Source: Solirubrobacter ginsenosidimutans
GTDB taxonomy: Bacteria; Actinomycetota; Thermoleophilia; Solirubrobacterales; Solirubrobacteraceae
Direction: 5' to 3'
DNA length: 64,000 nucleotides
Assembly: GCF_027587205.1 (NCBI RefSeq)
Contig: NZ_JAPDOD010000044.1
Span: 1-64,000 of the forward strand
How positions within the stretch are numbered: the stretch's first letter is position 1; every line of letters begins with the position of its first letter. Below the pieces are notes generated by a model. It did no database searches and had not been told where the DNA came from. It was given only the letters and a program-made list of their open reading frames with translations. A program made the position numbers and the translations under genes. Positions 1 through 64,000 of this stretch are shown piece by piece.

Positions 1-634
1 CGCTGCCCCGCGCCTCATCGCCGCCCCACGTCGCCGTGCCCCCGTGCGCCTTGTCGCCCCCCCGCGCCGCCGCGCCGTCGCGCGCCTCATCGCCGTCACC
101 CACGACCTCGCGGTTCCGGCCGGCGGCCCAGAGCGTGGCCGCGGCGGCCAGGGCCGCGATCGCGCCCACGTCCGGGCGCCAGAACGCCGCCGCGGCGGCC
201 ATCAAACCCGCCAGGCCTGGGCGGCCGCGGGTCGCGGCCAGGACCGCGGCGAGCGAGAACGCGAGGGCCGGGGCGGTCGGATTCGCGCTCGTCGGCTGCG
301 CCGCGGTCAGCGCCGCCGCCAGCCATGCCGCCCACGCCCACCGCGGCCGCCGGTCGCGGACGAGCACGTAGACGAGCACCGCACACGTGGCGTCGGCGGC
401 CACGCGCAGCAGCCGCCACCAGAGCAATGACGGGCCGAACAGCTTCCCGGCGGCCAGGACGAACAGCGGCTGGCCCGGACCATAGGACCAGCCGAAGTCG
501 CGCCAGGGCCACTGGCCGTCGGCCATCCGGGTCGCGGCCTGCATCAGGATGCCTTCGTCGAGCGGGCCGAGGTAGCGGCGCAACGTGAAGCCGGAGATAG
601 CCGCCGCCGCGAGCCAGAGGAGCGCGAGCCTCAC
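1..634 (-). CDS. GT39-like polytopic membrane glycosyltransferase, C-terminal part outside window
   Basis: The frame is open from a GTG at 634 to the window edge, so only the first ~211 residues are present. The N-terminus is a membrane helix followed by a luminal-type loop reading PLDEG...GQWPWRDFGWSYGPGQPLF, which resembles the acidic first loop (D/E pair and RDF...P) of PMT/ArnT/GT39-type lipid-phosphosugar-using transferases, and then several Ala/Leu-rich helices. The last ~35 visible residues become Arg/Ala/Gly-rich and look like a cytoplasmic loop. The GTG overlaps the stop of the upstream flippase gene by 4 bases (GTGA), so the two are translationally coupled. Probable role: adding a sugar to a cell-surface polysaccharide or lipid carrier; the substrate cannot be told. 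Confidence 0.72.
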   Translation of the reverse strand, partial: MRLALLWLAAAAISGFTLRRYLGPLDEGILMQAATRMADGQWPWRDFGWSYGPGQPLFVLAAGKLFGPSLLWWRLLRVAADATCAVLVYVLVRDRRPRWAWAAWLAAALTAAQPTSANPTAPALAFSLAAVLAATRGRPGLAGLMAAAAAFWRPDVGAIAALAAAATLWAAGRNREVVGDGDEARDGAAARGGDKAHGGTATWGGDEARGS

Positions 635-2088
635 GCGGTGACGCCCGCGCGCAGGTACCCGCGCAGCTCGGCCAGCAGGCCGCCCTCGAGGCGGTGGGTG
701 GCGAGCGCGAGGCCGCCGAGCCACAGCGCCAGCTCCCCCAGCGCCTGTGCGAGCGTCCGCTCCCCGCCCCACAGCGCCAGCCGCAACACGATCACCGGCA
801 CGGACGCGAGCGCGACCGGGACCAGCGCACGCAGCGCGATCATCCCCAGCCGCACGCCGGGCAACAGGCGCCGCACGTAGACCTGCCGCACCGCGAGCAC
901 GCACGCGGTGCAGCCGACGCGACCGGCCACGAACCCCCACGAGCCGCCGGCCAGCGCGCCCGGGATCGCCAGGACGGCGAACGAGACGCCGAAGACCACG
1001 GACTCGACCGCCTGCGGCCAGGACTCGCCGCGCGCCCGATAGAACGCGAACCAGCTGTAGCCGACCTGCTGCAGCGCGACGGCGATCGCCATGCCGCCGA
1101 GCAGCACGATCGCTCCGCGCCACTCGTCGCCGAGCACGAACACGATCAGGTCCGGCCCGAACAGGGCGAGCCCGGCGCCGAACGGGAACGCCCACATCAA
1201 CGTCAGCCGGTTCGCCTTGGCGAACAGCTCCTCGAGCACGTCGGCGCGATCGCGCACGCGGACGATCGCGGGGTAGATCGTCGTCGCCAGGATCTGGTCG
1301 GCACGATCGGCGTACCGCGTCAAGGTCGCCGCGAGCGTGATCCAGCCGGCCGCCTCGAGCCCGTCGTGGATCCCGAACACCGCGATCTGCCCCTGCGCGA
1401 CGAACAGGCCGACCGCCGCGGTGACGAACACGGGCCACGAGAAGCGCAGGTAGCGACGGGCGGCGGCGCGGTCGGGGCGCAGCCGGAACCGGTAGGGCGA
1501 TGCCCGCCAGGCGGCGACGATCGCGGCGAGGTTCCCGCACAGCGGCCCGATCACGAGCGCCCAGACCTCGACCCCCGCCAGCAGCAGCGGCACCGTGACC
1601 GCGACGGTCACCAGCGGCACGATCGCCTGCAGCGTCCGCAGCCGCACGTACTCCATGCGCTTGAAGAACACCCACTGCGGTGCCTGCAGCGCGAACGCCA
1701 CGGGCAGATACGACACAGCGAGCGTGAGCCCGAGCAGGCGGTCGTCGTCGTAGGCGGCGGCGAGCACCGGCGCGAGCGCGGCCACCGCCAGCGCGCCCAC
1801 CACGCCGAGCGCGAGCTCGACGGTCAGCGCACGCTGGAACTCGGCCTCCTCGTCGTCGGCCTCGGTCTGCACGAACGCCTCGTCGATGCCCACCCGCCGC
1901 AGGGCCACGATCGTCATGGCGGTCGTCGTGACCACGCCGTAGAGGCCGATCAGCCCCGGGCCGAGCAGCGCGGTCGCAAGCAGCCCCTGCAGCAGCACGA
2001 GCAGCTCGGCGCCGGAGAGGAAGACGGCATTGATCGCACCACCGCGCGCGGTCAGGACGCGCAGGCCTGCAGTGCCGCGGGGAGCCAT
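631..2088 (-). CDS. Wzx-type polysaccharide flippase (MOP/MVF superfamily)
   Basis: Protein of 485 residues with about 12-14 hydrophobic segments spread over its whole length, as in O-antigen/exopolysaccharide flippases (usual length 420-500). The N-terminal ~30 residues are followed by the family's characteristic first helices and a loop (VTTTAMTIVALRRVGIDEAF) near residues 53-72 like that in RfbX/WzxC proteins. It should move lipid-linked oligosaccharide units across the cytoplasmic membrane for polymerisation. It lies directly upstream of, and overlaps by 4 bases, the GT39-like gene, and is divergent from two soluble glycosyltransferases starting at 2189 and 3199, which supports a polysaccharide assembly role. 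Start is the ATG at 2088; the sequence of the transported unit is unknown. Confidence 0.88.
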   Translation of the reverse strand: MAPRGTAGLRVLTARGGAINAVFLSGAELLVLLQGLLATALLGPGLIGLYGVVTTTAMTIVALRRVGIDEAFVQTEADDEEAEFQRALTVELALGVVGALAVAALAPVLAAAYDDDRLLGLTLAVSYLPVAFALQAPQWVFFKRMEYVRLRTLQAIVPLVTVAVTVPLLLAGVEVWALVIGPLCGNLAAIVAAWRASPYRFRLRPDRAAARRYLRFSWPVFVTAAVGLFVAQGQIAVFGIHDGLEAAGWITLAATLTRYADRADQILATTIYPAIVRVRDRADVLEELFAKANRLTLMWAFPFGAGLALFGPDLIVFVLGDEWRGAIVLLGGMAIAVALQQVGYSWFAFYRARGESWPQAVESVVFGVSFAVLAIPGALAGGSWGFVAGRVGCTACVLAVRQVYVRRLLPGVRLGMIALRALVPVALASVPVIVLRLALWGGERTLAQALGELALWLGGLALATHRLEGGLLAELRGYLRAGVTA

Positions 2089-2118
2089 GGGCCGCGATGC
2101 TAGTCGGCGGTCGTCGAG

Positions 2119-2155
2119 CGTCGAGTTTCTCGAGGACAGCGCGAGAAACTCGACG
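2119..2155. repeat. 14-bp perfect inverted repeat between divergent genes
   Basis: Arms CGTCGAGTTTCTCG (2119-2132) and its exact complement (2142-2155) flank a 9-base centre. It lies in the 100-bp gap between the divergent flippase (start 2088) and GT4 gene (start 2189), where no terminator is needed, so an operator or cruciform for a shared regulator is the likelier reading. No T-tract follows on either strand. Confidence 0.6.
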
Positions 2156-2188
2156 GTCGTGAGCTGAGACGCGCCATCCTGGGCGCCG

Positions 2189-3202
2189 ATGGCCGCTTCG
2201 CCCGTGCTCTTCGTGTCCTACTCCGGCGTGCTCGGGGGTGCCGAGCGCGTGCTCCTGGACGCGGTGACGCGGATGGAGCGCCCGCCGGTCGTCGCGTGCC
2301 CGGACGGCCAGCTGGCCCACGCGCTCAGGCGAGCCGGCATCGAGCACGCGCCCACCAGCCGGCGCCCCTTGCAGCGCGGCCCCGCGCACCTCAAGGGAAT
2401 CGCGGGTCTGGCCCTCGACATCCGCAGGCTCAAGCCGTCGTTCGTTGTTGCGTGGGGCGCGCGTGCCGTGCTCGCGGCCGCGCCGTCGGGGCGCCCGTGG
2501 CTTGCCGTCCACCACGACCTGCAGCCCAACGCCAAGCTTCGCGCCGCTCTACGGGCGACCACGCGCCGCGCGAACGGCGTCGTCGCCGCCTCGCACGCGA
2601 TCGCGCGCGACCTCGGCCTCGAGCAGGCCACCATCCTGCACCCCGGGGTCGACCTCGACCGCTTCTCACCGCGGCCGCTGCCGCCGCGCCCGCCCCGCGC
2701 GCTCGTCCTCGGCGCCCTCGTCGCCTGGAAGCGGCCGGGGCTCGCGCTGGAGATCGCGCGGCACCTCCCCGAGCTGCACATCACCATCGCCGGCACCACG
2801 CTCCCCGGCGACGACGGAGCGCTCGAGACGAGGCTGAGACGACAAGCGGGACCGCAGGTCGAGCTCGCCGGCGCCGTCGCCGACGTCGCGGGCGCGCTCG
2901 CCGATGCCCACCTGCTCCTGCACTGCGCCGACGCGGAGCCCTACGGCATGGCGCTCGTCGAGGCCCTCGCGGCGGGCCGGCCGGTCGTGGCGCCCAGCGC
3001 GGGCGGGCCGGTGGAGATCGTGCAGGACGGCGCCGGGCGGCTCTATCCGCCGGGCGACGCGATCGCGGCCGCAGAGGCCATCGAGGCCATCCTCCAAGAC
3101 CCCGACGCACCCGCCAACGCCCGCCGCCGCGCCGAGACCCACTTCGACGTCGTAGCCTCCACCCGCCGCCTGGAAGCGACGATCGAGGCGGCCCAGCGAT
3201 GA
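2189..3202 (+). CDS. GT4 family glycosyltransferase (GT-B fold)
   Basis: Protein of 337 residues. The N-terminal acceptor half begins with SYSGVLGGAERV (about residues 9-20), the Gly-rich loop typical of GT4 enzymes; the C-terminal donor half has the E-x7-E signature EPYGMALVEALAAGRP starting near residue 250, followed by a Gly-rich nucleotide-sugar loop. It should transfer a sugar from a nucleotide donor to a lipid-linked glycan on the cytoplasmic face. Its stop overlaps the ATG of the GT2 gene (ATGA at 3199-3202), so the pair is co-translated. The chosen ATG at 2189 is the first in the frame and gives the conserved N-terminal strand. Acceptor and donor sugar are unknown. Confidence 0.88.
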   Translation: MAASPVLFVSYSGVLGGAERVLLDAVTRMERPPVVACPDGQLAHALRRAGIEHAPTSRRPLQRGPAHLKGIAGLALDIRRLKPSFVVAWGARAVLAAAPSGRPWLAVHHDLQPNAKLRAALRATTRRANGVVAASHAIARDLGLEQATILHPGVDLDRFSPRPLPPRPPRALVLGALVAWKRPGLALEIARHLPELHITIAGTTLPGDDGALETRLRRQAGPQVELAGAVADVAGALADAHLLLHCADAEPYGMALVEALAAGRPVVAPSAGGPVEIVQDGAGRLYPPGDAIAAAEAIEAILQDPDAPANARRRAETHFDVVASTRRLEATIEAAQR

Positions 3203-4044
3203 ACTACGCCGCGGTCATCGTCCTGCACCGCTCACGCGAGGAGCTCGCCCGGCTCCTCCCCACGATCGCGCCCGCGCAGCTGGTCGTGGTCGACGTCGGC
3301 CCCGACGACGGCGGCGCGCAACTGGCCGCCCAGCACGGCGCGACGGTGATCGAGCGCCGCGACAACCCCGGGTTCGGCGCCGCCAACAACCTCGCGCTCG
3401 ACCACGTCACGCAGGCGATCACGGTGCTCCTCAACCCGGACACGCTGGACGCACACGGGCAACTCCCGACACTCGCGCGCCGCGCCCACCTCCCCGGCCT
3501 GCACGCGCCCCGCCTGCTCAACGAAGACGGAAGCGTCCAGCGCAGCGCCCACCCCCTCCCCGGCACGTTCGGCGCCTTCCTCCCCGCCGCATTTCCCGTC
3601 CTGCCCCGCGCGATCGCCCACCGCGCCGAGCCGTATCGGGCGCACACGCCGCGCACCGTCGGGTGGGCCGTCGCCGCCTGCCTCGCCGCGCGGACGGCGA
3701 CGCTCAAGCGCCTGGGACCCTTCGACCCGAGCATCCACCTGTTCGCCGAGGACATGGATCTCTGTCTCAGAGCGCGCGAGCAACACCTGCCAACGGTCCT
3801 TCACCCGGACCTCCAAATCACCCACACGGGCGGCCACAGCATCGCCACCGAGCCCTTCGAGCTGCTCGCCAGACAGCGTCGCGACGTGATCGCCAGGACC
3901 CGCGGGCGTCGCGCGCGGGCGCTCGACGACGCAGCGCAACTGCTGACCTTCGCGACGAGGGCGGTCGCAAAAACTCCCTTTAACGCAAGAGAGCGCGCCC
4001 AGTTGGGCGCGCTCCTTGGACTGCTTCTACGAGGTGGGTCTTAG
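3199..4044 (+). CDS. GT2 family glycosyltransferase (rhamnosyltransferase-like)
   Basis: Protein of 281 residues. It starts with a strand-loop typical of GT-A enzymes (NYAAVIVLH), has DNPGFGAANN at about residue 55, the metal-binding LNPDT (DXD-like) at about 79 and the acceptor-binding FAEDMDLCLR at about 183, the order seen in WbbL/RfbF-type rhamnosyltransferases. It follows the GT4 gene with a 4-base overlap. An open frame continues upstream of 3199 inside the GT4 gene, but only the region from this ATG is similar to the family. The gene ends tail-to-tail with the sigma factor gene, overlapping its stop by 4 bases, and its last codons contain a strong hairpin (3991-4014). Confidence 0.88.
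   Translation: MNYAAVIVLHRSREELARLLPTIAPAQLVVVDVGPDDGGAQLAAQHGATVIERRDNPGFGAANNLALDHVTQAITVLLNPDTLDAHGQLPTLARRAHLPGLHAPRLLNEDGSVQRSAHPLPGTFGAFLPAAFPVLPRAIAHRAEPYRAHTPRTVGWAVAACLAARTATLKRLGPFDPSIHLFAEDMDLCLRAREQHLPTVLHPDLQITHTGGHSIATEPFELLARQRRDVIARTRGRRARALDDAAQLLTFATRAVAKTPFNARERAQLGALLGLLLRGGS
3991..4014 (-). terminator. 10-bp perfect GC hairpin at convergent gene ends
   Basis: GAGCGCGCCC (3991-4000), loop AGTT, GGGCGCGCTC (4005-4014). It lies inside the last codons of the GT2 gene and about 27 bases past the stop of the leftward sigma gene. Read leftward, a run of five to six T follows only some 15 bases later, so it is not a textbook intrinsic terminator, but its place between converging transcripts fits termination or mRNA 3'-end protection. 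Confidence 0.5.
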
Positions 4045-4946
4045 GCCGCTTCGCGGAGAGCGATGAGCTCGGGCCGCTGCGAGAGGCGCTTCAGGGCGCG
4101 CTCCTCGATCTGACGCGCGCGCTCGGTGCTCACACCGAGCTTGCGGCCGGCCTGCGACAGGGTCTGCGGTTCGCGGTCGCCCGCGCCGAAACGCATCTCG
4201 ATCACGTCACGCTCGGGCTCGGGGAGCTCGGCGATGGCGGTCAACAGCGTCTCTGACTTCAGTGCCTCATGGACCTCTTCGTCCACGGCGGGCGTCTCGA
4301 TCGCCAGCAGGTCGCCGAAGGCGGTGTCGCCGTCGTCGCCCACGGGCTTGTCCAGGCTGACCACTGCGCGGTCGGCCTTGCGGATCTCGATGACGTCCTC
4401 CAGCGGAAGGTCCGCAGCCGAGGCGATCTCCTCGTCCGAAGGCTCGTGACCGAGCTTCGTCGTGAGCTCACGCTCGATGCGCCCGACCTTGCGGGAGCGC
4501 TGCGCCACATGCACGGGAAGGCGGATGGTACGGCTGGTGTTCTCAAGTCCACGCTGGATCGCCTGACGGATCCAGAGCGTCGCGTACGTCGAGAAACGGA
4601 AGCCCTTGCGCCAGTCGAACTTCTCGACTGCGCGGATCAGTCCCAGCATCCCTTCCTGGATCAGGTCACCAAGGGCGAGGCCCTGGCCCTGATAGCGGCG
4701 CGCGTTAGCGACCACCAGGCGGAGGTTGGAATTGATCATGCGTTCTTTGGCTGCCAGGTCCCCGCGCTCGATCCGCTTGGCGAGTTCGATCTCCTCACTC
4801 GGCTTGAGCAGCGGGTACCGGCCAGCCTCACGCAGGAGCAGCTGGAGCGAGTCGAGGGTCGGGTCGACCTCGTGCTCGGTCTCGGTGCGTCGGCGTGGGG
4901 TGTCGGTGATAGTGCTCGTTTTGGGGTCCTTCGCTCGAAGTCTCAA
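4041..4946 (-). CDS. RNA polymerase sigma-70 factor, RpoD/SigA-like without region 1.1
   Basis: Protein of 301 residues. Region 1.2 (about 30-60), the highly conserved region 2 (NLRLVVANARRY, GLIRAVEKFD, KGFRFSTYATLWIRQAI, about 75-130), region 3 and region 4 with the -35-binding helix-turn-helix (STERARQIEERALKRL, about 270-290) are all intact, so it is competent for core binding and for -10/-35 recognition. The acidic region 1.1 of large primary sigmas is missing, which fits a group 2 or a short actinobacterial primary factor. The start is a TTG at 4946; no ATG/GTG occurs before region 1.2. A near-perfect promoter lies just upstream, leaving a leader of only about 14 bases, so initiation may depend on the very short 5' end. 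Confidence 0.93.
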   Translation of the reverse strand: MRLRAKDPKTSTITDTPRRRTETEHEVDPTLDSLQLLLREAGRYPLLKPSEEIELAKRIERGDLAAKERMINSNLRLVVANARRYQGQGLALGDLIQEGMLGLIRAVEKFDWRKGFRFSTYATLWIRQAIQRGLENTSRTIRLPVHVAQRSRKVGRIERELTTKLGHEPSDEEIASAADLPLEDVIEIRKADRAVVSLDKPVGDDGDTAFGDLLAIETPAVDEEVHEALKSETLLTAIAELPEPERDVIEMRFGAGDREPQTLSQAGRKLGVSTERARQIEERALKRLSQRPELIALREAA

Positions 4947-4966
4947 GTCCTACTGATCCAGTAGGT

Positions 4967-4995
4967 ATTATAGGCACATTTCGTTGATCTTGCAA
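4967..4995 (-). promoter_or_regulatory. Near-consensus sigma-70 promoter of the sigma factor gene
   Basis: On the minus strand TTGCAA (4990-4995) and TATAAT (4967-4972) are separated by exactly 17 bases. The -10 hexamer is a perfect match in a genome where AT-rich hexamers are rare. Transcription would start near 4960, about 14 bases before the TTG start codon at 4946. Confidence 0.8.
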
Positions 4996-5218
4996 CCACC
5001 CGCCGACGGCCCTGACGATTTCGCCGAAGCTCGGCGGCGGTCCTGCAAGGTGGGGATGCCCGTGTTGCCCACGAGTTGTCCCCCCAGAGAGGCCTCACCT
5101 CGCCGCTAAGCTTGTGACCCAAGCGACGAGCTGAGCGCGCGCAGACGGCGTCCGCGCACAACAGACAACCCGAATCATGTCACGGGGTTACGGTCTTTGT
5201 GCCCGCTGCGCAAGAGAT

Positions 5219-6388
5219 TTAACGAATCCTCATGGATTCGGCGCCTCGGCGTGACGATCTGCGAGGTAATAGACCGCCCAGCGGACGCTCTGTGGCGCGG
5301 GGCGATCGACCGCTCGCCTCATCGACGATAGCTCGCAGTTGTTGCTGGAAAGGTTCGACTCCGAACCGTCTCGCGGACGCGACGCAAGCGGCGGGATCGA
5401 TCGAGTCCACCGACACGCCGCGGACCGCCGCCGCGAGCGCGGCCGGGTCGTCGCCGTCGTCGTAGAACCAGCCGGTGCGTCCCTCCGCCACGGTCTCGAG
5501 CAGGCCGCCGGCGCGCAGGCCGATGACGGGCCGCCCGGACGCCAGCGACTCGACCGCGGCGATCCCGAACTCCTCCTCCGCGGTCACGATCAGCGCTTGG
5601 GAGGAGCGCAGCAGGTCCGCGACCTCGCCGTCGGAGAGCCGGCCGGTCAGCCGGACGGTCGGACCCGCGAGCCGCCGCAGGTGCCGCCATTCCGGACCGT
5701 CGCCGACGACCACCAACGGCAGCCCGAGCGCGTTGAACGCCCGGATCGCGACGTCGATCCGCTTGTGCGCCATCAGCTCGGCCAGCACGAGGTAGTGCGC
5801 CCCCACCGGCCCGGGCGAGAAGCGCGAGAGCTCCACGGGCGGGTGCAGGATCGTCGACTCGCGCCCGAAGTAGCGCCGGATCCGCGCCGCGGTGATCGCC
5901 GAGTTCGCGATGTAGACGTCGACGCGCTGGGCCGCGATCCAGTCCCACTGGCGCCAGCGCGACAGCAATGCCCGCAGCGGCGGGCGCGTCAGCGGGTTGC
6001 GCGCGGCCAGCGTCGCCTCGCGCTCGCTCCACGCGTAACGGAAGGGGTTGTGGCAGTAACAGACGTGGGTCGCGCCCGGATCGACGAGGACGCCGTGCGC
6101 CCACGCGGAGGACGAGGAGACGACGATGTCGTAGCCGCGCAGGTCCAGCGACTCGATCGCGTGCGGGTACAGCGGCAGCAGCGGCCGGAACGTGCGCGCG
6201 GTCGGGCGCATCTTCTGCAGGAACGACGCCTGCGGCGCGCGGGCGGCGAAGCGCCCCTCGGTCCCCACCGGGTCATAGACCGCGGTGAACACGTCGGCGT
6301 CGGGATAGGCGTCGCAGATCGCCGCGAAGACGCGTTCAGCGCCCCGGAGGTCCAAGAGAAAATCGTGGATGAGCGCAACGCGCGGCAA
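5219..6388 (-). CDS. GT4 family glycosyltransferase (mannosyltransferase-like)
   Basis: Protein of 389 residues with both GT-B halves: LLDLRGAERV near residues 11-20, the conserved YCHNPFRYAW at 111-120 (typical of GT4 subfamily enzymes building exopolysaccharide), a mid-protein NSAITAARIRRYFGR linker, and the donor-site EEEFGIAAVESLASGRP at 271-287. It should add a hexose to a lipid-linked or surface glycan. The start is a TTG at 6388 preceded by AGGATGG. The first base of the start lies only 21 bases from the ATG of the divergent hydrolase gene. A small hairpin (5223-5240) covers its last codons. Substrate unknown. Confidence 0.88.
   Translation of the reverse strand: MPRVALIHDFLLDLRGAERVFAAICDAYPDADVFTAVYDPVGTEGRFAARAPQASFLQKMRPTARTFRPLLPLYPHAIESLDLRGYDIVVSSSSAWAHGVLVDPGATHVCYCHNPFRYAWSEREATLAARNPLTRPPLRALLSRWRQWDWIAAQRVDVYIANSAITAARIRRYFGRESTILHPPVELSRFSPGPVGAHYLVLAELMAHKRIDVAIRAFNALGLPLVVVGDGPEWRHLRRLAGPTVRLTGRLSDGEVADLLRSSQALIVTAEEEFGIAAVESLASGRPVIGLRAGGLLETVAEGRTGWFYDDGDDPAALAAAVRGVSVDSIDPAACVASARRFGVEPFQQQLRAIVDEASGRSPRATERPLGGLLPRRSSRRGAESMRIR
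5223..5240 (-). terminator. Possible terminator hairpin at end of GT4 gene
   Basis: CGAATCC - 4-base loop - GGATTCG forms a 7-bp stem at the last codons of the leftward GT4 gene, followed on that strand by TTAAATCTCTT. The weak T-rich tail makes intrinsic termination plausible but unproven. Confidence 0.35.
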
Positions 6389-6409
6389 GGCGCGCCATCC
6401 TACGTACCA

Positions 6410-7519
6410 ATGCTGCGCGTCGTGCTGCTCGCGCTGGTCTGCGCCCTGGCTCTCCCGGCCGGGGCCGATGCCGCGCGCCGCGAGGTGCCGCGCGGGTGGC
6501 TCGGGGTCGTCGTCGACGGCCCGATGACCGACCCGGCGTTCGCGCAGGCGCCGGCCGAGTGGGACTCGCTCGCGGGCAGCGGTGCCGAATCGGTCCGCGC
6601 GGCCGTCTATTGGAACCAGATCCAGCCCAACGGGCCGACGGAGCAGAACTTCACAGCGTCGGACCCAATCTTCCTGGCGGCTGCGCAGCGTGGCCTCGAC
6701 GTGCTACCGGTGATCCAGGGCACGCCCACCTGGGCGGCCAGGACTCCCTTCGACCCGGCCTCGCCGCCACGAGACAATGCGGACTTCGCGCGTTTCCTGA
6801 CCGCGCTCGTCACGCGCTACGGACCGAATGGCTCGTTATGGGCAGAACATCCCGAAGTGTCTCGCCAACCTGTCCGTTCGTGGCAGATCTGGAACGAGCC
6901 CAACCTCACCCGCTATTGGAACGTCTCCCCCTGGGCGCCGTCATACGTCGCCCTCCTCAAACGCGCCCACAAAGCGCTCCAGGCGGCCGATCCCGGGTCA
7001 AAGACCGTGCTCGCGGGGCTCCCGAACGAGAGCTGGAAGGCGATCGCGGCCATCTACGACGCCGGCGCGCGCGGCTCGTTCGACGTCGCCACGCTGCACC
7101 CCTACACCGGCCAGCCCAAGAACGTCGTGCGCATCGTGAAGATCGTTCGCCGCGAGATGCAACGCCGGGGCGATGGCAAGTTGCCGATCTGGGTCACGGA
7201 GCTCTCCTGGCCCGCCGCCGAGGGGAAGACGGTTCAGCACCACGACTTCGAGACGACCGATCGCGGTCAATCCGACCGCCTCAAGGCGGGGCTGCCGATG
7301 CTCGCCGACCAGCGCAAGGCGCTCGGGATCGGGCGCGTCTATTGGTACACGTGGCTGTCCCAAGAGGGAATCTCGGGCAGCGCGTTCGACTTCTCCGGGC
7401 TGCGGCGCCTGCGCGCCGGCCAACTCGTCAGCTCACCGGCGTTGACGATTTTCACGCGCCTGGCGCGTCGCTTGCAGGGCTGCGAGAAGCAGTCAGGCGA
7501 CGCACGCCGCTGTCGCTGA
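6410..7519 (+). CDS. Secreted clan GH-A glycoside hydrolase (GH5/GH39-like)
   Basis: Protein of 369 residues starting with a signal peptide (LRVVLLALVCALALPAGADA, cleavage near residue 21). The rest is a single TIM-barrel: the acid/base glutamate lies in WNEPN (E163) at the end of strand 4 and the nucleophile in VTELSW (E264) after strand 7, the two hallmarks of clan GH-A. It would cleave a beta-linked polysaccharide outside the cell; the family cannot be fixed from motifs alone. It sits among glycosyltransferase genes, so it may trim the exported polymer. The ATG at 6410 gives an intact signal peptide. The C-terminus has a Cys pair (CEKQ...RRCR). Confidence 0.82.
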   Translation: MLRVVLLALVCALALPAGADAARREVPRGWLGVVVDGPMTDPAFAQAPAEWDSLAGSGAESVRAAVYWNQIQPNGPTEQNFTASDPIFLAAAQRGLDVLPVIQGTPTWAARTPFDPASPPRDNADFARFLTALVTRYGPNGSLWAEHPEVSRQPVRSWQIWNEPNLTRYWNVSPWAPSYVALLKRAHKALQAADPGSKTVLAGLPNESWKAIAAIYDAGARGSFDVATLHPYTGQPKNVVRIVKIVRREMQRRGDGKLPIWVTELSWPAAEGKTVQHHDFETTDRGQSDRLKAGLPMLADQRKALGIGRVYWYTWLSQEGISGSAFDFSGLRRLRAGQLVSSPALTIFTRLARRLQGCEKQSGDARRCR

Positions 7520-7540
7520 CACGAATACGCTGCAGCCCTC

Positions 7541-8707
7541 GTGCGGGGGCGAGACGGCTATCGCGCTGTCCTGGCGGAACGATCGATCCGGCGACTGCTC
7601 GCGGCCTCGCTCGCCGGGCGTGTCGGCTTCCTGATGCTGCCGCTGGGGCTGATCTTCCTCGCGGAGACCGCGGCGCGGGCGGGAGCCTTGATCGCCGCGT
7701 TCTCGATCGCCAGCGCGCTGACGCCCGCACGCGGCCGCGTGGTCGACCGGCACGGGGCGCGGGCGCTGACCGCCTTCGCGCTGGCCTGCGGCGTCTTCAC
7801 CTGGGCGCTCGTCGCGGCCTCGCTGCTGCACGCCCCCACCGCGGTGCTCGTGGCGATGAGCGCGCTGGTGGGCCTGGTCGCTCCGCCGCTGGGCCCGTTC
7901 ACCCGCGCGGCCTATGGGCGGATGCTGGACGAGACGCTGCGGCAGCGCACGTTCGCGCTCGATTCGGCGGGCGAGGAGGGCGCGGTGATCGTCGCGCCGC
8001 TGCTCGCAGCGCTGCTGGCCGGCCTGCTCTCCCCCGAGGCGGCGGTCGCGATCGCGGCCGGGGCGCTGCTCGCCGGGTCGGTCGCGACGGCGGGCGCGGC
8101 GCCGGAACCGGGCCCGAAGCCCACCACGCACGCCCGTCGGGTGTCGCTCCCCGCCTCGCTGTGGCTGCTCTATGCCGCGCTCGCGTGCACGGCGGCGGCG
8201 CTCGGGGCGATCGACATCTCGCTGCCCGCCGTCGCGCGCGAGAACGACCACTTCAGCGCTGCCGGCGTGCTGTTCGCGGTGATGGCGATCGGCACGGTCG
8301 CCGGCAGCCTGCTGGCCGGGCGGCGCAGCTGGAGCATCTCGCCGCAGTGGCGGATCGCCGCGCTCACGGCCCTGATGGGCGCGGGGATCGCTTTGACCGC
8401 GACTATGACGTCGCGGCTGCCACTGCTCGGCGCGGCGCTGCTGATCCCGGGGTTACTACTTGGTGCGCTGTTCGCGACCGCCTATGTGCTGGCCGACCGG
8501 CTGGCGCCCCCGGGATCCGGCACCCGCACGTTCGCGTGGCTGGTGACGGCCAACAACGGCGGCATCGCGTTGGGTGCCGCGGGTGCGGGCGCGCTGGCCG
8601 AGGGATCAGGCGCGGCAGCGGGGTTGTGGCTCGGTGCGGCGTGCGCGTTCGCGGGGACCGTTCCCGCCGCCGCTGCCGCTGTGATGTCCGTGCGCGTACT
8701 CAAATGA
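7541..8707 (+). CDS. Major facilitator superfamily transporter
   Basis: Protein of 388 residues with about 12 hydrophobic segments in two halves, separated by a charged loop near residue 190. The loop between helices 2 and 3 carries RGRVVDRHGARAL, the degenerate MFS motif A (G-x3-D-R-x-G-x-R). It starts with GTG at 7541, 21 bases after the hydrolase gene, and is probably co-transcribed with it. Length and layout fit small drug- or sugar-efflux members. Substrate unknown; a role in exporting a breakdown product or metabolite is only inference. Confidence 0.8.
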   Translation: MRGRDGYRAVLAERSIRRLLAASLAGRVGFLMLPLGLIFLAETAARAGALIAAFSIASALTPARGRVVDRHGARALTAFALACGVFTWALVAASLLHAPTAVLVAMSALVGLVAPPLGPFTRAAYGRMLDETLRQRTFALDSAGEEGAVIVAPLLAALLAGLLSPEAAVAIAAGALLAGSVATAGAAPEPGPKPTTHARRVSLPASLWLLYAALACTAAALGAIDISLPAVARENDHFSAAGVLFAVMAIGTVAGSLLAGRRSWSISPQWRIAALTALMGAGIALTATMTSRLPLLGAALLIPGLLLGALFATAYVLADRLAPPGSGTRTFAWLVTANNGGIALGAAGAGALAEGSGAAAGLWLGAACAFAGTVPAAAAAVMSVRVLK

Positions 8708-8879
8708 GCACGGGCGACCGAAGTTCGTTGAGTACCTTCCGCCAAGACGTTTTACAAGGCGTCAGGGGATTGCGACATAGGGGGGTGTCATGAGCCATTT
8801 CAAGTGCTGAGCGCTGACTGTCGGCGCGCCGACACCAGAGCCCCAACCCATCAATCCGGACGGGTGTACCGCCCCTGCG

Positions 8880-10100
8880 GTGTATACGCTTGCGGCGAAC
8901 GTGTCGCAGTCCGTCTCACGCACCCGACTTCAGCTGGCGATCCACGGGGCCGCTGCGGCGGCCCTGGTGCCTGCCCTGGTCTGGCTGGCACCGGAGTCCA
9001 AGTGGGATCGCCCTGGTCTGCTCGCCGTGTTGTTGATCCTCGCGGTGATCGCCGACTTCAACGAGGTCCCGCTCAAGAACGGGCTGCACTTCGACGCGGG
9101 CATGCCGCTCGCGCTGATCACGCTGGCCATCCTCGGCCCGCTGCCCGCCCTGCTGGTCGATCTCGTACCGATCGCCGTGGGTGGCGCGATCCGCCGGGAG
9201 AAGATCATTCGCGAGGGCAACCTCGCCAACGTCGCCGCCTACGGGTGGGAGACGATCGCGGCCACCTGCCTGCTGGCCGCGGCCGGCGTCGCCGGCATCG
9301 GTGTGGACGCACTGCCGTGGCTGCTGCTCGCCGGCTTCGTCATGTACTGGGTCAACGGCCTCGTCGGCCCGGGCATCTACGTCCCCCTGTACGTCGGTGC
9401 GCCTGTCTCGGTCCTGCCGCGCCTGTACATCGACTCGCTGCCGGCCGGCCTGCTGATGATCACGCTGGCGGCGATCACGGCCATCCTCGTCGGCCCGCTC
9501 GGGATCGCCGCGCTGGCGATCTTCGCCCTGATCGCGGTCGTCCCGCAGAGCGCGCTGATGTACGCATCTCTCACGCGCCCGGTCGCGCGTCTCGATCCGT
9601 TGACGGCGACGCGAAAATATTCTCAGGCGCTGGCGATGCACCTCGGGCTCGACCGGCACGAGCGCCGGCACCTCGCCCGCGTCACCCAGATCGCCTTCGA
9701 GCGCCGTGCCGACGCCGGCGATCCGATCGCCTACGCCCGCCAGACCATTCGCGACCCCTCCCGCGCGAGCTGGGAAGCCGGGCACGTCGCCGAGTGGTGG
9801 AACGGCGGCGGCGGCCCTGCCGGCCTGCGCGGCCCCGTCACGCCGGTCACGTCGCGGATCGTCGCGGTCGCGGACACCTGGAGCGCGCTGACCGCCAAGG
9901 GCGGCCCGCAGCTCTCCCACGCCGAGGCGCTGCTGGAGCTCGAGAACGCCGCCGGGACGCGGTTCGACCCGCGCGTGGTCCAGGCGGCGCACGCCGTCGT
10001 GGCCGAGGAGCGCGTGTCGGACGCCGAGCCGGCGCCGGAGCCCCGCCTGCACACGCTGCGCCTCCCGGCCCAGCTGCGCCGCGCTATGGCCGGCGGCTGA
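8880..10100 (+). CDS. Polytopic membrane protein with degenerate HD-GYP-like C-terminal domain
   Basis: Protein of 406 residues. Residues 15-235 hold about seven to eight membrane helices (a MASE-like sensor block). The C-terminal ~170 residues align by eye with the second half of HD-GYP phosphodiesterases: GHVAEWWNGGGGPAGL near 301-316, then SRIVAVADTWSALTA and the tail pattern ALLELENAAGTRFDPRVV. The metal ligands are missing: the HD pair is replaced by TQ, the HHE by HVAE and GYP by GGP. It is therefore likely a non-catalytic receptor or scaffold rather than a cyclic-di-GMP phosphodiesterase. Start is GTG at 8880 (another GTG at 8901 is possible). Its 3' end overlaps the convergent GT4 gene by 17 bases. 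Confidence 0.72.
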   Translation: MYTLAANVSQSVSRTRLQLAIHGAAAAALVPALVWLAPESKWDRPGLLAVLLILAVIADFNEVPLKNGLHFDAGMPLALITLAILGPLPALLVDLVPIAVGGAIRREKIIREGNLANVAAYGWETIAATCLLAAAGVAGIGVDALPWLLLAGFVMYWVNGLVGPGIYVPLYVGAPVSVLPRLYIDSLPAGLLMITLAAITAILVGPLGIAALAIFALIAVVPQSALMYASLTRPVARLDPLTATRKYSQALAMHLGLDRHERRHLARVTQIAFERRADAGDPIAYARQTIRDPSRASWEAGHVAEWWNGGGGPAGLRGPVTPVTSRIVAVADTWSALTAKGGPQLSHAEALLELENAAGTRFDPRVVQAAHAVVAEERVSDAEPAPEPRLHTLRLPAQLRRAMAGG

Positions 10101-11055
10101 CGATCGCCTCGACCGCGCTCGCCGTCCGCTCCCACGTGAAGCCCTTCGCCCGCTCGAGCCCGAGCGCGCGCAGTCGCTCGCGCTCGGCCTGATCGCCGAC
10201 CAGCGAGACGAGCGCCTCGCGCAGCGCCTCCGGCTCGGGCGCGACCAGCCGCGCGGCGCCGCCCGCGGTGTCCGGCAAGGCCGTGGTGTTCGCTGCGACC
10301 ACGGGCGTCCCGCACGCCATCGCCTCCAGGACGGGCAGGCCGAACCCCTCGTAGAGGCTGGGCAGCACGAAGGCCTCGGCGCCGGTGTAGAGGCCGGGCA
10401 GGTCGTCGTCGGGGACGTGGCCGAGCAGCGTGAGGCCGTCGAGGCCGGCTTCGGCGGTGAACTGCGGGCGATGGCCGCCCGCGATCACGAGGTCGACGCC
10501 TTGCGCGCTCAGCGCCGCCGCGGCCGGGACGAGCGCCCCGAGGTTCTTGCGCGCGGTGTGGGAGGCGACGCAGAGGACGTAGGGCCGGCCGCGCACGAGT
10601 GGGGTCGCCGTGGGGGTGAACCGCGGGTCCACGCCGCCATGGACGACCTCCGCCTCGACGTTCAACAGTTCCTTGAGCTCGTTCCGGGAGAAGTCCGAGA
10701 CGGTGATCACGGTGCGGGCACGGCGGGCGATCAGCGGCAGCAGCCGGCGCTGCCAGGCCGCGTACAGCCCGCTGTACCAGCCGGGATGGCGCAGCGGCGC
10801 GGCGTCGTGGAGGATCACGACCGCGTTGCCGGCGGCGATCGGCGCGAGGTTCGCGGGACACAGCAACGCGTCGGCGCGGGCGCTCTGGATCGGCAGCACG
10901 AACTGCTCCCAGGCGTGGCCCGCGCGGTGCGAGAGCGCGGGTGGCGGGGCGAGCGTGCGGTACGGCAGGCGCTCGCACAGCTCGCGCGCCCAGCGCTCCA
11001 CCCCACCGAGCTCCGGCCGTACGGCGGCGCGTCCGTCGATCACGGCCGAGGTCAT
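10084..11055 (-). CDS. GT4 family glycosyltransferase
   Basis: Protein of 323 residues: a short N-terminal half with the acceptor loop ELGGVERWARE (about 15-25), VSDFSRNELKELL in the middle, and a donor half with PSLYEGFGLPVLEAMACGTPVV (E-x7-E signature). This is the WbaZ/mannosyltransferase type layout. The start is an ATG at 11055. The 3' end overlaps tail-to-tail with the HD-GYP-like gene. It is the third GT4 enzyme within 9 kb and extends the surface glycan region. Donor and acceptor are unknown. Confidence 0.88.
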   Translation of the reverse strand: MTSAVIDGRAAVRPELGGVERWARELCERLPYRTLAPPPALSHRAGHAWEQFVLPIQSARADALLCPANLAPIAAGNAVVILHDAAPLRHPGWYSGLYAAWQRRLLPLIARRARTVITVSDFSRNELKELLNVEAEVVHGGVDPRFTPTATPLVRGRPYVLCVASHTARKNLGALVPAAAALSAQGVDLVIAGGHRPQFTAEAGLDGLTLLGHVPDDDLPGLYTGAEAFVLPSLYEGFGLPVLEAMACGTPVVAANTTALPDTAGGAARLVAPEPEALREALVSLVGDQAERERLRALGLERAKGFTWERTASAVEAIVSRRP

Positions 11056-11116
11056 CGCGCCGCACGCTATCGAGGCGTTCTCACCGTCCGTGCGCTTTTA
11101 TTGGACATGAGCCCCC

Positions 11117-11731
11117 ATGAAACGCCCCGTTCTTCGCCGCCGCCCGGACGACACCGCTCACCCCGCGGAAACCGCCCTGCCCGACCCGCCGCCTGGCGCC
11201 CGCGTGCGCATCCGGGTTCTCACCCGCGAGGATCGGGCCGATTTCCTCGCCCTCGCCCGCGAGAGCCGTCGCCTGCACCGGCCGTGGACCTATCCCCCCG
11301 AGCGGGCCGATCAGTTCGACGAGCTCTACAGCCGTTCGCGCCGCGAGGACTTCCTGTGCCTGATCGCCGTGCATGTCGAGTCGGGCGCGATCACCGGGGT
11401 GTTCACGATCTCCCAGATCGTCCGCGGCGCGTTTCAGTCCGCCTATCTCGGCTACTACGCCCACGAGGCGTACGCCGGCCAGGGCTTGATGCGCGAGGCG
11501 CTCGAACAGGTCCTCGACCACGCGTTCGGCGCGCTCGGCCTGCACCGCATCGAAGCCAACATCCAGCCCGGGAACGCGCCCTCGATCGCCTTGGCGCGGG
11601 GCGCGGGGTTCCGCCTGGAGGGCTTCTCCCCGCGCTACCTGCTGATCGGCGGCCAGTGGCGCGACCACGAGCGCTACGCGATCACCAACGACGAGCACGC
11701 GGCCGCGAAGGCCGCTTCCGAAGCGGCGTAG
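11117..11731 (+). CDS. GNAT N-acetyltransferase, RimJ/RimL type
   Basis: Protein of 204 residues. After a ~30-residue charged leader it has the acetyl-CoA fold: IRVLTREDRADFLAL, the central strand YLGYYAHEAYAGQGLMREAL (motif A, Q/R-x-x-G-x-G/A) at about 113-132, and LHRIEANIQPGNAPSIALARGAGFRLEGF typical of RimJ/RimL proteins that acetylate N-terminal amines of ribosomal proteins or small molecules. It is divergent from the GT4 gene and converges with the PLP-enzyme gene, whose stop codon is immediately adjacent. The acceptor is unknown. Confidence 0.85.
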   Translation: MKRPVLRRRPDDTAHPAETALPDPPPGARVRIRVLTREDRADFLALARESRRLHRPWTYPPERADQFDELYSRSRREDFLCLIAVHVESGAITGVFTISQIVRGAFQSAYLGYYAHEAYAGQGLMREALEQVLDHAFGALGLHRIEANIQPGNAPSIALARGAGFRLEGFSPRYLLIGGQWRDHERYAITNDEHAAAKAASEAA

Positions 11732-12775
11732 TTACGCGGCGAGCGCCTGCTCGAGGTCGGCCCAGAGGTCGTCGACGTCCTCGCAGCCGACGCTCATGCG
11801 GATCAGCCCGTCCGGGATGTGCTCCTGGCCGGGGTGGACGCTGCGGCGCTCCATCGTCGTCTCGACGCCGCCGAGGCTCGTCGCGTTCCAGATGATCTTG
11901 ATCGCGGCGCAGGCCCGGTCCACCGTGGGCGCGTCCGCCAGCTCGAAGCTGACGACGGCGCCGAAGCCCGGATAGCGCACGCGGTGCACGGCCGGGTGGG
12001 CGTCCAGCCGCTTGGCCAGCTCGACGGCGGTGGCGATCGCGGTCTTCAGCCGCACCGGGAGCGTGCGGACGCCGCGGGTGGCCAGGAACGCCTCGAGCGT
12101 GCCCGGCGTGGCGCCATAGAGCTTGCGAGCAGTGATCAGGAGGTCGCGCTGCTCGGCGTCCTTGGCCACCGCGGCGCCCATCAGCAGGTCGGAGTGGCCG
12201 CCCAGGAACTTCGTCGCCGCGTGGATGACGATGTCCGCGCCCAGCGACAGCGGCTGCTGCAGCAGGGGCGTCGCGAAGGTGTTGTCGACGACCACGCGGG
12301 TGCCGGACTTGCGCGGCGCGGCGCAGATCGCCGCGACGTCGGACACGTCCAGCAGCGGGTTGGTCGGCGACTCGAGCCACAGCATGTCGGCCTCGAGCGC
12401 CTTGGCGACCCACCCGTCCAGGTCCGGCGCGGGCAGCCGTTCGACCGTCCAGCCGTGGTCACGCGCGCCCGCCTCGGCGATGCCCGCGACGCCCTGGTAG
12501 CAGTCGTCGGGGATCACGAGGTGCGCGCCGCTGGGGAGCTGCCCCAGCACGGCGGCACACGCCGCCATGCCGGAGGAGAACGACACGGCTTCGCCGCCCT
12601 CCAGGCCGCCGAGCACGGTCTCGAAGGCCTCCCACGTCTCGGTCGCCTCGGTGCGGCTGTATAGGCGCTCGGTACCCAGCACGAAGTTCGATGCGGGGAC
12701 GAGCGGAGTGTTCAAGGGTGCGCCGGGCACACGGTCCGGCCGGCCACCCACGATGGCCCAGGTCTCTGGCTTCAT
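11732..12775 (-). CDS. Cys/Met metabolism PLP-dependent enzyme (cystathionine gamma-synthase/lyase family)
   Basis: Protein of 347 residues, somewhat shorter than the usual 380-400. The PLP lysine is in HAATKFLGGHSD (K189), the pyridine-nitrogen aspartate in VVVDNTFATPLLQQP (D164), and the phosphate loop in SFSSGMAA (66-72). These define the trans-sulfuration family that performs gamma-replacement or gamma/beta-elimination on cysteine, homoserine-ester or methionine substrates. Which member it is (metB, metC, mgl) cannot be decided from motifs. It is followed 6 bases later, on the same strand upstream, by the uracil-DNA glycosylase gene, so they may be co-transcribed. Confidence 0.88.
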   Translation of the reverse strand: MKPETWAIVGGRPDRVPGAPLNTPLVPASNFVLGTERLYSRTEATETWEAFETVLGGLEGGEAVSFSSGMAACAAVLGQLPSGAHLVIPDDCYQGVAGIAEAGARDHGWTVERLPAPDLDGWVAKALEADMLWLESPTNPLLDVSDVAAICAAPRKSGTRVVVDNTFATPLLQQPLSLGADIVIHAATKFLGGHSDLLMGAAVAKDAEQRDLLITARKLYGATPGTLEAFLATRGVRTLPVRLKTAIATAVELAKRLDAHPAVHRVRYPGFGAVVSFELADAPTVDRACAAIKIIWNATSLGGVETTMERRSVHPGQEHIPDGLIRMSVGCEDVDDLWADLEQALAA

Positions 12776-12781
12776 AGATGC

Positions 12782-13471
12782 CTAAAAGAGTCCCAGTTGC
12801 TCGTCGCCGGGGTCGTCCGGCACGAGCACGAGCTCGGGCTCTTCGATGACCGGCTCCGGCAAGACCGGCTCTGGCTGCTCGGGTGCGGGCCGGGCGAGCA
12901 GCTCCGGAATCCGCGCGAAGTCCGCGCGCAGCGTCGCCAGCATCGCGGGCGTGTAGAGCGCGGCGGCGGGATGGAAGAGCGGGTACAGGCGCACGACGCG
13001 CGGCCCGATCTGCCGCAGCTCGTCGCGCCCGTGCAGGCGGGTGATCCCGGTCATGTCGTCGCGCAGCAGCTTCGTGGCGAAGTTCCCGAGCGTGCAGACG
13101 ACCTTCGGCTCGATCAGCTCGAGCTGCCGGAACAGGTACTCCTGGCAGGAGTCGATCTCCTGCGGCAGCGGGTCGCGGTTGCCGGGAGGGCGGCATTTGA
13201 GGACGTTCGCGACGAAGACGTCGCCGCGGGTGAGGCCGATCTCGCTCAGCAGCGTGTCGAGCAGACGACCCGCCTGGCCGACGAACGGGAGGCCCTGCTT
13301 GTCCTCGTTGGCGCCGGGCGCCTCGCCCACGAACATGAGGTCCGCGTCGGCGTTGCCCGAGCCGAAGACGACGGTGGTGCGGGTGCCCGCGAGTTGCGGG
13401 CAGCGCTGGCAGGTCCGGGCCTGTTCCCAGACGGCCTTCAGCTCCTCGCGCCGCTCCGAAGCGCTGGACAT
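12782..13471 (-). CDS. Uracil-DNA glycosylase, family 4 (4Fe-4S)
   Basis: Protein of 229 residues that excises uracil from DNA in base excision repair. The four cluster cysteines C21, C24 (CQRC), C93 and C109 have the family 4 spacing; the catalytic/uracil motif GEAPGANED is at 49-57, LPFVGQAGRLLD at 61-72, and the C-terminal minor-groove loop is LFHPAAAL. A ~35-residue acidic Pro/Glu-rich tail ending in LGLF follows the catalytic domain and resembles a clamp- or partner-binding extension. The frame is open for another 168 codons upstream, but that part is low-complexity and lies over the opposite gene; ATG at 13471 gives the normal N-terminus. Confidence 0.92.
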   Translation of the reverse strand: MSSASERREELKAVWEQARTCQRCPQLAGTRTTVVFGSGNADADLMFVGEAPGANEDKQGLPFVGQAGRLLDTLLSEIGLTRGDVFVANVLKCRPPGNRDPLPQEIDSCQEYLFRQLELIEPKVVCTLGNFATKLLRDDMTGITRLHGRDELRQIGPRVVRLYPLFHPAAALYTPAMLATLRADFARIPELLARPAPEQPEPVLPEPVIEEPELVLVPDDPGDEQLGLF

Positions 13472-13556
13472 ATCTCCAAAATATCGGCGCCCGCGGCGGA
13501 GCCGGCCGTTTACGCCGCACTGTGCGGCACTAAGATTCAACCGCGCCGGTATCTCG

Positions 13557-14297
13557 ATGCGAGAACTGGACCCGAAGAGCCCCCACACCCCGCCTGCCTG
13601 CACCGTCGTCGGCGCTGGGCGTCTCGGCACGGTGCTGGCCGCGGCGCTTTCGGATGGCCCCGCTCTGCGGCGCGGCGAGCCGGTCCCGGCGTCCGCCGAG
13701 GTCGTCCTGCTCGCGGTGCCGGACGCAAAGATCGCCGAGGTCGCGCTCACCGTCGGACCTGGTCCGCTGCTCGGACACTGCTCCGGAGCGACTGGCCTCG
13801 ACGTCTTCGGCGGGCGCGAGGGGTTCTCGCTGCACCCGCTGATGTCCGTGCCGACCGGGAGCGAGCCGAGCGTGCTGCGCGGGGCGGGTGCCGCGGTGGA
13901 CGGGTCCTCCGAACGCGCGCTGGCGGTGGCCAACGCACTGGCGGAGGCGCTGGGCATGCGCGCCACGCGCGTCAAGCCGGAGGATCGCGTCGCCTACCAC
14001 GCGGCGGGGGCGATCGCGGCCAACTTCTTCGTCGCTCTGGAGGCCTGCGCCGAGCGGCTGGCGGCGACGACCGGCATCACCCGCGAGCAGCTCGCCCCGC
14101 TCGTGCTCGCGACCGCGGAGCAGTGGGCGCGGCTGGGCCCCGAGGCCGCGTTGACGGGCGCGATCGCCCGCGGCGACGAGGGGACCGTCGAGCGCCACCG
14201 GGCGGCGGTGGCGGAGCGGACCCCCGAGCTGCTGCCGGTGTGGACCGAGCTCGCGGAGGTCACCCGGGCCGTGGCGGGTAGGAAGAGCTGGGTATGA
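13557..14297 (+). CDS. Rossmann/DUF2520 protein, putative ketopantoate reductase (PanG-like)
   Basis: Protein of 246 residues. An N-terminal dinucleotide-binding fold shows VVGAGRLGTVLAAAL (GxGxxG at 19-24) and VVLLAVPDAKIAEVA; the C-terminal helical half (from about residue 110) with YHAAGAIAANFFVALEACAERL is the DUF2520 type. These proteins look like reductases of the 6-phosphogluconate dehydrogenase/ketopantoate reductase class. Its stop overlaps the panC start by 4 bases (ATGA) and panB follows, so reduction of ketopantoate to pantoate, the missing step between PanB and PanC, is the best guess; no classical panE is in the window. Start: ATG at 13557. Confidence 0.82.
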   Translation: MRELDPKSPHTPPACTVVGAGRLGTVLAAALSDGPALRRGEPVPASAEVVLLAVPDAKIAEVALTVGPGPLLGHCSGATGLDVFGGREGFSLHPLMSVPTGSEPSVLRGAGAAVDGSSERALAVANALAEALGMRATRVKPEDRVAYHAAGAIAANFFVALEACAERLAATTGITREQLAPLVLATAEQWARLGPEAALTGAIARGDEGTVERHRAAVAERTPELLPVWTELAEVTRAVAGRKSWV

Positions 14298-15151
14298 GGA
14301 CGATCCGCACGATCGGAGAGATGCGCGCCTGGCTCGGAAACGTGCGCGCCGAGGGCCGGACGGTCGGCCTGGTGCCGACGATGGGCGCCTTCCACGCCGG
14401 ACATCACTCGCTGATGCGGGCCGCGCGCGAGGAGCAGGACTCCGTCGTCGTCTCGCTGTTCGTCAACCCGGCGCAGTTCAACGACCAGCGCGACCTCGCG
14501 GCCTACCCGCGCACCGAGGGCAACGACGCCGCGGAGGCGGCCGAGCTGGGCGTCGACGTGCTCTTCGCCCCGGGGGTGAGCGAGATCTACCCGGACGGCT
14601 TCGCCACGACGGTCATGGTCGGCGGCCTCGCCGAGGTCCTCGAAGGCGCCGAGCGCGGCCCCGGCCACTTCGCCGGCGTCTGCACCGTCGTCAACAAGCT
14701 CTTCAACATCGTCGCGCCCGACGTCGCCTACTTCGGCCAGAAGGACGCGCAGCAGGTCGCGGTGGTCAAGCGGATGGTCCGCGATCTCGACATGCCGGTC
14801 AGGATCGAGGTCATGCCCACCGTGCGCGAGCCCGACGGCCTCGCGCTCTCCTCCCGCAACGTCCGCCTCTCCCCCGAGGACCGCGCCCGCGCCCTGGGGC
14901 TCTCCCGCGCGCTGCGGGCCGCGTCCGCCGCGGTGGCGGGCGGGGCGCGCGACGCGGAGGCGATCCGCGCGGCCGCGCTGGCCGAGCTCGACGGGCTCGA
15001 CCCCGAGTACCTCGCGATCGTCGACCCCCTCACCTTCGCCCCGCTGCGCACGGTCTCAGCCCGCACGCTGGTCGCGATCGCCGCGCAGGTCGGGCCCGTC
15101 CGCCTGATCGACAACATCGTCCTCGAACCCGTCCCGGTGGCGACCGGCTAG
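14294..15151 (+). CDS. panC: Pantothenate synthetase
   Basis: Protein of 285 residues, the usual length. It joins pantoate and beta-alanine with ATP to make pantothenate (vitamin B5). The nucleotidyl-transferase signature MGAFHAGHHSL (30-40, HxGH), VVSLFVNPAQF, YFGQKDAQQ and the KMSKS-like loop LALSSRNVRLS are all present. It is translationally coupled to the DUF2520 gene and followed after 27 bases by panB, giving a compact pantothenate operon. Cytoplasmic enzyme. Confidence 0.97.
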   Translation: MRTIRTIGEMRAWLGNVRAEGRTVGLVPTMGAFHAGHHSLMRAAREEQDSVVVSLFVNPAQFNDQRDLAAYPRTEGNDAAEAAELGVDVLFAPGVSEIYPDGFATTVMVGGLAEVLEGAERGPGHFAGVCTVVNKLFNIVAPDVAYFGQKDAQQVAVVKRMVRDLDMPVRIEVMPTVREPDGLALSSRNVRLSPEDRARALGLSRALRAASAAVAGGARDAEAIRAAALAELDGLDPEYLAIVDPLTFAPLRTVSARTLVAIAAQVGPVRLIDNIVLEPVPVATG

Positions 15152-15178
15152 CCGGCGTCAACCACATTAAGGAGCGAG

Positions 15179-16069
15179 ATGTCCACCCCACCCAAGGATC
15201 AGCGCAAGCGCGTGACGCTCACCAAGCTCGCCGAGATGCGAGCGCTGGGCGAGCCGATCGTGATGATCACCGCCTACGACCACCCGAGCGCGCTCGTGGT
15301 CGAGCAGGCGGGCGTCGACGTCGTCCTCGTCGGCGACTCCGCGGCCAACAACGTGCTCGGCTACACCGACACGGTGCCGGTCACGGTCGAGGAGCTGCTG
15401 ATGCTCACCCGCGCGGTCCGGCGCGGGCTGAAGACCCCGCTGCTGGTCGGCGATCTGCCGTTCGGGTCCTATGAGGCCAGTGACGCGCAGGCGATCGCGA
15501 CCGCCCACCGCTTCGTCAAGGAGGCCAGCTGCGACGCGATCAAGCTCGAGGGCGGTGGCGCCTCCGCCGACCGTGCCCGGGCGATCATCCGCGCCGGGGT
15601 GCCGGTGATGGGCCACATCGGCCTGACGCCGCAGACCGCCACGATGCTCGGCGGCTACCGCGCCCAGGGGCGCACCGCGGCGCGCGCCAAGCAGGTCTTC
15701 GACGACGCGCTCGCGCTGCAGGAGGCGGGCTGCTTCAGCATCGTCTTCGAGGCGATCCCCGCCGAGGTCACCGACGCGATCATGCCCTACCTCGAGATCC
15801 CGGTGATCGGCATCGGCGCGGGCCCGAGCACCGACGGCCAGGTGCTGGTCCTGCACGACCTGCTGGCGATCCACGACGACTTCAAGCCGAAGTTCGCCAA
15901 GCGCTTCGCCGCGGTCAAGGAAGAGATGCTGCGCGGCGTCGAGGCGTACGCCGAAGAGGTGCGCACACGCAAGTTCCCCGCGCCCGAGCACACCTACGGG
16001 ATCGCCCCCGAGGAACTCGAGCGTTTCCGGGACAGCCTGGCGCCGGTGGAGCACCACGCCCGCAGATAA
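15179..16069 (+). CDS. panB: 3-methyl-2-oxobutanoate hydroxymethyltransferase
   Basis: Protein of 296 residues. It transfers a hydroxymethyl group from methylene-tetrahydrofolate to 2-oxoisovalerate, giving ketopantoate, the first committed pantothenate step. Conserved elements in order: MITAYDHPSA (about 29), VLVGDSAANNVLGY with the Mg-binding aspartate, LLVGDLPFGSYEAS, AIKLEGG and GHIGLTPQ, and the late IGIGAGPSTDGQVLVLHDLL. An AAGGAG Shine-Dalgarno sequence lies 6 bases before the ATG. A C-terminal extension of about 20 residues is charged. It is the third gene of the pantothenate operon. Confidence 0.97.
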   Translation: MSTPPKDQRKRVTLTKLAEMRALGEPIVMITAYDHPSALVVEQAGVDVVLVGDSAANNVLGYTDTVPVTVEELLMLTRAVRRGLKTPLLVGDLPFGSYEASDAQAIATAHRFVKEASCDAIKLEGGGASADRARAIIRAGVPVMGHIGLTPQTATMLGGYRAQGRTAARAKQVFDDALALQEAGCFSIVFEAIPAEVTDAIMPYLEIPVIGIGAGPSTDGQVLVLHDLLAIHDDFKPKFAKRFAAVKEEMLRGVEAYAEEVRTRKFPAPEHTYGIAPEELERFRDSLAPVEHHARR

Positions 16070-16100
16070 CAACTTCTTCACAAGTAGACTGCCGGGCCAC

Positions 16101-16727
16101 ATGAGCCGGCTGTCTCAGATCTTCGCGCCCAAGGAACGGGAGTTCTTCGACCTCTTCGAGGAGGCGGCGAACAACTGCGTCAAGGCCGCCGGTCTGCTCC
16201 AGCACATGCTGGAGCAGTGGCCGGACGACGGCCAGTCGCTGCGTGAGGTCGTGGACTGCGAGCAGGAAGGCGACCGGATCACCCACGACATCATCCAGCG
16301 CCTCAACCAGACGTTCGTGACGCCCTTCGACCGCGAGGACATCATCGCGCTCGCCTCGGGCATCGATGACATCGTCGACTTCATCGAGGAGGTCGCCGAC
16401 TTCCTCGGCCTCTACCGGATCGAGGCGTCGACCGAGCAGGCGGAGCGCATGGCCGCGGTCCTGCATCAGGCGACCCGGCAGATCAACGGCGCGATGCCGC
16501 GCCTGCGCAGCCTGCAGGACATCCACCACTACACGGTGGAGGTCAACCGGCTCGAGAACGAGGGCGACCGGATCCTCCGCGAGGCAGTCGCCGCACTGTT
16601 CGACCACGGGATCGACCCGATGATGGTCATCCGCTGGAAGGACATCTACGAGCGCTTGGAAGATGCCATCGATGCCACCGAGACCGCGGTGAACATCATG
16701 GAAGGCATCATCATCAAGAACCGGTAG
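16101..16727 (+). CDS. DUF47/PhoU-like phosphate transport accessory protein
   Basis: Protein of 208 residues, entirely alpha-helical with repeated acidic clusters (CEQEGDRITHDI near 50 and NRLENEGDRILREA near 150) that are the duplicated PhoU/DUF47 metal-binding E-x3-D motifs. DUF47 proteins are routinely encoded next to PiT-family transporters and are thought to modulate them. Here the PiT gene starts 3 bases after its stop, and panB ends 31 bases upstream, so it may be reached by read-through from the pantothenate operon or have its own short promoter. Cytoplasmic, probably membrane-associated through the transporter. Confidence 0.92.
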   Translation: MSRLSQIFAPKEREFFDLFEEAANNCVKAAGLLQHMLEQWPDDGQSLREVVDCEQEGDRITHDIIQRLNQTFVTPFDREDIIALASGIDDIVDFIEEVADFLGLYRIEASTEQAERMAAVLHQATRQINGAMPRLRSLQDIHHYTVEVNRLENEGDRILREAVAALFDHGIDPMMVIRWKDIYERLEDAIDATETAVNIMEGIIIKNR

Positions 16728-16729
16728 AC

Positions 16730-17824
16730 GTGCACTCCGACGTCATCCTGTTCATCGTCGTCGGCACGGCGATCGCCTTCGACTTCACCAACGGCTTCCA
16801 CGACACGGCCAATGCGATCGCCACGTCGGTGTCGACGCGCGCCATGTCGCCCCGGGTCGCCGTCGCCATGGCCGCGAGCCTGAACTTCGTCGGCGCCTTC
16901 CTCTCGCTCGCGGTCGCCGCGACGATCGCCAAGGGGATCGTCGACTCGACCTCGATCACGCTGCTCACGGTCTTCGCGGGCCTCGTCGGCGCGATCGCGT
17001 GGAACCTGACGACCTGGTGGTTCGGGTTGCCCTCGTCCTCGTCGCACGCCCTGATCGGCGGGATGGTCGGCGCGACGCTCGTCTCCGAAGGGTCCAGCGC
17101 CGTGCTCTGGCAGGGTCTCCTCGACAAGGTCGCGATCCCCGCGCTCGTCGCGCCCGTGCTGGCGATGGCCGCCGCCGGGCTGGCGATCCTCGTCGCCTAC
17201 CGCATCGTCGGGCGCCAATCGCCTGGCGTCGTGACGCGCGGCTTCCGGCTCGGCCAGCTCGCCACGAGCGCCCTGTTCTCGCTCTCGCACGGCACCAACG
17301 ACGCGCAGAAGACGATGGGGATCATCTTCCTCGCGCTGGTCACGAACGGGAACCTGAGCGCCGACGCCGACATCCCGACGTGGGTGGTCGTGTCCTCGGC
17401 GTCGGCGATCGCGCTCGGCACCTACTTCGGCGGCTGGCGGATCGTGCGAACGATGGGCTCGAAGATCATCAAGATGGACCCGGCGCAGGGCTTCGCGGCC
17501 CAGGGCGCGGGGGCAGCGGTGATCCTGTCGGCGTCGCACGTGGGCTTCCCGCTGTCGACGACGCAGGTCATGTCCGGCGCGATCGTGGGCGCGGGTGCGG
17601 CCAAGCGGCTCTCCGCGGTGCGCTGGGGCGTCGCCGGGAACATCGTCCTGGCGTGGGTGCTGACGCTGCCGTGCTCGGCCGCCGTCGGCGCCGTGACGTA
17701 CGGCGTGGTGCGGCTCTTCGGGACCGGGTCGACCGGCCCGATCGTCGTCGCCGGCGCGCTGCTGGCGGCGCTGGCGGTCTTCTCGCTGCGGCGGCTGCGG
17801 GTCCAGGAGCCGGTGGCCGCATGA
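16730..17824 (+). CDS. PiT-family inorganic phosphate transporter
   Basis: Protein of 364 residues with about 10-11 membrane segments. The two inverted family signatures are present: DFTNGFHDTANAIATSVST (18-36) in the N-terminal half and LSHGTNDAQKTMGI (about 184-197) plus GFPLSTTQVMSGAIVGAG in the C-terminal half, which bind phosphate and the coupling cation. It should import phosphate (as metal-phosphate, proton-driven) at low affinity. The GTG start at 16730 follows the DUF47 gene by 2 bases, and its own stop overlaps the next small gene by 4 bases (ATGA), making a three-gene unit. Confidence 0.94.
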   Translation: MHSDVILFIVVGTAIAFDFTNGFHDTANAIATSVSTRAMSPRVAVAMAASLNFVGAFLSLAVAATIAKGIVDSTSITLLTVFAGLVGAIAWNLTTWWFGLPSSSSHALIGGMVGATLVSEGSSAVLWQGLLDKVAIPALVAPVLAMAAAGLAILVAYRIVGRQSPGVVTRGFRLGQLATSALFSLSHGTNDAQKTMGIIFLALVTNGNLSADADIPTWVVVSSASAIALGTYFGGWRIVRTMGSKIIKMDPAQGFAAQGAGAAVILSASHVGFPLSTTQVMSGAIVGAGAAKRLSAVRWGVAGNIVLAWVLTLPCSAAVGAVTYGVVRLFGTGSTGPIVVAGALLAALAVFSLRRLRVQEPVAA

Positions 17825-18045
17825 TCGGCGACATCTTCGAGGTGATCTGGGTCTCGCTGATCGCGGGGGTGGGGATCACCGCCTCGTTCTCGTTCGTCGT
17901 GCTCGGCAGCGGGCGGTCGGCGGAGGCGCGGCGCGAAGGGCACAGCATCGCCACGGTCGCCTACGGCGCGCTCGCGGTGGTGTTCCTGATCGTCTTCTTC
18001 GGCGGCTTCGTCTACGCCATCGACGTCCTGCTGACCAAGCGGTAG
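17821..18045 (+). CDS. Small two-helix membrane protein of the PiT operon
   Basis: Protein of 74 residues with two hydrophobic helices (about 7-30 and 45-68) joined by a short basic loop (GSGRSAEARREGH). Its ATG overlaps the PiT stop codon and the codon usage is as GC3-rich as its neighbours, so it is a real coupled gene. No family is recognised with certainty. Because it is translated directly after the transporter, it is likely an accessory subunit or regulator of phosphate uptake. Its TAG stop codon is at the outer edge of the long inverted repeat described at 18043-18465. Confidence 0.75.
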   Translation: MIGDIFEVIWVSLIAGVGITASFSFVVLGSGRSAEARREGHSIATVAYGALAVVFLIVFFGGFVYAIDVLLTKR

Positions 18046-18465
18046 CTGGGGACGAACGTCAACTGCTCCGGTGAGGGAGGGGCCGTTGCGGTGCGGGCCA
18101 CGGAGACAGAAAGGGCGTTCTCACGCACGCCGATCACCCCATCGGGCGGGTCGCGAGGGGGGTGATCCACGAACCTTCCGGGGGGAGGGCACTTTGTGCA
18201 GCACCCCCATCAACGCGCCACATCGAACAGCGCGAACCCGATCGAAACCCGCGACCCGCGCCTCAAACGCGCACGGTCAACCACGGCGACCGGGACAACG
18301 CGAGTCAGGGACACACTCTCCGTCTCGTGGCCCGTAACTGTCGGTGTCCCGGCACGGCAACCCAAGCCAACAGAGCCGAGCGGCACGGCGGACGGCGGCA
18401 GCCCGGGACGGGTGGCTCGCCACTCCCCCTCCCCACCCGGCGCAGTTGACGTTCGTCCCGAGCTA
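18043..18465. repeat. 420-bp intergenic element with ~40-bp imperfect inverted ends
   Basis: The ends 18043-18082 (rightward) and 18465-18424 (leftward) both read TAGCT(G/C)GGGACGAACG followed by TCAACTGC and then a G-rich stretch (CCGG-TGAGGGAGGGG against CCGGGTGGGGAGGGG), with only a few differences. The TAG at each end is the stop codon of the flanking convergent gene, so the repeat exactly fills the space between them. Within, at 18157-18179, lies a 23-bp block matching 19 of 23 bases with 22144-22166 in another intergenic region. The 417 bases contain no convincing gene: the short frames there have atypical codon use and no family features. It resembles a MITE or a structured intergenic repeat. 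Confidence 0.7.
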
Positions 18466-19050
18466 GTACTCGATCGTCCTGAGCACGCGGGCGGGTGAGC
18501 CGGCGGCGATGCTGAAGGGCGGGAGGTCGGTCGTGACGACGCTGTTGGCGCCGATCACGCAGCGCTCGCCGATCGTGACGCCGCTCGTCACGACGACGTT
18601 CGCGCCGCACCACACGTTGTCGCCGATGCGGGTCGGGCCCTTGGACGTGAAGCCCTGCCAGGTCACTGGCTTGTCGGGGTCGTCGAAGCGGTGGTTGCCG
18701 TCGGTGACGAAGCAGCCGTTGGCGAACATGCAGTGCTCGCCGATCTCGACGAGCTCGACGGCCGCGACCTGAACGCCGAGGTTGAGGAAGCTGCCGCCGC
18801 CGATGCGAATCCTTCCTGGCGCGGGCGCGGTCAGCCACACATTGGGCTCCAAGAGGACGTGTTCGCCCAGTTCCAGGCGCCCGTCGAGCAGCATCTCGAG
18901 CACGTTTCCGTGGACCGGCCAGCGCGTGAAAGCACGGCGCCGCGCGAATTCGTAGTGGATCCGGGCGCGGTTCCACGGCAGGGTCGAGCGCTCGTACCAG
19001 CGCCACTTCTGTGCCCAGAGTTTGAGGTCAGCCGGGTCGACAGATTGCAT
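18463..19050 (-). CDS. Hexapeptide-repeat acyltransferase (left-handed beta helix)
   Basis: Protein of 195 residues. From about residue 75 on it shows imperfect [LIV]-G-x4 hexapeptides (GRIRIGGGSFLNLGVQV, VEIGEHCMFANGCFV, TRIGDNVWCGANVVVTSGVTIGERCVIGANSVV) ending in PFSIAAGSPARVLRTIE, the usual close of WbbJ/maltose-O-acetyltransferase-like enzymes. The catalytic histidine is in DGNHRFDDP. It would O-acetylate a sugar or surface glycan with acetyl-CoA in the cytoplasm. The gene is divergent from the LysM-transglycosylase and its stop lies inside the end of the intergenic inverted repeat. Confidence 0.88.
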   Translation of the reverse strand: MQSVDPADLKLWAQKWRWYERSTLPWNRARIHYEFARRRAFTRWPVHGNVLEMLLDGRLELGEHVLLEPNVWLTAPAPGRIRIGGGSFLNLGVQVAAVELVEIGEHCMFANGCFVTDGNHRFDDPDKPVTWQGFTSKGPTRIGDNVWCGANVVVTSGVTIGERCVIGANSVVTTDLPPFSIAAGSPARVLRTIEY

Positions 19051-19140
19051 GCACGTTCACGTAACCCCGCTCGCAGGACTTCACTTGCGGACCGCGACGG
19101 GCAAGCCTGAGCGCAGTCAGACACTTCGCTGGGAGGCTAC

Positions 19141-20088
19141 GTGTTGCGCCGTACTCCGCTTTTCGCTCTTTGCTTCGCCATCTTGTTCGCCGCTCCTGCT
19201 GGAGCCGCCGTGCCGCATACCGTTCAGCCAGGCGAGACGCTCTGGTCGATCGCGGCGGCCAATAACCTCACGACCCGAACCGTCGCCGCATTCAACGGCC
19301 TGTCCGAGAACGCGCAGGTCGTGCTCGGGAGCACGATCCAGGTGCCGAGCACGTCCGAGGGCTACTCGGCGCTGCAGAAGAACGGGCTCGTGCCCGTCGC
19401 GCCGGCGCCCGGCTCGGCGCCGGCGACCACCGCGCCCGCGGCTCCGGCCGCCGCTCCCGCCCCGATGGGCGGCTACACCGTCCGGCCGGGCGACACCCTG
19501 TCCGGCCTCGCCGCGGGCGCCCGCGTGTCGGTCAACGCGATCGCCCAGATGAACGGGCTCAACCCGAGCGGCCTGCTGATCGCGGGCACCGTCATCAAGC
19601 TGCCGACGGGCGCGCCCGCCCCCGCCCGCGCCTCGCAGCCCGCACCGGCCGCCACGGTCGTCCCGGTCGCGGCGCCCGAGCCCACCAGCACGCGGGTCGG
19701 CGCCGCCGACGTGCAATCGGTCGCCGCCGCCCACGGCGTCTCGCCCTCGCTGGCGACCGCGATCGCCTGGCAGGAGAGCGGCTTCAACAACGGGATGGTG
19801 TCGTCCGCCAACGCCCGCGGCGTGATGCAGGTCATGCCCGGCACGTGGAACTACGTGCAGCAGAACCTGGCCGGCGGCCGCAAGCTGAACCCGTATTCGG
19901 CGTCCGACAACGTGACCGCGGGCGTGCTGTACCTCAAGTCGCTGCTCAACCAGACCGGCGGCAACGAGTCGCAGGCGATCGCCGCGTACTACCAGGGCCT
20001 TGGGGCGCTCCGCTCGCGCGGCGTGTTCGACGACACCGCCAAGTACGTCGCCAACGTCCAGGCGTTGCGCGGACGCTTCGGCGGCTAG
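19141..20088 (+). CDS. Secreted LysM-LysM-SLT lytic transglycosylase
   Basis: Protein of 315 residues. Signal peptide 1-22; LysM domain 1 at about 26-69 (HTVQPGETLWSIA), an Ala/Pro linker, LysM domain 2 at about 112-155 (YTVRPGDTLSGLA), a second Ala/Pro linker, then a Slt-type catalytic domain from about 190 with the catalytic glutamate in AWQESGFNN (E212), the GVMQVMPGTW motif and a late AIAAYYQGLGA. It cuts peptidoglycan between MurNAc and GlcNAc in the cell wall, anchored through its LysM modules. Start GTG at 19141 is preceded by GGGAGG. LysM-before-SLT order is the reverse of the MltD type. Confidence 0.92.
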   Translation: MLRRTPLFALCFAILFAAPAGAAVPHTVQPGETLWSIAAANNLTTRTVAAFNGLSENAQVVLGSTIQVPSTSEGYSALQKNGLVPVAPAPGSAPATTAPAAPAAAPAPMGGYTVRPGDTLSGLAAGARVSVNAIAQMNGLNPSGLLIAGTVIKLPTGAPAPARASQPAPAATVVPVAAPEPTSTRVGAADVQSVAAAHGVSPSLATAIAWQESGFNNGMVSSANARGVMQVMPGTWNYVQQNLAGGRKLNPYSASDNVTAGVLYLKSLLNQTGGNESQAIAAYYQGLGALRSRGVFDDTAKYVANVQALRGRFGG

Positions 20089-20101
20089 TAGTCGCGCTTC
20101 C

Positions 20102-20140
20102 GATTGGTCCGCAGCGAGATGATCTCGTTGCGGACCAATC
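20102..20140. promoter_or_regulatory. 39-bp near-perfect palindrome, probable MarR operator
   Basis: Arms of 19 bases (20102-20120 and 20122-20140) around a single central G differ at one position. The core reads CGAGATgATCTCG. It lies 14 bases after the transglycosylase stop and 17 bases before the MarR ATG at 20157, the usual place for autorepression. No T-tract follows, so it is not a typical terminator. Confidence 0.7.
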
Positions 20141-20156
20141 TTGCTACGCTGAACGC

Positions 20157-20630
20157 ATGGCGACAGTAGAGAGAACACCAGACCTCGGGTTTCTGTTCGC
20201 CAAGGCCGCGCACTCCCTGCAGACCGAGATGACCGCGCGGCTCGAGCACATCGGGCTCATGCCGCGCGAGCAGTGCGTGCTGAGCAAGGCGCTCGAGGGC
20301 GAGCAGACGCAGATCCGCCTCGCCGAGCGCTGCGAGCTCGACAAGACGACGATGGTCGTCACCGTCGACCGGCTGGAAAAGGCCGGCCTGGTCGAGCGCC
20401 GCCCCTCCCCCACCGATCGCCGCGCCCGGATCATCGCCGTGACCGAGAAGGGCAAGGCGGTCGCCGAGGAGGGCGACGCGCTGATCGAAGGGATCTACGC
20501 CGACATCCTCGGCTCACTGCCGGACGACGAGCGCGCGGTCTTCGCCAACGCGTTGGCGCGACTGGTCACCGATCGCCTGTCGAATCCGCCGACCTGCGTC
20601 ACCCCCGTGAGGCGCCCGCGCACCTCATGA
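20157..20630 (+). CDS. MarR-family transcriptional regulator
   Basis: Protein of 157 residues. It has the winged-helix core: QTQIRLAERCELDKTTMVVTVDRLEKAGLVERRPSP-type recognition helix (about 55-90) followed by the wing TDRRARIIAVTEKGKA with the conserved D-R-R. The flanking helices form the dimer interface. MarR proteins bind palindromes and release them on binding phenolic or other ligands. The gene is preceded by a 39-bp palindrome and followed, 75 bases later, by a DHA2 efflux pump with further palindromes, so it most likely represses itself and the pump. Start ATG at 20157; no strong Shine-Dalgarno is visible. Confidence 0.92.
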   Translation: MATVERTPDLGFLFAKAAHSLQTEMTARLEHIGLMPREQCVLSKALEGEQTQIRLAERCELDKTTMVVTVDRLEKAGLVERRPSPTDRRARIIAVTEKGKAVAEEGDALIEGIYADILGSLPDDERAVFANALARLVTDRLSNPPTCVTPVRRPRTS

Positions 20631-20638
20631 TCCTGAAG

Positions 20639-20667
20639 TAGATCGTCTACTAGTAGATCATCTGCTA
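20639..20667. promoter_or_regulatory. Two adjacent palindromes before the efflux pump, probable MarR sites
   Basis: TAGATCGTCTA (20639-20649) and TAGTAGATCATCTGCTA (20651-20667, one mismatch) lie side by side in the 75-base gap between marR and the pump gene. The second shares the core AGAT(C/G)ATCT with the operator upstream of marR, which supports control by the same regulator. Confidence 0.6.
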
Positions 20668-20705
20668 CGGTCCCTCCTGTGTCCACGAACCAGGAGGCGA
20701 CTCCC

Positions 20706-22118
20706 ATGCAGTCCCAAACCCGCGACTCCCGCTGGCTGGCCCTCGTGGTCCTCTGCGCGGGGATGCTGATGGTCATCCTCGATCAAACGATCGTGAACGT
20801 GGCCCTGCCGACCATCCAGGAAGACCTCGGCTTCTCGGCCTCCGGGCTGGCCTGGGTCGTCAACGCGTACCTGATCGCCTTCGGCGGCTTGCTGCTGCTC
20901 GCCGGCCGGCTCGGTGATCTGATCGGGCGGCGGACGATCTTCCTCGCCGGCCTCACCGTCTTCACCTTGGCCTCGCTCTTGTGCGGCTTGTCGGGCTCGC
21001 CCGAGATGCTGATCGCCGCGCGCTTCGTCCAGGGCGTCGGCGGGGCGCTCAGCTCCGCCGTGATCCTCGGGATGATCGTGACGATGTTCCCCTCACCCGG
21101 TGAGCAGGGCAAGGCGATCGGCGTCTTCGCCTTCGTCACCTCGGCCGGCGCGTCGATCGGCCTGCTCCTCGGCGGCGTTCTGACCCAGGCACTGAGCTGG
21201 CACTGGATCTTCTTCGTCAACGTCCCGATCGGCGCCGCGACGCTGCTGTTCGCTCTGCGCCTGCTCGAGCACGAGCGCGGCGTAGGCCTGCGCGAGGGCG
21301 CCGATGTGCCTGGCGCCGTGCTGGTCACCAGCGCGCTGATGCTCGGCGTCTACACGATCGTCGATGCGCATTCGTTCGCGCTGGGCGCCATCTCAGTGGT
21401 GCTGCTGGCGGGGTTCGTCTGGCGCCAGGCCACCGCCTCACGCCCGCTCCTGCGGCTCGGCATCCTGCGCTCGCGCAACGTCGCCGGCGCCAACGTCGTG
21501 CAGATGCTGATGATCGCCGGGATGCTCGGCGTGTTCTTCCTCGCCGTCCTCTACCTGCAGCGAGTGCTGGGCTACGACGCCGTTCGCACCGGCGCGGCGT
21601 TCCTGCCGATCTCGCTGTCGATCGGCGTGCTCTCGCTCGGCTTCTCCGCCCGCCTCAACGCTCGCTTCGGCCCGCGCAACGTGCTGCTTCCGGCCCTCGC
21701 GTCGATGACCGCCGGCCTGTTGCTGCTCTCGCGCGTGCCGGTCGACGGCCAGTACGTGTCCGACCTGTTGCCGGCGATGATCCTGCTCGGGATCGGCGGC
21801 GGCCTCGCGTTCCCCGCCCTGATGACCCTCGCGATGTCCAGCGCCGCGCCGGAGGACTCCGGCCTCGCCTCGGGCCTCGTCAACACCACGCAGCAGGTCG
21901 GCGGCGCGCTCGGCCTCGCGATCCTGGCGACGGTGGCCGAGAACCGCACGGGCGACGCGACCTCCGCCGCCGCGCTGGTCGACGGCTACGGCGCCGCGTT
22001 CACCGTCGCCGCGGGCCTCGTGCTCGCCGCGCTCGTGGTCGGGATCGTCGTGCTGCGCCCATCGCGCGTGGCGACGGCGGGTGCCGAGGCAGCCGAGCCG
22101 GTCGTCGTCACCGGCTGA
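20706..22118 (+). CDS. DHA2-family (14-helix) MFS drug efflux pump
   Basis: Protein of 470 residues with 14 hydrophobic segments. The DHA2 signature LDQTIVNVALPTI is at about 22-34, motif A GRLGDLIGRRTIFLAG at about 70-85 and motif C-like GPxxGG equivalent GLLLGGVLTQALSWHWIFFVNVPIG at about 150. This is the EmrB/QacA type that exports hydrophobic compounds by proton antiport. A frame extends to a GTG at 20679, but the AGGAGG at 20692-20697 is optimally placed (8 bases) for the ATG at 20706, which is chosen here. The MarR gene upstream is the expected regulator. A strong terminator lies at 22293-22318. Confidence 0.93.
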   Translation: MQSQTRDSRWLALVVLCAGMLMVILDQTIVNVALPTIQEDLGFSASGLAWVVNAYLIAFGGLLLLAGRLGDLIGRRTIFLAGLTVFTLASLLCGLSGSPEMLIAARFVQGVGGALSSAVILGMIVTMFPSPGEQGKAIGVFAFVTSAGASIGLLLGGVLTQALSWHWIFFVNVPIGAATLLFALRLLEHERGVGLREGADVPGAVLVTSALMLGVYTIVDAHSFALGAISVVLLAGFVWRQATASRPLLRLGILRSRNVAGANVVQMLMIAGMLGVFFLAVLYLQRVLGYDAVRTGAAFLPISLSIGVLSLGFSARLNARFGPRNVLLPALASMTAGLLLLSRVPVDGQYVSDLLPAMILLGIGGGLAFPALMTLAMSSAAPEDSGLASGLVNTTQQVGGALGLAILATVAENRTGDATSAAALVDGYGAAFTVAAGLVLAALVVGIVVLRPSRVATAGAEAAEPVVVTG

Positions 22119-22143
22119 CGCCGCCCCGCGACCCGCGTTGACC

Positions 22144-22197
22144 GGGGGGTGGTTTACGAACCTCCCCACATATGGGGACAAACGTCAGCCACCCCCT
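22144..22197. repeat. Intergenic two-stem palindromic repeat related to the 18-kb element
   Basis: An outer stem GGGGGTGG (22145-22152)/CCACCCCC (22189-22196) encloses an inner stem CCCC-ACATAT-GGGG (22164-22177). The left half (22144-22166) matches 18157-18179 at 19 of 23 bases, and GGGGACAAACGTCAGC (22174-22189) matches both ends of the 18043-18465 element except for two transitions. It lies after the efflux pump gene. Confidence 0.6.
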
Positions 22198-22292
22198 CGT
22201 CAACGCTCCGACCCGAAAGCGCGAAGAGCGGCAACGCGCCAGCTCGCGAATTCGCGCTAAAGGTTCGCCCGGCGCGTGCCGATAAACGAATT

Positions 22293-22318
22293 AGACCGCC
22301 CGCCGAGGCGGTCTTTTT
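22293..22318 (+). terminator. Rho-independent terminator between the pump gene and uvrA
   Basis: AGACCGCC (22293-22300), loop CGCCGA, GGCGGTCT (22307-22314) followed by TTTTT gives an 8-bp stem with a U-tract for rightward transcripts. It lies 5 bases beyond the uvrA stop, so leftward uvrA transcripts also pass through it and end in TAATTCGTTT, which could work as a weaker signal. Confidence 0.88.
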
Positions 22319-22322
22319 CGTT

Positions 22323-25223
<2,901 letters not shown>

Positions 25224-25263
25224 AAGACCGCCCTCCAGTCTATGACGGTGGCGGACGGAAAAA

Positions 25264-25279
25264 GCGAACTGGTGTTCGA
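25264..25279. promoter_or_regulatory. LexA (SOS) box upstream of uvrA
   Basis: GCGAACTGGTGTTCGA matches the Gram-positive/actinobacterial SOS consensus TCGAAC-N4-GTTCGA at all but one of the 12 defined bases. It lies 41 bases upstream of the uvrA start codon (25223), in the 64-base gap after the M32 gene, the right place to repress uvrA until LexA is cleaved. Confidence 0.8.
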
Positions 25280-25287
25280 CCCACCCG

Positions 25288-26832
25288 CTAGGAGCGGGGA
25301 ACTCTGACCGGGGCGGTCAGCAACCCGGCATCCAGCAACTTGCCCTCGAGGTACTCGAGGAACGGATCGACCCGCAGTTCCTCTCCTGTGGCGCGCTTGA
25401 GCAGCTCGCGCGAGGTGTACTTGCGGCCCTGGCGGTGGATGTTGTCGCGCAGCCACTCGCGCAAGGGCGCGAAGTCGCCGGCGGCGATGCTCGCCTCGAT
25501 CTCCGGGAGGTCGGTGGAGAGCGCGCGCCACAGCTGGGCGGACATCAGGTTCCCGATCGTGTAGGTCGGGAAGTAGCCGATCATCCCCGTGCCCCAGTGG
25601 ATGTCCTGCAGCACGCCCTCCTTGAGCGAGGGCGTCTCGAGGCCGAGCAGCCGGTACGTGGCCTCGTTCCACGCCTCGGGCAGGTCCTTGACGGCCAGCC
25701 GCCCCTCGATCAGCGCCAGCTCGAGCTCGAACCGCAGCGCGATGTGCAGGTTGTACGTGGTCTCGTCGGCTTCGATCCGGATCAGGCTCAGGCGCACCTG
25801 ATTGACGTTGCGGTAGAGCTGGGGCACCTCGATCGCCTCGAACGGGCCGCCGAGGTGCTTGCGCATCAGCGGGAGCGCGTATTCGCAGAAGGACCTCGAG
25901 CGGCCGACGAGGTTCTCCCACAGGCGCGACTGCGACTCGTGGACGCCGAGACCCGTTGCCTCGGCGAGCGTCGTGCGGTAGTGGCGCGGGTCCATCTGCG
26001 CCTCGTAGAGCCCGTGCCCGAACTCGTGCAGGCAGGAGTAGACCGCCATCGCCAGGTCGTCCTCCTCCCAGCGCGTCGTCACCCGCACGTCGGTATGGGC
26101 CATGCTGCGCGCGAAGGGGTGCACGGCGGGATCGAGGCGCCAGTGCTCGGGGTCGTAGCCGACGGCCCGGAGCAACTCGTCCGCGAGGCCGCGCTGCGCG
26201 TCCTGCGGGAAGTGGCCGGGGAACACGCGGCCGTCCTCCCCCGCGGCCGCCGCCGCGCTGACGAGCGGGACGAGTTCCTGCTGGATCGTCGTGAAGATCT
26301 CTTTGACCTCTTCGGTCGTCAGGCTCGGCTCGTAGTCGTCGAGCAGCACGTCGTAGGGGTGCGCGAACTCCCCGCCGGCGTCGAAGCAGGCGATGTAGCG
26401 GTGGGTGAGGTCGAGGACGTGCTCGAGCGCCGGCGCGAAGCGGGCGAAGTCGGCCGCGTCGCGCGCCGCCATCCAGGCCTGCTGCGCGTGCGCGCCCGCG
26501 CTGGAGATCTCCGCCGCGAGCTCAGTCGGGACGTTGACCGCCTTGTGCTGGTCGCGCCGGAGGTTGCGGATCAGCGCCGCGTCGTCGGAATCCGGGTCCG
26601 CGCTCGCCTCGAAGGACTCGAGCGCGTCGAGCAGCTTGCCGAGCGCGGGATCGGTGATCCGGTCGTGGAGGATCCGCTCGAGCGCCGCGAACTGGTCGGC
26701 GCGCGCGTCGGCCCCGCCGGAGGGCATCATCGTGTTCTGGTCCCACAGGAGCAGGCCGCCGATGCCGCCGAGGTCGGCGATCTCGCCCGCCCGCCGGCGC
26801 AGCTCCGTCAGCTCGACGGGCTCGGCGCTCAT
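25288..26832 (-). CDS. M32 family metallocarboxypeptidase (Taq carboxypeptidase type)
   Basis: Protein of 514 residues, the usual length. It removes C-terminal residues from peptides with a divalent metal. The zinc site HEFGH is at 269-273 and the downstream glutamate ligand in [10 protein letters not shown] at 298-307; [10 protein letters not shown] near 31-40 and the late [15 protein letters not shown] are also typical. An open frame continues 67 codons upstream, but that part is Arg-rich and lies over the end of the DivIVA-like gene; the ATG at 26832 overlaps that gene's stop (ATGA) and gives the conserved N-terminus. Cytoplasmic. Confidence 0.93.
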
Positions 26833-27782
26833 CGACCCGCTCGCGCGTACACGTCGTCGAGCAGCGCTTCGATGTCGGGCAGCTCGAAGTGCTCCTCGAG
26901 GAAGATGCGCGTGTCGTCGCGCGGGCTGCCGCCAAGGGCCATGTTGAGGGCGATCAGCCGCGCGCCGGCTTCGTCCGGGACGGCATCGCCGGCCGGCGCG
27001 GCATCGAAGAGCGCCTCGGCGGGCGCGGGCCAATCGGGGGCGTCAGGGGCGGAGAGGGGCGGAGTTTCGTGGGCGGCGCTCTCGGCTTCGGGGCTCGGCG
27101 AGACGGAGTCCGGCGAAGTGGGCGCGTCGGCGACCGGGCCTGGCGAGTCGGCGCCCGGTGCGTCGGGGCTCGGCGAGGTGGGGCTTGGCGAGGCGGGGCT
27201 CGGTGCTTGCTCCCCGTCGGCGGGCGTCGGGACCGTGGGCTCCGTCGCGGCGCGCGGCGGGACGGGGCTCGGGAGATCCGCAGGCGGCTCGGCGCTCGAG
27301 GCGTCCGTCGGCGGTGCGGCCGCGCCCGGCAGGTCGACACCGCGCGGGTCCGTCGCATCGCCCGCGGCGGCCGGCGGCGGCGCGGCGGCACGCGGTTCGC
27401 CCAGGGTCGCCGCGGACTGGAGTTCGGCGAGGCCTTCGACGAGGCGTTCGCCTGACGTGCGCAGTGCGGAGAGCAGGCGGGTGAGCTCGGACTCGAGGGC
27501 GTCGAGCTTGCCGAGCATGCCGTCGGCGGCGGCCTGGACGCGCGCGACGTGGTCGGAGGCTTCGGTGCCGGCGGTGGCGCGCATCTCGGCGGCGCCGCGC
27601 TCGGCCGCGGCGAGGATCAGACGGACCTGCTCGGAGGTGCTGTCGGCCATCGAGGGCGCGGGCGCGTGGGCGCGCGCCTCGAACTCGTCAGCCACGCGGC
27701 GGAGGTGCTCGTCCACGGCGGCCGGGTCGTAACCGCGGCGGCCGGTGGGGAAGTCTCGGCGTTCGATCCGGTCCCGATCCAC
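26829..27782 (-). CDS. DivIVA-domain protein with long Pro/Ser/Ala linker
   Basis: Protein of 317 residues. Residues 1-30 (DRIERRDFPTGRRGYDPAAVDEHLRRVADEFE) form the DivIVA membrane-binding head, including the F and G-Y-D residues; about 45-110 is a predicted coiled coil. About 115-260 is low-complexity Pro/Ala/Ser, followed by a short folded tail ending in DDTRIFLEEHFELPDIEALLDDVYAR. Such proteins sit at curved membrane sites and organise growth or division. Start is the GTG at 27782, 31 bases after mutY; the stop overlaps the M32 start. Its place inside a DNA-repair run is unusual. Function inferred from the domain only. Confidence 0.82.
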   Translation of the reverse strand: MDRDRIERRDFPTGRRGYDPAAVDEHLRRVADEFEARAHAPAPSMADSTSEQVRLILAAAERGAAEMRATAGTEASDHVARVQAAADGMLGKLDALESELTRLLSALRTSGERLVEGLAELQSAATLGEPRAAAPPPAAAGDATDPRGVDLPGAAAPPTDASSAEPPADLPSPVPPRAATEPTVPTPADGEQAPSPASPSPTSPSPDAPGADSPGPVADAPTSPDSVSPSPEAESAAHETPPLSAPDAPDWPAPAEALFDAAPAGDAVPDEAGARLIALNMALGGSPRDDTRIFLEEHFELPDIEALLDDVYARAGR

Positions 27783-27813
27783 GACCGCTGAGGATAGGGA
27801 GCCCGGCGGTCGA

Positions 27814-28611
27814 TCACGGCAGCTGGACGGAGCCGTCCGCCGCGCGGACCACCAAGCCGTCGCGCTCGAGGCCGGCGACGGCGCGGGCCAGGCGCTCGCC
27901 CGAGACCGGCGGCTCCTCACCCGCGAGCAGCGCCGCGACCACCCGCCCACGCGCCCAGCGGTCGGTGTCCTCGAACCGCACTCCCCCACGCCGGCGCGGC
28001 TCCGCGGGCAGCGGACCGCCGCACCCGGCGGCGACCGGGCACTCCGGACACACGGGCACGCGCGGCCGGCACACCACGGCGCCGAGCTCCATCATCGCCT
28101 GGTTGAACGTCGCCGCCCGGCCGGCGGGCACCAGCGTCGCCGCCCGCGCGGCGAGCTCGCGCTCAGAACGGACCACGCCGTCACGGCGCGACAGCACCCG
28201 CCGCACGTTGGTGTCGACCGCCGCGACCTGCACGTCCCACGCGAACGACGACACGGCCGCCGCGGTGTACGGCCCCACCCCGGGCAACACGGTCAGATCA
28301 TCGGGCCACCCCGATGACGCGACCACCCGCGCCGCGTTCTGCAGCGCCAACGCGCGCCGGTTATAGCCCAGCCCGCTCCAGAGCGCCAAGACCTCACGCG
28401 CGGGCGCGTCCGCGAGCGCCGCCGCGTCCGGGAACCGCTCCAGCCAGCGCTCGTAGTACGGCACCACCCGCAGCGCCTGCGTCTGCTGGAGCATCACCTC
28501 GCTCACGAGCAGCGCGTACGGATCGCGGGTGGCGCGCCACGGCAACGGCCGCCGCACCCGCTCGTACCACTCCAACAACGCGCCGACGTCCACGCCGCAG
28601 ACGGTACTCAT
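27814..28611 (-). CDS. mutY: A/G-specific adenine glycosylase, lacking the C-terminal NUDIX-like domain
   Basis: Protein of 265 residues. It removes adenine mispaired with 8-oxoguanine. The catalytic glutamate is in SEVMLQQTQ (E38), the helix-hairpin-helix LPGVGPYTAAAV is at 109-120, the catalytic aspartate in VDTNVRRVLSR (D133), and the 4Fe-4S cysteines C181, C188, C191, C197 have the exact C-x6-C-x2-C-x5-C spacing. After the cluster only ~65 residues remain, too few for the MutT-like 8-oxoG-recognition domain of E. coli MutY (350 residues); a small winged-helix-like tail replaces it. It is the first gene of the leftward run to uvrA and is divergent from the rhamnosidase gene. Confidence 0.92.
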   Translation of the reverse strand: MSTVCGVDVGALLEWYERVRRPLPWRATRDPYALLVSEVMLQQTQALRVVPYYERWLERFPDAAALADAPAREVLALWSGLGYNRRALALQNAARVVASSGWPDDLTVLPGVGPYTAAAVSSFAWDVQVAAVDTNVRRVLSRRDGVVRSERELAARAATLVPAGRAATFNQAMMELGAVVCRPRVPVCPECPVAAGCGGPLPAEPRRRGGVRFEDTDRWARGRVVAALLAGEEPPVSGERLARAVAGLERDGLVVRAADGSVQLP

Positions 28612-28626
28612 GCTGACGGTTGTCGT

Positions 28627-28656
28627 TTGCGTTCGAACGTGATCGTTTTATACGAT
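28627..28656 (+). promoter_or_regulatory. Probable rhamnosidase promoter with overlapping palindrome
   Basis: TTGCGT (28627-28632) and TACGAT (28651-28656) are separated by 18 bases and lie 33 bases before the GTG of the rhamnosidase gene. A perfect 10-bp palindrome CGTTCGAACG (28630-28639) overlaps the -35 region, a position suited to a repressor. Confidence 0.42.
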
Positions 28657-28688
28657 TCGCGCTCTAGTTCACGCAGGGAGGAGAGAAA

Positions 28689-31600
28689 GTGTTCTCACGT
28701 GCCTTCGCCGGCGCGGCGCTGGTCGCTGCGCTGGTGGTGCCGTCGACGGCGTCAGCCGCTCCGCTGACCGTCAGCGGGCTCACGGCAGACCGCCAATCCG
28801 AGCCGCTCGGCCTGGGCGATGCCCGCCCGTCGCTCGGGTGGAAGCTGACCGGCGACGGCCGCGGTCGCGAGCAGTCCGCCTACCAGGTGATCGTCTCCAA
28901 GGACGGCGCCGACGTCTGGGACAGCGGCGAGGTGCACTCGTCGGCGTCGGCGAACGTGCCGTTCGGCGGCCCCGCCCTGGCCTCGGGCACGAAGTACGCC
29001 TGGAAGGTCCGCGTGTGGGACGAGACGGGCGCGCCCAGTGCCTACAGCGCGCCCGCGACGCTCGAGACCGGCCTCCTGCAGCAGAGCGACTGGACCGCGA
29101 AGTGGATCGGCGCGCCCGCGAACGACCTGAACTTCAGCGGCGACAAGTGGATCTGGTTCACGAACGACGACGCGACGAACAACATGCCGGCGAACACGCG
29201 CTACCTGCGCGCGTCGGTCAACCTCGCCGCCGCACCCACCGAGGCGCGTTTCCTCTTCACCGTCGACGACGAGGCGATCGTCTACGTCAATGGCACGCAG
29301 GTCATCGATACCAAGGCGATCCGCGACGCCGACGAGAACGCCTGGCAGAAGGCGAAACTCCTCGATGTCACAAGCCTCCTGCACCAGGGCGCCAACACGC
29401 TCGCCGTCCAGGTCAAGAACCGCCTCAATCAGAACGGCGCCCAGACGCCCGGCGGCTTCATCGCCCGCCTCAAGGCCGACACCACCACGCTTGACACGTC
29501 CAGCGCCTGGAAGTCGAGCACGACCGGCCCGGACGGCTGGCAGCAGCCCGGATTCGATGACACTGCGTGGACGCCCGCGCGCGAGCTCGCCACCTATGGC
29601 AGCGGACCGTGGGGCGCGAATGTCAGCCTTCCGCCGCAGCCGAGCCCGTACCTGCGCAAGGAGTTCAACGCCGCCAAAGCGATCGCCGACGCCCGCCTGT
29701 ACGTCTCGGCGCTCGGTCTGTATGAGGTCCGCATCAACGGGTCCAAGGTCGGCGACGCCGTGCTCGCGCCCGGCTGGACGGAGTACTCCAAGCGCGTCCC
29801 GTCACAGACCTACGATGTCACAAGCCTCGTCAAGCAGGGCGCGAACGCCATCGGCGCCGTGCTCGGCGACGGCTGGTACGCCGGGCGCCTGCAGGGCGGT
29901 CGCACGTGGGGCACCAACCCCGGCCTGATCGCGCAGCTGAAGCTCACCTACACCGACGGCACCACCGCCCGCATCGCCACCGACAACACGTGGCAGGCCG
30001 GCCGCGGCGGCCTGCAGGCCACGAGCATCTACGACGGTGAGACCTACGACGCCCGCCTCGACAGGCCCGGCTGGGACCAGCCGAACTTCGCCGGCAACTG
30101 GCCCAACGCCGTCGAGCGCACCGAGACGACCGCGGTCGAGCCCTCCCAGGCCCCGCCGATCCGGGTCCTGCAGACGCTCCAGCCGGTCAAGGTCACCCAG
30201 CCCACGGCCGGCACCACGATCTACGACCTCGGGCAGAACTTCGCCGGCTGGGCGCGCATCACCGCCCACGGCGCCGCCGGCACGACGATCAAGCTCCGCT
30301 TCGGCGAGATCCTCAACCAGGACGGCACGCTCTACACCACCAACCTGCGCTCGGCGCTGCAGACGGACACGTACACGCTGAGAGGCGGGGCCGAGGAGAC
30401 CTACGAGCCCCGTTTCACCTACCACGGCTTCCGCTACGTCGAGGTGACCGGCGGGACCGTCGACTCCCTCGAGGGTCGCGAGGTCAGCTCCGACCTCCCC
30501 GACTACGGCACGTTCACGAGCAGCAACCCGCTGGTCAACCAGATCCAGAGCGCGATCCGCTGGGGCCAGCGCTCGAACTTCCTCGGCGTGCCGAGCGATG
30601 CCAGCCAGCGCGACGAGCGCCTCGGCTGGACCGGTGACATCCAGGCCTTCGCCTCCACCGGCGCGTTCAACGAGGACGCCAGCGGCTTCCTCGGCCAGTG
30701 GATGCAGACGATGCGCGACAGCCAGACCGCGGCGGGCGCCTTCCCGGACGTCGCGCCGGTCACCTGCTGCGGCGAGGGCACCGCGGGCTGGGGCGACGCG
30801 GGCACCGTCGTGCCGTGGGCGCTGTACCGCCGCTACGGCGACCCCCGCGTCCTGCAGGCCAACTACGACGCGATGACCCGCTGGATCGCCTACCTGAAGG
30901 CCAACAGCAGCAACCTGATCCGCCCCAACCAGGGCTACGGCGACTGGCTCGCGCCCGACGGGTCCACCCCGCTGGACTTCATCGGCACCGCGTTCTTCGC
31001 CTACAGCACCGACATCGTCCGCCAGGCCGCGCAGGTGCTGGGCAAGGACGAGGACGCCGCCACGTACGCGTCGCTCTACAGCCAGATCAAGAGCGCGTTC
31101 GACGCCCGCTGGGTACACGCGGACGGCACCGTCGGCTCGAACTCCCAGACCAGCTATGTGCTCGCGCTGAAGTTCGGCCTGGTTCCGGACAACCTCAAGA
31201 CGCAGGCCTTCAACCGCCTCGTCGACGACGTCGTCAGCCGCGGCGATCACCTCAGCACCGGCTTCCTCGGCACCCCGTTCCTGCTCTCCGTGCTCCAGGA
31301 CGGCGGCCGCGGCGACGTCGCCTACAAGATCCTCACGCAGGACTCCTACCCGAGCTGGGGCTACATGATGGGCCGCGGCGGGACGACGATCTGGGAGCGC
31401 TGGGACGGCATCCGCCCCGACGGCTCGCTCCAGGACGCCGGCATGAACTCGTTCAACCACTACGGCCTGGGTTCGATCGGCGACTGGCTCTACGACAGCG
31501 TCGGCGGTCTCGCCCCGCAGACGCCGGGCTACAAGACGCAGCTGGTCAAGCCGTCGACCGGCGCGGAGCTAAGCAGCGCGTCGAGCGCCGTCAAGACGAA

Positions 31601-32258
31601 CTACGGCGACGCGAAGACGAGCTGGTCGCGCGACGCCGCCGGGCGCCTGAGCATCGACGTCGACGTCCCGGTCAACACCCGGGCGGAGGTCCATGTGCCG
31701 CTGACCGACGGGCAGCAGGCGCTCGAGAGCGGCAAGCCCGCCGCGCAGCAGCCCGGCGTGACCTACAAGGGCACAAGCAATGGCGACGCCGTGTACGAGG
31801 TCGGCAGCGGCAGCTACCGCTTCCTGGCGGCGATCGTCGATGCCACCAGCGTCAACGGCGACGTCACCGCGCGGGTTCCGGCCACGCTCGCCCTGACGCT
31901 GAATTCCCCGGTGTCGTTCGGCGCCCTGACGCCCGGCGTGGCCAAGGACTACACCGCGGACCTCGCGGCCTCCGTCACCAGCACCGCCGGCGACGCTGCC
32001 CTGACCGTCCACGACCCGAGCGCCACCGCCCCCGGGCACCTGGTCAACGGCGCCTTCGCCCTCCCCCAGGCGCTGAAGCTCAACGGCACCGCGGTCGCGG
32101 GTGCGAGCAACCCCACTCAGCTCGCGACCTGGACCGGCCCGGTCAGCAATGACCCGGTCACGGTCCACCTCCTGCAGCCGGTCGCCGCGACCGACCCGCT
32201 GCGCACCGGCAGTTACACCAAGACGCTCACGTTCACGCTGAGCACTACGACCCCGTAG
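28689..32258 (+). CDS. Secreted GH78 alpha-L-rhamnosidase with extra C-terminal module
   Basis: Protein of 1189 residues. Signal peptide 1-23 (cleavage after TASA), N-terminal beta domains typical of Bac_rhamnosid_N and the accessory carbohydrate-binding domain (WIWFTNDD...DEAIVYVNGTQV near 155-200), then the (alpha/alpha)6 barrel from about 610 to 950. The general acid is E643 in the conserved DASQRDERLGWTGD, and the general base region is TIWERWDG (E903), followed by MNSFNHYGLGSIGDW. It releases terminal L-rhamnose from glycans outside the cell. From about 1060 an extra ~130-residue module follows that is also found at the C-terminus of the phosphatase at 50319-52106. GTG start with AGGGAGGAG upstream. 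Confidence 0.94.
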   Translation: MFSRAFAGAALVAALVVPSTASAAPLTVSGLTADRQSEPLGLGDARPSLGWKLTGDGRGREQSAYQVIVSKDGADVWDSGEVHSSASANVPFGGPALASGTKYAWKVRVWDETGAPSAYSAPATLETGLLQQSDWTAKWIGAPANDLNFSGDKWIWFTNDDATNNMPANTRYLRASVNLAAAPTEARFLFTVDDEAIVYVNGTQVIDTKAIRDADENAWQKAKLLDVTSLLHQGANTLAVQVKNRLNQNGAQTPGGFIARLKADTTTLDTSSAWKSSTTGPDGWQQPGFDDTAWTPARELATYGSGPWGANVSLPPQPSPYLRKEFNAAKAIADARLYVSALGLYEVRINGSKVGDAVLAPGWTEYSKRVPSQTYDVTSLVKQGANAIGAVLGDGWYAGRLQGGRTWGTNPGLIAQLKLTYTDGTTARIATDNTWQAGRGGLQATSIYDGETYDARLDRPGWDQPNFAGNWPNAVERTETTAVEPSQAPPIRVLQTLQPVKVTQPTAGTTIYDLGQNFAGWARITAHGAAGTTIKLRFGEILNQDGTLYTTNLRSALQTDTYTLRGGAEETYEPRFTYHGFRYVEVTGGTVDSLEGREVSSDLPDYGTFTSSNPLVNQIQSAIRWGQRSNFLGVPSDASQRDERLGWTGDIQAFASTGAFNEDASGFLGQWMQTMRDSQTAAGAFPDVAPVTCCGEGTAGWGDAGTVVPWALYRRYGDPRVLQANYDAMTRWIAYLKANSSNLIRPNQGYGDWLAPDGSTPLDFIGTAFFAYSTDIVRQAAQVLGKDEDAATYASLYSQIKSAFDARWVHADGTVGSNSQTSYVLALKFGLVPDNLKTQAFNRLVDDVVSRGDHLSTGFLGTPFLLSVLQDGGRGDVAYKILTQDSYPSWGYMMGRGGTTIWERWDGIRPDGSLQDAGMNSFNHYGLGSIGDWLYDSVGGLAPQTPGYKTQLVKPSTGAELSSASSAVKTNYGDAKTSWSRDAAGRLSIDVDVPVNTRAEVHVPLTDGQQALESGKPAAQQPGVTYKGTSNGDAVYEVGSGSYRFLAAIVDATSVNGDVTARVPATLALTLNSPVSFGALTPGVAKDYTADLAASVTSTAGDAALTVHDPSATAPGHLVNGAFALPQALKLNGTAVAGASNPTQLATWTGPVSNDPVTVHLLQPVAATDPLRTGSYTKTLTFTLSTTTP

Positions 32259-32290
32259 GGCACACCCGGCTCCGTCTACCACGCATTCCG

Positions 32291-32361
32291 GCGGGCCCGG
32301 CCCGCCGCTGCCGGGCCCCGGCAGGCACACACGTACAACCAGTATGCGACGTGCCTGCCGG
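32291..32361. terminator. GC hairpins between convergent genes
   Basis: In the 143-base gap between the rhamnosidase stop and the leftward small gene there are two hairpins: GCGGGC-CCG-GCCCGC (32291-32305) and an 11-bp perfect stem CCGGCAGGCAC (32318-32328)/GTGCCTGCCGG (32351-32361) with a 22-base loop. There is no U-tract; rho-dependent or bidirectional 3'-end formation is a reasonable guess. Confidence 0.45.
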
Positions 32362-32401
32362 TGCTGGCAGCGACGACCCGTGATCTGGCCGGCGATGCCC
32401 G

Positions 32402-32830
32402 CTAGTCGGAGCCGGGCGCGCTCGAACGGATCTCCGCCTTGGCCACGAAGTGCGTGGCCAAGGCGTCCCGTTCCGTGAACGAGAGGACGTGGATCCAGAC
32501 CTCCAGGCCGTTCTCGAACGTGCCGCGGAGCTCGATCGGCCCCGGCCCCGTCGGATCCCGGTAGCCGTCCCACGTCTGCTCGTTGGCGTGCCACTCGGCC
32601 GCGGGCCCCAGCGCCTTCGGGTAGAGCCCGAGCGTCTCCTCCTGGGGCGTGAAGTCCAGGCGGAACAACCCGGGAGCGAACAGGATCGTGGCGCGCGCGC
32701 CGAACTCGACCAGCCGCGACGCGGTGATCAGCAGGCCGCCGTCCGGCAGCTCGCACGCCAGCTGACCCAGAGCGGCGCCGGCCACGGCCGCCTGATCGGG
32801 GTTCAGCAGCTCAAGCGCAGTGCGATCCAC
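32402..32830 (-). CDS. Conserved-looking hypothetical protein downstream of prmA-like gene
   Basis: Protein of 142 residues, soluble, no signal peptide or membrane helix. It has a mixed alpha/beta pattern with several aromatic motifs (LFRLDFTPQEETLGLYPKAL, WHANEQTWDGYRDP, FENGLEVWIHVLSF). I do not recognise a family. The GTG at 32830 lies inside the 3' end of the prmA-like gene (28-base overlap in another frame), which implies coupled translation. The frame stays open far upstream over prmA, but that part is Arg/Gly-rich out-of-frame sequence. Function unknown. Confidence 0.68.
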   Translation of the reverse strand: MDRTALELLNPDQAAVAGAALGQLACELPDGGLLITASRLVEFGARATILFAPGLFRLDFTPQEETLGLYPKALGPAAEWHANEQTWDGYRDPTGPGPIELRGTFENGLEVWIHVLSFTERDALATHFVAKAEIRSSAPGSD

Positions 32831-33597
32831 TCGTCCTCCGTACCCAGCGCGGCGGCTGCGTCGAACCCGACCGCGTGGTAGCCGGCCAGAACCGCCTCGA
32901 CCTCCTCGGCCACGATGCCCGAGACGATCACGTGCCGGACCTCGTCGGTCATCGCCTCGGCCACCCGCGCGTGCACCGGCGGCGGCGCGTTGACGAGCAG
33001 CAGGGGCGCGAGCGGCACCGGATCGGCGGCGAGGTCGACCACCGCGCAATCGACCGCGACGCCGTTGCGGGCGACGTTCTCGCGCGCGACCTCGATCGCC
33101 ACCGGCACCCGGTCCACCCCGACGACCGGCGACCACCCGAGCTTGGCGGCCGCGATCGCCAAGGTCCCGACGCCGCAGCCGAGGTCGACGGCGCCGCCGC
33201 ACACCTCGACGTCCAGCAGCAACGCCAGGCACATCTGCGTGGTCGGGTGCGAGCCGGAGCCGAACGCTCCTCCCCGCCGTTCGACGACGATGTCGATGAG
33301 TCCGCCGGCCGCCGGCGGCTCCCACGGCGAGCGGATCGAGATCCGGCCTCCCACGATGACGCCGCCCTCGCCGAGCCGCGCCCGCCGCGCGCGCCAGTCG
33401 GCCGGAACCTCCTCGACGGTCCAATCCGCCAGCGGGCGCCCCGCCGCGGCCTCCATCACCGACTGCGAGAGCGGCACGCCGGAGAAGACCGACAGCAGCT
33501 CCCCGTTCTCGTGCACCCCGGCCGGCAGCAGTGGGAGCAACGCATCGAGCACGGCCTCCTTCTCGTCCGCGCTCACGCGGAAGGACGCCAGGAACAC
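32803..33597 (-). CDS. PrmA-like methyltransferase (ribosomal protein L11 methyltransferase family)
   Basis: Protein of 264 residues. The C-terminal half is a class I SAM methyltransferase: AFGSGSHPTT (111-120) corresponds to the PrmA AFGTG-H-TT segment, VDLGCGVGTLAIAAAKLG (137-154) is motif I, and VVGVDRVPVAIEVARENVARNG carries the acidic SAM-ribose residue. The usual N-I-L-A-x-P-L substrate motif is replaced by NAPPPV, so the substrate may differ from L11. The N-terminal ~80 residues match the short substrate domain in size. Start GTG at 33597, 5 bases after the uvrB stop, so it belongs to the uvrB transcript. Confidence 0.85.
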   Translation of the reverse strand: MFLASFRVSADEKEAVLDALLPLLPAGVHENGELLSVFSGVPLSQSVMEAAAGRPLADWTVEEVPADWRARRARLGEGGVIVGGRISIRSPWEPPAAGGLIDIVVERRGGAFGSGSHPTTQMCLALLLDVEVCGGAVDLGCGVGTLAIAAAKLGWSPVVGVDRVPVAIEVARENVARNGVAVDCAVVDLAADPVPLAPLLLVNAPPPVHARVAEAMTDEVRHVIVSGIVAEEVEAVLAGYHAVGFDAAAALGTEDEWIALRLSC

Positions 33598-33602
33598 CGC
33601 AG

Positions 33603-35612
33603 CTAGTCCGCCGCGGGCGCCGTGGCGGTGTCCAGCTCGCGGCGCAGGTCGCGGATCTCGTCGCGCAGCTTGGCGGCGTACTCGAAGCGCAGCTCCTCGG
33701 CGGCCGTGAGCATCTCCTCCTCGAGCTCGCGCATCGTCTGCTCGATCTCGGCCGGCGCCATGTCGGGCTTCGCGGCGCGCTTGCGGCGGCCCTTGGTCGG
33801 CACCTTGGAGTCCGACTGCAGGAACTCCGAGATGTCCGAGATGCCCTTGACGATCGTCTCGGGCGTGATGCCGTGCTGCTCGTTGTAGGCGACCTGGATG
33901 GCGCGGCGGCGGTCGGTCTCGCCGATTGCCGTACGCATCGCGTCGGTCTCCTTGTCGGCGTACATGACGACCTTGCCGTCGACGTTGCGCGCCGCGCGCC
34001 CGATCGTCTGGATCAGCGACGTGGCACCGCGGAGGAAGCCCTCCTTGTCGGCGTCGAGGATCGCGACCAGCGAGACCTCCGGCAGGTCGAGGCCCTCGCG
34101 CAGCAGGTTCACGCCCACGAGCACGTCGTACTCGCCGAGCCGCAGCTGCCGGATGATCTGGATCCGCTCCAGCGTGTCGATCTCCGAGTGCAGGTAGCGC
34201 ACGCGGAAGCCCATCTCGAGCAGGTAGTCCGTCAGGTCCTCGGACATCTTCTTGGTCAACGTCGTGACCAGCACCCGCTCGTTGCGATCCACGACCGTGC
34301 GGATCTCGCCCATCAGGTCGTCGATCTGGTTCTTGGTCTCGCGGACGCTGATCTCCGGGTCCACGATCCCGGTCGGGCGGACGATCTGCTCCACCAGCGT
34401 CTGCGAGTGCTCGCGTTCGTACAGGCCGGGCGTGGCCGAGACGAAGACCATCTGCGGCGTGATCGACAGCCACTCGTCGAACGTCTGCGGGCGATTGTCC
34501 ATCGCGCTCGGCAGCCGGAAGCCGTAGCTGACGAGCGTCGACTTGCGCGACCGGTCGCCCTCGTACATGCCGCCGATCTGCGGCACGGTCTGGTGGGACT
34601 CGTCGATGAAGCAGACGAAGTCCTTGGGGAAGTAGTCGATCAGGCAGTACGGGCGCGAGCCGGGCTCACGGCCGTCGAGGATGCGCGAGTAGTTCTCGAT
34701 GCCCGAGCAGAAGCCGACCTCCTTGAGCATCTCCATGTCGTACTGCGTGCGCTGGCGCAGGCGGTGCGCCTCGAGCAGCTTGCCCTCGGCCTCGAGCTCG
34801 CCCGTGCGCTCGTTGAGCTCCTGCCCGATCTCGAGCACGGCCCGCTCCATCGTGCCTTCCTTGACGTTGTAGTGCGTCGCGGGCCAGATCGCGACGTGCT
34901 CCAGATCGTCCCGGATGATCTCGCCCGTGAGCGGGTCGAAGTGCTGCAGGCGCTCGACCTCGTCGCCGAACAGCAGGACCCGGAACGCCGTCTCCTCGTA
35001 GGCCGGGAAGACCTCCAGCGTCTCCCCGCGCACGCGAAACGTGCCGCGCCCGAGCGCCGTGTCGTTGCGGTTGTACTGCAGCGAGACCAGCTTGCGCAGC
35101 AGCTCGTCGCGGTCGATGTCGGTGCCCTTGACGATCACCTGGCAGTTCGCGTTGTACGTCTCCGGCGAGCCGAGGCCGAAGATGCAGGAGACCGAGGCGA
35201 CGATGATCACGTCGCGGCGGGCGAAGAGCGAGGCCGTGGCGGCGTGCCGCAGCCGGTCGATCTCCTGGTTGATCGCCGAGTCCTTCTCGATGTAGAGGTC
35301 CCGCGACGGGACGTAGGCCTCAGGCTGGTAGTAGTCGTAGTAGGAGACGAAGTACTCGACCGAGTTCGTCGGGAAGTACGTCCGGAACTCGTTGCAGAGC
35401 TGCGCGGCGAGCGTCTTGTTGTGCGCCATGATCAGCGCGGGGCGCTGGACGGCCTCGATCGTGGCCGCCATCGTCATCGTCTTGCCGGTGCCGGTCGCGC
35501 CCAGCAGCGTCAGCCCGCGGTCACCGCGCTCGATGCCGCGCGCCAGCGTCGCGATCGCTTCCGGCTGATCGGCGGTGGGCGAGTAGACGGCGTCAAGCTT
35601 GAAGGGCGGCAT
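33603..35612 (-). CDS. uvrB: Excinuclease ABC subunit B
   Basis: Protein of 669 residues, full length. Damage-verifying helicase-like subunit of nucleotide excision repair. In order: Walker [11 protein letters not shown] (about 39-48), the damage-probing beta-hairpin region [12 protein letters not shown] (about 91-102), helicase motif [10 protein letters not shown], motif [11 protein letters not shown], and the C-terminal UVR domain ([31 protein letters not shown] coiled coil, last ~45 residues) that binds UvrC. It starts at ATG 35612, 41 bases after the debranching-enzyme-like gene; no LexA box is visible in that gap, unlike uvrA. Confidence 0.98.
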
Positions 35613-35652
35613 ACCCGATCAACGATAGAGGGGACAGCGGTCGGGTTCTGTC

Positions 35653-36792
35653 CTAAATGGCACGGCCGTCCCACTCGTGCTCGAGCGCCCAGCGGGCCCC
35701 GATCGTCCACGCCTGGACGCGGTTGGAGAGCGGGATCGGGGCGAGCGAGCCGTCGAGCCCGACCGCGTAGAACTCCGGCGCGCGCCCAAGTTGGTCGAGA
35801 GCGCGCAGGACACCGACACGTACCCGTTCTGCTTCCTTGAACCGCCCCGCCGCGCGCAGCCCGCCCCACCCCAACCAGGAGTCGAACGGCCAGGTCGCGC
35901 CGCGGTGATACGCCGACACGCCGAAGTTGGGGTCGCTCGCGGCGAGCGTGCGCAGGCCGAACGGCGTCAGGATGTCCGGCTCGCACAGGCGATCCGCGGC
36001 CGCGCGGGCCGCCTCCGGCTCCAGCGCGTCCGCCCACAGCAGCCAGCCGAGCTGCGAACCGGCGCCCGGGACGACCACGTCGCCCGCCTCCAGCGCCATC
36101 ACGCCCGGCCCGTAGCGCTCACTCAGGAGCGCCCGAAGCGCGTCGGCACGCCGAGTCCACTCCGGATCGCCCGTCATGCGCGCGAGCGCGCGCAGCGCGG
36201 CGTGGGTCGCCGCCTGCGTGTCGGCGTCCGCCAACGGTGGCGCGGGGTTGGACCCGTCCGCGCGCACGTACCCGCCGCCGTCCGCGTCCGCCGCCGCGTC
36301 GATCGTGTCCCGCCAGCCCTGCTGGACGAGGCCGCCCCGACCACCCGCAATGTGACGCACCAATCCGTTCCCGGCGTCCAGCACGCTTGCCAGCCACGCA
36401 CCCGCCTCGTCGCGCGCCCGCTCCCACCCGCCCTCGCCGCTCGCCGCCAGCAGGACGAGGAACCATGCGGTCGCGTCCGCGGTCCCGTAGTACGCGAAGG
36501 CGCCCCCCGGCGGCCACCCGGCCGCCACGAACGCTGCCGGCGGCGCGTCGCGGAACTCGTGCCCGATCTTGCCCGGTGCCTCGAGCGTCGCCGGATCAAA
36601 TCGCCGTCCTTGACGTAAAGTCAGTGCCGACAGCGTCGCCGCCGCCAGCTCCGGCCGCTCGGGCAGCAGCTGCAGCGACGTGATCAGCGCGTCGCGCCCG
36701 AACAGCGCGTGGAAGCGGCCGGGATCCCCCGCCTCGACCGGCGGCGCCGACGCGTACGGCCAGCCCTCGTCGGAGAGCACCGCCTCGATCAC
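35653..36792 (-). CDS. Debranching-enzyme-type six-hairpin glycosidase (amylo-alpha-1,6-glucosidase-like)
   Basis: Protein of 379 residues made almost only of an (alpha/alpha)6 barrel. RFHALFGRDALITSLQLL (about 26-43) is the signature of bacterial glycogen-debranching/GDE C-terminal domains, QGWRDTIDAA (about 158-167) matches their GWKDSxDA segment with the catalytic aspartate, and SNRVQAWTIGARWAL matches the late PQAW-A motif. It lacks the ~200-residue N-terminal domain of typical GDEs. It should hydrolyse alpha-glucosidic links in oligosaccharides. Start GTG at 36792 overlaps the lacI stop (GTGA), tying it to the regulator of the sugar ABC locus. No signal peptide: cytoplasmic. Confidence 0.83.
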   Translation of the reverse strand: MIEAVLSDEGWPYASAPPVEAGDPGRFHALFGRDALITSLQLLPERPELAAATLSALTLRQGRRFDPATLEAPGKIGHEFRDAPPAAFVAAGWPPGGAFAYYGTADATAWFLVLLAASGEGGWERARDEAGAWLASVLDAGNGLVRHIAGGRGGLVQQGWRDTIDAAADADGGGYVRADGSNPAPPLADADTQAATHAALRALARMTGDPEWTRRADALRALLSERYGPGVMALEAGDVVVPGAGSQLGWLLWADALEPEAARAAADRLCEPDILTPFGLRTLAASDPNFGVSAYHRGATWPFDSWLGWGGLRAAGRFKEAERVRVGVLRALDQLGRAPEFYAVGLDGSLAPIPLSNRVQAWTIGARWALEHEWDGRAI

Positions 36793-37796
36793 GTGGTGCG
36801 CCGCTCGACGACCGTCAGCGCTTGCTGCTCCTCGACGGGCACGCCGGAACCGCCCCGGTCGATCGCCGCGAGCAGGAGATCGGCGGCCAGCGCGCCGCCT
36901 TCGCGCAAGGGCTGCCGGATCGTGGTGAGCCCGACGATCTCGGCGAGGTCGACGTCGTCGAAACCGATCACGGCCAGCTCGTCGGGAACCCGGACGTTGA
37001 GCAGTTCCGCCGCCCGCAGGACCCCGATCGCCTGCAGGTCGGAAGCGGCGAAGATCGCCGTCGGCGGCTCCGGCAGCGACAGCAGAGCGGCCGCGAGCTC
37101 ACCCGCCTCCTCGCGCCCGTGCGGCCCGAGACGGTCCAGCGCCGGGTCGGACTCGACCCCCGCCCGCTCGAGCGCATTCCGGAACCCGCGCCGGCGATCT
37201 TCGCTGGACGTGAAGCCGTATGGGTTGGCGGGATGGTCCCCGACGAAGCCGATCCGGCGATGGCCCCGCACCAATAGGTGCTCCGCCGCCAGCTCGCCAC
37301 CGCGCACATTGTCGATCACGACGCGCGGGAGCCGTGGGTGGGTGCCGTCGACGAGCACCGCCGGCAGCTCATCGCGCTCCAGCGCTGCCACCTCGGCGTC
37401 GGAGATCGGCAGCGACATGATCAACAGGCCGGCGACGCGATCGCGGCGGGCGAGGTCACGCAACGCTCCGCCGCGCTGCTCGGGCCCCTCGACGTCGAAG
37501 AGCATCAGGTCGTACTCGCGGTGCTCGCCCCGCCCGAGCCGCTCGACCACCCCGCGCAGGCGCTCGATCACGGACGGTGCGGTGAAGAAGGGCACGACGA
37601 CGCCGATCGCCATCGCCCGCCCGATCGAAAGATTTCTTGCAGTCGCGTTAAGCCGGTAGCCGAGCTCGTCGACGGCCGCCTGCACCCGCTCCCGCGTCGG
37701 CTCCAGCACCAAAGGGCTGTCGTTGAGCACGCGCGAAACCGTTGCGGCGCTCACGCCGGCACGGCGTGCCACGTCCCGGATGGTGGGTCCGCGCAT
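36789..37796 (-). CDS. LacI-family transcriptional regulator of the sugar locus
   Basis: Protein of 335 residues. The LacI helix-turn-helix is at 4-26 (TIRDVARRAGVSAATVSRVLN), followed by the hinge helix (LNATARNLSIGRA) and a periplasmic-binding-fold effector domain (IGVVVPFF, VIDNVRGGELAAEHLL, GFDDVDLAEIVGLTTIRQP). The open frame continues upstream of the ATG at 37796, but that ATG gives the exact family N-terminus (MRGPTIRDVA). It is divergent from the ABC transporter operon, and a symmetric TGTAACCGGTTTCA operator lies in the gap; a sugar such as a maltoside or trehalose is the likely inducer. The next gene overlaps its stop. Confidence 0.94.
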   Translation of the reverse strand: MRGPTIRDVARRAGVSAATVSRVLNDSPLVLEPTRERVQAAVDELGYRLNATARNLSIGRAMAIGVVVPFFTAPSVIERLRGVVERLGRGEHREYDLMLFDVEGPEQRGGALRDLARRDRVAGLLIMSLPISDAEVAALERDELPAVLVDGTHPRLPRVVIDNVRGGELAAEHLLVRGHRRIGFVGDHPANPYGFTSSEDRRRGFRNALERAGVESDPALDRLGPHGREEAGELAAALLSLPEPPTAIFAASDLQAIGVLRAAELLNVRVPDELAVIGFDDVDLAEIVGLTTIRQPLREGGALAADLLLAAIDRGGSGVPVEEQQALTVVERRTT

Positions 37797-37844
37797 CGGA
37801 CTGCAGAGCCTAATCCGACTGACCGGCGCACGCGCCCCACACCC

Positions 37845-37893
37845 TTGACAAGCTCCACGGGTGCGTGATGGGATCGGGATGTAACCGGTTTCA
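37845..37893 (+). promoter_or_regulatory. Promoter region with LacI-type operator for the sugar ABC operon
   Basis: TTGACA (37845-37850) is a perfect -35; a weak -10 such as TGGGAT (37869-37874) follows at 18 bases. The palindrome TGTAACCGGTTTCA (37880-37893, TGNAACCGGTTNCA) has the central CG and half-sites expected of LacI-family operators and would cover the start site. The 367-base gap 37797-38163 between lacI and the binding-protein gene also holds a hairpin CATCGGAC-GGAG?-GTCCGATG (37956-37975, 4-base loop GGAG) and a ~270-base leader. Confidence 0.6.
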
Positions 37894-37972
37894 TGGTTCG
37901 TCGAGCTTGAGGAGGCTCGGATGATGGCGACCCGCGATTTTTGCGTGGCAAGACGCATCGGACGGAGGTCCG

Positions 37973-38167
37973 ATGGGTACGTCGCGGTCACAAATTCCTA
38001 ACGCAGAAGGGTGTGACATGCTTGTTGCAGAAGTCACACACAACCGCAGTACATCTCGGCTCACTGGGATACCGAGCATGCGCGATGTGGTGTCGCTCAA
38101 GAGCTCGGAACTCGTCGTACAGATGCCAGGGGGAGATCCGGGCGTCGTGAGGAGAGGAGCAGAATGA
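37973..38167 (+). CDS. Possible leader ORF coupled to the sugar-binding protein gene
   Basis: A 64-codon frame begins at an ATG inside the 3' arm of the hairpin at 37956-37975, with GGAG in the loop as a possible Shine-Dalgarno sequence 5 bases before it. It ends in TGA overlapping the ATG of the binding-protein gene (ATGA at 38164-38167), the same geometry as true gene pairs in this window. Against it, its third codon positions are not GC-rich, unlike real genes here, and no family is recognised. It could be a regulatory leader peptide or chance. Confidence 0.25.
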   Translation: MGTSRSQIPNAEGCDMLVAEVTHNRSTSRLTGIPSMRDVVSLKSSELVVQMPGGDPGVVRRGAE

Positions 38168-39429
38168 GGCGTAGGGGCATCGGCGTAGGGGCCGCTTCTC
38201 TAGCGGCAACGTGCGCCATAGTCGCGGCTGGGTGCGGAGGGTCGAGTGGCGGCCCCGTCACCCTCAATCTGCTCGGGCCATTGGATCCGGGCGGGACCAA
38301 CACGAAGGCCGCCAAGGAATGCAGCCAGCAGTCCAATGGCGAGTACACGATCAAGCAGTCGCCGGTGGCCAACAGCGCCGACGCGTCGCGCGAACTGATC
38401 GTCCGCCGGCTCGCTGCCGGCGACAAGAACATCGACATCGTCAACATGGACACGATCTGGACTCCGGAGTTCGCGGAGGCCGGATGGCTGCGCGAACTCA
38501 AGGGCTCGGAGCAGACACAAGCGCTCGACGACGTGCTCGACGGGCCGAAGGCGTCCGTCCAGTGGAAGAACAAGACGTACGCGATCCCGCTGAACACCAA
38601 CGTCCAGCTGCTCTGGTACCGCAAGGACCTCGTCCCCACCCCGCCTGAGACGTGGGACGAGATGATCGCGATGGCGAAGAAGCTTCCGGCGGGCGAGGGC
38701 AACATCCTCGAGCAGGGCCAGAAGTACGAGGGCTACGTCGTGTGGTTCAACAACCTCGTGGCGTCGGCGGGCGGAACGATCGTCAACGCCGAGGGTCGCC
38801 CGACGCTGGGCGCGCCGGCGGTCAAGGCCGCGCAGATCATCAAGGACGTCGCGACGTCGGGCCGGTCTGACCCGTCGCTGTCGACCTCACAGGAGGACCC
38901 GTCCCGGCTCGCTTTCGAGGCCGGAAAGGGCGCGTTCCTCCTCAACTGGCCCTACGTCTACGCGGCAGCGCGTACCGACGCGGAGACCAACCCGGTCACG
39001 AAGAAGGTCTTCGCGAACATGGGCTACGCCCGCTGGCCCGGCGTCAATAAGGGCGAGCCGAGCAAGGTCTCGATCGGCGGCGCCAACCTGGGCATCCCGA
39101 AGACCGGCCAGAACCCGGAGCTGGCCACGAAGGCCGCGCTCTGCATGACGAGCGCCAAGTGGCAGGCGCAGGAGGCCATCAACGAAGGTCTCCCGCCGGT
39201 CACGAACGCGACCTACGACGATCCGGCGGTCCGCAAGGTCTACCCGTTCGCCGACCTGCTGCGTGAGCAACTCAAGGACTCCGTGGTGCGTCCCGCGACC
39301 CCGTCCTATTCGGACGTGACGCTGGCGATCCAGTCCTCGCTACACCCACCGGCAGGCATCAACCCGGCGAAGTCGATCAACACGCTGCGTGACCGCCTGA
39401 ACATCCTCGCCGACGGAGGCATGTACTAA
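38164..39429 (+). CDS. Sugar ABC transporter substrate-binding lipoprotein
   Basis: Protein of 421 residues. A lipoprotein signal peptide ends in the lipobox VAAGC (C24 acylated). The mature protein is an extracellular solute-binding family 1 protein: VNMDTIWTPEFAEAGWLREL, YAIPLNTNVQLLWYRKDL, PPETWDEMI, and FLLNWPYVYAAAR are typical of maltose/trehalose/alpha-glucoside binders such as ThuE/LpqY. It captures the sugar outside the membrane and delivers it to the two permeases encoded next. Shine-Dalgarno GGAGAGGAG lies 5 bases before the ATG. Confidence 0.93.
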   Translation: MRRRGIGVGAASLAATCAIVAAGCGGSSGGPVTLNLLGPLDPGGTNTKAAKECSQQSNGEYTIKQSPVANSADASRELIVRRLAAGDKNIDIVNMDTIWTPEFAEAGWLRELKGSEQTQALDDVLDGPKASVQWKNKTYAIPLNTNVQLLWYRKDLVPTPPETWDEMIAMAKKLPAGEGNILEQGQKYEGYVVWFNNLVASAGGTIVNAEGRPTLGAPAVKAAQIIKDVATSGRSDPSLSTSQEDPSRLAFEAGKGAFLLNWPYVYAAARTDAETNPVTKKVFANMGYARWPGVNKGEPSKVSIGGANLGIPKTGQNPELATKAALCMTSAKWQAQEAINEGLPPVTNATYDDPAVRKVYPFADLLREQLKDSVVRPATPSYSDVTLAIQSSLHPPAGINPAKSINTLRDRLNILADGGMY

Positions 39430-40355
39430 TGGCCGTCGCCGCAACGCGCGCAGGCGAGACCGCTGCGCCGCCCGCCGCCCACACGGGCTTGACCGACCGC
39501 GCGAGGGCCGAGCGCAAGCTCGCCTGGATGCTGTGCGCCCCCGCCGTGATCGTCATGCTGCTCGTGGCCGGCTTCCCGATCATCTACGCGTTCTACCTCT
39601 CGCTCCGACGCGCGGATCTGCGCTTCCCGAACGCCGGGGAGTTCGTCGGCTTCTCCAACTACAGCGCGGTGCTGCAGTCCAGCACCTGGTGGACCGACGT
39701 CGGCAACACGCTGTTCATCACCGTCATCTCGGTCACGCTCGAGCTCGTGCTCGGCATGCTGATCGCGCAGGCGATGTACCGGGCGATCTTCGCCCGCACG
39801 GCGATCCGCGCGTCCGTGCTGGTGCCGTACGGTGCCGTCACGGTTGTGGCCGCGTTCGCCTGGCGTCTCGCCTTCGACCCGGCGACCGGTTTCGCCGTGG
39901 CGCTGTTCAACCTCGACCCGCCGCCGCTGACCACGCGGGGCGGCTCGTTCTTCGTGATCATCTTCGCGGAGGTCTGGAAGACGACGCCCTTCATAGCGCT
40001 GCTCTTGTTGGGAGGTCTGGCCCTTGTGCCGGACGACCTCTACAAGGCGGCGAAGATGGACGGCGCCTCCTCGTGGCAGCGCTTCGTGAAGATCACGCTG
40101 CCATTGATCCGCCCGGCGCTGATGGTCGCGGTCCTGTTCCGCACGCTCGACGCGTTCCGCATCTATGACGCGGTCTTCATCATCACCCGAGGCGCCAACG
40201 ACACCGAGACGGTGTCGGTGCTCGGGTACAACCAGCTCGTCAACCGGCTCAATCTCGGGTTGGGATCGGCCGTCGCGATCCTGATCTTCGTGTGCGTGAT
40301 GCTCATCGCGTTCATCTTCTTCCGGTTCCTCGGCGCCAGCCCTGAGCGGAGGTAA
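39429..40355 (+). CDS. Sugar ABC transporter permease (MalF/ThuF type)
   Basis: Protein of 308 residues with six membrane helices after a ~30-residue cytoplasmic N-terminus. The EAA loop that contacts the ATPase reads YKAAKMDGASSWQRFVKITLP (about 201-221). The ATG shares one base with the stop of the binding-protein gene. It forms the transmembrane channel with the next gene product. The large periplasmic insert of E. coli MalF is absent, as usual for actinobacterial homologues. Confidence 0.94.
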   Translation: MAVAATRAGETAAPPAAHTGLTDRARAERKLAWMLCAPAVIVMLLVAGFPIIYAFYLSLRRADLRFPNAGEFVGFSNYSAVLQSSTWWTDVGNTLFITVISVTLELVLGMLIAQAMYRAIFARTAIRASVLVPYGAVTVVAAFAWRLAFDPATGFAVALFNLDPPPLTTRGGSFFVIIFAEVWKTTPFIALLLLGGLALVPDDLYKAAKMDGASSWQRFVKITLPLIRPALMVAVLFRTLDAFRIYDAVFIITRGANDTETVSVLGYNQLVNRLNLGLGSAVAILIFVCVMLIAFIFFRFLGASPERR

Positions 40356-40361
40356 CGGACC

Positions 40362-41198
40362 ATGACCGAGTCAACCCCACGGCAGAAGTTCCTGTGGATC
40401 ATCGGCACCTTCGTGGTCCTGTTCTACGCCCTGATCCCCGTTCTGTGGATCATCTCGCTGTCGCTCAAGGATCCGACCACGATCGGCGACCAGAAGTTCT
40501 TCCCGACCAAGTGGACGACGGACAACTACAACGCCGTCTTCAGCGGCGGCCTGGGCTTCAATCACGCCCTGTTCAACTCGATCGGCATCGCCATGATCAC
40601 GACGCTCATCGCGCTGGTCTTCGCGTCGATGGCGGCTTACGCGATCACCCGCCTGGAGTTCCCCGGCAAGACGCTGATCCTCGCGGGCGCGCTCGCGATC
40701 TCGATGTTCCCGGCGATCTCGATCGTCGGCGGCCTGTTCAACGTGTGGCGCGTCGTCGGCCTCTACGACACGTGGCCCGGCCTGATCCTGCCGTACCTGT
40801 CGTTCTCGTTGCCGCTGTCGATCTACATCCTGTCGGCGTTCTTCCGCGAGATCCCGTGGGATCTCGAGAAGGCGGCCCAGATGGACGGGGCGACGGGCGC
40901 GCAGGCGTTCCGGCGGGTCATCCTGCCGCTCGCCATGCCCGGCGTGTTCACCGCGGGGATCCTGGTGTTCATTTCGGCCTGGAACGATTTCCTGTTCGCC
41001 AACGTGCTGACGTCGACCGACGCCGCACGCACGGCGCCAGTCGCGCTGTCGTTCTTCCGCGGCGCGTCGCAGTTCACCGATCCCAGCGGGGCCATCGCGG
41101 CCGGCGCGGTGATCGTCACGATCCCGATCCTGATCATGGTGCTGATCTTCCAGCGCCGAATCGTCTCCGGCCTCACATCAGGCGCGGTCAAGGGGTAG
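40362..41198 (+). CDS. Sugar ABC transporter permease (MalG/ThuG type)
   Basis: Protein of 278 residues with six membrane helices. The conserved EAA loop is [21 protein letters not shown] (about 169-189), followed by [21 protein letters not shown], a hallmark of MalG-type subunits. It pairs with the MalF-like permease encoded 6 bases upstream. The ATPase gene begins 2 bases after its stop. Confidence 0.95.
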
Positions 41199-41200
41199 AT

Positions 41201-42388
41201 ATGGCTGACATCGTTCTCGACGGCGTCTACAAGACCTACTCGGACGGCTACACCGCCGTCAAGAACCTCAACCTGGAGATCGGCGACGGCGAGTTCATGA
41301 TCCTCGTCGGCCCGTCGGGCTGCGGGAAGTCGACGGCGCTCAACATGATCGCCGGGCTGGAGGACATCTCCGCCGGCGAGCTGCGGATCGGCGGCGAGGT
41401 CGTCAACAAGAAGGCGCCGCGCGATCGCGACATCGCGATGGTGTTCCAGAGCTACGCGCTGTACCCGCACATGACCGTGCGCGACAACATCGCGTTCGCC
41501 CTGAAGCTCGCGAAGCGCCCGAAGGAGGAGATCGACGCCAAGGTCCAGGAGGCGGCGGACATCCTCGACCTCGGCCAGCACCTCGAGCGCAAGCCGGCCA
41601 ACCTCTCCGGCGGCCAGCGCCAGCGCGTGGCCATGGGCCGCGCGATCGTGCGCCAGCCGAAGGCGTTCCTGATGGACGAGCCGCTGTCGAACCTCGACGC
41701 CAAGCTGCGCGTGCAGATGCGCGCGGAGGTGGCCCGGATCCAGCACCGGCTCAACACCACCACGGTCTACGTGACCCACGATCAGACCGAGGCCATGACC
41801 CTGGGCGATCGCGTCGCGATCATGCTCTCAGGCGAACTGCAGCAGGTCGCTTCGCCGATGGAGCTCTACAACAACCCACAGAACCTGTTCGTTGCGGGCT
41901 TCATCGGCTCGCCGGGCATGAACTTCCTTCCGGCGACGATCGACGGCGACACGGCGAAGCTGCCGATGGTCACCGTGAAGCTGCCGCAGGAGGTCCGCGA
42001 GCGGATCGGCCGCATCGAGGGCAACAAGAAGGTCATCGCCGGCATCCGGCCCGAGGACTTCGAGGACGCCGAGCGGGTTCCCGCCGAATCCCGCGACCGC
42101 GGCACGACGTTCAAGACCAAGTTCGACCTCGTCGAGGCGATGGGCGCGGAGTTCTACGTCCACTTCGGCGTCAAGGCCGACGCGATGCAGGGCGGCGCGC
42201 ACATGGACGCGCTGATGGAGGACCAGGGCGGCATCGCCGAGAGCGGCGAGGAGGGCGAGGCGGTCGTCGTCGCCCGCCTGGACGCCGAGAGCCGCGCCAA
42301 GGCCGGCGAGGAGACCGAGGTCTGGCTCGACGCCTCGAAGATGCACTTCTTCGACGCCGACTCCGGCCGGTCCCTCTCCGCTAGGTAG
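41201..42388 (+). CDS. Sugar ABC transporter ATPase (MsmK/UgpC/MalK family)
   Basis: Protein of 395 residues. Nucleotide-binding domain: Walker A GPSGCGKST (37-45), Q-loop VFQSYALYPH, signature LSGGQ (135-139), Walker B AFLMDEP (156-161), switch histidine in VTHDQTEAM. The C-terminal ~150 residues are the OB/TOBE regulatory domain (IAGIRPEDFE), with an unusually acidic insert (DQGGIAESGEEGEAV). It powers sugar import and, as in this family, may serve several transporters. The frame is open upstream over the permease gene, but the ATG at 41201 gives the standard N-terminus. The last 8 bases overlap the convergent glucosidase gene. Confidence 0.95.
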   Translation: MADIVLDGVYKTYSDGYTAVKNLNLEIGDGEFMILVGPSGCGKSTALNMIAGLEDISAGELRIGGEVVNKKAPRDRDIAMVFQSYALYPHMTVRDNIAFALKLAKRPKEEIDAKVQEAADILDLGQHLERKPANLSGGQRQRVAMGRAIVRQPKAFLMDEPLSNLDAKLRVQMRAEVARIQHRLNTTTVYVTHDQTEAMTLGDRVAIMLSGELQQVASPMELYNNPQNLFVAGFIGSPGMNFLPATIDGDTAKLPMVTVKLPQEVRERIGRIEGNKKVIAGIRPEDFEDAERVPAESRDRGTTFKTKFDLVEAMGAEFYVHFGVKADAMQGGAHMDALMEDQGGIAESGEEGEAVVVARLDAESRAKAGEETEVWLDASKMHFFDADSGRSLSAR

Positions 42389-43907
42389 CCAGTCGCAGGA
42401 TGAGCGCCTCGCTCGGTGCGAGCGAGGCGCTCACCGCGTTGCGGCCCGGATCGCTGGAGAGCACGAGCTCGCCCTCGACTTGGAGCGGCAGCTCGCGGTC
42501 ACTGAAGTTGACCGCTACGAGCAGGCGCTCGTCCTCACCCTCGCGGGTCCACGCGAGGATGTCCGGCCCCGCGTCGTACGGCTGCTGTGCGCCCGTCTGC
42601 AGCGTCGGGCTCTTCGCGCGCAGGCGCGCGATGGCGCGCGCGAGCTGCAGCGTCGAGTCCGGGTCCTCGGCCTGGGTCTGCGCGTTCAGCGTCAGCGCGT
42701 CGTCGACGAACGGCAGCCACGCGTCGGCGGCGGTCGTGAAGCCGTGGCCGGGCGCTTCCGGCGTCCACGGGATCGGCGCGCGCTCGGGGTCGCGGCCGTC
42801 GACGTCGACGATCCGGTCGGCGGGGATCGTCGCGTTCGGCAGCCCCAGCTCCTCGCCCTGGAAGATGAACGGGGTGCCGCGCAGCGCGTAGAGCATCACG
42901 AGGATCGCGCGGGCGCGTTGCGCGCCCAGCCCGTCGTGGTCGAAGCGGGTGGCGGGGCGCGGGTTGTCGTGGTTGGACAGAAACCACGCCGGCCACGCCG
43001 CTTCCTCGGCCAGCGCCTCGAAGTCGGCGATCGAGGTGGCGTAGGTGTCGGCGTCCCAGGCCTGGTCGATGAACACGAAGTTGTGCGCCAGGTGCAATTG
43101 GTCGCCGGACTCGAGGTAGCCGACCACGCGGTGCAGGTCCTGCAGCGCCACCTCCCCCACGAGCATCCGGTCGTCGTATTCGTCGATCACCCGGCGGATG
43201 CCGCGCAGGTGCTCGTGGATCGACTCCCAGTCCTCGTCGTGACGGCGCGACGCGCCCTCCTGATCGCGCAGCAGCGGGTCCTTGGCGATCTTGGCGATCG
43301 CGTCCAGGCGCAGCCCGTCGACGCCGCGGTCCATCCAGAACCGGAGCGTGTCGTGCATCGCGGCGACGACCTCGGGGTTCTCCCAGTTGAGGTCGGGCTG
43401 CTCGGGCATGAAGCTGTGCAGGTAGTACTGGCCGGTGGTCTCGTCGAGCGTCCACGCCGGGCCGCAGGCCTTGAACACCGACTCCCAGTCGTTCGGCGGT
43501 CCGCCGTCCTTGCCGTCGCGCCACGTGTACCAGTCGCGCTTGGGGTTCTCGCGGCTGGACCGGGACTCCTTGAACCAGGGGTGCTGGTCGGAGCTGTGGT
43601 TCGGGACCCAGTCGAGCACGAGCTTGATGTCACGCGCATGGCAGGCCGCGATCAGCGCGTCAAGGTCCGCCAGCGTGCCGAAGACCGGGTCGACGTCGCA
43701 GTAGTCGGCGACGTCGTAGCCGAAGTCGGCCATCGGGCTGGTGAAGATCGGTGAGAGCCAGATCGCCTCCACCGCAAGCGCCTGCAGATGGTCGAGGTGG
43801 GCGGCGATGCCGGCCAGATCCCCCACTCCGTCGCCGTTTGCGTCCGCGAAGGAACGAGGATAGATCTGGTAGATGGCGCCCCGCTGCCACCAGGCCGGCT
43901 CAGACAT
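42381..43907 (-). CDS. GH13 alpha-glucosidase (oligo-1,6-glucosidase/AglA type)
   Basis: Protein of 508 residues. It hydrolyses alpha-glucosidic links in maltose, isomaltose or related sugars in the cytoplasm. It begins with the subfamily signature WWQRGAIYQIYPRSFAD and has the four conserved regions: LVLDWVPNHSSD, DGLRLDAIAK with nucleophile D202, LVGEV with acid/base E252, and LSNHDNPR with D314. The beta-strand C-terminal domain (VAVNFSDRELPL) is intact. ATG at 43907 is chosen because the open frame further upstream covers the opposite small gene with low-complexity sequence. It converges with the sugar ABC operon and probably acts on the imported sugar. Confidence 0.95.
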   Translation of the reverse strand: MSEPAWWQRGAIYQIYPRSFADANGDGVGDLAGIAAHLDHLQALAVEAIWLSPIFTSPMADFGYDVADYCDVDPVFGTLADLDALIAACHARDIKLVLDWVPNHSSDQHPWFKESRSSRENPKRDWYTWRDGKDGGPPNDWESVFKACGPAWTLDETTGQYYLHSFMPEQPDLNWENPEVVAAMHDTLRFWMDRGVDGLRLDAIAKIAKDPLLRDQEGASRRHDEDWESIHEHLRGIRRVIDEYDDRMLVGEVALQDLHRVVGYLESGDQLHLAHNFVFIDQAWDADTYATSIADFEALAEEAAWPAWFLSNHDNPRPATRFDHDGLGAQRARAILVMLYALRGTPFIFQGEELGLPNATIPADRIVDVDGRDPERAPIPWTPEAPGHGFTTAADAWLPFVDDALTLNAQTQAEDPDSTLQLARAIARLRAKSPTLQTGAQQPYDAGPDILAWTREGEDERLLVAVNFSDRELPLQVEGELVLSSDPGRNAVSASLAPSEALILRLAT

Positions 43908-43937
43908 GGCCGGATTGTCACGTAATGTGAAGCGTCC

Positions 43938-44204
43938 ATGCGCGGCTCCCTCTTCGGCATCGCCGGCCTGCTGCTCGCGGCGGCCGTCCTCCTCGCTTTC
44001 GCGGGTGACTCCGTGGCGCTCAAAGCGGTCGCGATCGCGCTCTTCGGCGTCGCGTGCGTGGTCGCCGTGTCGCTGATGTTCTTCGTGGTCGGGCGCTCCG
44101 AGGACGAGGAGCGCGAGGCCTCCAAGCCCACGCCCCCGCCCGACCCGCACGCGGGCGAGGCGGCGCGACGCTCGCGCCCCCGCCCGCCGCGCCGGCCGAC
44201 TTAG
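43938..44204 (+). CDS. Small two-helix membrane protein
   Basis: Protein of 88 residues: two hydrophobic helices (about 4-22 and 29-51) and a charged Pro/Arg-rich cytoplasmic tail. It is divergent from the GH13 gene and its stop overlaps tail-to-tail (4 bases) with the sigma-partner gene. GC-rich third positions and a compact fit between neighbours suggest a real gene, but no family is recognised and no function can be offered. Confidence 0.6.
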   Translation: MRGSLFGIAGLLLAAAVLLAFAGDSVALKAVAIALFGVACVVAVSLMFFVVGRSEDEEREASKPTPPPDPHAGEAARRSRPRPPRRPT

Positions 44205-45301
44205 CGGATGTAGTCCTTCGCGTCGACGCGCTTGATGTCGTAGGTCACGGTCACGTCCGGTCGCTGCCCGGCGGTCTGACCGACCATCTTCTGAATCACG
44301 CCGGTCTTCGCGTCCACGGTCAGCGTCTCCTGATAGTGGTCGGAGAAGTCCGTGTCGGTGATCTCCAGCGTGGCGCCGCGATCCGTGACGACGGCATTGA
44401 TCGTGCTCAGGAGCTTCATGACGCCGGCGCGCACGTCCTTGTTGCCGGCCCCGGCGATCAGCGAGTCCATGCTGGCCATCCAGATCCGGTTGTTGTCGAT
44501 CGTCAGCTGGCTGGCCGGAGCCGGAATCGGCCCCTTCGGCTGCTTGAGCTTGATGATCGCGGCCCGCTTCGCGAGGTTCGCCGGCGACGTCTCTGACTCG
44601 GCCGGCTTGTGGTTGCCCGGCCACGTCGCCGCGAGCATCCGCTCGCGGGCCGCATCGGGAGCGAGGCCGACCGCCGCGATCGCCGCGTCGCGCTCCTGCT
44701 TCGGCACGCCTTCGCCCAGGTCGTCGGCCTTACCCACGGCCTTCAACTGCGCCAGCGTCATGCCGTAGTAGTACCGGCCGTCGTCGATGTAGAGATCGGC
44801 CCCGGTGAAGTCCTTCGCCTCCGGGAAGTCATGGCTGCGCAGCACGAGCGTCGCGTCCCCGGTCGGCGCGGGCAGCTCCTGAATCTGCCGCGCGAGCTTG
44901 ACCAGCGGCGCCGCCTCGGCCACCGCCGGCGCCCCAATCCGCTTCGCAATCTGCTTCGCGGGCCCGTCACCCGAAGGCGAGGCTCCGGCGACCACCACGA
45001 TGGCGATCGCGACCACGGCGGCGGCTGTGACCAACAGCGCATAGGGCCGACGGCGTCCGCCACCGGCGCGTCTCTGCGGGGGCGCGACGGCCGGGGCGAG
45101 CAACATCCCCCCCGTCGGGCGAAGCCCGGTTGCTTGGCCCGGTCGTCGCGCCCCCGCTACCACGGGCTCTGTCCCTGCGCTGTTCACGCGCGAGGTCCCT
45201 GTGCTGTACGCCAGCAGTGCCGTCCGGGCGTACGCCGTCGTCTCTTCATCAGCCCCCGCCACCTCAGGACGCTGTTCAGCCAGCCACTCGAGCTCGTTCA
45301 T
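44201..45301 (-). CDS. CU044_5270-type membrane protein, partner of ECF sigma factor
   Basis: Protein of 366 residues: a ~85-residue cytoplasmic N-terminus, one membrane helix (about 88-108, YALLVTAAAVVAIAIVVVAGA), and a ~255-residue extracytoplasmic domain with alternating strands (YIDDGRYYYGMTLAQL; TLTVDAKTGVIQKMVGQ). This single-helix layout directly after an ECF sigma gene is typical of the actinobacterial CU044_5270 family and suggests an anti-sigma-like or surface-sensing role. Its ATG overlaps the sigma stop by 4 bases. No zinc-binding anti-sigma (HxxxCxxC) motif is visible in the N-terminus, so its mode of sigma control is uncertain. Confidence 0.8.
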   Translation of the reverse strand: MNELEWLAEQRPEVAGADEETTAYARTALLAYSTGTSRVNSAGTEPVVAGARRPGQATGLRPTGGMLLAPAVAPPQRRAGGGRRRPYALLVTAAAVVAIAIVVVAGASPSGDGPAKQIAKRIGAPAVAEAAPLVKLARQIQELPAPTGDATLVLRSHDFPEAKDFTGADLYIDDGRYYYGMTLAQLKAVGKADDLGEGVPKQERDAAIAAVGLAPDAARERMLAATWPGNHKPAESETSPANLAKRAAIIKLKQPKGPIPAPASQLTIDNNRIWMASMDSLIAGAGNKDVRAGVMKLLSTINAVVTDRGATLEITDTDFSDHYQETLTVDAKTGVIQKMVGQTAGQRPDVTVTYDIKRVDAKDYIR

Positions 45302-45846
45302 TCGTAAGTCCTGTCCAGGTGGGCGCGCAGCTGCGTGCGCGCGCGGTGGATGCGGGAGCGGACCGTGCCCACCGGAATGCCGGTGGCGCGGGCGATCTCG
45401 CCATAAGTCAGATCGGCCCAGACGTGCAGCAGCAGGGCGTCGCGGTCGATCGCGGCCACCTTGCTCAGCGCCGCCGCGAGCGACGGGCCGAGCGCCCGCG
45501 CCTCGACGCGGCCCAGCGCGTCCTCGGTGAAGTCGACATCACGCGAGATCGGCGGCTCACCCCGCCGCGCCGCGCTGCGGAAGAAGTGCCGCAGCACGTT
45601 GGTGGCGATGCCGTAGAGCCACGGCCGCGCGTCGTCGTAGCGCGGGTCAAAGCGCGCGCGTTCGTCGAACGCGACGCGGAAGGTCTCGGCGGCGAGATCC
45701 TCCCCCGCCGGGCCCGCGCGGCTCACGCACCAGCGGTGGATCGCCTGCCAGTGGCGATCGAACACGGCCGCGAACGCCGCCGCGTCGGTCAGCGAGGCCG
45801 CGATCAGCGACCCGTCGGAGCTGAGTTGTTGGTCAAGCACTGGCAC
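45298..45846 (-). CDS. ECF-type RNA polymerase sigma factor
   Basis: Protein of 182 residues. Region 2 (AFAAVFDRHWQAIHRWCVSRAG...DLAAETFRVAFDERARFDPRYDDARPWLYGIATNVLRHFFR, about 20-90) and region 4 with the HTH LTYGEIARATGIPVGTVRSRIHRARTQLR (about 143-172) are intact and joined by a short linker, as in group 4 sigma factors. It should direct RNA polymerase to a small regulon in response to its membrane partner encoded next. Start GTG at 45846. The gene follows the BTAD-propeller regulator by 37 bases on the same strand, so the three may form one signalling operon. Confidence 0.92.
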   Translation of the reverse strand: MPVLDQQLSSDGSLIAASLTDAAAFAAVFDRHWQAIHRWCVSRAGPAGEDLAAETFRVAFDERARFDPRYDDARPWLYGIATNVLRHFFRSAARRGEPPISRDVDFTEDALGRVEARALGPSLAAALSKVAAIDRDALLLHVWADLTYGEIARATGIPVGTVRSRIHRARTQLRAHLDRTYE

Positions 45847-45883
45847 TCATTGCCAGCAAGACCAGTATCAGTTCACGGGCGGC

Positions 45884-48800
45884 CTAGCGCACCCACAACT
45901 GGTCGAGCAGCGTGAACAAGGACTGATGGCTCTGGACGTTTCCGACGCGGCGCGACACATAGACGACCGACCGATGGTTCGTCAGAGGCACGGCCGGCGC
46001 CAGATCGACCAGGCGCCGGTCGGCCGCTGCCAGCGCGCTCACCGGGTCAGGGTCGCGGCCGTCGAGTGCCGCGCCGACGCTGCGAGCGAGTGGGCCGTCG
46101 CAGAACCGCGACACGTTCTCGCGCAGCCGCTCGGCCGGCGTGGCGCAGGTGAAATGGGGCGCGATGAAGTTCGCCGCGCTCACGTAGTCGCCCGACCAGC
46201 CCATGAACCCCATCTGCGCGCCGTCGTCGTAGACCGAGCCGAAGTACTCGAGGAGCGTGAGCACGTGCAGCGAGGCGCGGAACCCGAGCGCGTTCAGCAG
46301 CCCCGCGAAGTAGCGCCCGACGTCGCGCCGGAACTCCGGCACGACGACGGTGACCCGTGACCCCGCGCGCCCCGACCCCGCGATGAGCCCGCGTGCGCGG
46401 CGCAGGTCCGGTGCGCCCCACGGCGCCCGCGTATAGGGGCAATAGGGCTCGTACCCAGGTGCGACGGCAGGCACGAACTGGCACGTCGGCGCGGCCACGG
46501 CCGCGCCACCCGTGAGCCTGACGATCCGGGCGCGGTCGATCGCAAAGCTCAGCGCGCGCCGGACGTCGAGCGCGTCGAACGGCGGCCGCGAGACGTTGAG
46601 GAACATCCACTCCGTGACCGCGTTGAGCACGCTGTGCACGCGCGCGGGCGAGCCGGCCGTGAGCGCCTTCAGCCGCGCGGACGAGACGAAGCTGCTGAAC
46701 GGCTCGGCGAGGACCACGAGATCGGCGTCGCCGCGGTCGACCGTGGCGATCTGCGCTTCGACACCGGCCGGCGGCGTGAACGCGACCTCGATGCGCTCCG
46801 CGAAGCCGGCCGGGCGAGCGCGCGCGCCGAAGTAGGGATTGCGGACGAGCAGCCCGCCAGTCTCGAGATCCCAGCGCGCGACGCGGTAGGGACCGGTCCC
46901 GGGCGGCACCCCGCTCGCTCCGGCGGGCACGACGTAGGCGAACGCGGTCGTGAGCTTGTGCGGGAATTCCGCGTCGGGACGCGTGAGGTGGATCGTCACC
47001 GTCCGCGCTCGCGGGTCGGACTCGATCCCCGCGGACAGGTCGCAGCGCCGCGCGCAGCCGCCGGCGCCGACGATCCCGTCGAAGTAGGGCGGATGGTTGG
47101 CCCGGGTGGCGACGAGCATCCGCTCCATCGACGCCCGGAAGTCACCGGCCCGGACCGGAGTGCCGTCCGAGTAGCGCAATCCGCGCCGGAGTGTGAAGAC
47201 GTAGGTCCTACCGCCCCGAGTCGGCCGCGGGACGCTCGTGGCCAGCGCGCCGACGAGCGTGGCTCCGCTCGCCCCGCCGACGCGCCGGTAGCCGACGAGG
47301 CCGTCGTAGGCGAGCGAGCTCAGATTCCAGGTCTGCCAGCTCCACCCCTCCGGGTGCAGCCAGTCGATCGGGACCCGGATCGGCTTCGCGGTCGGCATCC
47401 GCACCCGCAACGTGCCGCCGCGATGCGTCGCCTGTGGTGCGACGCCCGCCGCCCAGACAGCGCCGCGGGCGGCCGCGATCGCCGCCGGGCAGCTTCCCAC
47501 CGCGACGCGCCCGGCGACGCGCACCGTCACCGGGTCCACGCGCACGACCGTGCGGTCCTCGCCGCCCGCGACCCACACCGCACCCTCGCCCGCCGCGACC
47601 GCTGTGGGATCGCGCCCCACGCTCACGACGCCGGTGACCGCGTTGCGGGCCGGATCGATCCGCGAGAGCGTCCCGTCGTGGCGGTTGACGACCCATACCG
47701 CACCCTCGCCGACCGCGATCGCACTCGGTCCCTGGCCGACGCCGACCGTGCTGACGACCTTCCCGGAGCGGGCGTCGATCCGCGCGACGGTCCCGGTCTC
47801 CTCGCTCGCGACCCAGACCGCGCCCGCACCCGCGGCGATCGCCGTCGCGCTGGAGCCGAGCCGGACCACTTGCGTGGTGAGCTCGCGCCCGATCACGATC
47901 CGGCGGACCGCCTGGTCGACGCCGGAGGCGACCCAGAGCGCGCCGCCCGCGACAGCGACCGAGCGCGGGGCGTTGCCCGCGGCGTAGCGGGCGACGACGG
48001 CGTTGTCCTCGGGGTCGATCTGGATGACCCGGCGCCCGCTGCCGTCGGCCACCCAGACCGAGCCGAGCCCGTAGGCCAGCGCCGACGGCGCGCCGCCGAC
48101 GGTGATCGCGCCGACCTGCTCGTCGTCGATGCGCGAGACCGTGCCGTCGAGCGCGTTCGCCACCCACACCGACCCGCCGCCGGCGATCGCGGCCGAGGCG
48201 CCGTGGCCGATCCGCAGCTGACGCGCGATGCGCTCGCCGTCGATCAGGCCCGCGTGGTCTTCGTCGATGCGTTCGAGGCCGCCGGGGCGAGCGACCGCGA
48301 ACACGCCCAGCGCGACGAGCGGCGCCGCGGCGATCAGCGCCCAGCGACGCCGGCGCCGCCGCCGGGGCGCGACCGCCGGGCGCGGGAGGTCAAGCGAAGG
48401 GTCCTGGGCCAGGACAGCACGCTGCAGCTCCCGCAGCTCCGCGCCGGGCTCGACGCCGATGCGCTCGACCAGCAGCGCGCGCGCCTGCTGGTAGGCCGCG
48501 AGCGCCTCGGCCTGGCGCCCGGACCGGTAGAGCGCGAGAATCCGCTGCGCGTGGAAGCGCTCGCGCAGCGGCTCGGCGTCCAGCAGCCCGGCCAGCTCGG
48601 CCAGGATCTCGCGATGCCGGCCCGCGTCGAGGTCCGCGTCGACGGCCGCCTCCGCGACGCGCCAGTGCAGCTCGTCCAGCTGGCGGATCTCGGACGCGGC
48701 GAACGGCTCGTCGGCGACGTCCGCGAGCGGTGCCCCGCGCCACAGGCCGAGCGCGTCGCGCGGGCGCCCGTCGGAGAGCAGGCGCTCGGCGCGCTCGCGG

Positions 48801-49075
48801 TCCAGCTCGCCGTCGAGCGTCAGCTCATACCCGCGCCCGCGGGTCGCGATGTCGGCGCCGAGGCGCCGCAGTTGCGAGACGTAGTGCTGGACCATCTTCG
48901 GCGCGCTCGACGGCAGCGCCTCTCCCCACAGGCCCTCGGCCAGCCGGTCCGTGGAGACCGTTCGCCCCGCCTCCAGCGCGAGCATTGCCAGCAGCGCCCG
49001 CTGCTTGCGGGCCCCGAGCGCGAGTGGCCGGCCGTCGAGGCGAGCCTCGACCGGCCCGAGCAGGAATACGTCCAT
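45884..49075 (-). CDS. Transmembrane BTAD regulator fused to beta-propeller and oligopeptide-binding domain
   Basis: Protein of 1063 residues with four parts. Residues 1-90: OmpR/SARP-type winged helix (FLLGPVEARLDGRPLALG, KQRALLAMLALEAGR). 93-235: bacterial transcriptional activation domain. 236-263: a run of Arg then one membrane helix. About 285-550: seven repeats with W-V-A at 40-residue steps (W304, 341, 381, 421, 461, 501, 541), a seven-bladed propeller. 551-1063: an SBP_bac_5-like oligopeptide-binding domain (GGTLRVRM, LRRGLRYSDGTPV, VRRALSFAIDRARI). This topology suggests an outside sensor wired directly to DNA binding, like CadC/ToxR. ATG at 49075 starts the conserved domain (a TTG/GTG-type start 13 codons upstream is possible). 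ECF sigma gene follows. Confidence 0.88.
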   Translation of the reverse strand: MDVFLLGPVEARLDGRPLALGARKQRALLAMLALEAGRTVSTDRLAEGLWGEALPSSAPKMVQHYVSQLRRLGADIATRGRGYELTLDGELDRERAERLLSDGRPRDALGLWRGAPLADVADEPFAASEIRQLDELHWRVAEAAVDADLDAGRHREILAELAGLLDAEPLRERFHAQRILALYRSGRQAEALAAYQQARALLVERIGVEPGAELRELQRAVLAQDPSLDLPRPAVAPRRRRRRRWALIAAAPLVALGVFAVARPGGLERIDEDHAGLIDGERIARQLRIGHGASAAIAGGGSVWVANALDGTVSRIDDEQVGAITVGGAPSALAYGLGSVWVADGSGRRVIQIDPEDNAVVARYAAGNAPRSVAVAGGALWVASGVDQAVRRIVIGRELTTQVVRLGSSATAIAAGAGAVWVASEETGTVARIDARSGKVVSTVGVGQGPSAIAVGEGAVWVVNRHDGTLSRIDPARNAVTGVVSVGRDPTAVAAGEGAVWVAGGEDRTVVRVDPVTVRVAGRVAVGSCPAAIAAARGAVWAAGVAPQATHRGGTLRVRMPTAKPIRVPIDWLHPEGWSWQTWNLSSLAYDGLVGYRRVGGASGATLVGALATSVPRPTRGGRTYVFTLRRGLRYSDGTPVRAGDFRASMERMLVATRANHPPYFDGIVGAGGCARRCDLSAGIESDPRARTVTIHLTRPDAEFPHKLTTAFAYVVPAGASGVPPGTGPYRVARWDLETGGLLVRNPYFGARARPAGFAERIEVAFTPPAGVEAQIATVDRGDADLVVLAEPFSSFVSSARLKALTAGSPARVHSVLNAVTEWMFLNVSRPPFDALDVRRALSFAIDRARIVRLTGGAAVAAPTCQFVPAVAPGYEPYCPYTRAPWGAPDLRRARGLIAGSGRAGSRVTVVVPEFRRDVGRYFAGLLNALGFRASLHVLTLLEYFGSVYDDGAQMGFMGWSGDYVSAANFIAPHFTCATPAERLRENVSRFCDGPLARSVGAALDGRDPDPVSALAAADRRLVDLAPAVPLTNHRSVVYVSRRVGNVQSHQSLFTLLDQLWVR

Positions 49076-49179
49076 CGAGCGTCCGAGCGCGAGCCTACAG
49101 CGCGCCTCGACCACGGCTCTACCGGCGCTAGACCACGTATGAGGAGGCTGGGAGCAACCGAACCACGAGGAGGTTCCCC

Positions 49180-49761
49180 ATGCGTCGTCTCCCGCTCATC
49201 CTGGCCGCCGCGGTCGCGCTCGCCACCGCAGCGCCCGCCCGCGCGCACGCGCTCGACATCGGCCCCGCTCCAGCCGCCGGCGAGCTCGCCGGCGATGGCT
49301 GGCAGCGCGCGTTCGACGGGCGCAACGCGCCCTACGACGGGAAATGCGCCCCGCTGGCGCCCGGCCTCTATCAGCCCTACTCCACCACGGGCGAGCCGAT
49401 CGCGTGCGACCTGCCGGCGGGAGCGCGCCTGTTCATCCAGTTCGGCGCGTACTGCGCCAGCTGGGAAGGTGTCCGCGCGCCGTGGGAGCAGCGCCGCTGC
49501 GCGGTCGAGTCCGACGCGCCGATCGAAGGCCTGCGGCTCTCGGCCCGCGGGCGGTCGGTCGAGATCGACCGGCATCGGTTCGAGTTCGTCACCCGCTGGC
49601 GCTGGGTCTGGGTGCCCGAGGGCGAGCACCATGGCCTGCAAACCTTCACCGCCCACGGCCACGCCGCGATCATCGACGGCCTGCGCGACGGCGACGTCGT
49701 CACGCTCGACATCGGCTTCCCGGATGGGCCTTTCACGTTCACGGTCAACGTGCACCGCTGA
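49180..49761 (+). CDS. Secreted protein of unknown function
   Basis: Protein of 193 residues with a clear signal peptide (1-22, cleavage after ARA). The mature part is rich in aromatic beta-strand motifs (RFEFVTRWRWVWVPEGEHHGLQTF) and has four cysteines (C57, C75, about C93 and C106) that could form two disulfides. Residues HHG and HGH could bind a metal, but this is speculative. GAGGAGG lies 6 bases before the ATG, a strong ribosome site. It is divergent from the BTAD-propeller regulator, which could control it. No family recognised. Confidence 0.75.
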   Translation: MRRLPLILAAAVALATAAPARAHALDIGPAPAAGELAGDGWQRAFDGRNAPYDGKCAPLAPGLYQPYSTTGEPIACDLPAGARLFIQFGAYCASWEGVRAPWEQRRCAVESDAPIEGLRLSARGRSVEIDRHRFEFVTRWRWVWVPEGEHHGLQTFTAHGHAAIIDGLRDGDVVTLDIGFPDGPFTFTVNVHR

Positions 49762-49786
49762 GTTCGCGCGGCTCCGGCAACTACAC

Positions 49787-50296
49787 CTAGAGAATCAGGC
49801 AGGAAGTCGTCGCGTGAGCGAACAACTTGCCGCTCTCCTCGGCGTATAGACGACCCTCGGCGGTCGCCAGCCTGCGCCCCACATGCACGACGTGGCTGTC
49901 GGCCAGCACCCGCCCCGAGTCCGCGCTCATCGCCCGCACGTAGCGGACCTGCAGGTCCGACGTCGTGTACTGCTGCCCGGCCGCCAGCGTCGTGTGCACG
50001 GCGCAGCCGAGCGAGGAATCCAGGAGCGTCGCGGCGACGCCGCCGTGGACGGACCCGATCGGGTTGTACATCCACTCGGCGGGCGTGAAGGCGAAGATCA
50101 CGCGGCCCTCCTCGACGAGCGAGATCTCGAAGTCGAGCAGCTGGGCGATCGGCGGCGGCGGGAGCTCACCCGCGGCGATCTTGCGGATCGCCTCCAGGCC
50201 CGGCAGCGACGCCGCGGCCATGGCGGTCGCGAGCGGGTCCGACCACGTGAAGGTCCGGACCCGCTCGCTCTCCGTCAAAGAACTGGGTTGCGTCAC
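49787..50296 (-). CDS. PaaI-type hotdog thioesterase
   Basis: Protein of 169 residues. The hotdog-fold signature NPIGSVHGGVAATLLDSSLG (about 85-104, HGG followed by an acidic residue in the long helix) identifies an acyl-CoA thioesterase of the PaaI/4-hydroxybenzoyl-CoA class. It has an N-terminal ~50-residue helical extension common in this subgroup (DPLATAMAAASLPGLEAIRKIAAG). It probably hydrolyses an aromatic or medium-chain acyl-CoA in the cytoplasm. It follows the phosphatase gene by 22 bases on the same strand and converges with the secreted-protein gene. Confidence 0.88.
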   Translation of the reverse strand: MTQPSSLTESERVRTFTWSDPLATAMAAASLPGLEAIRKIAAGELPPPPIAQLLDFEISLVEEGRVIFAFTPAEWMYNPIGSVHGGVAATLLDSSLGCAVHTTLAAGQQYTTSDLQVRYVRAMSADSGRVLADSHVVHVGRRLATAEGRLYAEESGKLFAHATTSCLIL

Positions 50297-50318
50297 GCAA
50301 CCCAGCCTATAGCATCGC

Positions 50319-52106
50319 TTACGGCGCCGTCGTCGACAGCGACAGCGTCAACGACTTGGCGTACGCGCCGGTGCGCAGCGGCTCGGCGCCGCCGATCGAC
50401 TGCTTGAACCGGATCGTCTGCGGGTCCTTGGACACCGGCCCGCTGTAGCTGTGCAGCGCCAACGGCGCGCCGCCGACCGGCGCGAACGCCCCGCTGACGG
50501 CCGCCTGGAGCGGCTGGGCGAGCGCGAACGTGCCGTTGACCAGCTTGCCCGGAGCGGTCGTGGCCGGGTCGACGATCGAGAGCGTGGCGTCGCCCGCCGT
50601 GCTCGTGATCGTCGCGCCGACGCCCGCCTCGTAGTCCTTCGCGACGCCCGGCGTGAACGCGCCCAGGGTCGGGGCGGCGCCCAGCTCGAGCGAGAGCGTG
50701 CCCGGCACCGTCGCGCCCACGCTCTGCGGCTTCACGTTGGCGAGGTCGTCGGTGACGATCTTGCCCTTGCCGGTCGGCTTGTCGATCGTGAATTGATCGT
50801 GCAGGCGGCCCGTGGCCGTCTTGGCCTTGTACGTCATGCGGTCACCCTCGACGCTGATGACCTGATAGAGCTGCGTGTTGGTGAGGATGCGCTTGACCTG
50901 GGCGCCGTTCTCGACCCAGTTGGAGTCGTCCGCGCCGTACATCTTCGGGCCGGAGACCGAGACGACGTACATGGTGCCGTTGCCGCCCTCGGTCGTCGTG
51001 CCCTGGATGACGTTGCCGCGGCCGTAGGAGTGGTCGTGGCCCTGGAGCACGAGGTCGACGCCGTACTTCTCGAGGATCGGCAGCCAGCGGTTGCGCTGCT
51101 CCGGGTTGTTGCGCGCCGGCTCGTTGGAGAACATCGGGTGGTGGAACGTCACGACGCTCCACTTGTTCGGGTTGTTCTTGAGCAGGTCCTCGAGCCACGC
51201 CGTCTGGACGTCGAGGAACTGCGTGCGGAGGTTCGACGCGACCGCCGCGGTGTTCGAGTTCATCGAGATGAACCGGACGCCCTGGAAGTCCGTGTAGAAC
51301 GCCGTGCCCTTGAGCGCGTCGTAGACCGGACCCGTACCCTGCGGGCCGTTCTGCGGCCACGCGAAGTTCGTGTTCCACTGCGGCGCGACGGCGGAGCCGC
51401 TGTACTCGTGGTTGCCGGTGGTCGCGAAGGACGGCACCATGCCGTTGACCCACTCGCCCGCGTTGAACCACTCGCCCCACTGCGAGTCCGACGTGGAGCT
51501 GTCGATCAGGTCGCCGGCGTGCAGGAAGAGCTTCGTGTCCGGCGCCTCCTTGAAGGCCTGGCGCACGACGCGCGACCAGTGCTCCTGGATGTCGTTCTGC
51601 GCGTCGCCGTAGTAGACGAACGAGAACGGCTCCGCAGCGGCGGACGCCGTCTGGAACTCGTACCACTCGCTCCAGTTGGTGCCGTCGCCGAGGCGGTAGA
51701 GGTACTTCGTCTTCGCCGCCAGCCCCGTGAACCGGACCGTGTGGTAGACGGAGTCGTAGCCCAGATTGGTGGTCTGGGTGAGGTTGCGCGTCGCGAGCAC
51801 GGTGCTCGCGCCGGTCTTGAACGACGGGCCCTCGCCCGACAGCGCGAGCTGCGCCTGAGCCGTCTTGACCGTCGCATCGGTACGCCACGTGACCGACTGG
51901 GAGTTCGACGGGTCGCCCTCCCACGTCAGCACGACGCGGTCGGCCAGCGTGGACGGACGGTGCTTGTCCGCCTGCGGGTACGCCGGGGTCGGCTCGTTCT
52001 GGCTCTGCGCGACGTTCCACGCTCCGGCGAACATCGCCGTCGTGAGGGCGCCGACGAGCATCGCACGGTGCGCCACGGGAGCGTGGCGCCACCTTGCTGC
52101 GTTCAA
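50319..52106 (-). CDS. Secreted purple-acid-phosphatase-like metallophosphoesterase
   Basis: Protein of 595 residues. An N-terminal signal/anchor helix (about 12-33), a fibronectin-like N-domain (LADRVVLTWEGDPSNSQSVTWRT) typical of purple acid phosphatases, then the metallophosphoesterase core: YYGDAQND, HAGDLI, TTGNHEYSG (GNHE), VTFHHPMFS and QGHDHSYGR, which supply the two-metal site. It should hydrolyse phosphate esters outside the cell. The last ~130 residues form a separate module shared with the rhamnosidase at 28689-32258 (TPGVAKDY, TSTAGDA, TAPG-LVNG-FAL). Start TTG at 52106, preceded by AAGGAG at 8 bases. Confidence 0.92.
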   Translation of the reverse strand: MNAARWRHAPVAHRAMLVGALTTAMFAGAWNVAQSQNEPTPAYPQADKHRPSTLADRVVLTWEGDPSNSQSVTWRTDATVKTAQAQLALSGEGPSFKTGASTVLATRNLTQTTNLGYDSVYHTVRFTGLAAKTKYLYRLGDGTNWSEWYEFQTASAAAEPFSFVYYGDAQNDIQEHWSRVVRQAFKEAPDTKLFLHAGDLIDSSTSDSQWGEWFNAGEWVNGMVPSFATTGNHEYSGSAVAPQWNTNFAWPQNGPQGTGPVYDALKGTAFYTDFQGVRFISMNSNTAAVASNLRTQFLDVQTAWLEDLLKNNPNKWSVVTFHHPMFSNEPARNNPEQRNRWLPILEKYGVDLVLQGHDHSYGRGNVIQGTTTEGGNGTMYVVSVSGPKMYGADDSNWVENGAQVKRILTNTQLYQVISVEGDRMTYKAKTATGRLHDQFTIDKPTGKGKIVTDDLANVKPQSVGATVPGTLSLELGAAPTLGAFTPGVAKDYEAGVGATITSTAGDATLSIVDPATTAPGKLVNGTFALAQPLQAAVSGAFAPVGGAPLALHSYSGPVSKDPQTIRFKQSIGGAEPLRTGAYAKSLTLSLSTTAP

Positions 52107-52173
52107 CGTATTGACTCCTTGAATGAGAGTTAGATGACCGGCGCGGAGTATTTGATGAGAGTGGCGTGAGCCC

Positions 52174-52208
52174 GTTACGAGGTCGTGACGTCACAACTCG
52201 GTAACGAG
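52174..52208. promoter_or_regulatory. Nested palindromes between phosphatase and HupE/UreJ genes
   Basis: A perfect GTGACGTCAC (52185-52194) is centred between GTTACGAG (52174-52181) and CTCGGTAAC (52197-52205); CTCGGTAACGAG (52197-52208) is itself palindromic. They lie in the 135-base divergent gap, upstream of the rightward gene. Probably operator sites; the regulator is unknown. Confidence 0.42.
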
Positions 52209-52241
52209 CACCCGGCCGCTCGCTGGTTCAGTGAGCGCGCC

Positions 52242-53225
52242 ATGAGAAGACTGGTCGCGCTGCTCGCGCTCCTCATCCCCCTCGTCGCGAGCGCGGCGAC
52301 CGCCCACGCCCACGTCACCAAGCCCGGCTTCTCCGAGGTCCGCCAGCACGGCACGCACGTCAATTACGTGCTGGGGCTGGAGACCGAGCCGCTCGTCGCC
52401 GTCGCCGGCGAGTCCAAGGCGGCGATGGAGTCCTACCTGACCGGCGCGGTCCGGCTGACGGTCGACGGCGAGTCCTGCCGCACGAAGATGCGCAGCGCCG
52501 AGCCGCTCCCGCACCGCGAGACGCCGTACACGCGGATCTGGCTGGACATGGAGTGCCCGCAGGCCCAGGGCGCGTTCCGCGTCGACTACGACCTGCCGAT
52601 GGAGAACGTCGTCGACTACGAGCTCGGCGGCGCCAAGGGGACATACCTCTTCGATCCCGACCACACGTCGATGACGGCGGACAGCCCGGGCTTCCCGCGC
52701 TTCGTGCACCTCGGCGTCGAGCACATCCTGCTCGGCTGGGACCACGTGCTCTTCCTCGTGATCCTGCTGCTGGGCGCATCGAGCCTGAAGAGCGTGATCA
52801 AGCTCGCTTCGGCGTTCACCGTCGCGCACAGCGTCACGCTCGCACTGGCCGTGCTCGGCGTCGTCGAGGTCCCGAGCGCGATCGTCGAGCCCCTGATCGC
52901 CGCCTCGATCGTCTATGTGGCGGTGGAGAACGTGCTCGGCGGGGAATCGCGGACCAGGCTCGCGGTCGTCTTCCTCTTCGGCCTGCTGCACGGGCTCGGC
53001 TTCGCGGGCGCGGTGACGTTCGCCGACGGGACGCCGCTCCTCGGCGCGCTGATCGGCTTCAACCTCGGCATCGAGGCGGGCCAGGCGCTGATCATCGCCG
53101 CCGTCTTCCCGCTGCTGCTCGCCGTCCGGAAGTTCAAGTGGTCCGGCTTCGCCCACGCCGCGGCCGGCTCAGCGGCCGCGGCTATGGGCTTGTTCTGGCT
53201 ATCGCAGCGGGTGCTCGGCGGCTGA
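52242..53225 (+). CDS. HupE/UreJ family membrane protein
   Basis: Protein of 327 residues. Signal peptide or first helix 1-22, then a ~130-residue extracytoplasmic beta domain, then six or seven membrane helices from about 160. The HupE/UreJ_2 core starts at HLGVEHILLGWDHVLFLVILLL, where conserved histidines and the aspartate could bind metal, and continues with AFTVAHSVTLALA and FGLLHGLGFAG. Family members are suggested nickel/cobalt or other transition-metal permeases, but direct proof is sparse. The frame also opens at a GTG at 52185; the ATG at 52242 gives a regular signal peptide. Divergent from the secreted phosphatase. Confidence 0.83.
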   Translation: MRRLVALLALLIPLVASAATAHAHVTKPGFSEVRQHGTHVNYVLGLETEPLVAVAGESKAAMESYLTGAVRLTVDGESCRTKMRSAEPLPHRETPYTRIWLDMECPQAQGAFRVDYDLPMENVVDYELGGAKGTYLFDPDHTSMTADSPGFPRFVHLGVEHILLGWDHVLFLVILLLGASSLKSVIKLASAFTVAHSVTLALAVLGVVEVPSAIVEPLIAASIVYVAVENVLGGESRTRLAVVFLFGLLHGLGFAGAVTFADGTPLLGALIGFNLGIEAGQALIIAAVFPLLLAVRKFKWSGFAHAAAGSAAAAMGLFWLSQRVLGG

Positions 53226-53231
53226 GCCGCT

Positions 53232-54902
53232 CTAGAAGCTGAGGGTCAGCTTCGAGCTGCGCTCGCCGGCGCCGTCGGAGACGACGCGGGCGGTCACGGC
53301 CAGCTTCTTCTTCTTGGCCAGCTTGGCCGTGCCGGAGGCGAGCTTGACCTTGATCGTCTTGCTCTGGCCGGCGCCGACCGTGTAGTTCGCGCGACCGAGC
53401 TCGAGCTTGGCCTTGAGGGGGCCCACCTTGATCGCGCCCGACGAGAACAGCGCCACGGAGCCCTTGCAGCCCGCGGTGCCGGCCGGGCAGGAGACCTTGA
53501 CCTGAGCGACGCCCTTGGCGACCTTGGCGGTCTTGCTCAGCGACGCGGCGCCCGCGGCCGGACCCGGGTTCGGAGCGGGAGGCGGAGCCGGCGCGCCGCC
53601 GACGCTCTCGACGGTCTCGACGTCGCCCGCGACCGCGTCGAGATTGTCGACGAGGGCGGTGTCGGCGCCCGCGCCGCCGACGACGAAGTCGGCCTTGGCG
53701 TCGCGCGTGGCCAGCGTGTCGTCGCCGTCGCCGCCGTCGAGGCGGTCGTTGCCGAGCGAGCCGTCGAGGACGTCGTTGCCCGAGCCGCCGTTGACGTCGA
53801 GGTTCATCGTGACGTCCTGCGCGGTGTGCAGCGTGTCGTTGCCGCCGAACGTGTTGAGCTGCATCAGCTCGGCGCTGCCGATGCTGAGGTTGAACGGCGC
53901 GTTGGTGCGGTCGTAGCGGACGCGGCCGTTCTCGAGCTTGATGAACGAGTTGTCGTCGGCGTTGCCGAGGTCGTTCTCGATCACGTCGAAGCCGGCGTCG
54001 CCGTTCATCACGTCGTTGCCGTCGCCGTTGGTCCACACGATCGTGTCATCGCCGCCCGCGCCGTTGAGCGTGTCGTTGCCACGGTCGCCGAGGATGCGAT
54101 CCGGGCCGGCGCCGGTGGTGATCGTGTCATCGCCGGGCCCGGCGTCGATGTTCATGCCGATGGCGACGCCGGCGGCGGTCGTCAGCGTGTCATTGCCCGA
54201 GAAGGACGTGAGCGTCAGCTTCTCGGTATCGATCGAATCGACCGTGAACGGCGCGTTGGTGCGGGCGAAGTGCACGGCGGCGCCGACCTGCGTGATCGCG
54301 TTGACATCGTCGGCGTTGCCCTCGGTGATCAGGGTCTCGTCGACGCCCGGGCCGGCCTGGTTGGTGTCGTTGCCGTCACCGTTGGCCCAGATCGTGACAT
54401 CGTTGCCGTTGCCGCCGACGATCGTCTCGTTGCCGCGGAAGCCGGTGATCCGGTCGTTGCCGTCGCCGCCGTCGATGGTGTCGGCGACGCCGGTGCCGAG
54501 GATGATGTCATCGCCCTCGCCGCCGTTGAGCGCCGGGGAGCCGGCGAAGCTCGGCGCCTGGACGTTGATGTTGTCGTTGCCGCCGCCGCCGTTGACGACG
54601 AGGTTCGCCGTGCCGTTGGACGGGACGGTGACCTTGCCGGCGCCTGGATCGAAGTCGGTGTTGTCCTCGATGCCGACGCCCACCTGGCCGGTGACGGGGA
54701 AGTTGTGGGTGATCAGGCCGGCGCCGTTGACCGTGAGCGTGATGTTGTCGCTCGCGTTGTCGGAGTCGATCGTCAGCGTGCCGTTGGCGAACTGGGGAGT
54801 CACCGCTGCGCTGGCCGCGCCGGGGAGCGCGAGCGCCGCGACCCCCGCGGCGAGCGCCAGCGCGGCGATGCGCGGAGGAGTGGTTCGGATTCTCGGCTTC
54901 AT
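53232..54902 (-). CDS. Secreted RTX-like calcium-binding repeat protein
   Basis: Protein of 556 residues with a signal peptide (1-33). It contains many GGxGxD-type nonapeptides (GGEGDDIILG, GGDGNDRITG, GGDGDDTLAT) that form calcium-loaded beta rolls. Two ~125-residue internal units, starting near GNGNDVTIWANGDGND and GAGGDDTIVWTNGDGND and each containing RTNAPF, are tandem copies. The last ~100 residues are a separate beta-sandwich (VSCPAGTAGCKGSVALFS, with a possible disulfide). No hydrolase domain is seen, so a surface or matrix structural role is likely. Start ATG at 54902 (TTG at 54911 possible). Last gene of the leftward redox run, 28 bases after it. Confidence 0.85.
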   Translation of the reverse strand: MKPRIRTTPPRIAALALAAGVAALALPGAASAAVTPQFANGTLTIDSDNASDNITLTVNGAGLITHNFPVTGQVGVGIEDNTDFDPGAGKVTVPSNGTANLVVNGGGGNDNINVQAPSFAGSPALNGGEGDDIILGTGVADTIDGGDGNDRITGFRGNETIVGGNGNDVTIWANGDGNDTNQAGPGVDETLITEGNADDVNAITQVGAAVHFARTNAPFTVDSIDTEKLTLTSFSGNDTLTTAAGVAIGMNIDAGPGDDTITTGAGPDRILGDRGNDTLNGAGGDDTIVWTNGDGNDVMNGDAGFDVIENDLGNADDNSFIKLENGRVRYDRTNAPFNLSIGSAELMQLNTFGGNDTLHTAQDVTMNLDVNGGSGNDVLDGSLGNDRLDGGDGDDTLATRDAKADFVVGGAGADTALVDNLDAVAGDVETVESVGGAPAPPPAPNPGPAAGAASLSKTAKVAKGVAQVKVSCPAGTAGCKGSVALFSSGAIKVGPLKAKLELGRANYTVGAGQSKTIKVKLASGTAKLAKKKKLAVTARVVSDGAGERSSKLTLSF

Positions 54903-54930
54903 GCCACCCAAGACGCGGGTGGCCTAGCGC

Positions 54931-57495
54931 CTATTCCCCGCCGAGGACCCCCCAGCGTCCCTGGCGCAGCCCCGCGAGGTGCGGTGTCACGTCGGTGCCC
55001 TGGGTGATCGCGGCGCGCACCGGGGCGACCTCGGCCTGGTACCCGAGCAGGATCGCGCCGATGATCCTGCCGTCGGAGATCACGAGCTTGCGGTACTTGG
55101 TGCCGAGGTCGTCCTCGAGCGCGATCACCTCGTCGTCGGGCGAGGACGGCTCGAAGCGGCCGATCGACGTCAGCTCGATGCCGACGACCTTCAAGATCGT
55201 CACCGGCACGATGCCCGCGTAGGTCTTCTCGCCGCCCGCGACGGTGTCCGCCGCGACCTCCGCCATCGCCACCGCGGTCGGCCACAGCCCGGGGAGCTGG
55301 CCACCGAACTCGGCCACGTCCCCCGCGGCGAGCACGTTCGGATCGTCGGTGCGCATGCGCTCGTCGACCAGCACGCCGCGCTTGACGGCCAGGCCCGCGG
55401 CCTTGGCCAGGTCGACGTTGGGCCGGATGCCGGCGGCGACGAGCAGGATGTGGGCCTCCAGCCGGCGGCCGTCGGTCAGCGTCACGCCGCGCAGGCGCCC
55501 GTTGGCGTCGACGGACTCGGCCTCGGCCTCCATCTCGAACGCGAGGCCGAGACCCTCGAGGTAGTTGCGCAGGATCTTCGCCGCGCGGGCGTCGAGCTGG
55601 CGTTTGAGCAGGCGGTTCGAGCGCTCGAGCACGACGGTCTTCAGGCCGATCTTGTGCAGCGCGTACGCGGCCTCCAGGCCGAGCAGGCCGCCGCCGGCGA
55701 TCGCGGCGAAGCGGGTGGCCGGGCGCTGGGCGAAGGCCCGCAGCCCGATCGCGTCGTCGGCCGAGCGCAGGACCGCGGTGCCGGGCACGCCGAAGCCTTC
55801 GATCGGCGGGACGTGGCTGCTCGAGCCGGTGGCGAGGATCACGCGGTCGTAGCCGAGCGTCTCCCCCGTCCCGAGTTGCACCGTGCGCGCCGCGCGGTCG
55901 ATCTCCAGCGCACGGGTGTTCAGCCAGGCGGTGATCCGGCGCTCCTCGTACCAGGCGTCCGGGTTCAAATAGAGCCCCTGCATCGCGCTGCGCCCGTAGA
56001 CGAGCCGCGAGATGCCCATGCGGTTGTAGAGGTGGTGCGGCTCCTCGGCGATCAGGTCGATCTCGACGTCCGGGTGGCGGCGGCGCAGCTGGTCGGCCGC
56101 GGTCACGCCCGCGATGCCGTTGCCGACCACGACCACCTTCTTGAGCGAGGTGTCGAACTTGATCTCGATCTGGCTGAGGTTCGGCGTCTCGGCCTTGTCG
56201 GGCGTGAGCGCCACCTCGACCGGGCCGGACACGCGCACGCAGCACGCCATCCGCGTGTTGTCGGCGTACCCGAGCCGCCCGAGGGTCGCGAGCTCGTCGT
56301 CGGTGACGCGCGACAGGTTCTCCAGGCCGGAGCGGATCGCGACCGGATCGGCACCGCAGACGCCCATCCGGCAGCCCGCCTCGATCGTCATCCCCGCGGC
56401 CTCGGCGACCTCGAGCAGCGTCTGGCCGGGCTTGGGCGCGACGCGCGTGTTGTCGGGCACGAAGGTGACCTCGGGCGCGTTGGCGGCGCGGCGGGCGAGC
56501 GTCCGGACCCCGACGCCGGCGACCGTGCCCGCGGGCGCGGCCACCGGGCCGCTCGCGGACTCCAGGAACGGCTTCTCCTTGCGCACCGTGCGCACGAACC
56601 ACGTCGCCGCCAGCGCGATCGCCGCCGCCCGCCCCACCCACGTCAGCGCCTCGGGCAGGATGCGGGTCGCGAACCAATAGAAGATGCTGAACGCGACCGC
56701 GCCGTAGAGCGACGTGATCGTGTGCGCGGAGGTCTTCCAGAACGCGATCAGCGTGGCGAAGGAGGCGATGCTGATCGCGACGGCCACCGCCATCCAGCCG
56801 AGATTCGCCGCGGCGAAGAAGCCGAAGATCAGGCCCGGGAAGGCGCCGACGAAGTACTTGCGGTAGCCGCTCCAGTAGGTGTCGCCCTCGTTGAGGTCGG
56901 CGAGGTAGGCGGCGCGCGGATTGAAGTCGTAGCAGTTCTTGACGCACCCGACGCACGGCTGGCAGTGCGCGTTGGCGACCATCAGCAGCGGCGTCTGGCC
57001 GTAGATCCGCTGCACGGGCAGCAGCGGGCAGATCGTCGAGCACCAGCCGCTCTTGCCCTTCAGGAGCATCCCGCCGGTGAACGCCGCGGTCATCGCGCCG
57101 AGCAGCAGGATCGCGCTGAATGGCCCGCTGTCGTCGAGGCCCAACCGCCGCAGCACGACGAAGCCGATGAACAGGCTGAAGGCGATCACGTAGCCGTACT
57201 CCTTCAACCACGGCGGCGCGGTCTTGGCCTTGGTGATGCCCAGCGCCCGCGGCGTCTGATTCGAGGCGGCGAGCGGGCAGATGTTGCGCCAGACGCCGGG
57301 CGCGACCAGGAAGAGCACCGGGAGCAGCGGGATGACGACCTTCCACATCACCACCAGGCCCGTGTCCGGGACGGCGATCAGCAGCGCGGCCACGCCCAGC
57401 GCGAGGACGATGCTCCCGCTCCGGATCGCCTGCCACCAGCGGATCGGCAGCCGCGACGGGATCTGGGTGTAGTTCGGGAAGCTCAGCCCGTCCAC
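54931..57495 (-). CDS. Membrane-anchored 4Fe-4S / 2Fe-2S-like / FAD oxidoreductase, copy 2
   Basis: Protein of 854 residues. Residues 1-310: six to seven membrane helices of the NosR/NapH/CcoG polyferredoxin type, with WRNICP (C73), WCSTICP (C152, C156) and a full CQPCVGCVKNC cluster site (C178, C181, C184, C188). About 340-430: ferredoxin-like domain GCRMGVCGAD...RMACCV, where the third ligand position is D383 and an extra cysteine (C419) follows C418. From 453: NAD(P)/FAD oxidoreductase of the NirB/rubredoxin-reductase type (VVVVGNGIAGVTAADQL, later AGGGLLGLEAAYAL, AAGDVAEF). It should pass electrons between NAD(P)H, flavin, iron-sulfur centres and a membrane partner. GTG start, overlapping the CNBD gene by 13 bases. 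Paralogue of 57951-60569. Confidence 0.87.
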   Translation of the reverse strand: MDGLSFPNYTQIPSRLPIRWWQAIRSGSIVLALGVAALLIAVPDTGLVVMWKVVIPLLPVLFLVAPGVWRNICPLAASNQTPRALGITKAKTAPPWLKEYGYVIAFSLFIGFVVLRRLGLDDSGPFSAILLLGAMTAAFTGGMLLKGKSGWCSTICPLLPVQRIYGQTPLLMVANAHCQPCVGCVKNCYDFNPRAAYLADLNEGDTYWSGYRKYFVGAFPGLIFGFFAAANLGWMAVAVAISIASFATLIAFWKTSAHTITSLYGAVAFSIFYWFATRILPEALTWVGRAAAIALAATWFVRTVRKEKPFLESASGPVAAPAGTVAGVGVRTLARRAANAPEVTFVPDNTRVAPKPGQTLLEVAEAAGMTIEAGCRMGVCGADPVAIRSGLENLSRVTDDELATLGRLGYADNTRMACCVRVSGPVEVALTPDKAETPNLSQIEIKFDTSLKKVVVVGNGIAGVTAADQLRRRHPDVEIDLIAEEPHHLYNRMGISRLVYGRSAMQGLYLNPDAWYEERRITAWLNTRALEIDRAARTVQLGTGETLGYDRVILATGSSSHVPPIEGFGVPGTAVLRSADDAIGLRAFAQRPATRFAAIAGGGLLGLEAAYALHKIGLKTVVLERSNRLLKRQLDARAAKILRNYLEGLGLAFEMEAEAESVDANGRLRGVTLTDGRRLEAHILLVAAGIRPNVDLAKAAGLAVKRGVLVDERMRTDDPNVLAAGDVAEFGGQLPGLWPTAVAMAEVAADTVAGGEKTYAGIVPVTILKVVGIELTSIGRFEPSSPDDEVIALEDDLGTKYRKLVISDGRIIGAILLGYQAEVAPVRAAITQGTDVTPHLAGLRQGRWGVLGGE

Positions 57496-57932
57496 CCCGG
57501 CGTGTGATCGTCACCGGCCCGCAGGCGGGCGGACAGGATGCGCCCAAGGTCGAGCAGGATGTGGCGGGCGAGCGCGGGGTTGCGAGCGCTGAGGGACTCG
57601 AAGGCCTCGTAGCTGAGCCGCATCACCTCCCCGTCGCTCATCGCCTCGACGTCGACCGCGCGCGGCGCGCCGTCCAGGAACGCGCCTTCGCCGACCGTCG
57701 TGATCGGGTGGATCACGCCGCTCGGCGCGCGCAGCCAGCCGTCGACGAGCAGGTACAGCGCCCGGTCCTGCGTCCCGGCCCGCAGGACCTTGTCCCCGGG
57801 CCGGAAGAGCAACGTCTCGGCGTGGTCGAGCAGCATCCCCCAGTCGTCCTCGCCGCGATCATTGAGGAAGCCCGGCAGACCATGCTCGGAGTCGGGCTCC
57901 TGCTCACTCGGGTAATCGAAGAAGCCCGACAT
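57483..57932 (-). CDS. Stand-alone cyclic-nucleotide-binding domain protein, copy 2
   Basis: Protein of 149 residues made of one CRP/CAP-type beta-barrel domain without any DNA-binding helix-turn-helix. The barrel runs from LLFRPGDKVLRAGTQDRALYLLVDG (about 42-65) through the phosphate-binding cassette GEGAFLDGAPRAVDVEA (about 83-99) to a C-terminal helix; the cassette keeps E-x-A-FLDG and P-R-A-V. It could bind cAMP or cGMP and control the oxidoreductase whose gene overlaps its 3' end by 13 bases. It closely resembles the protein at 60557-61009. Start ATG at 57932, 18 bases after the upstream oxidoreductase gene. Confidence 0.87.
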   Translation of the reverse strand: MSGFFDYPSEQEPDSEHGLPGFLNDRGEDDWGMLLDHAETLLFRPGDKVLRAGTQDRALYLLVDGWLRAPSGVIHPITTVGEGAFLDGAPRAVDVEAMSDGEVMRLSYEAFESLSARNPALARHILLDLGRILSARLRAGDDHTPGWTG

Positions 57933-57950
57933 GTCGCGTCATGGGCGATC

Positions 57951-60569
57951 CTACGCTGGCACCGCCGGTGCGAGGGGCATTTCTCCGCTCATCCCCGCCA
58001 GGACGTCCCAGCGACCCGCCCGGAGGTTGTCGATCTGATGGGTGACATCGAAGCCGCGGGTGATCGCGGTGCGGACGGCCGCGACCTCCTTGGAGAACCC
58101 AAGGAGGATCGCGCCCACGATGCGGCCGTCCGCCACCACGAGCTTGCGGTAACGCCCGGAGGCGTCTTCGAGGGCGATCTCCTCTTCGTGCGATCCGGCC
58201 GCTTCGAAGCGGCCGATCGACGTGAGTTCGATGCCCACGACTTTGAGGATCGTGACCGGGATCACCGGGTCATAGAGCTTGCTTCCGCCGACGGCGACGT
58301 CGGCCGCGATCTCGGCCTGGGCGACCGCCGTAGGCCACAGACCGGGAACCTGGCCCTCGAACTCGGCGACGTCGCCGGCCGCGAGGATGTGCGGGTCGCC
58401 GGTCTGCATGCGGGCGTTGACGAGCACGCCGCGGTTGGTGGCCAGGCCCGCGGCTTTCGCGAGTTCGGCGTTGGGCTGGATGCCCGCCGCGACGAGCAGG
58501 ATCTCGGCGTCCAGGCGGCGGCCGTCGACGAGCTCGATCGAGTCCAGCCGTCCGTGGCCGCTGACCGCCTTGGTCTCCGCGCTGGTGATGATCTCCAGGC
58601 CGAGCCCTTCGAGGTACTTCTGCAGCAGGTGCGCCGCCCGCTCGTCGAGTTGGCGCTTGAGCAGCCGGTCGGAGCGCTCGAGCACGGTCGCCCGCATCCC
58701 GAGCTGGTGCAGCGCGTACGCCGCTTCCAGGCCGAGCAGGCCGCCGCCGGCGATCGACGCCTTCTTGGTCGCGTGGCGCTGGGCGAAGTTGCGCACCCGG
58801 ATCGCGTCGTCGGCCTTGCGCAGGACGCCGCTGCCGGCGAGGCCGAAGCCCTCGATCGGCGGGACGAACGCGCGCGAGCCCATCGCCAGGATCAGCTTGT
58901 CGTAGGGCAGCTTCTCGCCGGTGCCGAGGTGGACCGTGCGGTTGACGCGGTCGATCTGTAGCGCGCGGGTGTTGAGCCAGGTCTCGACGTCGCGCTCGCC
59001 GTACCACGTGTCCGGGTTCAGGTAGAGGCCCTGCATCGCGGACTTGCCGTAGACGAGGCGGGCGATGCCCATGCGGTTGTAGAGGTGGTGCGGCTCCTCG
59101 GCGATCAGGTCGATCGCCGTGACCGGGTGGCGGCGGCGGATGTGGTCCACCGCGGTCACGCCGGCGATGCCGTTGCCGATCACCACGACGTTGGCGATCG
59201 ACTTGTCGTAGTTGAAGCCCTGGACCTTGCTCAGGCTGGGGACGGCCGCCTTGTCGGGCTTGAGCGCGACGGAGACGGGGCCTTCCACGCGGGCGCAGCA
59301 GGCCATGCGGGTGTTGGGGGCCAGGCCGAGGCGCTCGAGCGTCGCCTTCTCGTCGTCGGAGATGCCGCTGAGGCAGTCCATGCCGTCCTTGATCGCGACG
59401 GGATCGGCGCCGCAGATGCCCATCCGGCACCCGGACTCGATCGTCATCCCGTTGGACTCGGCGATTTCCAGCAGGCTCAGGCCCGGCTTGGCGACGACGG
59501 TCTTGTCGTCGTCGACGAAGTGGACCTCGGGCGCGCCGGAGCGCAGCGCGCGGTTGTTGGCGATCGAGCGGCTGGCGGCGCCGCCCGGCGCGACGGCGAC
59601 GACCGGCGCCGCTGCCTGGGCCAGGAACGGCTTCTCCTTGCGCCAGGTGCGGACGAGCCACACGGCGGCGAGCGCGACGGCGGCGGCGCGGATCGGCCAC
59701 GTGGCCGGCTCGAGCTGGCCGCCGACCTCGTAGTAGAAGATGCCGAACGCGATCGCGCCGAACGTCGACGTGATCGTGTGCGCCGAGACCTTGACGAACG
59801 TGACGGCCAGCGCGAACAGCGCGGTGCTGACCGCCATGTAGAGCAGCATTCCGAGGACGTCGTTGTCGGCGGTCTCGAAGAAGCCGAGGATCAGCCCCGG
59901 GAAGGCGCCGACGAAGAACTTGCGGTACCCGCTCCAGTAGCCGTCGGCGTCGTTGAGGTCGGCCAGGTAGGCCGCGCGCGGGTTGAAGTCGTAACAGGAC
60001 TTGGCGCAGCCGACGCACGGCTGGCAGTGGTTGTTGCCGACGAGCGCGAACGGCGTCTGACCGTAGATGCGCTGGACCGGCAGCAGCGGGCAGATGCTCG
60101 AGCACCAGCCGCTCTTGCCCTTGAGCACCATGCCGCCGGCGAACGCGCCGGCCATCGCGCCGAGCAGCAGCAGCGCGCTGAGCGGGCCGTTGTCGTCGAG
60201 GCCGATCTTGCGCAGGATCACGAAGCCGACGAACGAGCCGGTGGCGATGACGTAGCCGTACTCCTTCAGCCACTTCGGCGGGTTGAGGCCCTTGGTGATG
60301 CCGAGCAGGCGCGGCGTCTGGTTGGAGGTCGCCAGCGGGCAGATGTTGCGCCAGACGCCGGGCGCGACCATGAACAGCAGCGGCAGGCTCGGGATGACGC
60401 CCTTCCACATGACCTTCAGGCCGGTGTCGGGCACGGCGATCAGCAGACCGGCGACGACGAGGGCGCCGAGCCAGACGACGGTGCGGATCGCTCGCCACGC
60501 CGTGAGGTTCAGGCGCGACGGGATCTGCGTGTAGTTGGGGAACGTGATCGCGGCCATCAGCCCGTCCAC
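57951..60569 (-). CDS. Membrane-anchored 4Fe-4S / 2Fe-2S-like / FAD oxidoreductase, copy 1
   Basis: Protein of 872 residues with the same order of parts as the gene at 54931-57495. Membrane iron-sulfur half 1-320 with C77, WCSSICP (C156, C160) and HCQPCVGCAKSC (C182, C185, C188, C192); ferredoxin-like domain GCRMGICGAD (C381, C386, D389 in place of the third cysteine) and RMACCARV (C424, C425); FAD/NAD(P) half from about 450 (VVVIGNGIAGVTAVDHI, AGGGLLGLEAAYAL, AAGDVAEF). A 13-residue C-terminal tail is extra. The GTG at 60569 corresponds to the start of the paralogue; an ATG at 60557, overlapping the CNBD stop as TGATG, is an alternative. Electron donor and acceptor are unknown. Confidence 0.87.
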   Translation of the reverse strand: MDGLMAAITFPNYTQIPSRLNLTAWRAIRTVVWLGALVVAGLLIAVPDTGLKVMWKGVIPSLPLLFMVAPGVWRNICPLATSNQTPRLLGITKGLNPPKWLKEYGYVIATGSFVGFVILRKIGLDDNGPLSALLLLGAMAGAFAGGMVLKGKSGWCSSICPLLPVQRIYGQTPFALVGNNHCQPCVGCAKSCYDFNPRAAYLADLNDADGYWSGYRKFFVGAFPGLILGFFETADNDVLGMLLYMAVSTALFALAVTFVKVSAHTITSTFGAIAFGIFYYEVGGQLEPATWPIRAAAVALAAVWLVRTWRKEKPFLAQAAAPVVAVAPGGAASRSIANNRALRSGAPEVHFVDDDKTVVAKPGLSLLEIAESNGMTIESGCRMGICGADPVAIKDGMDCLSGISDDEKATLERLGLAPNTRMACCARVEGPVSVALKPDKAAVPSLSKVQGFNYDKSIANVVVIGNGIAGVTAVDHIRRRHPVTAIDLIAEEPHHLYNRMGIARLVYGKSAMQGLYLNPDTWYGERDVETWLNTRALQIDRVNRTVHLGTGEKLPYDKLILAMGSRAFVPPIEGFGLAGSGVLRKADDAIRVRNFAQRHATKKASIAGGGLLGLEAAYALHQLGMRATVLERSDRLLKRQLDERAAHLLQKYLEGLGLEIITSAETKAVSGHGRLDSIELVDGRRLDAEILLVAAGIQPNAELAKAAGLATNRGVLVNARMQTGDPHILAAGDVAEFEGQVPGLWPTAVAQAEIAADVAVGGSKLYDPVIPVTILKVVGIELTSIGRFEAAGSHEEEIALEDASGRYRKLVVADGRIVGAILLGFSKEVAAVRTAITRGFDVTHQIDNLRAGRWDVLAGMSGEMPLAPAVPA

Positions 60570-61009
60570 CCCGCGATCTGGTCGCTCGCGTTGCGGAAGC
60601 GGGCGGCCAGGATCGAGCTGATGTCGGTCAGGACGGCGCGGCCGAGGTCGGGGCGGCGGGCCGAGAGCGCGAGGAACGACTCATGCCCGAGGCGCAGGAC
60701 CTCGGCGTCGCTCGTCGCGGTGACCGTCACCGCGCGCGGGCGGCCGTCGAGGAAGGCGACCTCCCCGAACGTGCTGACGGGAGCGACCGGCCCGCTCGGG
60801 GCGTGCAGGCGGCCGTCGACGAGCAGGTACAGCGCGCGGTCGCGCTCGCCCTGGGTCAGGACCTCCTGGCCGGCGCGAAACAGCCGCGTCTCGGTGTGCT
60901 CGAGCAGGAGCGCCCAGTCCTCGTCATTGCGGTCCTCGAGGAACCCGGGCGGGTTCTCGGTGGGGAGCTGCGCGGTGCCGGGGTATTGGAAGAAGCCGCT
61001 GGTATCCAT
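60557..61009 (-). CDS. Stand-alone cyclic-nucleotide-binding domain protein, copy 1
   Basis: Protein of 150 residues, a single CRP/CAP-type sensor barrel with no HTH. Key segments: TRLFRAGQEVLTQGERDRALYLLVDG (about 42-66) and phosphate-binding cassette FGEVAFLDGRPRAVTV (about 82-97), which keeps the G-E-x-A and R-A-x-V features needed to hold a cyclic nucleotide. Start ATG at 61009 shares one base with the kinase stop (TGATG), and the 3' end overlaps the oxidoreductase gene by 13 bases. Placed between a Ser/Thr kinase and a redox enzyme, it is probably a signalling subunit or adaptor. Confidence 0.87.
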   Translation of the reverse strand: MDTSGFFQYPGTAQLPTENPPGFLEDRNDEDWALLLEHTETRLFRAGQEVLTQGERDRALYLLVDGRLHAPSGPVAPVSTFGEVAFLDGRPRAVTVTATSDAEVLRLGHESFLALSARRPDLGRAVLTDISSILAARFRNASDQIAGWTG

Positions 61010-63012
61010 CAGGGAGCGATCCGGGTGATCGTGTGGTCGGCGTGGTTGGCGACCCAGACGGCGCCGGCCCCGCTCGCGATCCCGAGCGGCTGCTGGCCCA
61101 CGGCGATCGGCGAGCCGACGACGCGGCCGGTGGTCGGGTCGAGGCGGGTGACGCTGTTGTCGTCGTGGTTGGTGACCCACACGAAGCCGTTCCCGAAGGC
61201 CAGCTGGCGCGGGTTGTTGCCGACCTTCGTCGTGCCGAGCACGGCGCCGGTCTTGCGATCCAGGCGGGTCACGGTGCCGTCGCCGGAGTTCGCGATCCAC
61301 GCCGCGTCGACGGTCTCGATCACCCCGCGCGGCTTGGACCCGACGGCGATCGGCTTGCCGATCACCTGCGCGGTCGAGGGGTCGATGCGGGTGACGGTGT
61401 CGTCCCCGTTGTTGGCCACCCACACGAACCGGCGGCCGACGAAGATGCCCGACGGCTTGGAGCCGACGCCGATCGGCGCGCCGACGATCGCCGGCGCGGC
61501 GCGGTCGATGCGGTTGACGGTGTTGTCGTTGACGTTGGCGACCCAGACGAGCTGCTTGCCGAGGCTGATCGCCTCCGGCCGGTCGCCCACGGGCACCTTC
61601 GCCGTCGGAACGATCTCGCCCGCCGCCTGGAAGCGCGACACGGCGTCCGAGCCGGCGCTCGCGAGCCACACGACGCCCTTGCCGGCGACGACGCCGTCGG
61701 GCCGCGTCCCGGCCTTGATCGGCTCGCCGACGACCTTGTTGGCCTCGGGGTCGATGACGCTCAGCGTCCCGGCCTGCTGATTGGCGACGAAGACCTGCCC
61801 GCCGCTGACCGCGACGCCGTCCGGCCCCTTCCCGACCTTGATCGTCGCCACGGCCTTCGGATCGCCGGTGGGCGGGGCGGGTGTGGCCTCGGGCGGCTGC
61901 GCCGGCGTGCCGGCCTGCGCGGTCGCGGTCGCGGTCGCCGCCACGGCGGCCTTCGCCGCGGGCTTGTCGTCGCCCCCGCCGATCACGCCACTCGCCGCCA
62001 ACCCGGCCGCGGCCAGCCCGGCCACGAGGATCGTCGGCAGCGCGATCCCGATCGCGACCTTCGTCCGCCGCGACACCTCCCCACCAGAGGGGTCAGACCC
62101 CTTAACAATCGGATTTCGCGCTGAGCGGGACTTTTTGTGTTGCGTTTGTGTTGAGGGGTCTGACCCCCCCATGAGCGCGGCTTGGGCGGCGCGGGCGAGG
62201 TCGCCGGCCGATTGGTAGCGGTCGTCGGGCTCCTTGGCCATCGCCTTGGCGACGACGGCGTCGAGCGCGAGTGGGGCGTCGGGGCGGGCCTCGGTGACGA
62301 CCGGGGGCGGCTCGGAGACGTGGGCGTACATCTTCGCCATGTCCGCGGGCTTGTCGTACGGGAGGCGCTTCGTGAGCGCCTGGTAGAGGACGCAGCCGAG
62401 CGAGTAGACGTCGGTGCGGGCGTCCATCGCCTCGCCGCGGATCTGTTCCGGGGCGGCGTAGTCGACTGAGCCGACGAACAGGCCGGTCTTGGTCAGGGCG
62501 TCCTGGGAGGCGTGCTTCGTGAGCCCGAAGTCGGTGAGGTAGACGTGCTCCTCGGCGCCGATCAGGACGTTGGCGGGCTTGACGTCGCGGTGGACCAGCC
62601 CGCGGGCGTGGGCGGCGTCGAGCGCCGCCGCGACCTGGGCGATGATCCGCACGGCGCGGTCGGGGGCGAGCTCCGGCTCGCGAGCGAGCAGGTTCGCGAG
62701 ATCGAGGCCCTCGACGTAGCGCATGGCGATGAAGAGGTGCTCGTCGGCCTCGCCGGCCTCATAGACCGGGATCACGTTGGGGTGATCGATGGAGGCCGCG
62801 GTCTCCCATTCGCGCTTGAACCGCTCCCGGAAGGAGCGGTCGCCCGCGAAGTTGGCGGCAATGAGTTTGAGGGCGACGGGTCGCCCGAGCGCGACCTGGG
62901 TCGCTCTATAGACAATGCCCATGCCGCCACGGCCGGCTTCCGCCTCGATGCGGTAACCGGCGAAGGTGGAGCCGGGCGCGAATGTGGGGGCTGAGGTGTT
63001 GATACCCCCCAG
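61009..63012 (-). CDS. Transmembrane Ser/Thr protein kinase with beta-propeller sensor
   Basis: Kinase domain with HRDVKPANVLI, DFGLTKH and APEQIRGE intact, one membrane helix, a low-complexity linker, then seven propeller blades (VWVANNGDDTVTRIDP-type) outside the cell. The only ATG before the domain (62922) falls in the middle of the Gly-rich ATP loop (GRGGMG). The frame is open further upstream and encodes the expected FAGYRIEAEAGRGG, up to a TAG near 63040, with no ATG/GTG/TTG. The best start is a CTG at 63012 with AGGGG 8 bases before it, giving 667 residues; a standard gene caller would give 61009-62922. In the juxtamembrane linker, an in-frame REP-like element (62088-62167) encodes GSDPS twice. 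Directly upstream is a transglycosylase gene. Confidence 0.9.
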   Translation of the reverse strand: MGGINTSAPTFAPGSTFAGYRIEAEAGRGGMGIVYRATQVALGRPVALKLIAANFAGDRSFRERFKREWETAASIDHPNVIPVYEAGEADEHLFIAMRYVEGLDLANLLAREPELAPDRAVRIIAQVAAALDAAHARGLVHRDVKPANVLIGAEEHVYLTDFGLTKHASQDALTKTGLFVGSVDYAAPEQIRGEAMDARTDVYSLGCVLYQALTKRLPYDKPADMAKMYAHVSEPPPVVTEARPDAPLALDAVVAKAMAKEPDDRYQSAGDLARAAQAALMGGSDPSTQTQHKKSRSARNPIVKGSDPSGGEVSRRTKVAIGIALPTILVAGLAAAGLAASGVIGGGDDKPAAKAAVAATATATAQAGTPAQPPEATPAPPTGDPKAVATIKVGKGPDGVAVSGGQVFVANQQAGTLSVIDPEANKVVGEPIKAGTRPDGVVAGKGVVWLASAGSDAVSRFQAAGEIVPTAKVPVGDRPEAISLGKQLVWVANVNDNTVNRIDRAAPAIVGAPIGVGSKPSGIFVGRRFVWVANNGDDTVTRIDPSTAQVIGKPIAVGSKPRGVIETVDAAWIANSGDGTVTRLDRKTGAVLGTTKVGNNPRQLAFGNGFVWVTNHDDNSVTRLDPTTGRVVGSPIAVGQQPLGIASGAGAVWVANHADHTITRIAP
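62088..62167. repeat. REP-like pair of GGGGTCNGACCCC palindromes inside the kinase gene
   Basis: AGGGGTCAGACCCCTTAA (62088-62105) and AGGGGTCTGACCCC (62154-62167) are each palindromic around one base and are inverted relative to one another, flanking about 48 bases of clearly lower GC content than the rest of the gene. The whole 80 bases are read through in frame in the kinase linker. Such paired palindromes are the hallmark of BIME/REP elements moved by REP-associated tyrosine transposases; none is encoded in the window. Confidence 0.75.
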
Positions 63013-63032
63013 GACGCGCGCCCCTGGGGGGT
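63004..63032 (-). promoter_or_regulatory. 10-bp stem hairpin at the kinase gene start
   Basis: ACCCCCCAGG (63004-63013) and CCTGGGGGGT (63023-63032) pair perfectly around a 9-base loop. It lies 13 bases beyond the transglycosylase stop and covers the proposed CTG start and its AGGGG site. No T-run follows, so sequestering of the kinase start is at least as likely as termination. Confidence 0.5.
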
Positions 63033-63045
63033 TATTCCGCCGTCG

Positions 63046-63708
63046 CTACGGCAGGCCGAGCTCGCGCGCGTACTTCTTGCGGTACTCGCTGCGCGCGCTC
63101 AGCACGCGGTGCACGTAGTCGCGGGTTTCCTTGAAGGGTATGTGGTCGGCGACCTTGAACTTCTCGCCCTTGGCGGCGGCGTTCGCGCGCCACTCGTCGA
63201 CCTTTCCCTCGCCCGCGTTGTAGGCCGCGAGCGTGAGGATCGTGTTGCCCTTGTACTTGTCGAGCAGGTAGCGCAGATACCACGTGCCGTAGGCGATGTT
63301 GATCTGCGGCGTCGCCAGGTCGGCGCGCTCGAACTTCGTGCCGCCGGACTTGCGCGCGATGTAGTCGGCGGTGTCGGGCATCAGCTGCATGAGGCCCTTC
63401 GCGCCCGCGCGCGACGTCTGGTCGCGGAAGCGCGACTCGGTGTAGATGACCCCGGCGATCAGCGACGCGTCGACCTTCTTGGCGGCCGCCTGCTGGCGGA
63501 TGACGTCCTCATGACGCAGCGGGAGCGTGATCTCCTTCACCGCGTGGTCGGCCGGGCGGACGAGGCTGAGCACCGCCACGATCACCAGCGCGAGGCCTGC
63601 CCCCAGCGCGAGCCGCCGCCGCAGCACCTGCATGCGGCGCGCCCGGGAACGACCCGACGTGCGGGCCGCGGGCCGAGATGATCGGCGTGCGGTCGCTGGA
63701 GCGCTCAT
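63046..63708 (-). CDS. Membrane-anchored SLT-family lytic transglycosylase
   Basis: Protein of 220 residues. A basic N-terminus (1-31), one membrane anchor (about 33-51) and a Slt-type domain: catalytic glutamate in VIYTESRFRDQTSRAGAKGLMQLMP (E91), then INIAYGTWYLRYLL and LAAYNAGEGKVDEW, the standard three motifs. It cleaves peptidoglycan glycan strands outside the membrane without hydrolysis. The ATG at 63708 overlaps the coaE stop by 4 bases (ATGA). It is encoded just before the propeller kinase, so cell-wall turnover and kinase sensing could be linked. Confidence 0.93.
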   Translation of the reverse strand: MSAPATARRSSRPAARTSGRSRARRMQVLRRRLALGAGLALVIVAVLSLVRPADHAVKEITLPLRHEDVIRQQAAAKKVDASLIAGVIYTESRFRDQTSRAGAKGLMQLMPDTADYIARKSGGTKFERADLATPQINIAYGTWYLRYLLDKYKGNTILTLAAYNAGEGKVDEWRANAAAKGEKFKVADHIPFKETRDYVHRVLSARSEYRKKYARELGLP

Positions 63709-64000
63709 GACCTATCCGAAAGCTTCGCAAGGACCCCCGACAGCTCCTGCTCAAGTTCGCGCAAACTGCCGGAGTTCTCAACAGCGTACGTCGCTCGTTG
63801 CGCTTTTTCCGCCTGTGTCAGCTGCCTGGCGGTGCGTTCGTCGAGGGCAACGTGTCCGCGGGCGCCGGCGCGAGCGGCGCGAACCGCCTCGTCGGCCACG
63901 ATCGCGATCGTCGCGTCGTAGTTGCCCTCCAGGCCCGCCTCGAACAGCAGCGGGGTCTCGACGACCAGCGCCTTCGGGGCCGGGGAGCGCTGAGCTTCGG
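63705..64000 (-). CDS. coaE: Dephospho-CoA kinase, C-terminal part (5' end beyond the window)
   Basis: The visible 98 codons read on the minus strand as ALVVETPLLFEAGLEGN, then IVADEAVRAARAGARG, then ARQLTQAEKAQRATYAVENSGSLRELEQEL and a stop. The segment VVE-PLLFEAG, the A-D linker and the closing NSGS-x-EL are typical of the last third of dephospho-CoA kinase, which phosphorylates the 3' hydroxyl of dephospho-CoA, the last step in coenzyme A synthesis. The P-loop lies outside the window. A possible internal GTG at 63899 would not give a functional enzyme. It overlaps the transglycosylase gene by 4 bases. Confidence 0.88.
   Translation of the reverse strand, partial: EAQRSPAPKALVVETPLLFEAGLEGNYDATIAIVADEAVRAARAGARGHVALDERTARQLTQAEKAQRATYAVENSGSLRELEQELSGVLAKLSDRS

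What the first reader, a model, noticed from the sequence alone, without database searches (positions are those of the whole stretch)
54931..61009. Tandem duplication of a cyclic-nucleotide-sensor / membrane redox module
Two copies of a two-gene unit (stand-alone CNBD protein followed by a 4Fe-4S-membrane/2Fe-2S-like/FAD oxidoreductase) lie head to tail. In both copies the CNBD 3' end overlaps the redox 5' end by exactly 13 bases, and both proteins are closely similar between copies. A CNBD with no HTH next to a large redox fusion, downstream of a propeller Ser/Thr kinase, suggests a signalling-controlled electron-transfer system. I know no described system with this composition.
Basis: partly seen in the sequence, partly recalled or inferred. 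Interest (0 to 1): 0.82.

Follow-up and report, generated by a model that had tools for sequence, protein, structure and literature searches.

The report
Sensor-paired membrane redox module, duplicated
Two side-by-side copies of a gene pair join a small signal-sensing protein to a membrane enzyme that probably moves electrons from NAD(P)H; relatives in distant bacteria keep the pairing but often add or swap in a different kind of sensor, which points to a signal-controlled electron-transfer system for which I found no description.

Summary
On the minus strand lie a propeller Ser/Thr kinase, CNBD1, redox1, CNBD2 and redox2, tightly packed; the redox copies are 68% identical, the CNBD copies 57%, and both pairs overlap by 13 nt. 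The pair is not a local oddity: of 80 redox loci (four phyla), 68 have a CNBD gene of this family beside them. Of the other 12, six (Nocardia) carry an FHA domain fused to the redox protein, four are cut by a contig end, two lack a CNBD. FHA domains, fused or in a neighbouring gene, occur in 33 of 80 loci; cyclases lie near 8, Ser/Thr kinases near 7. Where FHA is present the CNBD has usually lost its cNMP-binding residues or is absent (30 of 32 rows, against 4 of 44 without FHA). The redox protein has eight predicted TM helices, cytoplasmic Fe-S loops (by charge), a ferredoxin domain with Asp for the third cluster Cys (82 of 83) and an NAD(P)H/FAD domain. Both window units arose by block duplication and keep intact cNMP residues. 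Best reading: a second-messenger- or phospho-controlled membrane NAD(P)H oxidoreductase. Gating, ligand and acceptor are inferred, not shown. Eight searches of an open paper library found no such system.

The parts
61009..62922 (-). Ser/Thr protein kinase with C-terminal beta-propeller (a TM segment between them, by eye); first gene of the run. The listed ATG lies inside the P-loop, so the true start is upstream (about 63003).
   Evidence: Pfam Pkinase 4.1e-44, YNCE propeller 5.9e-08; start examined. A kinase gene is directly upstream of the CNBD in S. soli and S. phytolaccae too.
60557..61009 (-). CNBD1, stand-alone cyclic-nucleotide-binding domain protein, 150 aa, no HTH
   Evidence: Pfam cNMP_binding 4.5e-13 and nothing else
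60731..60766 (-). Phosphate-binding cassette of CNBD1 (GEVAFLDGRPRA): the Glu and Arg expected for cNMP binding are present
   Evidence: Alignment of 67 CNBD rows; the roles of Glu and Arg are recalled knowledge of CNBDs
57951..60569 (-). Redox1: membrane Fe-S domain + ferredoxin domain + FAD/NAD(P)H domain, 872 aa
   Evidence: Pfam, AlphaFold mean pLDDT 90.0, pTM 0.64
59610..60569 (-). Membrane domain of redox1 (residues 1-320): eight long helices read as TM, N-in/C-in by charge
   Evidence: AlphaFold of residues 1-339, mean pLDDT 90.6; K+R counts per loop over 80-83 proteins
59994..60341 (-). Seven invariant Cys of redox1 (C77, C156, C160, C182, C185, C188, C192) in two loops predicted cytoplasmic; likely [4Fe-4S] ligands
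   Evidence: Cys in each of the 83 aligned proteins that covers the column (C77: 80 of 80 with 3 gaps; others 83 of 83)
59298..59429 (-). Ferredoxin-like cluster motif of redox1: C381-x4-C386-x2-D389 ... C424; Asp replaces the third Cys
   Evidence: Asp in 82 of 83 aligned proteins and in all 120 listed database relatives, the best 120 of 1682; the two best solved ferredoxins, aligned, have Cys there
58050..59195 (-). FAD/NAD(P)H domain of redox1 of the ferredoxin reductase / NirB N-terminal type
   Evidence: Pyr_redox_2 5.1e-57, Rubredoxin_C 7.6e-16; Foldseek best match TodA 4emi, E 7.8e-34
57483..57932 (-). CNBD2, 149 aa; cassette Glu and Arg present
   Evidence: Pfam cNMP_binding 7.6e-12; alignment
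54931..57495 (-). Redox2, 854 aa, same domains as redox1
   Evidence: Pfam; 68% identical to redox1

Best explanation
The pair is a two-component, signal-controlled membrane NAD(P)H oxidoreductase. Electrons go from cytoplasmic NAD(P)H to FAD, to the atypical (3 Cys + Asp) [2Fe-2S] ferredoxin domain, to [4Fe-4S] centres on the cytoplasmic face of an eight-helix membrane domain, and from there most likely into the quinone pool. The CNBD protein encoded with it is its regulatory subunit: binding of a cyclic nucleotide would allow or stop electron flow. In other lineages an FHA domain, fused or in a neighbouring protein, takes over or adds a phosphothreonine input. The window carries two units that duplicated as a block and diverged, behind a sensor kinase. 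Shown here: domain composition, cofactor motifs, topology by charge, conserved pairing, sensor exchange, block duplication. Inferred: complex formation, ligand, direction of control, acceptor.
For: A CNBD of this family lies beside the redox gene in 68 of 80 loci from four phyla; 55 of the 65 upstream CNBD ORFs end within 104 nt of the first aligned redox codon. In 232 genomes of the order, hits to the CNBD family at E <= 1e-40 (at most 16 candidates per genome scored) are 8 places, all 8 next to a redox gene. FHA domains: 36 hits, all within 2.5 kb; kinases 7 of 7 within 3 kb; cyclases 7 of 8 within 5 kb, in 1129 kb of flanks. Pfam confirms six of those eight cyclases. CNBD cassette Glu and Arg are intact in both window copies. 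The FHA phosphothreonine motif is kept in 40 of 43 domains. FHA present with CNBD not intact or absent: 30 of 32 rows; FHA absent with CNBD not intact or absent: 4 of 44. Mean K+R is 2.1, 3.4, 5.5, 0.6, 3.1 in the loops read as inner and 0.4, 0.5, 0.3, 0.7 in those read as outer.
Against: No biochemical evidence at all. 23 of 67 CNBD rows lack the cassette Glu and 23 of 67 the Arg, so cNMP binding is not a family-wide trait. Two loci with enough upstream sequence lack a CNBD (L046, L054). No cyclase or FHA domain was found in the 64-kb window. Only 8 of 80 loci have a cyclase nearby. Quinone as acceptor rests only on topology and on the lack of a conserved acceptor gene. One inner loop (0.6) is no richer in K+R than the outer ones. 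The FHA/CNBD trade-off is strongly clade-bound: about four independent gains, and the pairs test cannot reach significance. The FHA, kinase and cyclase profiles were seeded from genes next to the module, which favours finding near ones.
Confidence: 0.5

Rival explanations
1. Same regulated enzyme, but the acceptor is not quinone: the membrane domain hands electrons to a protein partner (for example an oxygenase or a periplasmic reductase), in the manner recalled for NapH/NosR-type polyferredoxins.
For: Weak Fer4_5 similarity in 34 of 48 members at E <= 0.1. A Rieske oxygenase gene lies downstream in Andreprevotia (L015, Pfam; L017 by sequence).
Against: Clustering of ORFs of 100 aa or more within 6 kb showed no acceptor-like gene shared widely; apart from ORFs that look spurious to me and the sensors, the largest shared families were in 8 loci or fewer. 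Charge topology puts the metal loops on the cytoplasmic side.
Confidence: 0.22
2. Information flows the other way: the redox protein is the sensor of NAD(P)H or quinone state, and the CNBD, FHA protein, cyclase and kinase are its outputs.
For: FHA domains sit at the redox N-terminus in 12 of 80 loci, and FHA-cyclase ORFs lie next to it in L018, L030, L031 (Pfam for L018 and L030).
Against: CNBD and FHA are ligand-reading domains, most simply read as inputs; the conserved NAD(P)H/FAD domain looks like a working catalytic unit.
Confidence: 0.12
3. The CNBD is only a structural or assembly subunit, and cNMP binding is incidental or lost.
For: 21 loci have CNBDs that lost both cassette residues yet keep the gene beside the redox gene.
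Against: 42 of 67 rows keep both residues, including both window copies. 19 of the 21 degenerate ones have an FHA gene nearby and the other two lie near a contig end, as expected if the signal input changed.
Confidence: 0.12
4. A defence effector of Pycsar logic: a cyclase makes a cyclic nucleotide on infection and the CNBD switches on a harmful membrane redox reaction.
For: CNBD1 matches the PycTIR model and two neighbouring cyclases of other loci match PycC models in PADLOC; patchy distribution.
Against: I take those matches as generic to CNBD and class III cyclase folds; the redox protein matches no PADLOC model; no cyclase in the window.
Confidence: 0.04

Closest known systems
Ferredoxin/rubredoxin reductases and NirB N-terminal domain (TodA, BphA4, 3klj)
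   Same: FAD and NAD(P)H domain with the Rubredoxin_C end
   Different: Here fused to its own ferredoxin domain and a membrane domain; only the N-terminal half of NirB is matched, so not a nitrite reductase despite database names
Membrane 4Fe-4S proteins of the NapH/NosR/CcoG kind (Fer4_5; grouping recalled)
   Same: Membrane helices with Cys-rich loops, weak Fer4_5 match
   Different: Below the Pfam cut-off, eight helices, one CxxCxxCxxxC motif, fused to ferredoxin and FAD domains
Plant/adrenodoxin-type [2Fe-2S] ferredoxins (E. coli Fdx 1i7h)
   Same: Sequence match over the domain and three of four ligand Cys
   Different: Asp at the third ligand position in 82 of 83
Crp/Fnr regulators
   Same: CNBD; in the window with an intact phosphate-binding cassette
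   Different: No HTH; encoded with an enzyme
CNBD-controlled enzymes (Pat acetyltransferase, Pycsar effectors; recalled, weak matches)
   Same: A CNBD tied to a non-DNA-binding output
   Different: CNBD is a separate protein and the output is a membrane oxidoreductase; FHA can stand in its place
Family 2B encapsulins (CNBD in the shell; recalled; papers seen in a search listing only)
   Same: CNBD outside transcription control
   Different: No shell protein recognised here: CNBD1 scores 15.2 bits against a cut-off of 400

Membership tests
Nitrite reductase large subunit NirB | Full-length NirB score above the curated cut-off (578 bits), C-terminal half included | tested here: not met
   311 and 309 bits; the match covers only profile 1-395 (redox1) and 1-389 (redox2) of 794
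NAD(P)H ferredoxin/rubredoxin reductase fold | FAD and NAD domains plus Rubredoxin_C domain | tested here: met
   Pfam above cut-off in both copies; Foldseek TMt 0.90 to 4emi for redox1
Plant/adrenodoxin-type [2Fe-2S] ferredoxin | Four Cys ligands | tested here: not met
   Third position is Asp in 82 of 83; one protein (L075) has Cys
Plant/adrenodoxin-type [2Fe-2S] ferredoxin | Fer2 domain | tested here: met
   Fer2 3.4e-07 and 1.3e-06, above cut-off
NapH/NosR/CcoG-type 4Fe-4S membrane proteins | Fer4_5 domain above cut-off | tested here: inconclusive
   16.9 bits against a cut-off of 22 in redox1; 34 of 48 members match at E <= 0.1
Crp/Fnr transcription regulators | C-terminal HTH | tested here: not met
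   149-150 aa, only cNMP_binding found
cNMP-binding CNBD | Cassette Glu and Arg | tested here: met
   Present in both window copies
cNMP-binding CNBD | Measured cNMP binding | not testable with these tools
   Needs a binding assay
Pycsar | PycC cyclase beside a CNBD-TIR or CNBD-TM effector | tested here: not met
   No cyclase found in the window; redox protein has no PADLOC match
Family 2B encapsulin | Encapsulin 2B score above the curated cut-off | tested here: not met
   CNBD1 scores 15.2 bits against a cut-off of 400

The most novel reading that the evidence does not exclude
A widespread, undescribed class of membrane electron-transfer enzyme whose activity is set directly by second messengers: one redox core built round an Asp-substituted ferredoxin, with a plug-in sensor subunit that evolution exchanges between cyclic-nucleotide input (CNBD, with nearby cyclase) and phosphothreonine input (FHA, with nearby kinase), so that respiration or reductant supply is gated at once, without transcription.
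Probability: 0.35. Interest if true: 0.9.

Novelty: new variant of a known kind. Interest (0 to 1): 0.75.

Why it matters
As far as I recall, bacterial respiratory NAD(P)H dehydrogenases are thought of as controlled by gene expression and substrate supply. A stand-alone CNBD or FHA subunit tied to a membrane oxidoreductase in four phyla would link cyclic-nucleotide and Ser/Thr-kinase signalling directly to electron flow. It would also offer a target for the cyclases that lie beside some copies. The Asp-for-Cys swap kept in 82 of 83 proteins would make a cluster with altered ligation the norm of a family, and it is directly testable.
Full report
What is there. On the minus strand of this high-GC, Solirubrobacter-like window five genes follow each other: a Ser/Thr kinase with a propeller (61009-62922), CNBD1 (60557-61009), redox1 (57951-60569), CNBD2 (57483-57932), redox2 (54931-57495). 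Kinase and CNBD1 overlap as TGATG; each CNBD overlaps its redox gene by 13 nt, with the reservation that redox1 has an in-frame ATG at 60557. Redox copies are 68% and CNBD copies 57% identical. Database hits of redox1 include Solirubrobacter soli at 90%. No whole genome of the window is held.

The pair is conserved far beyond this genus. A scan of GTDB contigs with 18 redox sequences gave 92 relatives, of which 80 loci were kept: Actinomycetota, Pseudomonadota, Chloroflexota and, with one locus, Verrucomicrobiota. A CNBD profile finds a CNBD gene beside the redox gene in 68 of 80: 64 loci upstream within 600 nt of the first aligned redox codon, L005 and L006 directly downstream, L014 and L033 upstream with long FHA-bearing redox N-termini between. 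The 12 without: six Nocardia; L018, L071, L075, L079, where the contig ends at or near the redox gene; L046 and L054. The cassette alignment holds 67 rows: 65 ORFs within 600 nt plus the two of the window; the CNBDs of L005, L006, L014 and L033 and second ones in L007 and L008 were left out of it (the first four were looked at singly). The scan selected for two Cys motifs of the membrane part, so relatives without them are not in the count.

As a check in the other direction, the CNBD family was sought in the 232 genomes of the order: 8 places at E <= 1e-40, all 8 next to redox hits (at most 16 candidates per genome were scored). Of the 8 genomes with a redox hit, 7 have such a CNBD; in the eighth (G141) the redox gene is cut by the contig end. 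Weaker places were found too; the four read (L108, L109, L118, L119; E about 1e-28 to 1e-31) hold other genes beside the CNBD, and one at a contig end (L107) was not resolved. Four paralogous FAD proteins in the same genomes have no CNBD or FHA within the about 1.5 kb read on each side.

Distribution is patchy: 8 of 232 genomes in the order at E <= 1e-150, one of them a fragment; 2 of 396 in the phylum of the Nocardia genome, 1 of 398 in that of Rhodoblastus and 4 of 301 in that of the Chloroflexota genome at E <= 1e-120. Each of these four counts includes the genome used as centre, and the other hits are partial: G589 and G1059 at contig ends, G1050 without the membrane part, G1178 without the FAD part.

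Sensors are exchanged. FHA domains, checked with Pfam in nine proteins (L018, L030, L069, L048, L055; L005, L014, L021, L023), are fused to the redox N-terminus in 12 of 80 loci and lie in a neighbouring gene without a fused one in 21 of 80, so 33 of 80 in all. In Nocardia the fused FHA stands in place of the CNBD. Class III cyclases lie near 8 of 80 loci: FHA-cyclase (L018, L030, L031), CHASE2-cyclase (L038, L040, L044), response-regulator cyclase (L020), cyclase-AAA-TPR (L007); Pfam was run on six of them, L031 and L044 rest on local profiles. Two further Solirubrobacterales regions, L121 (beside a redox fragment) and L122, also have a CHASE2-cyclase; the third region read, L120, is the contig of L005 again. 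Kinases lie near 7 of 80 (L001, L004, L005, L032, L033, L065, L069; Pfam run on L004, L032, L033, L065). L002 and L003 begin inside what looks like the kinase's propeller. Over 1129 kb of flanks all 36 FHA hits lie within 2.5 kb, all 7 kinases within 3 kb, 7 of 8 cyclases within 5 kb. The profiles were seeded from near genes, which biases this; the kinase profile is the most general of them.

cNMP residues follow the sensor type. Cassette Glu is present in 44 of 67 CNBD rows, Arg in 44 of 67, both in 42. After leaving out seven loci where a contig end hides CNBD or FHA (L006, L018, L045, L066, L071, L075, L079), 76 rows remain: FHA absent and CNBD intact 40; FHA present and CNBD not intact or absent 30; FHA absent and CNBD not intact or absent 4 (L028, L039, L046, L054); FHA present and intact 2 (L030, L031, which also carry an FHA-cyclase) (residues of L005, L014, L023, L033 read). 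FHA needs at least four changes on the tree, but with four independent pairs the test cannot reach significance. FHA motifs are kept in 40 of 43 domains.

Redox protein. Seven Cys in the membrane part and three in the ferredoxin part are invariant where covered; the third ferredoxin ligand is Asp in 82 of 83 aligned proteins (L075 has Cys) and in the 120 listed of 1682 database relatives. An Asp-ligated cluster has a precedent of another kind, the [4Fe-4S] of NsrR (PMC5411485, abstract start in a search listing only). AlphaFold gives eight long helices read as TM, mean pLDDT 90.0 full length and 90.6 for residues 1-339; domain placement in the full model is less certain (pTM 0.64). Charges place the Cys loops in the cytoplasm. 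The NAD-site residue E631 is E in 38, Q in 26, H in 12 of 83 rows and is followed by Arg in 73, so NADH or NADPH is left open.

History. Redox1 pairs with S. soli copy 1 and redox2 with S. soli copy 2, both at SH-aLRT 100. Redox2 and CNBD2 each group with the single copies of S. deserti, S. taibaiensis and S. phytolaccae (redox SH-aLRT 90, 99; CNBD 84/80). CNBD1 falls in another clade (100/100) with database rows whose presumed redox partners (P0006, P0007, P0017) also group with redox1. One presumed pair disagrees: P0016 groups with redox1, while P0218, on a long branch, stands outside the CNBD1 clade. Rows from unnamed contigs were paired by equal contig length only. So the two-gene unit was most likely duplicated as a block before these species parted, and in the other three species only unit 2 is seen.

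Mechanism. I read the pair as a membrane NAD(P)H oxidoreductase with a regulatory CNBD, electrons running NAD(P)H, FAD, [2Fe-2S], [4Fe-4S], then most likely quinone. Shown: composition, motifs, pairing, exchange of sensors, block duplication. Inferred: complex, ligand, sign of control, acceptor.

Literature. Eight searches of the open paper library asked for such a system. Searches returned no paper; one search returned two papers on encapsulins and 29 papers, 15 of them listed, none on this by title; titles and abstract starts only were seen. Most subscription journals are not in that library, so this is no proof of absence.

Noticed in passing
62860-63045 (-): The kinase has no ATG, GTG or TTG upstream of its P-loop before the preceding stop; the start may be an ATC near 63003. 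S. soli has the same sequence there, 121 nt identical.
   Followed up: partly
63004-63032: GC-rich inverted repeat between the transglycosylase-like gene and the kinase, possibly a terminator (by eye).
   Followed up: no
58042-58184 and others: Runs of up to 143 identical nt against S. soli inside genes that average 86-89% identity; perhaps recombination.
   Followed up: no
L129 (unnamed Chloroflexota genome): A cousin without the membrane domain: a different N-terminus, then the Asp-type ferredoxin and FAD domains, with a CNBD gene and a large AAA/TPR gene beside it.
   Followed up: partly
L128:4451-6006: A CNBD gene next to a membrane domain alone; the ferredoxin and FAD part is missing.
   Followed up: partly
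L108, L109, L118, L119: A second class of stand-alone CNBD in Solirubrobacter, beside what looks like a winged-helix gene and a secreted hydrolase-like gene (names by eye).
   Followed up: partly
L065:1952-4467: Redox gene split over two frames in a gammaproteobacterial MAG.
   Followed up: no
L046 and L054: Redox genes without CNBD: L046 has a short N-terminus without Pfam match, L054 sits beside a GGDEF-EAL gene.
   Followed up: partly
L069:12612-14438 (-), also L021, L022, L025, L032: Nocardia loci have a converging conserved gene downstream; its C-terminus is FHA-like in L069 by Pfam and in L022, L025, L032 by a weak local match.
   Followed up: partly
45884-49114 (-): One long ORF that looks like a SARP/BTAD regulator, a propeller and an ABC peptide-binding protein in one chain (by eye).
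   Followed up: no
53232-54911 (-): Repeat-rich, secreted-looking protein directly after redox2; a similar gene follows the redox gene in S. soli, S. deserti, S. taibaiensis and S. phytolaccae.
   Followed up: no
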